From Candidatus Bathyarchaeota archaeon (GTDB lineage: Archaea; Thermoproteota; Bathyarchaeia; 40CM-2-53-6; RBG-13-38-9): a stretch of 44,675 nucleotides of DNA. Under the pieces are notes generated by a model. It ran no database searches and was not told where the DNA came from. It was given only the letters and a program-made list of their open reading frames with translations. The stretch covers positions 11,372-56,046 of the forward strand of contig JAGTRD010000007.1 in NCBI GenBank assembly GCA_018396915.1. Direction: 5' to 3'. Positions 1 to 44,675 of the stretch are shown in pieces (position 1 is the stretch's first letter; each line of letters opens with the position of its first letter). The translations under genes were made by a program, and so were the position numbers.

Positions 1-1
1 A

Positions 2-613
2 AGCGTCATAGTTCTAGCTTCAACCTCTAGTGGCTTAGCAGTAGTTAAAATCAGGAGAACCGATGCTGGCAAGAAAAATATGTATCACGAGATTGACATG
101 TTAGCCTACGTCAATAGCTTCGGTATCGGCCCTCAACTTCTTGGTTACACAGAAAACATGATACTAATGGAGTATGTGGAAGGATGTCTTCTCAAGGATT
201 GGCTTATAAAAATTTATCAAAACACGCCAGAAAGGGTCAGACATACTCTTAGTTCACTCATGAGTCAATGCTATATGATGGACAGAATGCTTGTAGACCA
301 CGGAGAGCTAACCAATGCATCTAAACATGTTATTATCAGAACCAATGACATTTCGCCGGTGATAATCGACTTTGAATCAGCCAGCAGAACAAGAATGGTT
401 AAAAATCTCACGTCGATATGTCAATATCTCTTTATGAACAAGTCAAATATGAAGGCGATGCAAGATATTCTAGGGGTAATATCCTTAGAGTCCCTTAGAG
501 GAGCTCTTATGGATTATAAGATTAGAAGATCTAGAGAATGTTTCCTTAGGATTATGAGAACCTGCAATATTCGGATGCCGGAAAGGTACCGCGATGCACT
601 TCTGTTCAAGTAG
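2..613 (+). CDS. RIO/Bud32-like Ser/Thr protein kinase (COG2112-like), 5' partial
   Basis: The frame is open from the window edge, so the N-terminus lies outside; the first visible Met codon (80) is internal. What remains is a compact archaeal protein kinase fold. A VVKIRR segment before the first Met supplies the ATP-binding lysine, YHEIDML gives the helix-C glutamate, MEYVEG is hinge-like, DHGEL is the catalytic-loop aspartate region, and IIDFESAS is the metal-binding aspartate, with DFE in place of DFG. These features match the small predicted kinases of COG2112, related to RIO and Bud32 kinases. The substrate is unknown. The gene stands alone, about 56 bases before the SDR gene on the same strand. 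The kinase fold is clear; the subfamily is less certain. Confidence 0.72.
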   Translation, partial: SVIVLASTSSGLAVVKIRRTDAGKKNMYHEIDMLAYVNSFGIGPQLLGYTENMILMEYVEGCLLKDWLIKIYQNTPERVRHTLSSLMSQCYMMDRMLVDHGELTNASKHVIIRTNDISPVIIDFESASRTRMVKNLTSICQYLFMNKSNMKAMQDILGVISLESLRGALMDYKIRRSRECFLRIMRTCNIRMPERYRDALLFK

Positions 614-669
614 ATTTCGTAAGGTTTACTAAGTGGATTATGTGTCACAGTTGGTCGGAGAGGTGATAT

Positions 670-1440
670 ATGCAAGACTTATTTAGTTTAAAAGGAAAGG
701 TTGCCATTATTACGGGTGGAAACAGCGGAATAGGAAAGGGAATAGCTCAAGGATTCGCTGAAGCTGGAAGTAATATTGTAATTGCAGCTAGGAATCAAGA
801 GAAGACCTCTTTGGCAATACAGGAAATTGAAGATGAGTATGGTGTGAAGGCTATTGGCATACAGGTCGACGTCAAGAATGAAGATCAGATACAGATGATG
901 GTGGAGAGGACATTGGATGATTTTGGTCAGATAAACATTCTTGTAAATAATGCCGGTATGAATATTCGCAAAATGCCGCAAGAACTCTCTTCATCAGATT
1001 GGGATGAAGTTCTAGCCGTGAACCTGCGCGGAGCATTCCTATGTTCGAAAGCAGTTTATCCAGCTATGAAAAAAGCGGGTGGCGGAAAAATCATTAATAT
1101 AGGTTCTATGATGTCGATTTTCGGTGGAGCGAAGCTCGCACCCTATAGCGCGAGCAAAGCAGGTATTGTGCAACTGACTCGATGCCTTGCCGTGGCTTGG
1201 GCTCCAGATAATATCCAAGTTAACGCAATTCTTCCAGGATACATCAATACAGATTTGACGATGGCCGCGAGGAAGGATATACCTGACCTTTATGAGAGGA
1301 CATTAAGAAGGACCCCTGCTGGACGTTGGGGTGAACCGGGAGATTTGAAGGGGGCAGCTATATTTCTCGCGAGTCGCGCCTCAGATTACGTTACGGGTAT
1401 TGCGTTGCCAGTAGATGGAGGTTTCTCAATAATGGTCTAA
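670..1440 (+). CDS. SDR-family NAD(P)-dependent oxidoreductase
   Basis: A classical short-chain dehydrogenase/reductase of 256 aa, the usual length. Visible motifs are the cofactor glycine motif TGGNSGIG (15-22), NNAG (93-96), and the catalytic set Asn118, Ser146, Tyr159 and Lys163 in YSASK. The C-terminus ends DGGFSIMV, as in 3-oxoacyl-ACP reductase, gluconate 5-dehydrogenase and glucose 1-dehydrogenase relatives. The family interconverts an alcohol and a ketone on a small substrate with NAD(P). Nothing in the sequence or neighbourhood fixes the substrate, so no gene name is given. The ATG at 670 is preceded by a strong ribosome binding site, GGAGAGGTGAT. It is a cytosolic protein without membrane segments. 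Confidence 0.88.
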
Positions 1441-1799
1441 TCCCCTGTAAAAGCTGACTATTGTAGCAAGTATCACATCATTTGTTATATAATGTTATTG
1501 TAAGAGTGTAGATTCAGGGTATAACCCTGCACGAATTTCGGCGATGTGTACAGCCGCAGGTTACCAAAGAGCCTACCACCTTTTACCAATTGGGTCATCC
1601 TAACAGCATTTTTAATATATTCCCATTATCCTTTAAATATCAAATTTAAACCACTTTATTGGACCATTGAAATCGTAACTTTCAAAAACCATGTGTCTCC
1701 TCCCTCCAGCTTGAATTCAGTACGTAAAAGTTTCCCCCAAGCTCTTTAGCCTTCCTATAAACTTCACATAACAGATCTGACTGCCGAATAAACTCTTTT
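1441..1799. other. Intergenic region, no convincing gene
   Basis: This 359-base gap lies between the 3' ends of the SDR gene and rfcL, which converge. It is AT-rich. A 67-codon open frame on the plus strand is low-complexity and lacks a ribosome binding site. A 44-codon open stretch on the minus strand just past the rfcL stop has no start codon. I see no tRNA, repeat or clear hairpin. Confidence 0.5.
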
Positions 1800-3026
1800 T
1801 CACTCTGCTGAGGTTCTTAAGATGCGATTTATCATTTCATCATCTAGGTCAAGCCATGATGCAACCTTCCAAGCATCATTAGATTTGCTATTCAATATCT
1901 GTTTAATATATGGAACAAAGCAACGTTTTGCCTCATATGTTGAAGTGTGGCATTCGGAGGCTATTTTTCTAGTGACTGAGTCTTGGATATCTTTCTCTTT
2001 CATGATTTTACTTCTGAGCCTTATTCTTTCAGGAAATTTCATTTTTACCCATGTTAGTTTACTTTTTTCCCTCGACATCGCAACTCCAGCCGTCATTAGG
2101 TCTATAGCGTACGGTAACAGACTCCAGTCCTGAGATCTTCGAATTCTAGCGAAGAATAGATCAGCTTTCGCTAGAATCTCTAGAGCTCTTTTCCTATCCG
2201 CTGGGTCTGTTATCTGAATGGGTGCATTCTCGTAAATCCATTCAAATAAGGTTTCATAGTCCACATCCGCAAGCTCTACAGCTTTTCTGGCCCACACACA
2301 TGTCTTCGCATTGAATATGGATCCTAAGACCTTAAATATGTTGTCCTTTCTGTCCCTCCAATCAATCCATGTCACATCCTCGTATATTAGTTTCCTTCTA
2401 CCAGTTGAGAGAGTTTGTAAGTCATTCAGGACTGCCCGCATGTCTCCATCATTTCTTTCAACTATGAATCTCAGAGCTTTATCATCGACCTCTAAGTTTT
2501 CCTTCTCACAAATTGATTTCAAATAAGGTATGGCTTCCCTTAAGCTTGGGCGTTTGAATTCTATCATGAGACATTTGCTCCGTATAGGGCTCAGTTTACT
2601 ATCCCAAGGATTGTTTGCGGTTAGTATGATTGGCCATTTTGTTCTCTCGATCGCTGAGCATATGGCCTCAACCGCTCCCCTGTCCCTGCTCGGGTCCACA
2701 CCGTCAACTTCATCTAAAAGAATCAGTCTCTTACCTTTGGTCAATGTGGCCTGTTCAGCAGCTGAGCATACTATCTTCTCGATCAGTGAGGATGTTCTCT
2801 CGTCGCTGGCGTTCATTTCGATGAGGTCAAAACCCATGTCAGAAGATGCAGCTTCAACTGTAACAGTCTTTCCTGATCCTGAGGGTCCGTGGAGTAGGGC
2901 AGCCTTATTTTTGGCGGATTTATTCCATGTATTCAGCCAATTCACTAAAGTTTGAATGGCTTCTCTGTTACCTGTGACTTCTTTAAGACTCTTGGGTCTA
3001 TACTTCTCGGTAAGAGGACTCTCCAA
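1800..3026 (-). CDS. rfcL: Replication factor C large subunit
   Basis: Clamp-loader large subunit. With four small subunits it forms the RFC complex, which uses ATP to open the PCNA ring and place it on primer-template DNA. The protein starts with the RFC signature MESPLTEKYRPKSL. Walker A is GPSGSGKT (47-54), the Walker B region is LLDEVDG (to 109), and an SKC segment near residue 148 replaces the SRC motif, as is usual in large subunits. At 408 aa it is on the short side (many archaeal homologues run 450-500), and I see no charged C-terminal tail ending in a PCNA-binding QxxLxxFF box. It follows rfcS with a three-base gap, so the two are co-transcribed and made together. Confidence 0.93.
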   Translation of the reverse strand: MESPLTEKYRPKSLKEVTGNREAIQTLVNWLNTWNKSAKNKAALLHGPSGSGKTVTVEAASSDMGFDLIEMNASDERTSSLIEKIVCSAAEQATLTKGKRLILLDEVDGVDPSRDRGAVEAICSAIERTKWPIILTANNPWDSKLSPIRSKCLMIEFKRPSLREAIPYLKSICEKENLEVDDKALRFIVERNDGDMRAVLNDLQTLSTGRRKLIYEDVTWIDWRDRKDNIFKVLGSIFNAKTCVWARKAVELADVDYETLFEWIYENAPIQITDPADRKRALEILAKADLFFARIRRSQDWSLLPYAIDLMTAGVAMSREKSKLTWVKMKFPERIRLRSKIMKEKDIQDSVTRKIASECHTSTYEAKRCFVPYIKQILNSKSNDAWKVASWLDLDDEMINRILRTSAE

Positions 3027-3029
3027 AGG

Positions 3030-3983
3030 CTACCGCTCCTTAACGACTGATATAGATGCTATGTGGGCCAAGAGTGCGCTCAGCTGAACCTCTTCATCGG
3101 CTCCTTGAGATATTCTATAGTCGATCTCACCTATAGCCTCGGCAATTTCTATTCGTCTGCGTTCTGGCATATTCATCCTGAATATTTCAGAATGAATTTG
3201 CCTCAGAATGTCTTGGCCTGAGATTCCATACTCAATCAGCATTCTACGTAGCTTATCACGAGCTTGAATGAACTTGTTACTCATGGCTAATTCCAGAAGC
3301 TCAGTAACATCTTTAATTCCAGCTTTACCTATCACTTGATAGATTGATTGCTCATCAACTTTTTTACCAACGGATGCTGCGGCTTGTAGAGTATTTATAG
3401 CCCGCCGCATGTCCCCTTCAGCGAACGTTACTATTGTCTTCAGAGCAACTGGATCAAACATTACTTTCTCCTTCTTTGCAATCTCTTCTAGATGTGAGAT
3501 TATGTCCTCTTCTCTTAAAGGTGTAAATCTGAATAGGGCGCATCTGGATTGTATAGGTTCAATAATTTTCCCTGAGTAGTTGCATGATAAGATGAAGCGA
3601 CATGTATCGGTGTATCGTTCCATAGTTCTCCTCAAAGCATGTTGCGCATCTGCAGTCATATTGTCAGCTTCATCGAGAACCAATAGTTTGAAAGGGACTT
3701 GGCTGATAGTAGACATTCTAGCAAATTCCTTCACAGTTGTTCTGATAACGTCGATTCCTCTCGCGTCACTTGCGTTCAGCTCCATATATGCATCCATGTA
3801 TCTTTCTCCGAAAAGTTCACGTGCAAGACAAAGTGAGGCTGTGGTCTTACCTGTACCTGGAGGACCTGCAAAGAGACAGTGAGGCATGGACCTCATTCTG
3901 ACAAACATTTTTAGCCTTTCCACTATCTCCTTTTGGTTCCGGATCTCGTCTAAGATTCGGGGTCTATACTTCTCAGTCCACAT
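3030..3983 (-). CDS. rfcS: Replication factor C small subunit
   Basis: AAA+ subunit of the archaeal clamp loader. The protein begins WTEKYRPR, has Walker A GPPGTGKT, Walker B VLDEADNMT, the sensor-1-like FILSCNYS segment, and the QSRCALFRF arginine-finger (SRC) motif that acts on the neighbouring subunit. The length of about 317 aa matches archaeal RFC-S, with the C-terminal collar domain intact. I place the start at the ATG at 3983, which gives the usual MWTEKYRP beginning; a TTG four codons upstream (3995) is also open. The gene leads the rfcS-rfcL pair and lies about 70 bases upstream of the end of the glutamate-synthase-like gene on the same strand. Confidence 0.94.
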   Translation of the reverse strand: MWTEKYRPRILDEIRNQKEIVERLKMFVRMRSMPHCLFAGPPGTGKTTASLCLARELFGERYMDAYMELNASDARGIDVIRTTVKEFARMSTISQVPFKLLVLDEADNMTADAQHALRRTMERYTDTCRFILSCNYSGKIIEPIQSRCALFRFTPLREEDIISHLEEIAKKEKVMFDPVALKTIVTFAEGDMRRAINTLQAAASVGKKVDEQSIYQVIGKAGIKDVTELLELAMSNKFIQARDKLRRMLIEYGISGQDILRQIHSEIFRMNMPERRRIEIAEAIGEIDYRISQGADEEVQLSALLAHIASISVVKER

Positions 3984-4053
3984 CGCAGCTTCCAAAGTCC
4001 CTTAACCTCGACGCTAATAAAATAAGGGGATGAAATGGCTAAAAGGATTGAGG

Positions 4054-5661
4054 TTAAGAGAGCATATGCTCTATTGCTTCAGACTCTGCTTCCTCTGGGA
4101 GAGGTATCCCCGTAGCCTTCGAGGCCCTTTCTGAAAGGGCTACAAGGTCAGACCTTGATAGGAGGTGGAGCTTCCATTTCCTCGCTCCGGCCATAAGTTG
4201 TTGTAGTCCAACTCCAACCCTGTCATTTAAGTAGCTGTAGAGACCAATCGCACCCCATGGTATTTCTTTGAACCTTGAGCCATACTTTGCTTTGAGCTTA
4301 TTTGCACAATAGAAGAACCTCTCTGGCGAATCGCCATATCTTTCAGTGAAACTCTTGGGAAGTATTCCCTTCGATGCAAGTTTTACAAAATACATAGACT
4401 TCATTACAGCTGTTATGGGAGATCTACCGAACAGCACTGCTTTGACGTACGGCCCATCACCGAGGTTGCTCATAGCTATGGCCTTAAAAATCTGCGTCTC
4501 ATCTATGAACCCCCCCGCCATAACTATGTCAGGTACATATCTACCCTTTCTTTTGAGGATCTCTGCACATTTTATTACCTGGGCCTCTAGGTAAACCGTC
4601 GGAGTACTCATTTCATCCATCATTGGAACTGGACTCATTCCCGTTCCACCTCCAGCCCCATCGAAAGTTACAAAGTCTACTTTGGCACTTGAAGCCAACC
4701 TCATTGTGAAGGCTACGGCTGAAGCCCTATAGGCTCCTGTCTTAAGTGAAACATATTTTGCCCCCTGTTCTCTGAGCCTGTCTACATCCTCGAGAAACTC
4801 CTCCTCTTTAGGCATGCCGACTCGGCTATGTCTTTCGAAGGTCTCAAAGACTCCGTTCTTGAATGCTTCTTGAACCGTTTTATCTTCTGGATCTGGAATC
4901 ACGAAGTACCCTCTTCTTTTCAACATCAACGCCTTCTCAAGATTGTTTACTCTAACTTCGCCACCGATGGCTTTAGCTCCTTGACCCCACTTCCTTTCTA
5001 TGACATTGACTTCAAGCTTCGACAGAGCGTATATATCTACGCCTAGCCGCTGATCTTCAACGTTGGTCTGCACAGCTACCTCTCCATACTTTCCGTCCCA
5101 TAACTCTCTGAACTGCTCCACCCTGGACTGCATCTCTTTAGAGTATGTGACCCTTCCATCAGCCAGTTTAGCCTCCGGATCCATCCCACATACGTTTTCA
5201 CCTATCGTTATTATTATTCCAGTAATCGCTGCACCTTTGGCAAGGCTTGGCCAGTTGATCTTCGCTACATCGGTTGAACCGTAGGCACCTATGAGAATAG
5301 GTAGTCTCAGTCGGATTCCGCCTACATTGGTTTCTATATCCACATTGGGAAAAACAGCTATATCAGAGTCTGCCTCTACGCCTTCCGCTCCTATTAGGGA
5401 CGATTGAATGTTAAAATGGGACCAATCTAGACCGAAATCTTTCAAGGCGCTGGCTGTGCTCCTTCCGAACTGTTGAGGATCTGGGTAAAGAGCCTCCCTA
5501 CCTCTGAATGCTGCCATACTTATCTCGCATAGAACTGGACACTCCTCTATGCATATTGGGCACATACCGCTGGTGCAGCTCGTATCCCTGACTCTCGTAG
5601 TCGTTCCTGATGTTGATTTACCATTCAAATACGCTGAGTTCCTATGTACGCGCTCGACCAT
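4054..5661 (-). CDS. FMN-binding glutamate synthase-like protein (GltB domain)
   Basis: This 535-aa protein corresponds to the FMN-binding synthase domain of the glutamate synthase large subunit (COG0069-like). The core contains ERKWGQGAKAIGGEVRV, equivalent to the QGAKPGEGG segment of GltB, and the FMN-phosphate site FDGAGGGTGMSPVPMMDE. It has no glutaminase domain, so ammonia must come from another protein or the substrate differs. The N-terminus carries a cysteine cluster (Cys29, 34, 37, 41, 45) that could hold an Fe-S cluster; I do not see the usual 3Fe-4S cysteines after the FMN site. The start ATG follows a strong GGAGGT site. It lies downstream of the NfnB/GltD-like gene on the same strand, separated by 258 bases with its own promoter. 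Glutamate synthase activity is a family-level inference. Confidence 0.85.
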   Translation of the reverse strand: MVERVHRNSAYLNGKSTSGTTTRVRDTSCTSGMCPICIEECPVLCEISMAAFRGREALYPDPQQFGRSTASALKDFGLDWSHFNIQSSLIGAEGVEADSDIAVFPNVDIETNVGGIRLRLPILIGAYGSTDVAKINWPSLAKGAAITGIIITIGENVCGMDPEAKLADGRVTYSKEMQSRVEQFRELWDGKYGEVAVQTNVEDQRLGVDIYALSKLEVNVIERKWGQGAKAIGGEVRVNNLEKALMLKRRGYFVIPDPEDKTVQEAFKNGVFETFERHSRVGMPKEEEFLEDVDRLREQGAKYVSLKTGAYRASAVAFTMRLASSAKVDFVTFDGAGGGTGMSPVPMMDEMSTPTVYLEAQVIKCAEILKRKGRYVPDIVMAGGFIDETQIFKAIAMSNLGDGPYVKAVLFGRSPITAVMKSMYFVKLASKGILPKSFTERYGDSPERFFYCANKLKAKYGSRFKEIPWGAIGLYSYLNDRVGVGLQQLMAGARKWKLHLLSRSDLVALSERASKATGIPLPEEAESEAIEHMLS

Positions 5662-5730
5662 ATGACCAACCTCCGATGTTACTCTTACTTTCAGTCTAAA
5701 CTCTTTAGGTTTCCCATATGTAAAGAGATT

Positions 5731-5757
5731 GATTATTTATTATATGCTTATATTTTT
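5731..5757 (-). promoter_or_regulatory. AT-rich TATA-box region upstream of the glutamate synthase-like gene
   Basis: Read on the minus strand this stretch is aatataagcatataataaat, with overlapping TATA-like elements 70-95 bases before the start codon at 5661. It fits an archaeal promoter giving a leader of roughly 45-65 bases, and suggests independent transcription from the upstream flavoprotein pair. Confidence 0.45.
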
Positions 5758-5821
5758 GTACCTAATTTCTAGCCATTTTTAACATTATTCTTTCATCTTT
5801 TTATTATTCGCGACATATTTC

Positions 5822-5871
5822 ACCTGAAAATATGACTATATTTGTCAATGACCTATAAAACGTTTTCAGGT
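5822..5871. repeat. Long-spaced perfect inverted repeat, 9-base arms
   Basis: ACCTGAAAA (5822-5830) is matched by TTTTCAGGT (5863-5871) across a 32-base spacer, which itself contains TGAC and GTCA. It lies about 50 bases past the stop of the NfnB-like gene and upstream of the glutamate-synthase promoter. It could be a transcript-end stem-loop or a regulator-binding dyad; the sequence alone does not decide. Confidence 0.5.
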
Positions 5872-5919
5872 TGAATACAACTAAAATTGGAGTTTGATAC
5901 CATTATGCAAATTAGCAAG

Positions 5920-7356
5920 TCATCGATCAAGCCATGGGGAGTTTCTGACCGAACCATCTGTGAGGTAACGGTGAATGTCTTTTGCGGCTATCTTCCCACC
6001 ACCCATCGCCTCTATCACTGTTTCAGATTCTGGAGTTGCGTCGCCTGCAGCCCATATGCCCCGCCTAGAGGTTCTGTAACGCTCGTCGACTATGATATAA
6101 CCTTCTCTATCTGTCTTGAGGTCGGGTGTTGTCTGTCGTATGAGAGGGTTAGGCCCTTGACCTATGGCTACAATGACCATATCCAAATTCAAAGTGAAGT
6201 TTGAGTTTTTGATCTCTATCGGCTTTTTTCTGCCTGAATTATCTGGTTCGCCTAACTTCATCTTCACGCATTCGAGACCTCTGACGTATCCCCTTTCATC
6301 TCCTAGGATTCTAATCGGTCTCGTTAAGACCATGAATTTTACTCCTTCAGATTTGGCATTCTCGATCTCTTCTATTCTGGCGGGCATCTCTTTCTCTGTT
6401 CTACGGTAGATTATTGTAACGTGTCTGGAACCTAGTCTGAGGGCTGTCCTAGCTGCATCCATGGCTACATTACCTCCACCGATTACTCCAACCCTATCTC
6501 CAATGTGGACGGGTGTGTCATATTCAGGAAATTTGTAGGCTCTCATTAGATTGCATCTTGTCAAGAACTCATTTGCGCTGTAAACGGCATTCAAGTTTTC
6601 TCCAGGAATATGCAGAAATTTTGGTGAGCCGGCTCCACTACCTATGAAGACAGCGTCGTAACCCATATGGAATAGGTCATCAATAGTTAGGGTTCTCCCT
6701 ATCACAACATTCTTCTCAAATCTAACACCCAGACGTGCAATATACTCTATCTCTTTTGCCAATATGTTTCTTGGTAACCGGAATGGGGGGATACCATAGA
6801 TAAGGACACCCCCAAATTCATGGAGAGCTTCGTATATAGTGACTTCGTGGCCGAGTCTACATAGGTCTGAGGCGACGGTTAGACCAGCCGGCCCAGACCC
6901 TATAACCGCAACCTTGCCTCCTGAGTTCTCCGGTTTTGTAAACTCGTATTCTTCAGATGCATCAGCCGCAAATCTTTCGAGACTCCCTATTGCAATCGAC
7001 GCGCCAATCTTGGACAGTACACATGAGGCTTCACATAACCTCTCTTGAGGACAAACTCTTCCAGTCACTGCGGGAATGCTATTCTTCTCCCTGAGGGTTC
7101 TAGCAGCTAATTCAAAATCACCTTCTTTTATTTGACTTATGAATCTGGGAATATCGATCTCTACAGGACACTTGCGAACACATGGAGGGTCTCGACATTG
7201 AAGGCACCGCTTGGCCTCTGCCAGTGCTTGGGAGGGGTCGAAACCTAGCGAGACCTCATCAAAGTCTCTTATTCTTTCTGTTGGAGATCTTTTTCGAACC
7301 TGTTGTCTTTGGAGAGCATGCTTGGGAAACGCTTTAGAGGATGTTGCCTCATTCAT
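5920..7356 (-). CDS. NADPH-binding flavoprotein, GltD/NfnB-like (SudA family)
   Basis: A 478-aa FAD- and NAD(P)-binding iron-sulfur flavoprotein. The N-terminal region holds four cysteines (51, 54, 59, 63) in CLQCRDPPCVRKCP, followed by CPQERLCEASC, the 4Fe-4S arrangement of the glutamate synthase small subunit and NfnB family. The FAD motif is VIGSGPAGLTVAS and the second nucleotide motif VIGGGNVAMDAAR. The C-terminus has GIWAAGDAT, the second FAD contact. In NfnB the subunit performs electron bifurcation between NADPH, ferredoxin and NAD; in GltD it passes electrons to GltB. The gene starts 11 bases after the NfnA-like gene, which favours an Nfn or sulfide-dehydrogenase-type heterodimer, while the GltB-like gene downstream keeps a glutamate synthase role possible. 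Confidence 0.88.
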   Translation of the reverse strand: MNEATSSKAFPKHALQRQQVRKRSPTERIRDFDEVSLGFDPSQALAEAKRCLQCRDPPCVRKCPVEIDIPRFISQIKEGDFELAARTLREKNSIPAVTGRVCPQERLCEASCVLSKIGASIAIGSLERFAADASEEYEFTKPENSGGKVAVIGSGPAGLTVASDLCRLGHEVTIYEALHEFGGVLIYGIPPFRLPRNILAKEIEYIARLGVRFEKNVVIGRTLTIDDLFHMGYDAVFIGSGAGSPKFLHIPGENLNAVYSANEFLTRCNLMRAYKFPEYDTPVHIGDRVGVIGGGNVAMDAARTALRLGSRHVTIIYRRTEKEMPARIEEIENAKSEGVKFMVLTRPIRILGDERGYVRGLECVKMKLGEPDNSGRKKPIEIKNSNFTLNLDMVIVAIGQGPNPLIRQTTPDLKTDREGYIIVDERYRTSRRGIWAAGDATPESETVIEAMGGGKIAAKDIHRYLTDGSVRNSPWLDR

Positions 7357-7367
7357 GCGGGTCTACC

Positions 7368-8186
7368 CTAGACACATACCTTGTCGGCAATCTGTTCCTT
7401 GTCTTTGTACATGTTGAGTCTAAGAATCAACAGGTCAAAATCAACCTTATGAGCATCGAACTCAGGGCCGTCAATGCACGTAAATTTTGTTTCACCTCCA
7501 ACATAGACTCGACATCCACCACACATTCCTGTAGCGTCGATCATTATTGGATTGAGACTCGCTATGGTAGGCAAATTAAATTTCCTAGTAATCTCAGATA
7601 CGGCCTTCATCATAATTACGGGTCCGATGGTTATCACCCTGTTTATGGTCATTCCTTCACTCAAGATATCTCTCAACTGGTCGGTTACAAGACCCCATCG
7701 ACCCATCGACCCGTCATCAGTCGTTAAAAAAAGTTCGTCGACAACCTCCTTTATTTCCTCCGCCATTACCAGCAGATCCTTGCTTCTAGCCCCAATTATT
7801 GCTATGACTCTATTGCCTATAGACTTTAGAGCTCTGGCAATAGGATATGCCTCTGCGACTCCAACGCCTCCAGCAACTATAGCTACTGTTCCATAAAATT
7901 TGATTTCTGAAGGTTGCCCCATCGGTCCAACTATATCTATTATCTCATCTCCCACACTCATACTGCCTAGATGTTTAGTTGTTTTTCCAACTTCCTGAAA
8001 CACTATTTTGATGGTCCCCCTTTCAGAATTCCAGTCTGCTATCGTCAATGGAATTCTCTCTCCTTTCTCTGAGATTCGCAAGACTACAAATTGTCCGGGT
8101 CTACTCTTCCTTGCGATAAGGGGGGAATCGATCACTAAAGACTTTATCCCCGGCCCCAGCACCATCTTTTCAAGTATTTTTGCCAT
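7368..8186 (-). CDS. NfnA/SudB-like FAD and 2Fe-2S reductase subunit
   Basis: This 272-aa protein belongs to the dihydroorotate dehydrogenase electron-transfer subunit / sulfide dehydrogenase beta family. It has an N-terminal FAD barrel (RPGQFVVLRISEKGERIPLT), an NAD-binding half beginning VAIVAGGVGVAEAYP, and a C-terminal cluster motif DATGMCGGCRVYVGGE, then TKFTCIDGPEFD. That spacing of Asp plus three Cys is the unusual 2Fe-2S site of NfnA. In NfnAB the subunit binds NAD and exchanges electrons with the partner flavoprotein. It is the first gene of the minus-strand unit and is followed 11 bases later by the NfnB/GltD-like gene. A role in NADH, NADPH and ferredoxin balance is inferred from the pair. 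Confidence 0.87.
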   Translation of the reverse strand: MAKILEKMVLGPGIKSLVIDSPLIARKSRPGQFVVLRISEKGERIPLTIADWNSERGTIKIVFQEVGKTTKHLGSMSVGDEIIDIVGPMGQPSEIKFYGTVAIVAGGVGVAEAYPIARALKSIGNRVIAIIGARSKDLLVMAEEIKEVVDELFLTTDDGSMGRWGLVTDQLRDILSEGMTINRVITIGPVIMMKAVSEITRKFNLPTIASLNPIMIDATGMCGGCRVYVGGETKFTCIDGPEFDAHKVDFDLLILRLNMYKDKEQIADKVCV

Positions 8187-8319
8187 ATCCTTAGACCAGC
8201 TGAGTCATAGTTAAATTTGAAACTTAAACTGCTATCACTGCTTCACCTGCAGACTAAACGAATCCATATAAAACTTTAGTTGAGACAAGAATAAGTGTTG
8301 ACTCGTTTTGCCATGCCTA

Positions 8320-8331
8320 ACATATATATCT
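8320..8331 (+). promoter_or_regulatory. TATA-like element upstream of gins23-mcm
   Basis: The sequence acatatatatc lies about 65 bases before the gins23 start codon; a second candidate, gcatataac, lies closer (about 8367-8376). The start codon itself has a GGAG site five bases upstream. The 209-base gap also holds the start side of the divergent NfnA-like gene. Confidence 0.4.
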
Positions 8332-8395
8332 AATCAGATTTGATGCTGCCGAATGTTTATTTCTTTGCATATAACTCGAATTATCTGGAGAGATT

Positions 8396-8956
8396 ATGGA
8401 AAGAGATGTAAGCGTCGACGACGCTAGAATAAAGATAGAATCCTCATTCATCAGTATAAGAGTCCTCCGCGATGTTCCTGAACTCTTCTTCAGCGGGAAT
8501 GCCTTAGGTCCATTAAAAGAGGGACAGGAAATTGAGGTGCCACGTTGGATGGCAAGTGAATTTATAAGATACCGAATGGCTAAGATCCTGAATGACAAAC
8601 CTCTAGACGTAGCTGAACTCACAAAGATACATTGGAGGGAGAGCATTCCAGGATCGAGAGAGTTACCACCACTGGATTATGATTTCTATCATAAATTGAG
8701 ATCCCTCATCAAAGATTTGGCTGTGCGTGAAGAATATGACCACCCAAATAAACCAACTATTTATAGGATTCTAACTCAGGCGAAGGATATAATAACATGC
8801 CGAATTCGTAAGATACTTAATTTAGCGGCGGCACCCTTACCGTCTGGGGTCCTACTTGAAAGGATTGCTTTAGAGGAGAGAATCCTCTATAATAGGATTA
8901 GCTGTGTAATAGATGAGTGGAGGAAGGCGATTTTACCTATGGAGGGTGAGGGGTGA
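8396..8956 (+). CDS. gins23: GINS complex subunit, Gins23 type
   Basis: The N-terminal 60 residues contain IRVLRDVPELFF, GPLKEGQEIEVPRWMA and EFIRYRMAK. This is the small B domain of GINS proteins, usually written RVLKDVPEFVGPDG...YGPLKEGD. Because the B domain is N-terminal and the helical A domain follows, the protein is the Gins23 (Psf2/Psf3-like) rather than the Gins51 type. GINS joins MCM and Cdc45/GAN to form the replicative CMG-like helicase. The gene overlaps mcm by four bases (GTGA), an arrangement known from Sulfolobus, which ties the two products together. The ATG at 8396 has a GGAG ribosome site. Domain order decides the call; overall similarity could not be scored. Confidence 0.8.
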   Translation: MERDVSVDDARIKIESSFISIRVLRDVPELFFSGNALGPLKEGQEIEVPRWMASEFIRYRMAKILNDKPLDVAELTKIHWRESIPGSRELPPLDYDFYHKLRSLIKDLAVREEYDHPNKPTIYRILTQAKDIITCRIRKILNLAAAPLPSGVLLERIALEERILYNRISCVIDEWRKAILPMEGEG

Positions 8957-11010
8957 GCAGCCTAAGCCCTGAGCAAAGATTCCAGAACTTTCTGAAATTA
9001 TTCAAAACTGATTCTAAGGAGAAGTATCGGCAGCGCTTATCTCAGATGGCTGCTTCAAATTCAAGATCATTGATAGTAGACTTTGAAGATCTCTATTCAT
9101 TCGATCCTGAATATGCGAAGGATCTAGTTTCAAACCCTGAAGAGTATTTGGATTATTGTAACCGAGCCACCTGGGCCCAGATGAAGATAGAAGATCCGGA
9201 ATATGCCGAAAACGTAAAGAACTTCACAGTTAGGTTCCGAGGGTTACCTGAGAGGAAGACTCTCAGAGAGATTGGTTCACACCATCTTGGGAAACTTTTG
9301 ACGGTTGATGGCATAGTGATTAGGGCCGCTCAGATGAAACCCTACTTGGTGAAGGCTTCTTTCCAGTGTAGAAGATGCGGAGCCACCGTTATGGTTGAAC
9401 AGAAGGGCATATTTATGAAGGGGCCGGCGTCATGCCCCAGACCTGGATGCCGAAGTAAAATAATGGAGTTCAGGGAGAAAGAATCTGTTTACATAAACTC
9501 TCAGGAGCTCAGAGTGCAGGAGAGGCCTGAGGATCTACCGCCTGGACAGTTGCCGAGATCAATTGATGTCAGAGTCTTAGAAGATTTAACAGATGTAGCA
9601 AGGCCTGGGGATCGGGTCAGTATAACAGGCATAATTAGGGCTGAGCAGGAGTTTGTTGGTAGGAGGAGTAGGCTTCGAACCTTCAACCTGTATATAGATG
9701 CAAACCATATAGAAGTTTCAGGGAAAGAAGTTGAGTCTATAGATATAACGCCTGAGGATGTGCAGAGGATCATTGAGGTCTCAAAGGATCCTTGGATACA
9801 TCGGAAATTGATCATGTCGCTGGCGCCGTCGATCTATGGTTACGACGATATGAAGGAGGCTATTCTCTACCTTTTGTTTGGCGGTGTTCCTAAACGGCTC
9901 CCTGACGGCGTCAATATACGAGGAGACATAAACATCCTGCTTGTAGGGGATCCTGGAACAGCGAAGAGTCAACTCCTCCAATATGTAGCAAGGGTAGCGC
10001 CTAGAGGTCTATATACGAGTGGTAGAGGGACGACAGCAGCTGGTCTTACTGCTGCAGTTTTAAGAGAGAAGACTGGTGGAATGGTGCTTGAAGCAGGAGC
10101 TTTAGTTCTCGCCGATAGGGGAGTCTGCTCAATAGATGAGATTGACAAGATGAGGCCTGACGATCGAGTGGCCATTCATGAAGCAATGGAGCAGCAAACA
10201 ATAAGTATAGCCAAGGGAGGGATTGTTGCGACTCTGAACGCTAGAAACTCAATTCTTGCAGCTGCAAACCCAGCCTTAGGCCGCTATGACCCTTACCGAA
10301 ATATAAGTGAAAATATAAACCTTCCAGTAACCATTCTCTCGAGGTTCGACCTTATATTTGTGATGAGAGATATTCCAGAGAGTGAGATAGACAATAAGAT
10401 GTCAACACACATCCTCACCTTACATAGGTTGAGGACGACAGCCGAAGAGGTGCCACTACCCCCAGACCTCCTGAGAAAATATATCAGTTATGCAAAGAGA
10501 ATCGATGTTACCCTTACTGAAGAAGCATCGAATGAGTTGAAGGATTTTTATCTGAAGATGAGGGCAAGCTCAGGTTTAACATCAGAGTCACCTATAGCCA
10601 TCACCCCAAGGCAACTTGAAGCCTTGGTAAGACTCTCAGAGGCGAGAGCTAGAGCATTTCTAAGAGATAAAGTTACAGTTGAGGACGCAAGGGCAGTTAT
10701 AAGATTGATGACAGTATCACTTCAAGATGTTGGGATAGATACAAGCACGGGAAAGATGGACATAGACGTAATTATGACAGGTAAGCCAAGAAGCCTAGTT
10801 GATAGGATGAAGGATGTTCTGGATCTCATAGCTGAACTTGAGAAGGAGAAAGGCTTCGTTGAAGAGTCTGCCCTGTATAAAGCATTAGGAGAAAGGAAAG
10901 GTATGAGTGAAGAGCAGGCTAGAACGATTGTGAACAGACTATTGAGGGAGGGGGTTGTGTATTCTCCAGAAGATGGTAAGATCAAAAGGACAGCAGGTGG
11001 CGCTCCCTAA
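8953..11010 (+). CDS. mcm: Replicative DNA helicase MCM
   Basis: Minichromosome maintenance helicase, 685 aa, the motor of the archaeal replication fork. The N-terminal half contains the zinc motif (CRRCG, then CPRPGCRS) and the OB-fold. The AAA+ core has Walker A GDPGTAKSQL, Walker B VCSIDEIDKM, the sensor and NARNSILAAANP segment, and the arginine finger LSRFDLIF. A winged-helix domain follows (about residues 600-685). Translation starts at GTG 8953, coupled to the gins23 stop through a GTGA overlap. Hel308 follows after a short gap. All key ATPase residues are present. Confidence 0.97.
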   Translation: MSSLSPEQRFQNFLKLFKTDSKEKYRQRLSQMAASNSRSLIVDFEDLYSFDPEYAKDLVSNPEEYLDYCNRATWAQMKIEDPEYAENVKNFTVRFRGLPERKTLREIGSHHLGKLLTVDGIVIRAAQMKPYLVKASFQCRRCGATVMVEQKGIFMKGPASCPRPGCRSKIMEFREKESVYINSQELRVQERPEDLPPGQLPRSIDVRVLEDLTDVARPGDRVSITGIIRAEQEFVGRRSRLRTFNLYIDANHIEVSGKEVESIDITPEDVQRIIEVSKDPWIHRKLIMSLAPSIYGYDDMKEAILYLLFGGVPKRLPDGVNIRGDINILLVGDPGTAKSQLLQYVARVAPRGLYTSGRGTTAAGLTAAVLREKTGGMVLEAGALVLADRGVCSIDEIDKMRPDDRVAIHEAMEQQTISIAKGGIVATLNARNSILAAANPALGRYDPYRNISENINLPVTILSRFDLIFVMRDIPESEIDNKMSTHILTLHRLRTTAEEVPLPPDLLRKYISYAKRIDVTLTEEASNELKDFYLKMRASSGLTSESPIAITPRQLEALVRLSEARARAFLRDKVTVEDARAVIRLMTVSLQDVGIDTSTGKMDIDVIMTGKPRSLVDRMKDVLDLIAELEKEKGFVEESALYKALGERKGMSEEQARTIVNRLLREGVVYSPEDGKIKRTAGGAP

Positions 11011-11068
11011 AACTTAAGGTCACCTGCAGTATTTGAGTCGCTCCAGCCATTGGGCTAGGTCAAATACC

Positions 11069-13237
11069 TTGAAGGTCAGTGAAATAGAAATCCCCGAGCA
11101 ACTCAAGGCAATACTAGAAAGAGCTGGATACGAAAACCTCTATCCACCTCAGATCGAAGCCATCAGGGCAGGTGCACTTAAAGGTAAGAATATTCTACTT
11201 GCGAGTCCAACTGCAAGCGGCAAGACCTTGGTAGCTGAACTATGTATAATCCATAATATTTTGAAAGACCGTGGAAAATCACTTTACTTGACTCCTCTGC
11301 GTGCCCTAGCTAACGAGAAGTATGAGGAATTTCAGAAATATAACAGTCTGAAGAAGAGTAACGGCGAAAATATTACAGTTGCGATCTCAACTGGAGATTT
11401 TGACAGTGCAGACGAGTGGCTTGGAAGATACGACATCATAGTGTCTACAAACGAGAAGGTAGACAGTCTACTTAGACATAAGGCGACTTGGATGAATGAA
11501 ATCAGAACAATAGTTGCAGATGAAATACATCTTCTAACTGATCAAGATAGGGGGCCGACACTCGAGATAACTCTGACTAAGCTTATGAAGCTCAACCCAG
11601 AAGCTCAGCTCCTGGCGTTGAGCGCAACCGTCAGCAACGCTGATGACATCGCCAGATGGATAGATGGGGTCGCTATAACTACTGACTGGAGGCCGGTTCC
11701 ACTGAGAGAAGGTGTATACTATGGTGGGGAGATCCTGTTCAAAGACGGCTCCGCAAAGAAGATTTCACTCAACACGGGCAGAGAGTCGCTAGATATAGCT
11801 TTAGAGGTTGTTCATGAAGGTGGCCAAGTGTTAGTATTTACTGAGACTCGGAGGGCATCTGTTGAATATGGAAGGAACGCGGCAAACGCTCTATCGAAAG
11901 AGCTATCAGATAGCCAAAGGAGTAGGCTCAACACTATAGCAAAGAAGATAATGACCTCAGGAGAGAAGACCAGACTTAGCGAGCTACTGGCACAGCAGGT
12001 AAGATGGGGAGCTGCCTTCCACCATGCAGGACTGACAGGGACTCATAGAAAGCTTGTTGAGGACTCATTCAAGTCAGGCATGATAAAGATTTTAGCTGCA
12101 ACCCCAACACTTGCTTCAGGGGTGAATACACCAGCTCGAGCAGTGTTAATAACTAGCTACCGAAGATACGACCCAGGATGCGGTCGTAACCCAATCTCAG
12201 TGCTCGAATATAAGCAGCTCTCAGGCAGAGCGGGGAGACCAAAATATGACATGTTCGGAGAGGCTATCCTCATTGCCAAGACATATGAAGAACGGGAGCA
12301 TCTTATAGAAAGATATGTATGTGGAGAACCCGAGAAGGTCTGGTCGAAGCTTTCTATTGAGAATGTTCTTAGACCACACGTGCTATCAACCATAGCGAGC
12401 GGCTTCGCCTATACTGAGGGGGGTCTCTACGAATTTTTCTCAAAAACTTTTCATGCTCAGCAATATGATCTAAAAAGTCTCAAATTGAAAGTGGGTAGGA
12501 TCCTAAAGTTTCTCTTTGAAGAAGGCATGGTTGAACCTATAAAGGACGTGTTGTCGCCTACAAAATTCGGCAGGAGGATCTCTGAACTATATATAGATCC
12601 TCTCTCAGCTGTAATAATTCGTGACGGCCTACATCGCAGACCTAGCAAACTGACTGATTTAAGTTTACTCCAACTAGTCTCTTGCACTCCAGATATTTCA
12701 CCCAAACTCTATCCCAGAGGTAGGGAAGCCAGCAGATTGAGCGCATATGCAGAGGAGCATTATGATGAACTTATCTTCAAACCAACTAATTCCTCACATG
12801 ATATGTTAATTTACGATCGAGATTATGATGATTTTCTATCGGAGCTGAAGTGTGTAGCCGTTCTTCAAGACTGGATAGAGGAAATGAGTGAGGACCATAT
12901 CCTTGAGAGATATAGGGTTGAGCCTGGAGATCTCCTAAGGTTGACGCAGACTGCTGAATGGCTCCTATACGCAACATATGAATTAGCAAGACTGTTTGAA
13001 CATAATGATTTACTCAGAAAATTGACGGTTTTAAGAGCAAGAGTTAGGAGTGGTGTCAAGGAAGAATTGGTTCCACTCGTTCAGATAGAGGGTGTTGGAC
13101 GGGTTCGTGCCAGAATATTATATAATAATGGTTTCCGTACAATGGCAGACATAAGAAGGGCTAGCTTAAGTTCACTGACTGCCCTACCAACAATCGGAAC
13201 CGCTATTGCCAAGAAGATAAAGGTGCATTTAGGCTGA
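11069..13237 (+). CDS. hel308: ATP-dependent DNA helicase Hel308 (Hjm), Ski2-type
   Basis: Superfamily 2 helicase that unwinds forked DNA and acts in restart of stalled replication forks. Motif I is ASPTASGKT, motif II is the ADEIHLL box, motif III LSATVSN, motif V GVNTPARAV and motif VI QLSGRAGRPKYD. A ratchet domain and a C-terminal helix-hairpin-helix region (IEGVGRVRARILYNNG...TIGTAIAKKI) complete the family layout. I place the start at TTG 11069, giving LKVSEIEIPEQL, which aligns with the usual MKVEELPIPE beginning and has AGGT eight bases upstream. A TTG at 11033 would add twelve residues. It follows mcm with a gap of 20-60 bases and probably belongs to the same unit. Confidence 0.94.
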   Translation: MKVSEIEIPEQLKAILERAGYENLYPPQIEAIRAGALKGKNILLASPTASGKTLVAELCIIHNILKDRGKSLYLTPLRALANEKYEEFQKYNSLKKSNGENITVAISTGDFDSADEWLGRYDIIVSTNEKVDSLLRHKATWMNEIRTIVADEIHLLTDQDRGPTLEITLTKLMKLNPEAQLLALSATVSNADDIARWIDGVAITTDWRPVPLREGVYYGGEILFKDGSAKKISLNTGRESLDIALEVVHEGGQVLVFTETRRASVEYGRNAANALSKELSDSQRSRLNTIAKKIMTSGEKTRLSELLAQQVRWGAAFHHAGLTGTHRKLVEDSFKSGMIKILAATPTLASGVNTPARAVLITSYRRYDPGCGRNPISVLEYKQLSGRAGRPKYDMFGEAILIAKTYEEREHLIERYVCGEPEKVWSKLSIENVLRPHVLSTIASGFAYTEGGLYEFFSKTFHAQQYDLKSLKLKVGRILKFLFEEGMVEPIKDVLSPTKFGRRISELYIDPLSAVIIRDGLHRRPSKLTDLSLLQLVSCTPDISPKLYPRGREASRLSAYAEEHYDELIFKPTNSSHDMLIYDRDYDDFLSELKCVAVLQDWIEEMSEDHILERYRVEPGDLLRLTQTAEWLLYATYELARLFEHNDLLRKLTVLRARVRSGVKEELVPLVQIEGVGRVRARILYNNGFRTMADIRRASLSSLTALPTIGTAIAKKIKVHLG

Positions 13238-13288
13238 AACTAGAATAACTATGGATGTTTTGAAGAATATCTGGAACTTTTGAAATGA

Positions 13289-13386
13289 GGCTGAGCTGAG
13301 TCGTAACGGCTCATGTACGGATCGTTATCTGGAATAGGGGTGAAAGCCCTATTCACATACGGCCTCCAACCTTAATATAACGATAT
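13289..13386 (+). ncRNA. Candidate structured RNA between hel308 and a zinc-ribbon gene
   Basis: Three nested or adjacent helices can be drawn. Stem 1 is TGAGTCG (13297-13303), loop TAA, CGGCTCA (13307-13313). The outer helix pairs ATCGTTAT (13321-13328) with ATAACGAT (13377-13384). Inside it GAATAGGG (13332-13339) pairs with CCCTATTC (13347-13354) around the loop GTGAAAG. No open frame accounts for the region. The orientation is assigned from the neighbouring genes only; DNA palindromes read the same on both strands. It might be a small RNA, a leader element of the zinc-ribbon gene, or the relic of a mobile RNA element. Confidence 0.35.
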
Positions 13387-13510
13387 TAGTGGTCTCCCCT
13401 CAATTTATTGAAAACTGAACTGACATAAATAGAGCTAGGAACTTATATATCAATAGAGTAAACGAGGTGTAACTAAAGATTGAATAAGATGAGATAACAA
13501 GTTTATAATC

Positions 13511-13756
13511 GTGGTTAGGATGAGCCTATCATATCATTGCCCACATTGTTTCAAGCCTGTCAAGCTAGGAGATAACTATTGTAACTTCTGCGGTGGACCC
13601 TTGTTCGAACAGAAACCTAAGACTGCGACCATCGGTTTTACTGGACATTACTGGCAACCTGTTCCTCCAATTTATATTCCAAGTATGCTACCCCCGTTCT
13701 ATACCTCCCCGCCCATCTTCTGGGCTCCATATCTATATTTTTGGTGGGCATACTAA
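13511..13756 (+). CDS. Small zinc-ribbon protein with proline- and aromatic-rich tail
   Basis: An 81-codon frame with an N-terminal zinc ribbon: CPHC at about residues 10-13 and CNFCG at about 27-31, four cysteines spaced for one zinc ion. The second half is strongly biased to proline and aromatic residues (WQPVPPIYIP, LPPFYTSPPIF, YLYFWWAY) and ends in a cluster of aromatics. Such zinc-ribbon plus low-complexity proteins are common in archaea but have no fixed function, and I assign none. The start is either GTG 13511 or ATG 13520; I see no decisive ribosome site. A TATA-like cttatatatc lies at about 13441-13450. Confidence 0.6.
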   Translation: MVRMSLSYHCPHCFKPVKLGDNYCNFCGGPLFEQKPKTATIGFTGHYWQPVPPIYIPSMLPPFYTSPPIFWAPYLYFWWAY

Positions 13757-13879
13757 ACAGGCAACGTCCAAGCCTTAGAATGTTATCTTTGCACCATGTA
13801 AGATATACACTCTATCTGCCATTCGCTCCGAAAGGTATCGAGAAGGAAATCCAAAAAAATGCAGATATCGATTGTACAA

Positions 13880-15268
13880 TTAAGATTTTGCCTTGATGTT
13901 AGAGAAGAGCTCATCCCTAGTTCTTGCCAAAGCCTTTTCTATGATGTTCTCTGTGACACCTAAATAACTTGAATAATCCAGCAATTTCACCAATTCCTCA
14001 GGCGACAACAACTTCATCACTTCAGGATCTGATTTTAAAACTTCAATGAATGGCTTATTTTCGCATAACGACTTCATTGAACATATTCTAACAAGTTCAT
14101 GAGCTTCCTGCCTACCCATACCCTTCTCGACTAACCTTCTAACAATGTTTTCTGAAAGAAGTAAGCCCCCAGTCAACTCAATGTTCCTCCTCATGTTTTC
14201 AGGTTTGACTGTGAGGCCTTCGAAAACCGCTTTTGAAGAGCGTATCATCTCGTCAAGGAGTATAAATGACATGGCGAATATGAACCTCTCATTTGCTGAG
14301 TTTGTCAGGTCACGCTCGTGCCACAATGCAACATTCTCGAAGGCTGGAATCAGCAAACCTCTCATCAACTTTGCAAGACTACATATTCTTTCAGATTTGA
14401 CAGGGTTCCTCTTAGCAGGCATCGCTGAGCTTCCGACCTGACTCTCAACCTTGAATGGCTCCATAACTTCCATTATCTCTGTCCTTTGAAGATTCCGAAC
14501 TTCAACCGCAAACTTCTCTAAACTGGAGCCGATCAATGTAAGTGTTGAAACAAGTTCAGCGTGAGCGTCTCTCTGAATTATCTGCGTCACCATATCCGCT
14601 GGTTTTAGACCAAGTTTCTCCAAAGCTATCTCCTGGATCTTCAGCGCGTTTTCACCCAAACCTGCACCTGTCCCAACAGCTCCCATTATCTTACCTACAA
14701 GAATCCGAGACTTTAATTGGCTGAGCCTCTCCAGATGTCTAGATATTTCCCGGATCCAGACAGCAAACTTCAAGCCGAGTGTTATAACCCCCATATGTTG
14801 ACCATGCGTCCTCCCAGCCATAATCGTTCCTTTATATCTCTCAGCCAGTGATAGCATCACTCTCTGGAGCGATATCAGACCATCTTCAATAATTTGAAGA
14901 GCTTCTTTAAATTGTAAAGCGTATGCTGTATCCTCAACATCCGCACTCGTCAATCCAAAATGAATCCACCTCGACGCTGACGGTGAACAGACCTCAGTGA
15001 GCGCTTTAACAACTGCCATCAAATCATGTCCTATCACCCTATCTATCTCCTTACACCTCTCAAGCTTGACATAGCGGGTTGTTGCCTTGGCCATTATCTC
15101 TTCAGCATCGCTGATAGGGATATTACCAATCTTAGAATGGGCATATGCAACAGCAGCCTCTACATCGAGAATCTTCTGAAGCCGACTCTCTTCATCGAAG
15201 ATCTTCCGGATCTCATCGGAACCGTATCTACCTGTATCTATCGGTAGGATGGGCATATCAGACATCAC
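13880..15268 (-). CDS. purB: Adenylosuccinate lyase
   Basis: Fumarase/aspartase-superfamily enzyme acting twice in purine synthesis: it splits SAICAR to AICAR plus fumarate and adenylosuccinate to AMP plus fumarate. The 462-aa length is typical. The superfamily signature SSAMPAKRNP, on the flexible catalytic loop, is present near residue 280, and MAGRTHGQH carries the conserved histidine near residue 155. HFGLTSADVEDTA is the first conserved region. The likely start is the ATG at 15265, one codon inside the GTG at 15268. Upstream on the minus strand is AGATAAATATG, a possible TATA box. No other purine genes lie nearby; the neighbour is the divergent asparagine-synthetase-like gene. Confidence 0.95.
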   Translation of the reverse strand: MMSDMPILPIDTGRYGSDEIRKIFDEESRLQKILDVEAAVAYAHSKIGNIPISDAEEIMAKATTRYVKLERCKEIDRVIGHDLMAVVKALTEVCSPSASRWIHFGLTSADVEDTAYALQFKEALQIIEDGLISLQRVMLSLAERYKGTIMAGRTHGQHMGVITLGLKFAVWIREISRHLERLSQLKSRILVGKIMGAVGTGAGLGENALKIQEIALEKLGLKPADMVTQIIQRDAHAELVSTLTLIGSSLEKFAVEVRNLQRTEIMEVMEPFKVESQVGSSAMPAKRNPVKSERICSLAKLMRGLLIPAFENVALWHERDLTNSANERFIFAMSFILLDEMIRSSKAVFEGLTVKPENMRRNIELTGGLLLSENIVRRLVEKGMGRQEAHELVRICSMKSLCENKPFIEVLKSDPEVMKLLSPEELVKLLDYSSYLGVTENIIEKALARTRDELFSNIKAKS

Positions 15269-15372
15269 CTAATTCACATATTTATCTTCCCTAAGATCAA
15301 AAACATTATGAAAATGATTGTTATGACATGTAAAAAGGATTGCTGAAAGTCTTATAGAGGGCACTTTTGGAG

Positions 15373-16827
15373 ATGGGCGCAATAAGTGCTGTGAGGACAA
15401 CTGGAGGAATAGATGCAACAAGATTAATCAAGAGAATGGTTGCTCTACAATTGCATAGGGGGAACGAACTATTCGGTATTTCAACCTCAAGAGATCATGT
15501 GATTACAAGTGGCTTAGATGAGTTCTCCAAATTGAAAAATTCAAACTCCGCTATAGCGTACAATCTTATGAGAATAGAGGATTGGGATGAACCCCAACCG
15601 GTTAGATCGAATGGTCTATCCTATATTATTGAGTGCGATTATGCTGAATTCTACTCATCTCCCAAAGATTTCCTGAAATATCTTCCTGAAGACCCTTACG
15701 AATGCTTATGTAAACTCATTACCGAGTGGGATGGACAGTATGCTGTTGTTGTTCTGAAGGGGGAAGAGATTTATGCAGCCAGAGATCCCGTGGGTTTGAA
15801 ACCACTATATTACGCATCTTCAAATGGCATCGATGCATTAGCGTCGGAGAAGAAGGCGCTATGGGGCATAGGACTGACTTCAGCATCTTCTTTTCCTCCT
15901 GGCCATGTCTGGAGGCTGGGGGAGAATAACCCGTCACCTGTGACGGAGATTAACTCTCAGAAGAGTTTTGTCCATCGGACAGATAAGCTAATGTCGAAAC
16001 TCATCGAACTACTAGAGGAGGCAGTATATGAAAGGGCGCATAGGCTTGACAGGATAGGTATCTGCTTCTCAGGTGGGATAGATAGCGCTATAATCACCCG
16101 TCTTCTATCTCAGCTCGACATAGAAGTACAAGCTTTTATAGTAGGAACGGAGGACAGCCCTGAGATAGAATCGGCATGTGAAGCCGCTGAAATGTTAGGC
16201 GTGAAGGCAATTGTGAGTGAATACAGTCTTGACGATGTTGATAACACGTTACATAAATGTATATGGAGAATTGAAGATTGTAACATCGTTAAGTTAGGTA
16301 TTGCGATCCCCTTCTCATGGTGTGCAAGTTCGGCCTTTAAGACCGGATTTAGACATGTTATCTCAGGACAAGGTGCCGATGAGCTCTTCTGCGGTTACCA
16401 CAAGTTTCTACGCGTACTCAGGGAAAAGGGGAGGAAGAGCCTCGAATTAGCTACCTTAGAAAGTGTTCGCGAGGCTTATAAGACAAGTTTTCAAGTAGTG
16501 GAGCAGACAGTCGCCCCGGAAAAGGTAAAGATATTGCATCCATTCGCAGATTTAAATCTCATAATTTTTGGTCTAGCCATACCATCAAGTATGAAAGTTC
16601 AAGGACCATACGATATCTTGAGGAAACGAATACTGAGGGAAGCAGGTTTAAGGCTTGGTCTTCCAGAAGAAATTGTTTGGAGGCGTAAGAGGGCGATTCA
16701 ATATTCAACAGGAGTCGATAAAGGAATAAGCATGGTGGCTAAGAGGAAGCACCTCAAGACTTGGGAGTACGCAAGAAAAATATTTGAAGAATCATTCAAA
16801 ACTTTGACGGGAGAATCTGAGATATAA
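15373..16827 (+). CDS. Asparagine synthetase-like protein lacking the glutaminase cysteine
   Basis: Two-domain protein of the AsnB type. The C-terminal half carries the ATP-pyrophosphatase loop CFSGGIDSAI and the GQGADELFCGYHKF segment of asparagine synthetases. The N-terminal half resembles a class II glutamine amidotransferase (ARDPVGLKPLYY, with EKKALW after it). However the protein begins MGAISAV, whereas active glutaminases begin MCGI with Cys2 as nucleophile. With the ATG at 15373 the second residue is Gly; the alternative TTG at 15367 does not supply a cysteine either. The enzyme may use free ammonia or amidate another carboxylate. It is divergent from purB and followed by the tRNA. 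Asparagine as product is an inference. Confidence 0.82.
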   Translation: MGAISAVRTTGGIDATRLIKRMVALQLHRGNELFGISTSRDHVITSGLDEFSKLKNSNSAIAYNLMRIEDWDEPQPVRSNGLSYIIECDYAEFYSSPKDFLKYLPEDPYECLCKLITEWDGQYAVVVLKGEEIYAARDPVGLKPLYYASSNGIDALASEKKALWGIGLTSASSFPPGHVWRLGENNPSPVTEINSQKSFVHRTDKLMSKLIELLEEAVYERAHRLDRIGICFSGGIDSAIITRLLSQLDIEVQAFIVGTEDSPEIESACEAAEMLGVKAIVSEYSLDDVDNTLHKCIWRIEDCNIVKLGIAIPFSWCASSAFKTGFRHVISGQGADELFCGYHKFLRVLREKGRKSLELATLESVREAYKTSFQVVEQTVAPEKVKILHPFADLNLIIFGLAIPSSMKVQGPYDILRKRILREAGLRLGLPEEIVWRRKRAIQYSTGVDKGISMVAKRKHLKTWEYARKIFEESFKTLTGESEI

Positions 16828-16885
16828 TAGCCTAAAATAGGATTTAGTTTAATTATTGGAATGTTAGGTAAATAGGAGGGGTATC

Positions 16886-17028
16886 GGGGTCGTCGTCTAG
16901 CTTGGTCATGGGCGATCCGCCAAGAGGATACCAGAGCATAGTACGCGGTGAACCTGGGGAGCAGCCCAGAACGCTGGCGGTCGCGGGTTCAAATTGACGA
17001 TGTCATGAGAGTCCCGCCGACCCCACCA
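16886..17028 (+). tRNA. tRNA-Pro(GGG) precursor interrupted by four short introns
   Basis: Acceptor GGGGTCG (16886-16892) pairs with CGACCCC (17018-17024), then A73 and an encoded CCA. The mature molecule can be assembled from five exons: about 16886-16907, 16925-16934, 16953-16959, 16972-16993 and 17012-17028. This gives D stem GTCT/GGAT, anticodon stem CCAGC/GCTGG, anticodon loop CTGGGGC (anticodon GGG), variable loop CGGTC, T stem GCGGG/CCCGC and T loop TTCAAAT, 75 bases to the discriminator plus CCA. The introns would be about 17, 18, 12 and 18 bases in the D loop (near 20/21), anticodon stem (30/31), anticodon loop (37/38) and T loop (59/60). Boundaries are uncertain by one or two bases. 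A bulge-helix-bulge could only be sketched for the anticodon-loop intron (helix CAGC/GCTG). Confidence 0.8.
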
Positions 17029-17095
17029 AATAACCCTTAAAGCGGAAATAGCAGACTATACCCTTGCGTCAAATCAACCTGATGAAGTGATTTGC

Positions 17096-18142
17096 ATGAG
17101 CGTCATTACGATGGCTCACGGCGGGGGAGGTTCAGTAATGCATACACTCGTCAAGAATCACATCGTAAAGTATCTAGGCGGAAGCGGCGCAGAGGTCCCC
17201 TTAGAATCACTAGACGACTCATCTGTGATAGAGGACATTGTTTTCAAATCAGACTCGCACACTGTGAAGCCCCTGTTCTTTCCAGGAGGTGATATTGGCC
17301 GACTGGCAATCTCAGGCACAGTCAACGATATAGCAGCGATGGGAGCCCAGCCAATAGCATTATCCTCAGGATTCATTATTGAGGAGGGATTTCCAATAGA
17401 GGATTTTGACAGGGTCTTGAGAAGTATGCGCCAGACCTGTCAAGAGGCAAAGGTCTACGTCTTGACAGGCGATACAAAGGTTGTGGAGAGGGGGGCCCTG
17501 GACAAATTCATTGTGAATACTTCAGGGATAGGTAAACGCACACCTGAACTGGAGGAAAACATCAGAGAATTACGTAGACATAGACCCTTCAACTCAAGGT
17601 GGCTCCTCGATTCAAATATCCGCCCGGGAGACAAGATAATAGTTTCTGGGAGCATAGGTGATCATGGAGTAGCCGTTCTGTCTTCCAGAGAAGGTTACGG
17701 CTTCGAAACCGATATAAAATCGGATGTCGCACCTCTGAACATGCTTGTTAGAGATATTCTCAGGGTAGGGGGTATAGTGAAGGTTAAGGATCCTACTAGA
17801 GGTGGCCTGGCTAATGTTCTCAATGAGTGGAGTGAGAAATCTCGAGTGGGGATCGTAGTTTACGAAGACGCTATTCCGATAAAGCAGGGGGTCAGAGTTG
17901 CATGTGAGATGTTAGGAATAGACCCTCTGGAGGTTGGGAACGAAGGTAAGCTTGTGATCGCAACAATTCCACAGAAGGCCGGTGAGGTACTCAATGTCTT
18001 AAGAAGTAATAGTTTAGGGAAAGATGCTGAAATAGTAGGTGAGGCAACTAGCGATTTTGAACAGGTAGTTCTTCACACCTCAGTTGGTGGACGGAGAATC
18101 ATTCTACCACCAGTCGGCGACCCTGTGCCGAGGATATGCTAG
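17096..18142 (+). CDS. hypE: Hydrogenase maturation factor HypE
   Basis: HypE receives a carbamoyl group from HypF on its C-terminal cysteine and dehydrates it to the thiocyanate that becomes the CN ligands of the [NiFe] centre. The protein shows the AIR-synthase/ThiL-like fold: MAHGGGGSVMHTLV, FPGGDIGRLAISGTVNDIAAMG, VLTGDTKVVERG and KDPTRGGLANVLNEW. It ends PVPRIC, the essential terminal Cys tail. I use ATG 17096, which has GTGAT five bases upstream; a GTG at 17087 would add three residues. It stands some 9 kb away from the other hyp genes and on the other strand. Its last 44 bases overlap the convergent end of the neighbouring gene. Confidence 0.96.
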   Translation: MSVITMAHGGGGSVMHTLVKNHIVKYLGGSGAEVPLESLDDSSVIEDIVFKSDSHTVKPLFFPGGDIGRLAISGTVNDIAAMGAQPIALSSGFIIEEGFPIEDFDRVLRSMRQTCQEAKVYVLTGDTKVVERGALDKFIVNTSGIGKRTPELEENIRELRRHRPFNSRWLLDSNIRPGDKIIVSGSIGDHGVAVLSSREGYGFETDIKSDVAPLNMLVRDILRVGGIVKVKDPTRGGLANVLNEWSEKSRVGIVVYEDAIPIKQGVRVACEMLGIDPLEVGNEGKLVIATIPQKAGEVLNVLRSNSLGKDAEIVGEATSDFEQVVLHTSVGGRRIILPPVGDPVPRIC

Positions 18143-19640
18143 AGCCAACCAACATGATATATAGGCCGAAGAGAACCGTTATGGCTATGATTTGAAAGAA
18201 TGCAAAGGTTTTAAGCAAATATTCTAACCTCAAAAGTGGCCTAAGATGTATCTTCACTTCCATATCCTTATCAAGCTGCGTCAATAGTGAGCCCCCCATA
18301 TTTTCTGTCGATATCGACACCCGGTAAGTCCCCTTCGGCAGAAGATAAGAGGCACCATCCATTTCAACAGGTAAAGTTCTATTATCGATCATCAACCTCA
18401 AGTCTTTCGAGGAATTCACTTCACCTCCTGAAACTTTGATGGTCAGCCTGTGAAGTTCGAGGGTTAACCAAGTTACACTTCCACTCCTAACCTCTGTCTC
18501 GAGAGACTTTACATAAAAACCGTTCACATAGATATCCAATGGAAGGTTCAATTTGAGGGTGGCAGAGTCGTTATCGGGTAAGAGCTCTGAATTTGTTAAG
18601 AGAATATAGTTTGTCTCTCCGTCAGATGTGGTGTCTAGGTTTCCTGATCTTACAGTTATATTGGATATAGGTGAGGGGGTTCTTATATCTGTGAATCTTA
18701 CGGCCGCTATAGGTGGTCTGAACTCTGAAACTTTAACCTTGCCCTTATCAAAATATAAAATTTTAAAGATTGATGTCAAAGAGCTCCTAATGTCTACCCG
18801 GCGTGACCTAGATACATTACTGCCGGCATATTTTATAAATGCACCTTTGAGAAGATAGGCCTTAAACTCAGTTTGGGCTATGCTACTCCATCTCAACCTC
18901 ACTATTATAGGTCCTTCTCTAACAGGAACTACACAACCAGAGCCAATCTCATGCAAGTTTGGAGATTTCAGTGTTAGGATATATCTCCCTCTTTGACCCA
19001 GCAATTTCCCATCAACCCTTGAAGTAATAGGTTCCAGTAAAATCTCATATGTAGACTCACCTGAGGTGCCGGTGGACATTACTCGATCGAGGTAGAGAAA
19101 TTCTACTGTAACATACCCAAGCTGTAATATTTCGTCAACGGCAAGATTTATAGATTGGTTATTCCCTGCTGCAAGAAGAACCATCGTTCCCGGCTCATCA
19201 TCCAAGAAAACTACACTTCTTGATCCATGTATGGTGGCCTCCATCCACTGTCCTAGGCTATAGTTAATATATGTGCTCATTTCAATTCCACTAACCAACC
19301 TCACCGTCATACTGCCAACATCTTGAACTTGTAGTGTCCATAGCCCTTCAGAATCATTAATTCCGAACCGTTTAACAATAGTTGGATTCCCCTCTAAGAG
19401 CAATGTGGCTTCACTCAAACCGCTGGGATCTGTAAGGGTTAGAAGTACTGTCCTGTTAGGGGACATAGCCCACAACGTTTCATTCCACTCAAACACAAGC
19501 ATCCCTCCATCAAGGAAAGGCAAGAGGTAGTTTTGGCTATATCCTACCATGATGGGGATTCGGCTATCAGCTGTAGTTGAATTTAGGGGGGATATTGTAA
19601 TCATAATTAAGGGTGTAATCAGAATAATGTTCCGCCTCAT
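18099..19640 (-). CDS. Secreted, membrane-anchored beta-rich protein of the MoxR operon
   Basis: I do not recognise a named family. The 513-aa protein starts with a basic and hydrophobic signal sequence (MRRNIILITPLIMITIS). A long extracytoplasmic region follows, rich in Ser, Thr and beta-strand pattern, with many potential N-glycosylation sites (NST, NRT, NDS, NQS, NYS, NVS, NIT). A single C-terminal transmembrane helix (AFFQIIAITVLFGLYIMLVG) precedes a short basic tail, so most of the protein faces outward. A DLRLMIDNRTLPVEMDGASY segment with a following turn-rich stretch looks like a carboxypeptidase-regulatory or Ig-like fold. It is the last gene of the seven-gene unit, overlapping the previous gene by four bases and hypE, tail to tail, by 44. 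Confidence 0.7.
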   Translation of the reverse strand: MRRNIILITPLIMITISPLNSTTADSRIPIMVGYSQNYLLPFLDGGMLVFEWNETLWAMSPNRTVLLTLTDPSGLSEATLLLEGNPTIVKRFGINDSEGLWTLQVQDVGSMTVRLVSGIEMSTYINYSLGQWMEATIHGSRSVVFLDDEPGTMVLLAAGNNQSINLAVDEILQLGYVTVEFLYLDRVMSTGTSGESTYEILLEPITSRVDGKLLGQRGRYILTLKSPNLHEIGSGCVVPVREGPIIVRLRWSSIAQTEFKAYLLKGAFIKYAGSNVSRSRRVDIRSSLTSIFKILYFDKGKVKVSEFRPPIAAVRFTDIRTPSPISNITVRSGNLDTTSDGETNYILLTNSELLPDNDSATLKLNLPLDIYVNGFYVKSLETEVRSGSVTWLTLELHRLTIKVSGGEVNSSKDLRLMIDNRTLPVEMDGASYLLPKGTYRVSISTENMGGSLLTQLDKDMEVKIHLRPLLRLEYLLKTFAFFQIIAITVLFGLYIMLVGSSISSAQGRRLVVE

Positions 19641-20380
19641 TTATACAGCAACCTGAATAATATTGCCACAATGGATATTGAACCTAAGGCGAGTAGGAGA
19701 GGCAACAAACTCCCGAGTTCAGAATTGATTTTTGAGATTAATGTCAGGGTTATGGCGGCCGCTGAAGCTATGAGTCCAGCCGATAAGACGTGACCGTCGA
19801 ATAAGATAATAGCCCCCTTGTGGCTGGTCCTGCTCAGGGATCTCCAGAGGATTGTTAAAAGCGAGACGGCTACAAGTCCGCTGAAGATCTGATACTCAAA
19901 CTCCATGTTAATACTAGATTGTTGAAAGTTACCTACGCCGAGGAGTAGGCTAGGATAAAATAGGGATGTAGGGCTAAAGGAGCCTACCTTAGAAGTGCAT
20001 AGAAGGTCGACAGCTATCAGGAGTGAAAAGAGGTATGTGACGGTGAAGGTTTCAGGTGAGGTTTCTTGGTAAGTGCTTAAGAGAATATATATTGGAAGGG
20101 TTATGACGTAGCCCGATGCTAAGCTCAGGAGAGGAGGAAAATATCCCATAGCGAATGTTGTGAATGATGATAGTGCAGGGATAAAAAATAATATCATAAC
20201 CTCCGCATGACGATCAGCCAATAGAAGTGCAAGAAGAGAGACTATACCTATAATTAAGAAAGGATCTATGCCTTCTAGAGAGAGCGAGGCCCGGAGAGTT
20301 GCGAATGTGGCTGGACTGATTATCAAGATTAGAGCCACTATGTTCCAGTTGATTTCTTTATTGAAGAACATTTTGTCCAC
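19637..20380 (-). CDS. Polytopic membrane protein of the MoxR operon
   Basis: A 247-aa protein made almost wholly of hydrophobic segments, about seven or eight predicted membrane helices (for example IVALILIISPATFATL, FLIIGIVSLLALLLA, LLPLLLALGSISIVAILF). There are no recognisable catalytic motifs. Its place between a DUF58 gene and a secreted protein gene, with a 23-base overlap upstream and a 4-base overlap downstream, suggests it is the membrane component of the same system. Membrane proteins at this position are common in MoxR-DUF58 clusters. No specific function is assigned. Confidence 0.7.
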   Translation of the reverse strand: MDKMFFNKEINWNIVALILIISPATFATLRASLSLEGIDPFLIIGIVSLLALLLADRHAEVMILFFIPALSSFTTFAMGYFPPLLSLASGYVITLPIYILLSTYQETSPETFTVTYLFSLLIAVDLLCTSKVGSFSPTSLFYPSLLLGVGNFQQSSINMEFEYQIFSGLVAVSLLTILWRSLSRTSHKGAIILFDGHVLSAGLIASAAAITLTLISKINSELGSLLPLLLALGSISIVAILFRLLYK

Positions 20381-21593
20381 TTGAAATGACCCTACGTAAA
20401 GCCTCGGGTAAAGATTCTAACGCAGCCAGGCAACACCTGACATTTAGCCTCGCAGCCAAGTATGTGAGTCTCCTCTCCTCCTCGTGGCTCACCCTCTCCG
20501 CTGCATGATCCGGTAGAATCCTTCCAACCTCACTAGAGATATTCAATAACAGAATTATTGCGTCGCCTCTTACTTTAGATATCAACTTAGATATATCATC
20601 ATTCTCACCGTCAACCACCATCCTACTCAGATAGAATATCCTTCCATGTCTCGGTAAAGTTTCAGCCCCTTCAAACCTAAGTCCCGCCTCATCGTAGGTC
20701 ACACGTGCAAAAAAGAATTTGCCATCCGATGTTTGCTGAAACAGCCATATCTGAGACCCTTCCTTAATCTGCTCAAGAATCGACTGTAAAATTAGATTAA
20801 TTATTAGTCCATATACTGACCCTCTCCCCGGAATATAAATATCGAACCCACTTCCGAGACCATAGATCATATTTACACTCCTCCTCCTGTCAAGCTCCTT
20901 CACATAGATCTCATCACCCCCTGTCTTTGCCAACCTCTTCCAGTCGATCAACCTAGCAGTAGGTGTAAAGGCGCTTGGCAGGCTGATGCGGTAATCATCC
21001 TCTAATCCTGTATAGGGATGTCTGGATAGACCTGGATCGGAGAGACCAGTAGATATATATCCCGTGGTTGATGGGGGAATTCGGCGTGGCTCATCCAAGA
21101 ATATAACGTATGTGTTAGTCGATAGGGACATTTCCTTTACTAGGAGGCCCATTCTATCCTTCGCACCGATAATAACTGGGCCTAACCTATGAATACCAGC
21201 CGCCCTAGACGTGACTTCAAAAACTAAGACCACATTATTACCTACTTCAGTAAGCACGCTCGAAGTATTGGATCCACCAGCCAACTCTAAACCGTCAATT
21301 CTGACAGTTATCTCGATTGGAATCTTATGTCCCTCCTCCAGTTTCAAAATTAACTTCACCATGGCCTTTCCACCCACCACAACGAGACTAGGAGTGACAG
21401 TAATGTATGAGGAAAAACATTCTGGAGATACGTCATGGAGGTCGCGTGACGCTAAAAATGCATATGAGGTGATATATATTATGAGAAAAAGTGTCGTTAG
21501 AGTGATCATTGGATGACTGGCCATTACAATTGAGTAGACAAGTAAAAAGGTTGAGTACTGGTATATGCGGGCATAGGTTCTTGAGAGTCTCAT
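20358..21593 (-). CDS. DUF58-domain membrane protein
   Basis: The N-terminus has two membrane segments (YSTFLLVYSIVMASHPMITL and TLFLIIYITSYAFLASR). An Ig-like beta region follows, and then the DUF58 domain with its diagnostic IDWKRLAKTGGDEIYVKELD stretch (near residues 215-235). DUF58 proteins are related to von Willebrand factor A folds and are nearly always encoded next to MoxR ATPases; they are thought to be clients or partners in assembling membrane or metal-dependent complexes. Here the gene overlaps moxR by four bases. The 411-aa length is ordinary for the family. The family assignment is strong; the biochemical role is unknown. Confidence 0.86.
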   Translation of the reverse strand: MRLSRTYARIYQYSTFLLVYSIVMASHPMITLTTLFLIIYITSYAFLASRDLHDVSPECFSSYITVTPSLVVVGGKAMVKLILKLEEGHKIPIEITVRIDGLELAGGSNTSSVLTEVGNNVVLVFEVTSRAAGIHRLGPVIIGAKDRMGLLVKEMSLSTNTYVIFLDEPRRIPPSTTGYISTGLSDPGLSRHPYTGLEDDYRISLPSAFTPTARLIDWKRLAKTGGDEIYVKELDRRRSVNMIYGLGSGFDIYIPGRGSVYGLIINLILQSILEQIKEGSQIWLFQQTSDGKFFFARVTYDEAGLRFEGAETLPRHGRIFYLSRMVVDGENDDISKLISKVRGDAIILLLNISSEVGRILPDHAAERVSHEEERRLTYLAARLNVRCCLAALESLPEALRRVISSGQNVLQ

Positions 21594-22540
21594 CTCGGGG
21601 CATCCACCGACTCTAAAACTTCTTTCAATACTATCTTCACCTCCCCTCTAGCTTCAAGAGGATTGAGCCTCCCCCCTCTGAGGATAATCCTGTGATTAAA
21701 GACTGGAAACAAGACAGCCTTGACATGGTCTGGGATGACATATTGGTAACCTTCAGTAGCTGCCTCAGCCTTTGATGCGTATAGGAGAGATACTTCACCT
21801 CGTGGGCTGACTCCGAGAGATACTCGTTCATGGCGTCTCGTCGCCCCAGCCAGGTTTACAATATAATTTAGGATAGAGTCATCGGTGTATACCCTGCGTG
21901 TAGCTTCTATTGCGTCAGCAATATCTGCTCGGGACGCGACCTGACTTATATTGAGTTCTTCACCATATGAGGTCTTTTTCTCCAAAATCTTCATCTCAGT
22001 TTCAGACTCGGGATAGTCGAGGATAACTCTCATTAGAAACCTGTCAAGCTCAGCCTCAGGTAGGGGGTAGGTTCCCTCAAGCTCTATAGGATTCTGCGTA
22101 GCGATGAGCATGAACGGGCTTGGAAGTTGATGGCTTGTTCCATCAACAGTCACCTGTCTCTCCTGCATAGCCTCTAGAAGTGCTGACTGAACACGTGGTG
22201 AGGACCTGTTTATTTCATCAGCCAGTACTATGTTTGCGAAAACTGGGCCTCTCCTAAACTCCAGATTCCCAGTCGCCCTATTATATATTGTAGTGCCAGT
22301 TATGTCGCTTGGCATAAGATCTGATGTGAATTGGATCCTCCTGAAACCTAGACCTAATGAGTGTGCAAAAGCCTTAGTTAGATAAGTTTTAGCGATGCCA
22401 GGTGGACCTTCGAGTAAGACATGACCTTCAGTGAGCAGGGCTATAATAAGTGAGTGTATCGCATCGTCCATTCCCACAATGAACTCGTGAATCGCCTCAC
22501 TCAATTTCTCAGCTATTTCTCTGACGACCGTCCGCTCCAT
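21590..22540 (-). CDS. MoxR-family AAA+ ATPase
   Basis: A 316-aa AAA+ ATPase with Walker A GPPGIAKTYL, Walker B VLADEINRSS, the MoxR signature PRVQSALLEAMQERQVT, sensor 1 FMLIATQNP and the PEAELDRFLM arginine-finger region. MoxR ATPases act as chaperones that insert cofactors or remodel partner proteins, often together with VWA or DUF58 proteins. The gene sits between a 65-codon membrane-protein gene (28-base overlap) and the DUF58 gene (4-base overlap), so translation is coupled. All ATPase motifs are intact. The substrate of this copy is not known; the neighbours suggest an envelope complex. Confidence 0.95.
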   Translation of the reverse strand: MERTVVREIAEKLSEAIHEFIVGMDDAIHSLIIALLTEGHVLLEGPPGIAKTYLTKAFAHSLGLGFRRIQFTSDLMPSDITGTTIYNRATGNLEFRRGPVFANIVLADEINRSSPRVQSALLEAMQERQVTVDGTSHQLPSPFMLIATQNPIELEGTYPLPEAELDRFLMRVILDYPESETEMKILEKKTSYGEELNISQVASRADIADAIEATRRVYTDDSILNYIVNLAGATRRHERVSLGVSPRGEVSLLYASKAEAATEGYQYVIPDHVKAVLFPVFNHRIILRGGRLNPLEARGEVKIVLKEVLESVDAPR

Positions 22541-22710
22541 AACTCCCCAACTTTCCTAAATTCAAATTCTCTCAGTGCGGTCTTCACAGGATCCTTACTA
22601 TGATTTTTGGCAACCATAATTATTCTTCTTGGTTTAGGTGGATATGTAGGAATGAAAATAGCTGAGAGAACAAGTATGGATAAGGCTATTGTGAGTATTG
22701 TAGAATTCAT
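22513..22710 (-). CDS. Small single-pass membrane protein of the MoxR operon
   Basis: A 65-codon gene with one N-terminal hydrophobic helix (ILTIALSILVLSAIFIPTY) and a short basic cytosolic tail (PPKPRRIIMVAKNH). I recognise no family. It is credible as a gene because its ATG overlaps the preceding stop (ATGA) and its 3' end overlaps moxR, continuing the chain of coupled overlaps. The proline-arginine turn after the helix fits an inner-leaflet anchor. Confidence 0.6.
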   Translation of the reverse strand: MNSTILTIALSILVLSAIFIPTYPPKPRRIIMVAKNHSKDPVKTALREFEFRKVGELWSGRSSEK

Positions 22711-23177
22711 GGGTTCTGAGCTCCAGATTTCAAAAAAGACCTCTCTAAAATGATTAAACCATTCCTGAATACTTCTAGATCATATCCTGTCAATTGATGA
22801 TTCCAGAATCGTACTGGCTCATATAATGCATACATCTTCTCAAGTAATAAAACATTGTTTTTCTCCATAAAGCCACGGAGTTTTGACAGAATCTCTTTCG
22901 AAGTTAAACTTTTGGATATGTTTATGTCAACCATTAAGGCTAAGGCTTCGAGGAGGAGGGGAAAAGTTTCGGTCAAGGCACGTTTAGAGCCGTAAAGCCT
23001 GAGTTTATCCTCAAAGACAGAGCATAATTTAAGTTTTGGAATAGGCCTCTCTGAAATCCTGCGGGTAGACTTTAGGCGCCTATAAAACTTAGATGCAAGA
23101 ATGATTAAAATTGTTAGAAGAATGATGTCTAGGGTGAGCCAGAGTACAGTTTCGCTAGATAATTTTATCCAGTTCAA
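22707..23177 (-). CDS. Membrane-anchored protein, possibly DUF4129-like
   Basis: A 156-aa protein with one N-terminal membrane helix (VLWLTLDIILLTILIILASK) and a soluble helical domain. The pattern LTSKEILSKLRGF, then LEKMYALYEPVRFW, then GYDLEVFRNGL resembles the small C-terminal DUF4129 domain often fused to transglutaminase-like proteins next to MoxR-DUF58 genes. I infer this from pattern and context; it needs a profile search. The start overlaps the previous gene by four bases and the stop overlaps the next ATG. Confidence 0.6.
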   Translation of the reverse strand: MNWIKLSSETVLWLTLDIILLTILIILASKFYRRLKSTRRISERPIPKLKLCSVFEDKLRLYGSKRALTETFPLLLEALALMVDINISKSLTSKEILSKLRGFMEKNNVLLLEKMYALYEPVRFWNHQLTGYDLEVFRNGLIILERSFLKSGAQNP

Positions 23178-24031
23178 TTTCTTCTCTCCAAGACCACACT
23201 TTCAACCGGAAGATAACTCATCCATGGAATTACATATACAGGTTCACCTTTAACATCAATCTTCACCGTGATGGTTTCTCCTCCGAATCCCTTATGATCA
23301 TAATCTATCAGTATCATACTCCTGAATGGGCGACCTACACTTGACATCTCACCCCAAAGGTTGCGTACACTCCTTAAAGGTACCGGCTCTGAAAAGTCTT
23401 CACGATAAACCTCAGGTCCTCCGGAAGGTGTGTAATACGTGATTACTGCCATGCCTATATAGTAAGACCCACTGTCAGGTATTTGAAAAAGTAACGTGAC
23501 AGTGTTAAGATCAGCGGAAGGTTTCACATCAGAAGTTATGTTGAAGGGTGCAATTCGGTAAAGGATGAAATTCACCTCAAAATCTTCCATATCCTTCTCA
23601 AGTGTGACCTCTGTCCTCCACCACCCTATCCTATCTCTACTTATGGCCAATGTGCAATTCCCTTGCGGTGCCCTAACTGTTGCCTCACCCATCCAATCAG
23701 TGAATGTATATCTCCCTGAGAGTGAGATTATTGCGTTCGATACTGGTTTAGGTGGTGAGCCTCCCCAATTACTCAGGCTAGGATAGCCCATGTCGGTGAG
23801 TGTAACTTTCAGTTTTACGGTGGATAGTTTAGGTTCAACCAGCTCCTCGGGTCCTTGGAAGACACTTGAGCTCTCTAAGGTATTCGTGAACTCCTCAACA
23901 ATGTTGATTTTCTCAAAGTTTGGCGTGTAAATTATGAGAGACGAAGATAGTATAATAATAGTTAGAGCTAGGACTGCAAAACTCCTTCTATCAACCTTCA
24001 TACCGAATATACTTCCATACGGTTCCATCAT
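23174..24031 (-). CDS. Membrane-anchored extracellular beta-domain protein, first gene of the MoxR operon
   Basis: A 285-aa protein with an N-terminal signal anchor (FAVLALTIIILSSSLIIYT) and an outward domain. The segment PVSNAIISLSGRYTFTDWMG, with ATVRAPQGNCTLAI after it, is the pattern of a carboxypeptidase-regulatory-like (Ig-type) fold: a variable loop, then a GEA turn. Roughly two such beta modules may be present. I recognise no enzyme motif. The ATG at 24031 starts the operon; an internal ATG (MKVDRRS) ten codons later is an alternative. The position is typical of the extracellular transglutaminase-like partner in other MoxR clusters, but no Cys-His-Asp triad is visible. Confidence 0.62.
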   Translation of the reverse strand: MMEPYGSIFGMKVDRRSFAVLALTIIILSSSLIIYTPNFEKINIVEEFTNTLESSSVFQGPEELVEPKLSTVKLKVTLTDMGYPSLSNWGGSPPKPVSNAIISLSGRYTFTDWMGEATVRAPQGNCTLAISRDRIGWWRTEVTLEKDMEDFEVNFILYRIAPFNITSDVKPSADLNTVTLLFQIPDSGSYYIGMAVITYYTPSGGPEVYREDFSEPVPLRSVRNLWGEMSSVGRPFRSMILIDYDHKGFGGETITVKIDVKGEPVYVIPWMSYLPVESVVLERRN

Positions 24032-24164
24032 GAAAAGACTTACAAATATTGAAGTTCTCAGGCCTCCATAAAGAGATTATGGATCAGAAAGGTAGACATG
24101 AGGCTACCGCAGCGTTCACCACATATTCTCCTGAGAAATCACGTTCCTGTAATGAATCCTTCTA

Positions 24165-25379
24165 TTAGACAACCGGATAGCCTAGAATCTTAGATAGCGA
24201 TTGTGTTTGCGATAAGAATATGCAAGTCTCAAAGTACTGCGAGTACAGAAGTAATAAGCAGACTACCAATGTATGCTTGGCATTCGGCCTGGAAACTTCT
24301 GCTGAGACAGAGATTATCAGGAGGGGGATCATAAAGGAGGCGACCCTTGCAAGTTCAAGACGCGCCAATAGAAAAGTCAAGAGCATCATCGCCAATATGG
24401 CCAAGGTGTAAGCATCGACATCAGATTTGCGTGAAAGATAATATAGTATTTTAGCAACTCTAAGCATAAGGGAAATACATAACGGTATGCCAAAGAGAAA
24501 AAGAAAAAGCATAACCGACGTCTCGACGCTCCAAACCCTTGGAGCCAAAGAGTGGAGATGATCATAAAACCATAGGTTAGTTCTGAAGGCCCACAGCGCC
24601 GCCTCAATAAACGGTAGGTTGAAGACTGCTTCAAAAATCAGATATGGAAGGAAGGCCCCTGAAAGAAAGAATAGCATTCTCTTGAAGGCTCGGCTTGGAT
24701 ATTTAGAGGCTACACATAATATAATCAATGCAAGAATTGTTGCCGCGGAAGTCAATGCTAGAAATATTGCAAATGCCAAAGTGAGTCCTCCAAGAATACT
24801 CCAAAGGTCTCCCCTATCATATCTCAGCGAGATGTTGAATAGAAGAATAGGTAGGGGTACGAAGAATGTGAGAACTGATTCCATATATGGAATGCCTAGT
24901 ATCAGGGACGGGATCCATGAATATAGAAGACAAGCGATTGTTGCAGACCTCAAGCCAAAAGAAAGTTTAGCCAGATAGAAAAGTGGAATAATTGAGACAA
25001 CTGAAAATGTTATGGTAAGCCAAACGATTGAATGGGCAGATAGTCCAAAGATTTTGAAGCCTAAACTTATCAGGAAGGGGAAGCCGGGATAGTGAGTTGC
25101 CAGATGCCCTCCCCACGATATCAACGGCACCTGCATCAACGCCAACCATTCATTCACGTAGGCCAAAGAGTCAGATACTCTCAACGCTAAGGAGTAGTAT
25201 GCAAAGCTCTCAGAATCCTCAACAATCCTAACCATCGCATCTAAACTCCTCAAATCAACAGAAAGCATTTGAATGGACGTTAGGATGAGTAGAAATATTA
25301 TTGGTATGGGACGGGTTTTCCGCAATATTAGTGACCTGCAAGTAGGACGTACTGACTCTGAGTTGAAATCACTACGCAA
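24165..25379 (-). CDS. GT-C membrane glycosyltransferase (PMT/ArnT-like), apparent 5' defect
   Basis: A hydrophobic protein with about ten membrane helices and the luminal segment HLATHYPGFPFLISLGFKIF, which matches the HPPLYPLLLALLFKLFG pattern of PMT_2/ArnT-type glycosyltransferases that use lipid-linked sugars. The TTG at 25379 is the only usual start in frame, but the frame stays open upstream to 25571 and encodes two more membrane segments (IGPITLIISAAHFIF and ILSILLLIIQSLLLSII). No ATG, GTG or TTG precedes them. An ATG at 25578, just past the hypD stop, lies one frame off; removal of one base from the T5 run near 25556-25560 would join it. The full-length protein is probably about 470 aa. 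The family call is inference. Confidence 0.68.
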   Translation of the reverse strand: MRSDFNSESVRPTCRSLILRKTRPIPIIFLLILTSIQMLSVDLRSLDAMVRIVEDSESFAYYSLALRVSDSLAYVNEWLALMQVPLISWGGHLATHYPGFPFLISLGFKIFGLSAHSIVWLTITFSVVSIIPLFYLAKLSFGLRSATIACLLYSWIPSLILGIPYMESVLTFFVPLPILLFNISLRYDRGDLWSILGGLTLAFAIFLALTSAATILALIILCVASKYPSRAFKRMLFFLSGAFLPYLIFEAVFNLPFIEAALWAFRTNLWFYDHLHSLAPRVWSVETSVMLFLFLFGIPLCISLMLRVAKILYYLSRKSDVDAYTLAILAMMLLTFLLARLELARVASFMIPLLIISVSAEVSRPNAKHTLVVCLLLLYSQYFETCIFLSQTQSLSKILGYPVV

Positions 25380-25587
25380 AATGATTGAGAGGAGTAGGCT
25401 TTGAATAATTAGTAGAAGAATGCTTAAAATGGTCCAACGTACATTTTGGAACAGGTAGTGAGGTGCCGGGCTGAATATGAAATGAGCTGCGCTTATAATA
25501 AGAGTGATCGGGCCTATCAGGATAGTATATTTAGAATAGATAACCTGCCACCGACAAAAATTGATTTTTAATTACCATGTAATTTAT

Positions 25588-26703
25588 TCAGGATATTTTA
25601 TATATCCTTCGGTACCGATACTCTATGTTGCATGCACCTTCCATCGAGACCATGCACGCTCCTATCGGACTCTGAGGGTTGCAGACTCTTCCAAATAATG
25701 GACACTCCCTAGGTTCCATCAGGCCCCTGAGGACCTTATTGCAGCTACATCCCTCTGGCTCACTGAAATCAGCATCAATAATTTCTTTCAACTCTTCTGC
25801 GTATCTAACTTCAGAATCGAAAATCCTGAATGGTTCTCTGAGTCTCATCTTTGAGCATCTTATTCTGGGGAAACCACGCCACATCGAATCTACAGGCTCA
25901 AAGACTTGATCTATGAGCTTAAGCGCTTTCAAATTACCTGAATATCTTACCGTTCTATTATATTCATTTTCAACGATCGAGTTAGAGTTCTTCAGTTGCC
26001 TGGCGATCATGTACACAGCCATCAATATATCCAGAGGTTCAAACCCTGCAATTACTTGTGGAACCTTGTATTTTCTTGAGATCGCTTCATAGGGCCTTAC
26101 CCCTATTATTGTGCTGACATGCCCTGGCTCAATGATCCCTTGAATTTTTAGTTCACCCATGCTTAGAAGCATATCCAAGGCTGGAGGTAAATACCTATGA
26201 AAACATAATATGGAGAAATTTTCTGGCATACCCTTGAGGATGGTGACTGCGGTACTCGGCGCCGTAGTCTCGAAACCTATAGCTACAAACACCACTTCCC
26301 TATCTGTCTTTTCAGCGATTCTAACAGCATCAGTGATGCTGTAGACCACTCTCACGTCCGCCCCCTTAGCTCGAGCGTCTGCAAGTGAGCCTGACACTCC
26401 TGGAACCCTCAGCATATCCCCAAAGGTAGTAACGGTCTTTCCACTTCTGGCGAGAGCCACCGCCTCCTCCACTTCAGCCATCGTTGTTACGCATACAGGA
26501 CAGCCAGGACCCTGCCTAACCTCAATGCCACACCCCTTAAGCAGAAGGTCAAGCCCATACCTGACAATAGTATCTTGGTGTGTACCGCAAACATGCATCA
26601 GTGTAAGGTTAAGTCCCATCGACTTCAATCTTTCAAGTATTTTTGAAGCTGTCGACTCATCCCTGAATCGATACATCGGCTCGACCTCAATTTTTGAAAT
26701 CAT
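25588..26703 (-). CDS. hypD: Hydrogenase maturation factor HypD
   Basis: HypD is the iron-sulfur scaffold that, with HypC, assembles the Fe(CN)2CO unit of [NiFe] hydrogenases. The 371-aa protein carries the family motifs: MHVCGTHQDT, the GPGCPVCVT redox site, FVAIGFETTAPST, EPGHVSTIIG, and the C-terminal 4Fe-4S cysteines in EGCSCNKVL, PRECPLFGRVC and GACMVSMEGAC. All expected cysteines are present. The ATG start lies 42 bases after the hypA stop, within the hypF-C-B-A-D unit. Confidence 0.96.
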   Translation of the reverse strand: MISKIEVEPMYRFRDESTASKILERLKSMGLNLTLMHVCGTHQDTIVRYGLDLLLKGCGIEVRQGPGCPVCVTTMAEVEEAVALARSGKTVTTFGDMLRVPGVSGSLADARAKGADVRVVYSITDAVRIAEKTDREVVFVAIGFETTAPSTAVTILKGMPENFSILCFHRYLPPALDMLLSMGELKIQGIIEPGHVSTIIGVRPYEAISRKYKVPQVIAGFEPLDILMAVYMIARQLKNSNSIVENEYNRTVRYSGNLKALKLIDQVFEPVDSMWRGFPRIRCSKMRLREPFRIFDSEVRYAEELKEIIDADFSEPEGCSCNKVLRGLMEPRECPLFGRVCNPQSPIGACMVSMEGACNIEYRYRRIYKIS

Positions 26704-26745
26704 AAAATTGAAAATTCAACTTTGTGAAAACTATTGTTGGCCATT

Positions 26746-27117
26746 CTATTGTCTTAGTTTGATGGACTTGATATAACAATTCCTTCCAGATACCACTTCA
26801 ACTTCTCCACCACATTCGGGGCATTCAAGCGTTGGGTATACGATGTGATATTGAGGGTCTTCCCTAATTTTAATTGGGCCTTCGAACTTGCATCTCTCAC
26901 AATAAACCTGACCTTCCTCCAACTCAATTTTCAGCTTGGACTCCTCGAGAATGGTATCTTTCGTTAAGAGTTTGTAACAATATCTTAATTGATCCAGACC
27001 CAGCATAGAGAGTTTCCCAACGACCAGGCAAACTTCCGAGACTGATTTGGCATTCCTCTTATTTGCCTCAGCGATAACTGTCTCAACTATACCTTTGGCC
27101 ATCGAGAGCTCATGCAT
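26746..27117 (-). CDS. hypA: Hydrogenase nickel incorporation protein HypA
   Basis: HypA binds nickel through its N-terminal Met-His and, with HypB, delivers it to the hydrogenase large subunit. The 123-aa protein starts MHELSMAKGIVETV. Structural zinc is held by CERC (about 78-81) and CPEC (about 105-108). The start must be the ATG at 27117, because a TTG one codon upstream would place an extra Met before the nickel-binding MHE. The gene follows hypB by about 20 bases. Confidence 0.95.
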   Translation of the reverse strand: MHELSMAKGIVETVIAEANKRNAKSVSEVCLVVGKLSMLGLDQLRYCYKLLTKDTILEESKLKIELEEGQVYCERCKFEGPIKIREDPQYHIVYPTLECPECGGEVEVVSGRNCYIKSIKLRQ

Positions 27118-27138
27118 CAAGGGCAGCCAGCTTTGGAT

Positions 27139-27840
27139 TCAGATCCCCAGAGCTTCAACTACATTATCTATACCCATACCGGTTCGGCAAATTGTTCCTA
27201 CAACCTTTACCTTAGGGTTTACTGATACCGCATCGCCACGTAACTTCTCATATTCAACACCCATCGACTCAGCCAAGTCCAGTTTATTTATAACCACTAC
27301 ATCTGCCTCCATGAATATGAATGGATGCTGAAGGATCATGTAAGGCCCCTCAGTCACGCTAATGACTACAAGCCTCTTGTCGGCTCCGAGCTTGAATTCT
27401 CCTGGGCAGATCAGGTTTCCAACATTCTCTATAAATATAAGGTCCAACTGTTCAAGATTTACAGAGTTCAGGGCTTTAGACACTAGATTCGCGTCAAGGT
27501 GACACTCTTTCCCAGTGTTTATCTGAATTACTTCGGCTCCATGCCTTGATACTCTATCTGAGTCTATAGTTGTCGTTAAGTCGCCATTGAAGACAGCAAT
27601 CCTGTATTTTCTATTCAGTTTCTCAACAAGCAGTTCTATGAGACTGGTCTTACCCGACCCTATGGAGCCCATTACGTCTATGGCCTTCACACCATGTCTA
27701 CGCAAGATTTCTCTGTTTCTGGCAGCGAGTTCGCTATTTGCTTTAAGGACCTGCTCCTCAAGCTCTACATCGAATATTTCTCCTTCCCCGGGTGTCACGA
27801 TCCTCCTCATACAATGCCCAACCGATATAGCATGTCTCAC
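27139..27840 (-). CDS. hypB: Hydrogenase nickel incorporation GTPase HypB
   Basis: A SIMIBI-class GTPase that drives nickel transfer during hydrogenase maturation. The P-loop is GSIGSGKTS (about residues 57-65); AVFNGDLTT holds the switch region, FIENVGNLICP the conserved HypB segment with a metal-binding Cys, and NKLDL the guanine-specificity motif. There is no long N-terminal His-rich nickel-storage stretch, only two His and one Cys near the start. Translation begins at GTG 27840, overlapping the hypC stop as GTGA, so the two are coupled. The 233-aa length fits archaeal HypB. Confidence 0.96.
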   Translation of the reverse strand: MRHAISVGHCMRRIVTPGEGEIFDVELEEQVLKANSELAARNREILRRHGVKAIDVMGSIGSGKTSLIELLVEKLNRKYRIAVFNGDLTTTIDSDRVSRHGAEVIQINTGKECHLDANLVSKALNSVNLEQLDLIFIENVGNLICPGEFKLGADKRLVVISVTEGPYMILQHPFIFMEADVVVINKLDLAESMGVEYEKLRGDAVSVNPKVKVVGTICRTGMGIDNVVEALGI

Positions 27841-28055
27841 ATGACTCTGAGCAAATCATCCCACAACTTCAATGTCTCATTGGCATGCCGTTCATCAATG
27901 ACCTCTATTGCGAATCCGGCATGTACAATAACGTATTGCCCAACCTTCACATCAACGAGTGAGATATCCACTTCCCTCTTTGTCCCGTCCCCAAAATCAA
28001 CTTCAGCCCTGTCTCCTGTTATTCTAATGATCTTTCCAGGTATTGCTAGACACAT
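27837..28055 (-). CDS. hypC: Hydrogenase maturation chaperone HypC
   Basis: A small chaperone that binds HypD and the hydrogenase large-subunit precursor through its N-terminal cysteine. The protein begins MCLAIPGKII, the family signature, so the ATG at 28055 is the start; a GTG two codons upstream would bury the essential Cys2. VKVGQYVIVHAGFAIEV is the second conserved block. At 72 aa it has family length. It overlaps hypB by four bases. Confidence 0.96.
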   Translation of the reverse strand: MCLAIPGKIIRITGDRAEVDFGDGTKREVDISLVDVKVGQYVIVHAGFAIEVIDERHANETLKLWDDLLRVM

Positions 28056-28125
28056 TTCCACTACATCAATCGTTTAGGTGTGAGTGGAAGATATAAACTG
28101 TTCCCAGCTTCCGAGTTGCTTGTCA

Positions 28126-30405
28126 TCACATGTTGTTACACTTCATAGCGGCAACTGCGGCTTGACCCAACGATATTCCACCATCACCTGGGGGGACCAC
28201 GTTATGTGATAGGAACGTTAGGTTGTTGTCTTCAATTATTTTCTTGATGATTTTATGCATATGCTCGTTACACGCCACACCGCCCGTAAAGCCCACTGCT
28301 GATACACCTTTAATTTCAGCAGCCTCCACAGCCAATTCTGCAAGGGATCTTGCAAGATACGACTCTGCAGAGAAGGCGAGGTCTTCCGTATTAAACTTTC
28401 CGAGGTTCATATAAATTTCCTCAAGTAATTGACTTGTATCTATGATGAATCCTTTTATTATTGGTTCGACCTGCAGAACATCTCTACCCTGGACAGCAGT
28501 AGACTCAAGTTTCATAGCAGGCTCACCTTCATATGTTCTCTCGTAACATATTCCTAAAATCGATGAGACAGCATCTAGGACTCTCCCACAACTTGTTGTA
28601 ACAGGAACTTTCCCAGACTGAAGTTGATTTATAATTGTCTCTACCTCAATTGAACCGTGTGGAAGATAAGGAACCTTCTTCATCAGAATATCTCGTATAT
28701 CGATGCGACCGAACAATATTCCAGCAACCATTCTTAACGGATATTTCGCGGCTAGGTCTCCTCCCACCATTGGTTGCTCCTGAAGGTGACCGATCCTTTC
28801 GAAGGACTCTATATTAGAATACAACACCTCGCCACCCCATGCCTTCCCATCGGATCCATACCCATAACCGTCGCACACTATGCCTACAGCTTCATCCACA
28901 CTATTTTCTATCATTAGTTTTGAGAGGTGGGCGTGATGGTGCTGCACCTGAATGAACGGTACACCTAGCTGGTTACTCATACGCCTAGCAAGGTCTGTTG
29001 TGCTGAACCTAGGATGGAGATCGCAGGCTATGATTTCTGGGTTCGACTTGGTCAGGGTTAACATGTGTATGATAGTCTCATCAAGATATCGTAATGTGTC
29101 AAGTGTCTCCACATCGCCTATATGCTGAGAGATGTAGGCCCGTTTACGGTTAATAATGCAACATGTTACATTTAGCTCGGCGCCGAGAGATAAGACACAT
29201 GCCTTTGAAGGTCTTTTCAATATTACCGGCGATGGTGCGTATCCCCTCGAACGTCTTATGAACAGTTTTCTATTATCCACAATCCTGAGTACTGAGTCGT
29301 CGCACCTCTGAACAATTTTACGATTATGTATTAAAAAATAATCAACTATACCAGCCAGTCTCTTGAATGCGTCACACTCATCTATTGTTATAGGTTCGTT
29401 CGGCGGGTTTGCACTCGTCATAACTAATGCGGGTTCTCTTGTATAATCAAATATTAAGTAATGTAAGCCGGTGTAGGGGAGCATCACACCCACAGTATGT
29501 AAACCGGGGGATATCATATCTGATAGATAATAGTTCCCACTCTTCTTCAGTAGGACGATCGGTCTCTGATATGACTCCAAAATTGTAGCCTCAAAATCGT
29601 TTACATATGCAAAGCTTCTTGTCGTCTCTAGGTCACGAGCCATGATCGCAAAAGGCTTCGACCTTCGATCTTTCGCAGCCCTAAGTCTCATCAATGGTAT
29701 AGAATTTGTCGTAGAGCATACTATGTGGAAACCACCGTTGCCCTTCACCGCCAATATGAAACCTTCATCGATTAGACGCCCTACCTCAGCTACAGGATCT
29801 ACGCAATCTATGGTCTCTCCGCTCCTGCTGTCGACCAGATATAGTTTGGGGCCACACAGTTGACAAGCATTTGTCTGAGAGTGGAAACGTCGATCCTCAG
29901 GATTACGATACTCTTCATCACATTTAGGGCACATTTTGAAATGGACCATACTTGTATTTTCCCTATCATACGGTACTTTACGAATTATTGTATATCTAGG
30001 GCCGCAGTCGGTACAAGTTGTGAAGAAGTATCTATATCTGCGGTTTGTTGGATTTCTCATCTCAGATAGACATTGGCTACATATTGAGATGTCTGGTGGA
30101 ATTATTGATCCTACCTCACTCTGACCAATAGAGCTATTCACAATCTCAAATTTTGAGTATGAACCTTGGATGTTACGATATGTTACTTTAAGCTCAGATA
30201 TTTCTGAGATTGGTGGCTTATTTTCTTCGAGTTGCTGCAAAAAATCTTTTATATTTGACTCTTCACCTTCTACAATTATTTTCACACTCGCATCGTCTCT
30301 GTTCTGAACGTATCCGCAAAGTTTATTCGCTATTGCTATTCTGTAGATGAATGGCCTGAAGCCTACTCCTTGAACTATGCCTTTTACCAGAATCTCCGCC
30401 TGCAA
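28126..30405 (-). CDS. hypF: Carbamoyltransferase HypF
   Basis: HypF makes carbamoyl-adenylate from carbamoyl phosphate and ATP and transfers the carbamoyl group to HypE. The domain order is complete over 759 aa: acylphosphatase-like (VKGIVQGVGFRPFIYRIA, residues 8-25), two zinc fingers (CSQC, CTDCG, CPKCDEE, CQLCG, about 110-190), a YrdC-like domain (AVKGNGGFHIVCS and KDRRSKPFAIM), and a Kae1-like C-terminal domain (VQHHHAHL and GFTGGVACNEHM). The start is TTG 30405. It leads the minus-strand hyp unit, about 70 bases before hypC. Confidence 0.96.
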   Translation of the reverse strand: MQAEILVKGIVQGVGFRPFIYRIAIANKLCGYVQNRDDASVKIIVEGEESNIKDFLQQLEENKPPISEISELKVTYRNIQGSYSKFEIVNSSIGQSEVGSIIPPDISICSQCLSEMRNPTNRRYRYFFTTCTDCGPRYTIIRKVPYDRENTSMVHFKMCPKCDEEYRNPEDRRFHSQTNACQLCGPKLYLVDSRSGETIDCVDPVAEVGRLIDEGFILAVKGNGGFHIVCSTTNSIPLMRLRAAKDRRSKPFAIMARDLETTRSFAYVNDFEATILESYQRPIVLLKKSGNYYLSDMISPGLHTVGVMLPYTGLHYLIFDYTREPALVMTSANPPNEPITIDECDAFKRLAGIVDYFLIHNRKIVQRCDDSVLRIVDNRKLFIRRSRGYAPSPVILKRPSKACVLSLGAELNVTCCIINRKRAYISQHIGDVETLDTLRYLDETIIHMLTLTKSNPEIIACDLHPRFSTTDLARRMSNQLGVPFIQVQHHHAHLSKLMIENSVDEAVGIVCDGYGYGSDGKAWGGEVLYSNIESFERIGHLQEQPMVGGDLAAKYPLRMVAGILFGRIDIRDILMKKVPYLPHGSIEVETIINQLQSGKVPVTTSCGRVLDAVSSILGICYERTYEGEPAMKLESTAVQGRDVLQVEPIIKGFIIDTSQLLEEIYMNLGKFNTEDLAFSAESYLARSLAELAVEAAEIKGVSAVGFTGGVACNEHMHKIIKKIIEDNNLTFLSHNVVPPGDGGISLGQAAVAAMKCNNM

Positions 30406-30481
30406 TTAAGTGTCATCTGACTAAGCTCATACTTGTATACATGTCTCAATATAATTTTAAACGGATTTAAAGCATCTTTTT

Positions 30482-31114
30482 CTATGAAAAGAGCAACATA
30501 TTGACTCTAGGTTCCAGTCTTTCCCTCTCGCGCTTGATAACTGAGGATAAAGTGTTGTCGACCCTTGTCTTCCCATCTGACGATTGGATAATGACTCCCC
30601 CGGTTGCTTCAATCGTTTTTTCAGATTTTACGAGAGTTGTATCGGCACCAAGTCTCGAGCTTACCCTGCCCGCAATTTCTTTTAGTGGAAGCCTTAACCT
30701 TGAGTCATCCTTATTGAGTAGAACCTCAAGTCTTCCTCCACCAGCAGCCACAGCAGCTTCTTCGATGAGTCTCTCCAACATCTTCAAATAATTATCTTCA
30801 TTCCTTACTGAATGAATGTTCTCCTCAACCATCTGGAAGACCTTATCCACAATCTTCCTCTTCTCAGAGAGAATTCTCCATCTTGCCCTGATACTTGCCT
30901 CTACCGACTTTCGCCTCACTAGACCCTCCGCCTCATGCTCAGCCTTTCTGATTATTTCTCTGCACTCTTTCTCAGCCTTCTCGGTGACCCGCCTTCGAAC
31001 CTCTTCAATATATCTTTGCTTAGATGTCTTCGCTTCGTCTAGAATCGATGATGCGGCCTCTCTAGCATCATCGATTATCTTACTGATCAGTATCTCAAGA
31101 GATCTCTCTGCCAA
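30482..31114 (-). CDS. atpE: A/V-type ATP synthase subunit E
   Basis: Peripheral-stalk subunit of the archaeal ATP synthase. The N-terminal two thirds is a long, highly charged helix (DDAREAASSILDEAKTSKQR, then many Arg/Lys/Glu) and the C-terminal part a small globular domain ending GGVIIQSSDGKTRVDNTLSS, the typical E-subunit finish. I place the start at TTG 31114, which yields the usual SLE-L-I-KI beginning. A longer frame to ATG 31162 would extend 68 bases into the H gene and adds residues unlike the family. It follows subunit H with an overlap of about 20 bases and must work with it as the E-H stalk. Confidence 0.87.
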   Translation of the reverse strand: MAERSLEILISKIIDDAREAASSILDEAKTSKQRYIEEVRRRVTEKAEKECREIIRKAEHEAEGLVRRKSVEASIRARWRILSEKRKIVDKVFQMVEENIHSVRNEDNYLKMLERLIEEAAVAAGGGRLEVLLNKDDSRLRLPLKEIAGRVSSRLGADTTLVKSEKTIEATGGVIIQSSDGKTRVDNTLSSVIKRERERLEPRVNMLLFS

Positions 31115-31436
31115 CCCCACCAGCACTCTCCATGATCTCTCTAAGAACCATATATACCGCATTCTTAAGATTCTTATCGGCGAGAGCCCTTAGCCTGGCT
31201 ATTTCATCTTCACAGTCGGCCATAATCTTCTTAACCCTATCGGAGGCCATCCTCTCAGCATCCTTGAGCAACTCCTCCGCCCTTATCCTGCACGACATAA
31301 TAATTTTATTATAATTTTCATCATAATTTGTATCTTGATATCTCTTTATCTCTTCAGCTTGAATAGATGCTTCTGAGACTATTCTCTCAGCTTCTTCCTC
31401 AGCCTTCAGTACTGCCTCAATCACCTTATCACTCAT
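31095..31436 (-). CDS. atpH: A/V-type ATP synthase subunit H (stalk coiled coil)
   Basis: A 113-aa, almost fully helical, charged protein (VLKAEEEAERIVSEAS, EELLKDAERMASDRVKKI) of the kind that forms the right-handed coiled-coil stalk with subunit E. Low-complexity helices make family assignment from sequence alone weak; the call rests on composition, size and its coupled position just before subunit E. Its ATG start lies 147 bases from the divergent subunit I gene. Confidence 0.72.
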   Translation of the reverse strand: MSDKVIEAVLKAEEEAERIVSEASIQAEEIKRYQDTNYDENYNKIIMSCRIRAEELLKDAERMASDRVKKIMADCEDEIARLRALADKNLKNAVYMVLREIMESAGGVGREIS

Positions 31437-31583
31437 ATCAATCTATGAACTGGCAATCTGCACATACATAATAGTTTTTCGCATAGAAACACCGCATCAG
31501 CTCCAAACATCATATTTATATTAATTCTGGATGTCAAACTAGAACAAAATATTGAACTGGGAGATGCTAGGAGGCATCAGTTC

Positions 31584-33245
31584 ATGATCAAGACTGCAAC
31601 GATGATTAAAGCCAGAGCGTACATCCATAAAGAATATATGGAAAGAGCTATATTGAGCGTCGCCAAGTCGGGGGTGCTCCATCAGATAGATGCTCTTGAG
31701 AGCTTGAAGGATTTTGAACCTAAGGTTAAAGCGGTAGAATCGACAGAAAGACTCTTTAAATCCACGTCGATTATTTCACGTATCCAAGCCCTACTTTCGA
31801 GTGTTGAGGAGAAACCGGAACCTTCAATACTAGAGTTGAAAGTTCTCAGCGCCGAAGAGATTGACTCAATAGATCGACTATTATCAGAGATTGAACAGAA
31901 GTATAATGGAAACAAAGAAATTGGTATGAAGCCAACACTCTCAATCGAGGATCTGAATAACCTTCTACTCTGGGAGAGGCAACTCGAGGCTACCAGACTC
32001 GTTGAGGAAGCAAAGTCTAAATGCGCACAAACAGAGAAGATATTTATCATTGAAGGTTGGATCCCGAAGGATAAGAAAGAGAATTTCGAGAATGCTGTAA
32101 TTGAGGGTTCTAAAGGGTGTTGTGTGACTTCGTATTTATTACCAGCCCAGGTCAGCGGCCACAGCCAAGAGTCACCAGAGTCTCCACCAACTCTAATAAG
32201 GAACCCGAGGATAGCTTATGTTTACGAGAAGCTTGTGACCGGATTTGGCATTCCGAACTATTTTGAGATAGATCCTACAATCTTCATGACATTCTCTTTT
32301 CCACTCATATTCGGCTTAATATTTGGAGATGTTGGTCACGGTCTCGTTCTCCTTGCGCTCAGTTTACTTCTATACGCGGTAAATAGAAAAGGCATAAGGG
32401 CGCCGGAGCTTTTTGAGTACATAATAAAGGGTTCACCACTCCTTGTGATGTGTTCAGCGTCATCCATATTCTTCGGTTTCCTTTACGGTGAGATGTTTGG
32501 TTCCGAGAAGTATTACCATATCATCGATGAGTTGATTCATCATAATTTAGGTGTTAGTTCGCATGAGATTGTTGAGAAGATATCTAAGAATCTTGAGTTG
32601 ACCTTATCAGGTATCGCTGGATTCTCTATACCCGTACCATTCCCATTCAGCCCATTCGACCAGCCAACATTGCTACTTCTTGTGTCCCTATATGTTGCAA
32701 TGCTCCATATCACATTCGGTCTAGTGCTGGGGCTGATTAATGAGTTGAGAAGAAAGAATTATTTGGAGGCAATCGTCGGACCGGGACTTTGGCTCTGGTT
32801 CTACTTGAGCTTCGCATATCTATTATTGAAATATAAGTCTGGAATATTCTCAGCGGTCTTTCAGGACATGAATATTCTAGGTGTCTACATAGCACTCCCA
32901 GCTGTTATCATGATATTGGCGAGGGCATCTGTGCATGGCATAGACGGCTTTGGACATGCACTCGAATCCCTGATATCGTCACTTTCAAACTCCATATCCT
33001 ACGGCCGTATACTCGCATTGGCTGTTGCACACGCCGCCTTCAGCAAGATTCTCCTCATGATGCTTGAGTTTGAAGGAATATTTGCAATTGTGGGCTGGTT
33101 GATGTGGGCGATATTCACATTTCTTCTAATACTATGTTTTGAATGTCTACTATCCTTTATTCACACACTCAGGCTCCACTGGGTAGAGTGGTTTCTAAAA
33201 TTCTATACTGGAGACGGTTATAGATACGAGCCATTAAAAATATAA
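31584..33245 (+). CDS. atpI: A/V-type ATP synthase subunit I (membrane a-type subunit)
   Basis: Membrane stator subunit that forms the proton or sodium half-channels against the c-ring. The N-terminal 200 residues are cytosolic and coiled. The membrane half shows FGLIFGDVGHGLVLLAL, FGFLYGEMFGS, and SNSISYGRILALAVAHAAFS, which contains the essential channel arginine. At 553 aa it is shorter than the 620-700 aa of most homologues; the cytosolic part is the reduced portion. An AGGAGG ribosome site lies nine bases before the ATG. It is transcribed away from subunits H and E and towards the K gene, so it is split from its usual operon order H-I-K-E-C-F-A-B-D. Confidence 0.93.
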   Translation: MIKTATMIKARAYIHKEYMERAILSVAKSGVLHQIDALESLKDFEPKVKAVESTERLFKSTSIISRIQALLSSVEEKPEPSILELKVLSAEEIDSIDRLLSEIEQKYNGNKEIGMKPTLSIEDLNNLLLWERQLEATRLVEEAKSKCAQTEKIFIIEGWIPKDKKENFENAVIEGSKGCCVTSYLLPAQVSGHSQESPESPPTLIRNPRIAYVYEKLVTGFGIPNYFEIDPTIFMTFSFPLIFGLIFGDVGHGLVLLALSLLLYAVNRKGIRAPELFEYIIKGSPLLVMCSASSIFFGFLYGEMFGSEKYYHIIDELIHHNLGVSSHEIVEKISKNLELTLSGIAGFSIPVPFPFSPFDQPTLLLLVSLYVAMLHITFGLVLGLINELRRKNYLEAIVGPGLWLWFYLSFAYLLLKYKSGIFSAVFQDMNILGVYIALPAVIMILARASVHGIDGFGHALESLISSLSNSISYGRILALAVAHAAFSKILLMMLEFEGIFAIVGWLMWAIFTFLLILCFECLLSFIHTLRLHWVEWFLKFYTGDGYRYEPLKI

Positions 33246-33295
33246 GATTAACAGATAAAAATCTTGCAGGAATATAAATCCTCGATTGAATCCCA

Positions 33296-33607
33296 CTAGA
33301 ACACCATTATCATGAAAGCTACGACTAAACCATATATTGCGATAGCTTCAAGGAATACTATAAAGATCAATGCTTTGCTGAAGGTCTCCGGCTTCTCAGC
33401 GATCGCGGCCACAGCCGCGGCGCTGGCAGTCCCCATCCCTAAACCTGTTCCCAAGCCAGCCAGACCCATAGCCAATCCTGCTCCTATCATCTTAAAACCT
33501 GACTCAGACACTTCCTTTGCGCCCGCTTGGGCATAAACCAAACCAGTTATTGATAGAGCTACCCCTATCGCTATGAAGGCAAACGTTACAAACCTACTGA
33601 ATCTCAT
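33296..33607 (-). CDS. atpK: A/V-type ATP synthase subunit K (c-ring proteolipid)
   Basis: The rotating c-ring subunit. After a hydrophobic leader (FVTFAFIAIGVALSITGLVYA) come the two ring helices: glycine-rich MIGAGLAMGLAGLGTGLGMG and the carboxylate helix IFIVFLEAIAIYGLVVAFMI, whose glutamate binds the ion. This is the single-hairpin form rather than the duplicated form. The start is ATG 33607, with AGAGGG seven bases upstream; an ATT-rich TATA element lies further up. The extra N-terminal helix may be a cleaved signal peptide, as in some archaeal proteolipids. It is encoded opposite to subunit I, tail to tail. Confidence 0.92.
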   Translation of the reverse strand: MRFSRFVTFAFIAIGVALSITGLVYAQAGAKEVSESGFKMIGAGLAMGLAGLGTGLGMGTASAAAVAAIAEKPETFSKALIFIVFLEAIAIYGLVVAFMIMVF

Positions 33608-33647
33608 GCAACGTCCCTCTAACAGTACCCTAATAGGAATCAAACAC

Positions 33648-33660
33648 TTATTTAAAACAA
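33648..33660 (-). promoter_or_regulatory. TATA box upstream of the ATP synthase K gene
   Basis: On the minus strand the sequence is ttgttttaaataa, a good archaeal TATA element about 45-50 bases before the K start codon, in the 58-base gap after the C-subunit gene. It implies that the abundant c-ring subunit has its own transcript, as its stoichiometry would require. Confidence 0.5.
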
Positions 33661-33665
33661 TTTTG

Positions 33666-34745
33666 CTACAGGTAGTGTGAAGCTGTCTCTTTAGGTAGAA
33701 TTATAATATTGCTGAGGATACTGCTTGAAATCCCGTCTCTCTTTCCCAATATTATCTCTCGAATATTTAGACATTCAAGATACTTGAGGTTCAAGTAAGC
33801 CAGGAGAGGAGCTACACCGAATGGGTATCCTAGGAAGGCCCGCCCACACCTTTCAGCAAAGTATTTTTTGAGCCCAATCTCTAAGGACAGAAGGCTCCTC
33901 TCACGATCATACTCGCTGTCAAAACCGGATAATACCACGCCGTAATGTCCTAACTTCAAGGCTCGTATCGCCTCTGATACAGTTGCCGTCTCTACAGCTA
34001 CATCAAGCTCATTACCGAGCCTATGCTTCACAGGAATCAAAAGCTCCCTCAACGATGAGAAGGGAATGCCGAGATGTTTGCATCTCAATGTTAAGCCAAT
34101 GTTTGAGATGTCTATGTCTGTCCCAATAATGTCTCTAACATAATTCTTATCCCAATCCTGAAGTCTTGAGGTAAAATTCCAGAGCGAGTTTAAATAGTAC
34201 TTGTCGATAGCGACCTCTACTGGAAGTATTGAATTCAACATATCACATTCAGCAATCTTTTCAAGAGCTACCCTTCTCAGCGCAGAATCTTCAAGTTCAA
34301 AAATTTCATGGAGACTCTTAGACTTCAACATCTTCGAAACATATTCCTCAGTATATCTCCCAATAAAAGTTACAAGATGCATGATCTCATCAGGAGGGAC
34401 GCCTTCATACATTAGGCGAATAATGGTCTTGAGTGTGGAGGATTCATGGCGGGCATATGTCAACTCCAAGATGTTCCTCGCCTCATCTGTCAACCTGAGC
34501 CTAAGCATCTGCTCCAAATTCTGGTAGTAGCTCCTAAATATTGCCCGGTCAACTTCGCCCAGAACTAAACTCTTTCTGGAATATTCTGAGAAGTATTTTG
34601 TGTAGGCTGTGCTTCCTAGACATCTAAGAACATCCTCTTCATCCTTTGCCTTCAATAATGTCTCATAATCGTCCAGCCTCAGTAGGAAGGATCTTAGGGC
34701 CCTGACGTAGGCTGTAGAGTAGGCATAATCATTCGCAGTCTTCAA
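33666..34745 (-). CDS. atpC: A/V-type ATP synthase subunit C
   Basis: Funnel-shaped subunit linking the central stalk to the c-ring (V-ATPase d / AC39 family). The 359-aa protein begins NDYAYSTAYVRALRSFLL and ends with the conserved GYPFGVAPLLAYLNLKYLEC plus NIREIILGKRDGI, the family's closing signature. It is largely helical with three repeated helical units. The start is TTG 34745 with GGGGCGATGAG upstream. The gene runs into K on the same strand. A second family member lies on the opposite strand about 0.5 kb away (35256). Confidence 0.9.
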   Translation of the reverse strand: MKTANDYAYSTAYVRALRSFLLRLDDYETLLKAKDEEDVLRCLGSTAYTKYFSEYSRKSLVLGEVDRAIFRSYYQNLEQMLRLRLTDEARNILELTYARHESSTLKTIIRLMYEGVPPDEIMHLVTFIGRYTEEYVSKMLKSKSLHEIFELEDSALRRVALEKIAECDMLNSILPVEVAIDKYYLNSLWNFTSRLQDWDKNYVRDIIGTDIDISNIGLTLRCKHLGIPFSSLRELLIPVKHRLGNELDVAVETATVSEAIRALKLGHYGVVLSGFDSEYDRERSLLSLEIGLKKYFAERCGRAFLGYPFGVAPLLAYLNLKYLECLNIREIILGKRDGISSSILSNIIILPKETASHYL

Positions 34746-35028
34746 AGATTATCTCATCGCCCCTTTTAGACTCGCTTCCTTTTTATGGTCCCTCACATGT
34801 ATGATTTATAACTGATTGATAAACCTCATTATACTGATGAGACCCTATAGACCCCTTCATTCCATAGTATCATTAAGCATTCGTCATTCCGGATTGAGAT
34901 GAAAAAATATGAAAGGAGTAGATGAAACCTCTCCATACGTTGCCCATTTCAGATTCAATCCGATGTAAACAAGAATTAATGAGACATAGGTGGGTTAACA
35001 TTCTTAAGTTAGGATTGGTAAATAATCG

Positions 35029-35253
35029 ATGGTTGAATTGAGCCGTCAACCAGAGATAGGCAGGGCGTTCTGGTATCTAGGGGTTACTACCACTATACCT
35101 TTGATGGCCTTCGCAGGCTACATGATTGGAAGGCAGTATAATAAGGAGATTATTGGAGCTCTTGCAGGTACGCTGCTGGGAACTGTACTTGTTTGGCTCG
35201 ATATGTTAAAGCTAGGAGGAATAATTGGAAGAGGAAAGAGGCGGGGTAAGTAA
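35029..35253 (+). CDS. Small two-helix membrane protein next to ATP synthase genes (AtpI/AtpZ-like)
   Basis: A 74-aa protein with two membrane segments: YLGVTTTIPLMAFAGYMIG and EIIGALAGTLLGTVLVWLDML, separated by a short polar turn (RQYNKE), and a basic tail. This is the size and topology of the AtpI/AtpZ-type proteins encoded near F-type ATP synthases, which aid c-ring assembly or Mg uptake. The similarity is of pattern only. It is separated from the C-like gene by two bases, so they are translated together. Confidence 0.6.
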   Translation: MVELSRQPEIGRAFWYLGVTTTIPLMAFAGYMIGRQYNKEIIGALAGTLLGTVLVWLDMLKLGGIIGRGKRRGK

Positions 35254-35255
35254 CC

Positions 35256-36251
35256 GTGACATTCAGCCCCTCAGGTTACGAGTATGTCAACGCAATGGTT
35301 AGGGGTCAGGTTGGAAAACTTCTTGAAATTCAAGATTATGAAGCTATGTTGGGATGTTCGCGGCCGAGAGATATCAAAAAGGTTCTCAGGAAAACTCCTT
35401 ACAGTGAAACTGCCTCAGCTCAGCCAGATGATTTCTCGAGCATAATGAGTGCACTGACATATACAGTAGGTAAGGAAGTGTGTGCGATCATAGGTGCAAG
35501 CCCTGAGTCGGTAAAGCCTTTGATTAATAGTTATATTCTACTACTGGAGTCAAGGAACATTGTGAATTCTATCAGGGTTGAGTTAGGTGATAACCCAAAT
35601 TTCGCTGAGGCAGGCATAATCCCCCTGACCGCATGTGAGGATTCGGAACTAAAGACACGACTGGAATTACTTGCAGAGCTGGATGTCAAAAAAGTTATTC
35701 AAGAATTAAAAGGTCAGGTAGCGATTTATAATTGTACTGCCCCACTGCTGAGGCTGATTCACCATTATGGTAAAATGCTCTTAAATAAGATCCTTGAAGT
35801 GCCTGCCAAGGAGAAAACAATGGTTAGACTCGTAGAATCTATCATATGCTCAGCTGATATAGAAATTCTTTTGAAAGGCACTTTATACGGGGTAGATTTT
35901 TCGGAGATACAAAATTGGCTTTCTAACCACAATATATTGGAGTGCATGAAGTCAATTCATTGTAAAGATATTGAGAGTTTGTTAGTAATGTTGAGAAGCA
36001 AACACCACGGGGCTTGCTTACCGACGAGACCAGATAACCAGTTTGAAATAACTCTTGAGAGATTTCCATACTGTGCACTGGCAAATGATGCTCGGTCAAC
36101 GATGTCAGGATATCCTTTTAGAGCATCGACAGTTGCAGCCGGCATCTCCTTAAAATTTGTTGAGGGGAGGAATCTCAGACTTGCCGTTATGGCCGCCTCA
36201 GGAAGGATTAACAGAAGAGTCGCTTTGAAATTGATGGTTATTCTCAGATAG
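35256..36251 (+). CDS. Second ATP synthase C-subunit-like protein (AC39 family)
   Basis: A 331-aa, GTG-started protein that looks like a divergent paralogue of the C subunit. The start (GYEYVNAMVRGQVGKLLEIQ, then DYEAMLG) resembles the YAYSTAYVRALRSFLLRLDD beginning of the other copy, and the end (GYPFRASTVAAGISLKFVEG plus NLRLAVMAASGRIN) matches GYPFGVAPLLAYLNLKYLEC plus its tail. The middle is more divergent. It may be an alternative C subunit, a subunit for a second rotor, or an assembly factor. It lies two bases after the small membrane protein and is divergent from the first C gene. Confidence 0.72.
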   Translation: MTFSPSGYEYVNAMVRGQVGKLLEIQDYEAMLGCSRPRDIKKVLRKTPYSETASAQPDDFSSIMSALTYTVGKEVCAIIGASPESVKPLINSYILLLESRNIVNSIRVELGDNPNFAEAGIIPLTACEDSELKTRLELLAELDVKKVIQELKGQVAIYNCTAPLLRLIHHYGKMLLNKILEVPAKEKTMVRLVESIICSADIEILLKGTLYGVDFSEIQNWLSNHNILECMKSIHCKDIESLLVMLRSKHHGACLPTRPDNQFEITLERFPYCALANDARSTMSGYPFRASTVAAGISLKFVEGRNLRLAVMAASGRINRRVALKLMVILR

Positions 36252-36376
36252 ACTTGCGTATGCCCCTTGACTGGTCTAATATATTTAATAGGCCATTTCC
36301 ACTAGCATATGCCATAAATGTTATGAAATCAACGTTTTTATGATGGAAATAAGATTATCTTCAACAATGATTTGTC

Positions 36377-37507
36377 ATGTTTGTCACAACTAAAGACAAT
36401 TCCTTAGCGAATATGCTAAGTGATGAGTTGAATCTGCATCTGTTGAAGAAGTTGTGCGCAGGGTACGGCCTCAGCATAAACCTGAGTTACCTTTCCAGAC
36501 ATCTCAAAAAACATAGAAACACAGTAAGGGATAGGGTGAGAGAGTTGACTAGAAACGGAGTCATCGACAGACCAGTTTTCCCTTTCCTTGCGCTATTCAA
36601 GGAATATCCAATACTGGTAGCGGTCTATGCAGACCTCCCCGACGATGAGAAGGTGCAGGATTGGCTTAGAACAGACAATAATATCTTTGCGGCTTTCAGG
36701 GTAAGGGAGGGGGAGTATAATATGATGCTCTTTGAGCTGCACAAGAGCCTGTGGAGCTACCATACTTGGAGGGAGGCGATAGTCAGGGAAGGAAAGATAC
36801 CTGGGAGAGGAGAGCGGGTTCCTTCAACAGCAATATACCTGTCGAATGAGCTCATAGAGAAGTATGAACCTCAAGCACCTGCCCAGCTTATAACGGATAG
36901 TTTCAAGAATGATCAGATTAAAGAGATAAATGGTGTGGAGCTCGATGATCTAACATTAGATATTCTAACCCACCTAGTAAACGGCGAAGGCATATCTGTG
37001 AATGAGAACATTATTGCGAAAGAGTTGGGAGTTCACAGAAAGACTGTGAGTGAAAGAGTTAGGAAACTCATAGATGCAGGTGTTATAATGGGACCTGTAT
37101 GTAGGTTCCCATCATTCTTCGTCCCTCCAAACTTCCTCCTAATATTCTCACTCATAGAGCTCAGGAGAGACTATGAGAAGTTCATAAGAGAGATACGTTC
37201 AGACCCACATGTCAGTTTGGCATATAGAATCAGTGAAGGAAGATATAATGTGCTGCTCTTTGAGGCACATCTCAACCTAGAGAATTATTTAAGATGGGAA
37301 TCGTCATACAGCGCAAAATTTCCAAACTGTTTCGGTTCAATAAAGAACACCTATCTATCGCCGAGAATGACCATATCAATAGATCAGCAGAAAGTATCAT
37401 TGAGCATAATAGAGGAGAAGCTGAGGGCGCTCGAGAAGATCAAGTTGGAGAAGCGTAGAAGTAAAGTTTATCTTAAGAGTCTCAACAGAAAGAGATGGCA
37501 ACGATGA
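36377..37507 (+). CDS. Tandem-duplicated HTH regulator, Lrp/AsnC-like
   Basis: The 376-aa protein is an internal duplication: each half has a winged helix-turn-helix followed by an alpha-beta domain. Half one has SYLSRHLKKHRNTVRDRVRE, then NGVIDRPVFPFLALFKEYP, then VREGEYNMMLFELHKS. Half two has NIIAKELGVHRKTVSERVRK, then AGVIMGPVCRFPSFFVPPN, then ISEGRYNVLLFEAHLN. The helix-turn-helix parts and the GxYN-LFE-H motif are conserved between halves. It probably acts as a DNA-binding regulator, perhaps with four DNA-contact units per dimer. The tail is strongly basic (KIKLEKRRSKVYLKSLNRKR). Neither target nor effector can be read from the sequence. It is monocistronic, facing the comB gene. Confidence 0.78.
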   Translation: MFVTTKDNSLANMLSDELNLHLLKKLCAGYGLSINLSYLSRHLKKHRNTVRDRVRELTRNGVIDRPVFPFLALFKEYPILVAVYADLPDDEKVQDWLRTDNNIFAAFRVREGEYNMMLFELHKSLWSYHTWREAIVREGKIPGRGERVPSTAIYLSNELIEKYEPQAPAQLITDSFKNDQIKEINGVELDDLTLDILTHLVNGEGISVNENIIAKELGVHRKTVSERVRKLIDAGVIMGPVCRFPSFFVPPNFLLIFSLIELRRDYEKFIREIRSDPHVSLAYRISEGRYNVLLFEAHLNLENYLRWESSYSAKFPNCFGSIKNTYLSPRMTISIDQQKVSLSIIEEKLRALEKIKLEKRRSKVYLKSLNRKRWQR

Positions 37508-37638
37508 AGACTCAGAGTTAACATGAACCTGTAATGAATTGAAGGCATTACGCTGAGTTGCCTCAAAATCGACAAAGATCCGCATAGAAGTTCGCATCTC
37601 TAGTTTGTCCAACCCTTATGTGAAGAGTTAGAATCTAG

Positions 37639-37653
37639 AAGGGATGATCCCTT
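37639..37653. repeat. Perfect short palindrome between convergent genes
   Basis: AAGGGAT, one central base, ATCCCTT: seven-base arms. It lies 132 bases beyond the regulator's stop and about 67 bases from the comB stop. The near-zero loop is more like a protein-binding dyad than an RNA hairpin. The rest of the 212-base gap shows nothing clear. Confidence 0.4.
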
Positions 37654-37719
37654 ATGAGGTCTATTCGGTAACTGCGTTAATTAAACGGCTAAATTATGTT
37701 TATGGTTAACTAGAGGGTT

Positions 37720-38436
37720 CTATATTTGTAACCTAACTATTTCGCCCCTCCTTAAATAAGGTACTGTGCTGTAAATATCCCTTCGCAGGCATAAAGACAC
37801 ATCTTCACCATACCCTATGCTCTCTAAATATTTTGCATGCAAACCTCTCCTAACAACATCCTCTAATCGATCCTCAGCAGATGTCCATGCCAGTCTGGAT
37901 GCTGCGGCCTTATCATCCACATCAAGGTCTGGACCTAGATTTGATACTAAGAGACCGGCGCATAGGAAATCCTCAAGGAAAAACATCCCATTCCGACTTG
38001 CCAATAACAAAGATATTCCTCCCTCATTCTTCAAAAGCTTGGAGGTAGCTGATGTAATGGCTTTCGCATTCAGAAATGAACCTATGAGAATCCATCTGGC
38101 TCCCATAGCATATCGCAGAGCCATGGTTCCATTTGTTGTTGTGATAACTACCCGTTTACCCTCAAGATCGGCATTTTCAAATTCTCTCGGTGAGTTGCCC
38201 ATATGGAAACTTTTCGGCTTGAGTCCACGCCTCTCGCCAGCTAATATCAGGTCTGAATCTCTCCTATAGAGGCTTCTAGCCTCTTTCAAAGTCTTGACAG
38301 GTATGAAAGCCTCAACGCCGTGACTTAAACCAGTCACCACAGAGGAGCTGAACCTGAGAGCGTCGATTATAATGATTATATCCCCTCTCAGCTTCGGCCT
38401 ATAAGCAAACCTGTAGCTTGTCTCCAGATGTATCAT
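37720..38436 (-). CDS. comB: 2-phosphosulfolactate phosphatase family protein
   Basis: A 238-aa member of the ComB family, Mg-dependent phosphatases that remove phosphate from 2-phosphosulfolactate in coenzyme M biosynthesis. Matching blocks are IIIIDALRFSSSVVTGLSHG with EAFIPV after it, LILAGERRGLKPKSFHMGNS, VVITTTNGTMAL with a conserved Arg beyond, and the acidic segment FFLEDFLCAGLLV. ComB-like proteins also occur in bacteria that do not make coenzyme M, so the presence of this gene alone does not prove that pathway. No other com genes are seen here. It faces the regulator and lies about 60 bases downstream of the tetraether-synthase-like gene on the same strand. Confidence 0.87.
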   Translation of the reverse strand: MIHLETSYRFAYRPKLRGDIIIIIDALRFSSSVVTGLSHGVEAFIPVKTLKEARSLYRRDSDLILAGERRGLKPKSFHMGNSPREFENADLEGKRVVITTTNGTMALRYAMGARWILIGSFLNAKAITSATSKLLKNEGGISLLLASRNGMFFLEDFLCAGLLVSNLGPDLDVDDKAAASRLAWTSAEDRLEDVVRRGLHAKYLESIGYGEDVSLCLRRDIYSTVPYLRRGEIVRLQI

Positions 38437-38499
38437 GGCCTTTCATCGTCGGCGGAAACTTGGAGCCTCCTAGTATAGGTATGTGTGTTAGGTTGAGCC

Positions 38500-39939
38500 T
38501 CACCTCTGAATCCTTTTCTTCCATTCATCATATGGCTTTGAGAAAGCTCTCTCAACCTTTGATCTATGAAGTGTGTTTACCGAACAGAAAGGTCTTATTG
38601 TGCCGTCTGGTAGACCATAATGTATCACACATCTTTCAAGTCTCTCGAGATCGAAGTTATATGGATCCATAAAATGCATGCAACCCACCATCACGACTCT
38701 CCGCATAAACCTACCCAAGGCTTCGTAGCTCCCCGTCTTCAAGACAGGCCATAAAAACTCTTTTATGAAGCTCGCCTTCACATGCCTCAGAGCAGTTAGC
38801 ATTCTCAGCCTCGCTACAATTCTGTGTCCATCTTCAACATCGCGACATACACTCTCCATCGTATGGAAGAACTTATCCACATTCGCCAGCTTCGTTATCG
38901 GAACCCATTCTCCGCTTTTCGTCTTAACCATGAAGGTTGCGACGCCACACCAAGGAGAGGTACTGAACAAAACGTAACCCTTAGACCTTAAGTGACCCAC
39001 AGCCTCCGAGATCGGTATCACTGAGGGTACGGGGAAGAAATCTTCAACCTTTATTAGTTGGGATGTCTGCTCCTCAACCAGCTTCATGAAGTCTGTGGTA
39101 TTTATTCGCATGGCCTCCCTCTCCTTTGAGTCTATCCTACCTGTTATGGACACAGGTTGAACGTTTACACATCTAACTACATCAGAGTTCTTCAGAGCAA
39201 ACTTCACTATTTCACCTACCTGGTGGTCGTTCACACCCCTGACCAAGGTCACTACCAATACTATGCTCTCGAAACCAATCTCCCTAGCATTTTCAATAAC
39301 CCTCATTTTCAAATCGTATAGGCGTACCCCTCTGGTTTTCTTGTAGATATTGTCGTCAACCCCGTCAAACTGGAGGTATATGGTGTCCATGCCGGCCTCA
39401 ATTAGATCCTTGAAATAACTTAGCTCTTTAGCCAGCCTGACTCCATTGGTGTTTACTTCAACATGTCTGAAACCTTGATCTTTCGCTATCCTAACCAATT
39501 CAGGAAGGTCACCTCTAACTGTAGGCTCACCACCACTTAGTTGGAGGGCTGGTGGTGGAATTGGAATGTTCGACCTCAAGTTTTTAATTATCTTCTCAAT
39601 GTCGTTCTTTGAAGGTTCGTACACGTAACCCGTAGTTGCTGCGTTTGCAAAACATATTGGGCACTCCAAGTTACATCTGTTTGTCACATCTATTATTGCG
39701 AGGACTGTGTGCGATTTATGGTTTGGGCATATGCCACAGTCATATGGACACCCGTCCTTAATTTCTGTTCTAGGGTTGTCTATTGGCTTGCCTGCATGGC
39801 TGTATTTCTGCGCCCACTCATACAATTCAGGGTCTGAGAAAGTGTATGTATCGATATAGAATCCATGTTGGCTGCATATCTTTGATATCTTAACCTTTCC
39901 ATCATCATCTATGAAAATCTCAGCGTGGATCACATTCAT
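38500..39939 (-). CDS. Radical SAM protein resembling tetraether lipid synthase (Tes)
   Basis: The protein has the COG1964/MJ0619-type layout: DGCPYDCGICPNHKSHT, the radical SAM cluster motif CNLECPICF, QLSGGEPTVRG for SAM binding, and a C-terminal third with further cysteines (SPWCGVAT, MVGCMHFMDP, IRPFCSVN). MJ0619-type proteins join archaeal lipid tails into membrane-spanning tetraethers. The coordinates given begin at ATG 39939, but in-frame codons upstream (to 39987) encode KSICPEC, the first half of the conserved N-terminal CPEC...CxxHG motif whose second half (CSQHG) is inside the protein. The true start is therefore probably upstream and non-canonical, or a frameshift hides it; an ATG at 40010 is in another frame. 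Confidence 0.85.
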   Translation of the reverse strand: MNVIHAEIFIDDDGKVKISKICSQHGFYIDTYTFSDPELYEWAQKYSHAGKPIDNPRTEIKDGCPYDCGICPNHKSHTVLAIIDVTNRCNLECPICFANAATTGYVYEPSKNDIEKIIKNLRSNIPIPPPALQLSGGEPTVRGDLPELVRIAKDQGFRHVEVNTNGVRLAKELSYFKDLIEAGMDTIYLQFDGVDDNIYKKTRGVRLYDLKMRVIENAREIGFESIVLVVTLVRGVNDHQVGEIVKFALKNSDVVRCVNVQPVSITGRIDSKEREAMRINTTDFMKLVEEQTSQLIKVEDFFPVPSVIPISEAVGHLRSKGYVLFSTSPWCGVATFMVKTKSGEWVPITKLANVDKFFHTMESVCRDVEDGHRIVARLRMLTALRHVKASFIKEFLWPVLKTGSYEALGRFMRRVVMVGCMHFMDPYNFDLERLERCVIHYGLPDGTIRPFCSVNTLHRSKVERAFSKPYDEWKKRIQR

Positions 39940-40025
39940 GCATTCAGGGCAAATACTCTTGGTGCGTCTGAGTAAACGTTTCAGTTCTTACCACCAACTC
40001 GACTCAGCATTTCTACAACCAACCC

Positions 40026-40033
40026 TATAATAA
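40026..40033 (-). promoter_or_regulatory. TATA-like element upstream of the Tes-like gene
   Basis: Read on the minus strand this is ttattata, in a divergent 200-base gap. It would place transcription start near 40003, close to the expected, but unclear, protein start. Confidence 0.35.
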
Positions 40034-40097
40034 GTCTCTTGCGATAAGAGTTTAAAAAACCGGCTCGATCTTTAAACGCCATTTTCGATCAATGCAA

Positions 40098-40110
40098 TAT
40101 TTAAAAACTT
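40098..40110 (+). promoter_or_regulatory. TATA box upstream of the second radical SAM gene
   Basis: The sequence aatatttaaaaac lies 30-40 bases before the ATG at 40139. That spacing predicts a very short or absent leader, common in archaea, and no ribosome binding site is visible. Confidence 0.5.
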
Positions 40111-40138
40111 CCAATAATAGCATATATGAAATATAAGT

Positions 40139-41602
40139 ATGGAGTGTATAAAACCAAGTTCACAGGTGAGGGATGCTTATACGCTCCTTGACACCTTGAA
40201 GCTTCTGAAACTTGGAATGGGCAACCCACTCTCAAGGGCTGTGATTAGAATAGGAGATCTCAGAAGACTCGGCGGGTCTACAGGACTGGAACTGGCCCTC
40301 AAAAGCTTCGCGTTCAACGAACCGGCAGGGAGCATAGTCGACCGTGCATATTATCTTCTTTTAAAGACAGTATTTGGATTAGGCTGTCAGATCTTCGGTG
40401 TCAACATAGACTCTACTAAGGAGTACTTGAAAGATTCCGTTGTCAGAAGGGGTGTGGCGACAGTCCTCAGCAGTATAGGATGCTATGGAGTAACATGCCC
40501 ACAATTGTTGAAAGCACCATTCCTAGTTGTTTGGAACTTTACAAATGCTTGCAATCTTAGATGTAGACACTGTTACCAAAGCGCCGGAACAAAGTCTCCT
40601 GACGAGCTAACACTGAAAGAGAAACTTAGGGTGGTTGATGAACTCGCTGATGCAGGCGTTGTCTCACTAGCTTTCTCAGGCGGGGAACCATTGATGTCCT
40701 CTGAATTCTACAAGGTAGCTGAGGCGGTGAGGAACCGAGGGATGCATGTGGCCGTTGCAACAAACGGAACCATGATAACAGATGAGGTGGCTAAACTATT
40801 AAAGAAGATAGATGTCTGCTACGTTGAAGTGAGTCTGGACGCTGCCTCTGCAGATTTACATGATAAGTTCAGAGGTATACCTGGAGCCCACGCAAGGGCA
40901 CTTGAAGGAATAAGAAAATGTGTTGAGCACGGTATCTTTACATCTATAGCAATGACGGTGACGAAATACAATCTCATAGATGTTCCTGAACTCATAAAGC
41001 TTGGTCGAAGATTAGGGGTTAATAGATTCATACACTTCAATTTCATCCCTACCGGTAGAGGTAGGGAGATAGTTGAGCTCGACATATCACCTGAGGAGAG
41101 AGAGAAGCTACTCGAGTTTCTCTTTGAAGAGGGTAAGAATCCAGGAATGGAGATTCTCTCAACAGCCCCACAGTTTGGGAGGATAGTTTACGATAGCTCT
41201 TCAGGGGGCTCGGTTGCACCTACACATTTCTATGTTGGTAATGGTGGGAAATGGGGGCTACATGAATTAGCCCAATTCATTGGAGGCTGTGGGGCAGGCC
41301 GACTCTACTGTGCCATTCAACCGAATGGTCTTGTGACACCATGCGTCTTTATGCCAAACCTCTACGTTGGAGACTTAAGAAAATCAAGGTTCAAGAACAT
41401 ATGGGATGAGAGTAGGGTTCTTAAAGAGTTGCGAGATAAGGATCTTTTGAAGCCTGGTTGCGGGATCTGCGATAGAAGGTATGTGTGCGGTGGATGCAGA
41501 GCCCGCTCGCTAGGATACTTCTCTGACTACTTGGCCCCTGACGTTGGTTGCATCAAGAACCTAGACGGCTGGGAAGAGCTTAAGAGGAAGGTGGTGTTGT
41601 AG
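40139..41602 (+). CDS. Radical SAM/SPASM-domain protein with an unusual N-terminal region
   Basis: A 487-aa protein. The first 125 residues form a helical region with few recognisable motifs. The radical SAM core starts at NACNLRCRHCYQSAG, with FSGGEPLMSSEFY for SAM. Seven-cysteine SPASM-type clusters follow: CGAGRLYCAIQPNG, CVFMPN, CGICDRRYVCGGC and DVGC. This architecture is shared by enzymes of the heme d1/AhbD-like and peptide-modifying groups, but I cannot name the substrate. It is divergent from the Tes-like gene, sharing a 200-base promoter region, which makes a common lipid or cofactor role possible but unproven. Confidence 0.85.
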   Translation: MECIKPSSQVRDAYTLLDTLKLLKLGMGNPLSRAVIRIGDLRRLGGSTGLELALKSFAFNEPAGSIVDRAYYLLLKTVFGLGCQIFGVNIDSTKEYLKDSVVRRGVATVLSSIGCYGVTCPQLLKAPFLVVWNFTNACNLRCRHCYQSAGTKSPDELTLKEKLRVVDELADAGVVSLAFSGGEPLMSSEFYKVAEAVRNRGMHVAVATNGTMITDEVAKLLKKIDVCYVEVSLDAASADLHDKFRGIPGAHARALEGIRKCVEHGIFTSIAMTVTKYNLIDVPELIKLGRRLGVNRFIHFNFIPTGRGREIVELDISPEEREKLLEFLFEEGKNPGMEILSTAPQFGRIVYDSSSGGSVAPTHFYVGNGGKWGLHELAQFIGGCGAGRLYCAIQPNGLVTPCVFMPNLYVGDLRKSRFKNIWDESRVLKELRDKDLLKPGCGICDRRYVCGGCRARSLGYFSDYLAPDVGCIKNLDGWEELKRKVVL

Positions 41603-41623
41603 GACTCAAGATCTTCGAGCATA

Positions 41624-42190
41624 TCAAGTCTTCTCGTAATATATCAACTCCTTCTCTTCAAGGATCTTCTGTAGTTTTGCAACAGCCTCGTGGACCTCAC
41701 TTTCTTTCTTTGCGCCTGTACATACGAGTTTCCCACTGGCGAAGAGGAGTATGACAACCTTCGGATCGTCCATCCTGTAGATCAGACCTGGGAACTGTTC
41801 GGGTTCATACATTGTCCTCTTTAAAGAGTATGTGGATTTCTCAAGGTCGATATACCCCCCTAAGCCTGCTGATGCAACTATGTTCTGTATTTGGATCTCA
41901 GGTTTCCCCAGAATCACTATGCCGTTACGCTTGAGGTCATCGATAACCTTCAGAACAGCCTTCCTGGCCTGATGCTCAGACTTTGCACCTGTACATACCA
42001 TCTTTCCTGAGCTGAAAACCAATGTTGCTGTCTTAGGTTTATTTAATCTGTAGACAAGGCCGGGAAACTGTTCAGGTTTATACTCAACCCCAGGAAATAC
42101 TCTGGATATAGAGTTTAAGTCTATATTCTGTTTGAGGGTTGCTGAAGCTACAACATTCTCAATATTTATGAAAGTCTTCTTCTCGGACAA
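41624..42190 (-). CDS. tbp: TATA-box-binding protein
   Basis: The general transcription factor that recognises archaeal TATA boxes. It consists of the two-repeat saddle: INIENVVASATLKQNIDLNS with FPGVEYKPEQFPGLVYRLN, then IQIQNIVASAGLGGYIDLEK with YEPEQFPGLIYRMDDPK. Each repeat has its phenylalanine pair and FxSGKxVCTGAK motif. A short acidic tail (EKELIYYEKT) is present, as in many archaeal TBPs. I place the start at TTG 42190, with GGAGG (42201-42205) upstream, giving the usual short polar N-terminus; TTG 42211 is the longer alternative. The gene ends tail to tail with the radical SAM gene. Confidence 0.96.
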   Translation of the reverse strand: MSEKKTFINIENVVASATLKQNIDLNSISRVFPGVEYKPEQFPGLVYRLNKPKTATLVFSSGKMVCTGAKSEHQARKAVLKVIDDLKRNGIVILGKPEIQIQNIVASAGLGGYIDLEKSTYSLKRTMYEPEQFPGLIYRMDDPKVVILLFASGKLVCTGAKKESEVHEAVAKLQKILEEKELIYYEKT

Positions 42191-42230
42191 TAAGCTTGAT
42201 CCTCCGAACAAGCCTAGGATGTTAGCTTCC

Positions 42231-42242
42231 CTATATAAATAC
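42231..42242 (-). promoter_or_regulatory. TATA box of the tbp gene
   Basis: Minus-strand gtatttatatag, a strong archaeal TATA element. Its distance puts transcription start near 42210, just before the GGAGG ribosome site, which supports the shorter start at 42190. Confidence 0.6.
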
Positions 42243-42255
42243 GTTCAATACAGGT

Positions 42256-42873
42256 TTAACCTGGAGCTCCTCTATTGAAATCCATGAAACATCTTAATTC
42301 TAGATGATGATGATGACGATGATGCCTAACCCTTGTCTCCCCCGTAGGGGGTTTTCTCTTTACGCCTGAATTATACACTTCGTACACTATCAGGATTACT
42401 ATCAGAATTATTATGAAAGTGGTCCCTGCAGGCTCGCGTAACCTCATGACTATAACTCCAACGTATGGAATTCGCCCAGTGAAGACACCTACAATGTGGC
42501 TCTCCGGAACCTCCCAACTATCGATATATCTATTGTAGTCTCCCTTTGTCTTAAAGTAGGTTACTCCACCCTTATCGATCTTCTCCACGACCCTATGAAC
42601 TATCAGTGTATCGTAGTCTTTTGGGCTGTGGAAAACCATTATTGTACCTACATTGATCTCTTTGGGCGTCACTCCCTTGATGAATATTATATCTCCGACA
42701 TTCAATGTTGGAATCATGCTCCCTGAGACTACAACAAGGATGGGATGCTCCGTTGACCACGCTAATTTGAGGGTAGCCCAACCACAGTATGAGAGCGATA
42801 TCACGAGGGCTGACAGAACCAATAGTTTTATTACCTCTCTGGTTTTAGGATTTATTCCCTTAGTTTGAGTCAT
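42256..42873 (-). CDS. Archaeal signal peptidase I with His-rich C-terminal tail
   Basis: Type I signal peptidase of the eukaryote-like SEC11 group: N-terminal membrane helix (VIKLLVLSALVISLSYCGWA), the catalytic serine motif VVSGSMIPTLNVGD, and VHRVVEKI, whose histidine replaces the bacterial lysine. The KGDYNRYIDSWEVPESHIVG acidic block completes the site. A second membrane helix (TTFIIILIVILIVYEVY) lies near the C-terminus. After it comes a basic tail with a run of histidines (HHRHHHH), an odd feature. The 205-aa length is ordinary. It removes signal peptides from exported proteins and follows the PadR gene by 35 bases. Confidence 0.9.
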   Translation of the reverse strand: MTQTKGINPKTREVIKLLVLSALVISLSYCGWATLKLAWSTEHPILVVVSGSMIPTLNVGDIIFIKGVTPKEINVGTIMVFHSPKDYDTLIVHRVVEKIDKGGVTYFKTKGDYNRYIDSWEVPESHIVGVFTGRIPYVGVIVMRLREPAGTTFIIILIVILIVYEVYNSGVKRKPPTGETRVRHHRHHHHLELRCFMDFNRGAPG

Positions 42874-42907
42874 CCAATTTCCCTACAGATTTTATATTGT
42901 CCTATCC

Positions 42908-43243
42908 TCATTCAAACGGTCCAGCCAACATTTTCCTCATGAACTCTTGCATAGCCCTCGACCCTGCATTCAAGTATAAAGCCCCCTCCGGCGTTATCTT
43001 GTATATTCGTCTACCCCTTCCCTTATCAGACTCCCATACTCCCTCTACATACCTTTTCTCTTCTAGACTGTGTAGGAGCGGGTATAAAGTTCCTGCACTC
43101 AAGTATACCTCGAATCTCTCTCTGATCTCGATATTTATTTCGTATCCCCATCGAGGCTTGGCGTTCAGCAACCAGAGAACTATCAAGTCTAGATGGTTCC
43201 TTATCAGCCGCTCCCTCCACAGCCTATCTGGATTGTCGCTCAT
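42908..43243 (-). CDS. PadR-family transcriptional regulator
   Basis: A winged helix-turn-helix regulator. Recognisable parts are LIVLWLLNAKPRWGYEI, SAGTLYPLLHSLEEKRYVEG and the wing RGRRIYKITPEGALYL, the standard PadR layout. At about 111 aa it is a minimal member with little of the C-terminal dimerisation helix. I start at ATG 43243 (MSDNPDRLW); an upstream start at 43297 gives a non-family extension. Ligand and targets are unknown. It may control the signal peptidase downstream or the divergent region towards tdh. Confidence 0.84.
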   Translation of the reverse strand: MSDNPDRLWRERLIRNHLDLIVLWLLNAKPRWGYEINIEIRERFEVYLSAGTLYPLLHSLEEKRYVEGVWESDKGRGRRIYKITPEGALYLNAGSRAMQEFMRKMLAGPFE

Positions 43244-43368
43244 TGGTTCCAAGCCTCTGGAGCCGGTGCCTCTAATAAGACATATTTTACTGAGCATCTA
43301 ACGTATTTGACTTTACGCCTTGCAGCCATTTTTCTAACGGTATAGGCTAGGTCTATAGGCCTTTTAAT

Positions 43369-44406
43369 TCAAGGATTCAATATTATCTTCGAAGCTTTAC
43401 CTTCAAGCAGGAGTTGGAAGCCTTCTTCAGCCTTTTCTAGTGGCAGTTTGTTTGTTATTACGGTCTTAAGGTCGATGAGGCGCCTTGTGACTAGTCTCTG
43501 AACCCTGTCCCACGTACTGTACATGTATCTTCCAGTCAGCCCTCTGACGTCTATCTCCTTATAGACTATATATGTAGTCGTGTCGAGTATAGGATTCTCA
43601 GGTGAGGCGCCAAATAACACAACCTTCCCATTCTTGGCCACAATGTCTAGGGATTGTGTAACGGTTTCTCCGCTACCAGCGGCTTCGAATACAATGTCTG
43701 CCCCTCTCCGCCCTATCAGGGACTTTATTCTCTCAACAACATTTTCTTCAGTAGCATCTATGACTTCCCTTGCAGCACCTACTTTCCGGGCATGTTCGAT
43801 CCTGAATTGTTTAACATCGGTAGCTATCACATCTGATCCGAGCGCCTTCATAATCTGTTGGACATATATGCCGATTGGTCCACACCCTAGAACCACTGCG
43901 GTATCCCCTGGTTCAGGTTGAGCCCTCTGTACAGCGTGCATCGCCACTCCGCATGGTTCATACAAAGCTCCTTCATCATAGGAAGTGTCTTGTGGAAGTT
44001 TATAGGCTATGGTCTCAGGTATGACTGTGTATTCTGTAAATGCACCCTCCGGAACGTGAACTCCAAATATCTTCATATTCTCGCAAATATGCATCCTTCC
44101 AGTCCTACACATGTAGCATGTCTCACAGGGTATGTGTGTCTCACCAGCGACTTTGTCTCCAACCTTCACAAGGGATACGTTGCTTCCAACATCGACCACA
44201 TCTCCGCAGAATTCGTGACCTACAACTTTTGGCAATGTTGCATTCCACTTCAATGCTTGAGCATCCCACTTGTACAGGTGGATATCTGAACCGCAGATGG
44301 CGGCTGCCCTCACCTTCACTAAGACATCTCTTGGACCAACCTTAGGCTTCGCTATATCCATCACCTTGATGCCAGGTTTGGGTTCAACCTTCATGACTGC
44401 TTTCAT
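43369..44406 (-). CDS. tdh: L-threonine 3-dehydrogenase-like zinc dehydrogenase
   Basis: Medium-chain zinc dehydrogenase of 345 aa. The catalytic zinc site is AAICGSDIHLYKWD with GHEFCGDV after it; structural zinc is bound by CETCYMCRTGRMHIC; the NAD motif is VVLGCGPIGIYVQQ. The segment AGETHIPCETCYMCRTGRMH, then KIFGVHVPEGAFTEY, closely follows the pattern of threonine 3-dehydrogenase (AGETH...CRTG...KIFGV). The enzyme oxidises L-threonine to 2-amino-3-oxobutyrate; sorbitol or other polyol dehydrogenases are the alternative. The ATG has GGAGGAG upstream. Confidence 0.88.
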   Translation of the reverse strand: MKAVMKVEPKPGIKVMDIAKPKVGPRDVLVKVRAAAICGSDIHLYKWDAQALKWNATLPKVVGHEFCGDVVDVGSNVSLVKVGDKVAGETHIPCETCYMCRTGRMHICENMKIFGVHVPEGAFTEYTVIPETIAYKLPQDTSYDEGALYEPCGVAMHAVQRAQPEPGDTAVVLGCGPIGIYVQQIMKALGSDVIATDVKQFRIEHARKVGAAREVIDATEENVVERIKSLIGRRGADIVFEAAGSGETVTQSLDIVAKNGKVVLFGASPENPILDTTTYIVYKEIDVRGLTGRYMYSTWDRVQRLVTRRLIDLKTVITNKLPLEKAEEGFQLLLEGKASKIILNP

Positions 44407-44440
44407 ACCTACTCCTCCGAGTAAATTACACTATTCAACT

Positions 44441-44448
44441 ATTATAAA
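44441..44448 (-). promoter_or_regulatory. TATA box of the tdh gene
   Basis: Minus-strand tttataat, 35-42 bases before the tdh ATG. The predicted start of transcription falls just before the GGAGGAG ribosome site (44412-44418), giving a short leader. Confidence 0.55.
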
Positions 44449-44533
44449 GATGTGCCTTTCAGGAATAGTTGCAGTAAAAGAGATTGAGCCAGTTTTTGCG
44501 ACTCTCAACAGTGTGAATAACCTATATGTGTTT

Positions 44534-44675
44534 TCATTCAGGGGGTTTCTTTGCCTTGACCATTTGAACAGCAAGCCTGATAGCCTCCTCTAGGCTTGTA
44601 GGATCACCTGTTCCAAGCCTCAATCCAGCCCTCCTGTAAGCTGTTCCATGGTCAACTGAAGTTCTTATTATCGGT
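44534..44675 (-). CDS. PdxA-family dehydrogenase, 3' end only
   Basis: The last 46 codons of a minus-strand gene that continues past the window edge. The visible C-terminus begins [19 protein letters not shown], the closing signature of 4-hydroxythreonine-4-phosphate dehydrogenase (PdxA) and its PdxA2 relatives that act on four-carbon acid sugars, followed by [15 protein letters not shown]. The stop is TGA at 44534-44536. The gap to tdh (127 bases) contains the tdh promoter. The subfamily cannot be decided from this fragment. Confidence 0.8.

Follow-up and report, generated by a model that had tools for sequence, protein, structure and literature searches.

The window analysed here, a 44,675-nucleotide stretch on contig C7 of a 1.63 Mb, 96% complete Bathyarchaeota assembly, contains a 143-base tRNA-Pro(GGG) gene (16886-17028) that consists of five exons and four introns and encodes its CCA end (Table 1). 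The gene and its introns are secure by comparison with orthologous genes, and the locus is almost certainly a functional tRNA-Pro(GGG) gene, apparently the sole copy in the genome, whose four bulge-helix-bulge (BHB) introns would be spliced by an alpha/beta endonuclease and the RtcB ligase. Published accounts, among them reviews and the description of tRNAscan-SE 2.0, place the limit for archaeal tRNAs at a 'maximum of three introns' (PMC4033280), 'up to three' (PMC8450103), 'two or three' (PMC6379350) or 'as many as three' (PMC3293823). The present gene goes beyond this limit with its four intron sites, every one of which is unoccupied in some relatives. Its mechanism is that usual in archaea, and the novelty lies in an intron number past the published limit.

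Structure of the tRNA-Pro(GGG) gene

Removal of the four introns yields a tRNA of 76 nt, or 79 nt with the encoded CCA, which folds into a cloverleaf and is identified by ARAGORN as tRNA-Pro with anticodon ggg. The five exons lie in order within 143 bases, an arrangement that is not that of a split or permuted tRNA. The putative TATA box is kept in a second genome of the same genus (locus L002), and the gene is flanked by an asparagine-synthase-like gene on one side and by an AIR-synthase-family gene, probably hypE, on the other.

Table 1. Features of the tRNA-Pro(GGG) gene and its upstream region, in window coordinates
Feature	Coordinates	Strand	Length (nt)	tRNA positions and content	Sequence	Splicing motif
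Putative TATA box	16849..16856	+		about 30-37 bases upstream of the gene	TTTAATTA	
Exon 1	16886..16908	+	23	1-20b: acceptor 5' strand, D stem 5' strand, most of D loop	GGGGTCGTCGTCTAGCTTGGTCA	
Intron 1	16909..16924	+	16	20b/21	TGGGCGATCCGCCAAG	helix UGGU/GCCA, bulges CA^U and AG^A
Exon 2	16925..16934	+	10	21-30	AGGATACCAG	
Intron 2	16935..16952	+	18	30/31	AGCATAGTACGCGGTGAA	helix UACC/GGUG, bulges AG^A and AA^C
Exon 3 (micro-exon)	16953..16959	+	7	31-37: bears anticodon GGG	CCTGGGG	
Intron 3	16960..16971	+	12	37/38 (canonical)	AGCAGCCCAGAA	helix CUGG/CCAG, bulges GG^A and AA^C
Exon 4	16972..16993	+	22	38-59: anticodon stem 3' strand, variable loop, T stem 5' strand, T loop	CGCTGGCGGTCGCGGGTTCAAA	
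Intron 4	16994..17011	+	18	59/60 (T loop)	TTGACGATGTCATGAGAG	helix UUCA/UGAG, bulges AA^U and AG^U
Exon 5	17012..17025	+	14	60-73: T stem 3' strand, acceptor 3' strand, discriminator A		
Encoded CCA	17026..17028	+				

The 143 bases are exactly those described by an earlier sequence-only reading, whose proposal of a tRNA-Pro(GGG) with introns in the D loop, anticodon stem, anticodon loop and T loop is borne out by the relatives and the BHB motifs analysed below. Its boundaries for introns 2, 3 and 4 were exact, but it placed the start of intron 1 at 16908. The start is set at 16909 because relatives lacking the D-loop intron read GGTYNAGGAT, and because no other boundary gives the 4-bp helix with 3-nt bulges and a cut after base 2. 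The GGTYNAGGAT sequence occurs in every parsed tRNA-Pro(GGG) of the class without a D-loop intron, with the exception of those of G049 and G075, which are one base shorter.

As the same reading had anticipated, standard tRNA finders miss the gene: ARAGORN run on the window reports no tRNA at all, and Rfam returned no match on the window and none even at E<=1 on the 143-base stretch. It had also named an intact intronless tRNA-Pro(GGG) elsewhere, with this locus silent, among the findings that would speak against it. Neither a second or intronless copy nor any further match to the region was found in the 96% complete assembly, from which, given that completeness, a second gene could be absent. 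One locus that ARAGORN labels Pro(ggg), L040, was rejected as a second GGG gene: read by hand, its anticodon stem CGCGG/CCGCG and 37/38 motif give tRNA-Pro(TGG), and it was hence not counted.

Comparative analysis of orthologous genes

Orthologues of tRNA-Pro(GGG) were gathered from the class and parsed exon by exon. All four introns are present in nine genomes, eight from the family of the window (f1) and one from a second family (f2); two of these genes (G002 and G007) are identical in sequence, leaving eight distinct four-intron genes. Other relatives carry different subsets. Family f3 retains introns in the D loop and anticodon stem, lacks those of the anticodon loop and T loop and presents an intron of a fifth kind in the variable loop. 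In family f5, only the 37/38 and T-loop sites are occupied, the f4 genome G011 has introns in the anticodon stem, variable loop and T loop, and G229 and G059 have them in the D loop and anticodon stem. No intron was observed in ten genomes of families f11 and f21. Each of the four sites is found singly empty in relatives whose flanking exons are the same, the empty sites reading CCAG|CC for intron 2, GGGG|CGCTGG for intron 3 and TTCAAA|TCCC for intron 4, and the exon/intron boundaries are thereby fixed. Chance can be excluded, since all four introns turn up in nine genomes and relatives possess these exons uninterrupted.

The spliced window tRNA is identical in 75 of 79 bases to the intronless tRNA-Pro(GGG) of another Bathyarchaeal genome (G167), exon 1 being fully identical, and the four differences amount to two exchanged, compensated base pairs in the T stem. 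Among the eight distinct four-intron genes, mean identity is 94% in the exons and 63-73% in the introns. Together these comparisons bear on the proposal that the locus is a decaying tRNA pseudogene with random insertions and a working copy elsewhere. The failure of Rfam and ARAGORN to see the gene and the incompleteness of the assembly are compatible with such a pseudogene, but the exons are nearly invariant across genera and families, changes in stems are compensated, the introns vary and yet keep their BHB pairing, and no second tRNA-Pro(GGG) was found in the genome, which makes this explanation exceedingly improbable. An assembly or sequencing artefact, conceivable in draft contigs derived from metagenomes, has a practically negligible chance of accounting for the data, as a genome of the same genus (G001) shows the same gene structure at 95% identity over the region, with changes that preserve the helices, and seven further genomes agree.

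A search with the exon pattern of the D arm and anticodon stem matched 23 named records, and those carrying a phylum name were mostly Candidatus Bathyarchaeota; the host thus belongs to this group and not to Thermoproteales. The introns are likely to have been gained one site after another in this order of Bathyarchaeota.

Two other arrangements were observed among the orthologues. Three genomes of family f22, G201 (L162), G207 (L164) and G210 (L165), contain isolated 5' halves of tRNA-Pro(GGG) ending at CCAGCC. Their reading as split tRNAs was dropped, as two of the three, G207 and G210, also have a complete gene with a different insert in its D loop; the 5' halves in these two genomes may be relics of integration. 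In G038 (L169), an insert of roughly 34 nt (CGTCC...CCACCA) seems to interrupt the acceptor 3' strand of tRNA-Pro(GGG) and may be an intron of the acceptor stem.

Splicing motifs

The sequence-only reading had outlined a splicing helix for the anticodon-loop intron alone, but reading each junction for the motif reveals one at all four. They present a single geometry, encompassing a 4-bp helix between exon and 3' intron sequence, a 3-nt bulge on each side and a cut position after the second bulge base, and in the window gene all four pairs of this BHB core are standard (Watson-Crick or G-U) at every intron. Over the distinct introns of the orthologues, standard pairs make up 73/80 central-helix pairs in the D loop, 76/76 in the anticodon stem (19 introns), 61/64 in the anticodon loop and 46/48 in the T loop. 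The central-helix and inner-hairpin scores were reached by 0 of 2000 intron shuffles at every site, in a procedure that ignores the kinship of the sequences. Furthermore, the anticodon-stem site covaries, exon UACC being accompanied by intron GGUG and exon UCCC by GGGG, and the inner hairpins of T-loop introns pair despite unrelated sequences (UGAC/GUCA in intron 4 of the window gene, GGA/UCC and CGGCUU/AAGCCG).

Beyond this core, the motifs vary. Intron 4 has a clear outer helix on the exon side, formed by the T stem, and none of the other three motifs is as regular. Intron 3 acquires its outer helix once intron 2 is gone and the anticodon stem is whole, and its inner hairpin is merely nominal. 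Introns 1 and 2 present relaxed motifs, since the outer helix of the former is weak (about 2 bp) and the latter has no outer exon helix; alpha-beta endonucleases have been described to cut such relaxed motifs (PMC6379350). In minimum-energy folds the BHB form is not favoured for introns 1 and 4, at a cost of 0-2.5 kcal/mol, the result is mixed for intron 2, and the four motifs do not appear together in a fold of the full-length precursor.

The relaxed BHB around introns 1 and 2 would also suit a real tRNA with three introns, in which the fourth insertion is retained in the mature molecule, for instance as an enlarged D or T loop. The contact between D loop and T loop is a conserved feature of tRNA structure, and it would not be expected to survive an insert of 18 nt in the T loop or one of 16 nt in the D loop; moreover, at each site some relatives lack the insert between identical flanks, and the T loop bears the most regular motif. 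Retention is hence very improbable.

Splicing machinery and proposed order of intron removal

The genome encodes two splicing endonuclease proteins with the PF01974 domain, a pair of catalytic alpha and structural beta type that matches the motifs described above, and a single RtcB ligase. The first PF01974 protein can be aligned from end to end with solved archaeal EndA structures (2cv8 and 3p1z, the latter presumably from A. pernix); the alignment includes the catalytic-triad positions Tyr, His and Lys and pairs a loop lysine with residue 44 of 3p1z. In A. pernix, K44 has been linked to broad substrate specificity (PMC6379350). The other protein is without the catalytic His, which is consistent with a structural beta subunit.

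These genes and motifs suggest a pathway in which the precursor would be transcribed whole, a heterotetrameric endonuclease of catalytic alpha and structural beta subunits would cut after the second base of both 3-nt bulges at each intron, and RtcB would ligate the five exons into a tRNA presumably used by the cell. The 30/31 intron would probably be removed before the 37/38 intron, because the 37/38 motif depends on the anticodon stem CCAGC/GCUGG, which intron 2 interrupts and which is whole only once that intron is out. This helix is absent from the fold of the full precursor and complete in every version that holds intron 3 without intron 2; it also forms as a local hairpin, without the exon stem, in one version still holding intron 2, and ordered splicing is thus something that we infer. 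Sequential intron removal has been described as necessary in tRNAs with two or three introns (PMC8450103).

Relation to known multiple-intron tRNAs

The closest described counterparts are the multiple-intron tRNAs of Thermoproteales (Sugahara et al. 2008; Fujishima et al. 2010; both cited through PMC4033280 and PMC8450103), which likewise combine short BHB introns at canonical and non-canonical positions with an alpha-beta splicing endonuclease and patchy gain among relatives. Their published maximum is three per tRNA, whereas the Bathyarchaeota genome studied here has four in tRNA-Pro(GGG) and apparently five in tRNA-Trp. Caldiarchaeum subterraneum also has introns in the D, V and T arms and several multi-intron tRNAs; 13 of its 45 tRNAs are interrupted, three of them by multiple introns, and none with four is reported in the part of PMC3293823 available. 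Nuclear three-intron tRNAs of algae similarly combine D-, anticodon- and T-arm introns in one tRNA, but they are eukaryotic and, in the available parts of PMC9602550 and PMC4090602, have at most three. No report of an archaeal tRNA with four or five introns, or of Bathyarchaeota tRNA introns, was found in the open-access literature, and a report outside the literature seen is possible.

The three-intron limit describes known cases and is not a mechanistic one. With an anticodon borne on a 7-nt exon, the present gene extends the degree to which a tRNA gene can be subdivided. The orthologues provide a natural series of 0, 1, 2, 3 and 4 introns in one gene, with which intron gain and loss and the order of splicing can therefore be tested. 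In addition, essential tRNAs of Bathyarchaeota can escape standard tRNA and Rfam searches, and genomes of this group may in consequence seem to lack tRNAs.

Other interrupted tRNA genes in the genome

The Rfam tRNA model identifies 20 loci in the 96% complete genome, 19 of them over the cut-off, and many other tRNAs are probably hidden by introns. Read by hand, the tRNA-Pro(TGG) at L040 has a 37/38 intron and the tRNA-Pro(CGG) at L093 has one intron in the T loop and another in the anticodon loop. T-loop introns also occur in a Glu-like tRNA and in one further tRNA (L094 and L096), which together with L093 identifies the T loop as a recurrent intron site in this genome. A T-loop-intron pattern run over the genome gave 11 matches, five of them within tRNA genes, against 8 in a reversed control, and is by itself no evidence.

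The expectation that four introns in one tRNA would be exceptional held when set against the three introns of the literature, but this gene does not stand alone, and tRNA-Trp(CCA) of the same genome appears to carry five introns. This gene (C2:132481-132715; L097 1535-1769) splits into six exons and five introns, located at 10/11, 28/29, 37/38, the variable loop and 59/60, and its spliced product of 77 nt is identified by ARAGORN as tRNA-Trp(cca). Helix pairing is complete or one pair short at every listed site, four of the five sites are empty in relatives, the 37/38 insert being present in all, and tRNA-Trp genes with five introns were also identified in G003, G007, G012 and G017.

In G012 (L101), the introns at 10/11 (D stem) and in the variable loop of tRNA-Trp are identical in 16 of 17 bases and each is preceded by CCGTAG, a pattern suggestive of copying from one such site to another in the same gene. 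A joint reading, in which one order of Bathyarchaeota holds the most interrupted tRNA genes known (four introns in Pro(GGG), five in Trp), must splice them in a fixed order, since certain motifs arise only once others have been taken out, and has had introns copied between matching CCGTAG sites of a single gene, is likely. The 37/38 insert of tRNA-Trp is 60 nt long and contains an ATGATGA box as well as a GGAGC segment whose complement, GCTCC, lies at the anticodon; by eye, it resembles a C/D-box RNA.
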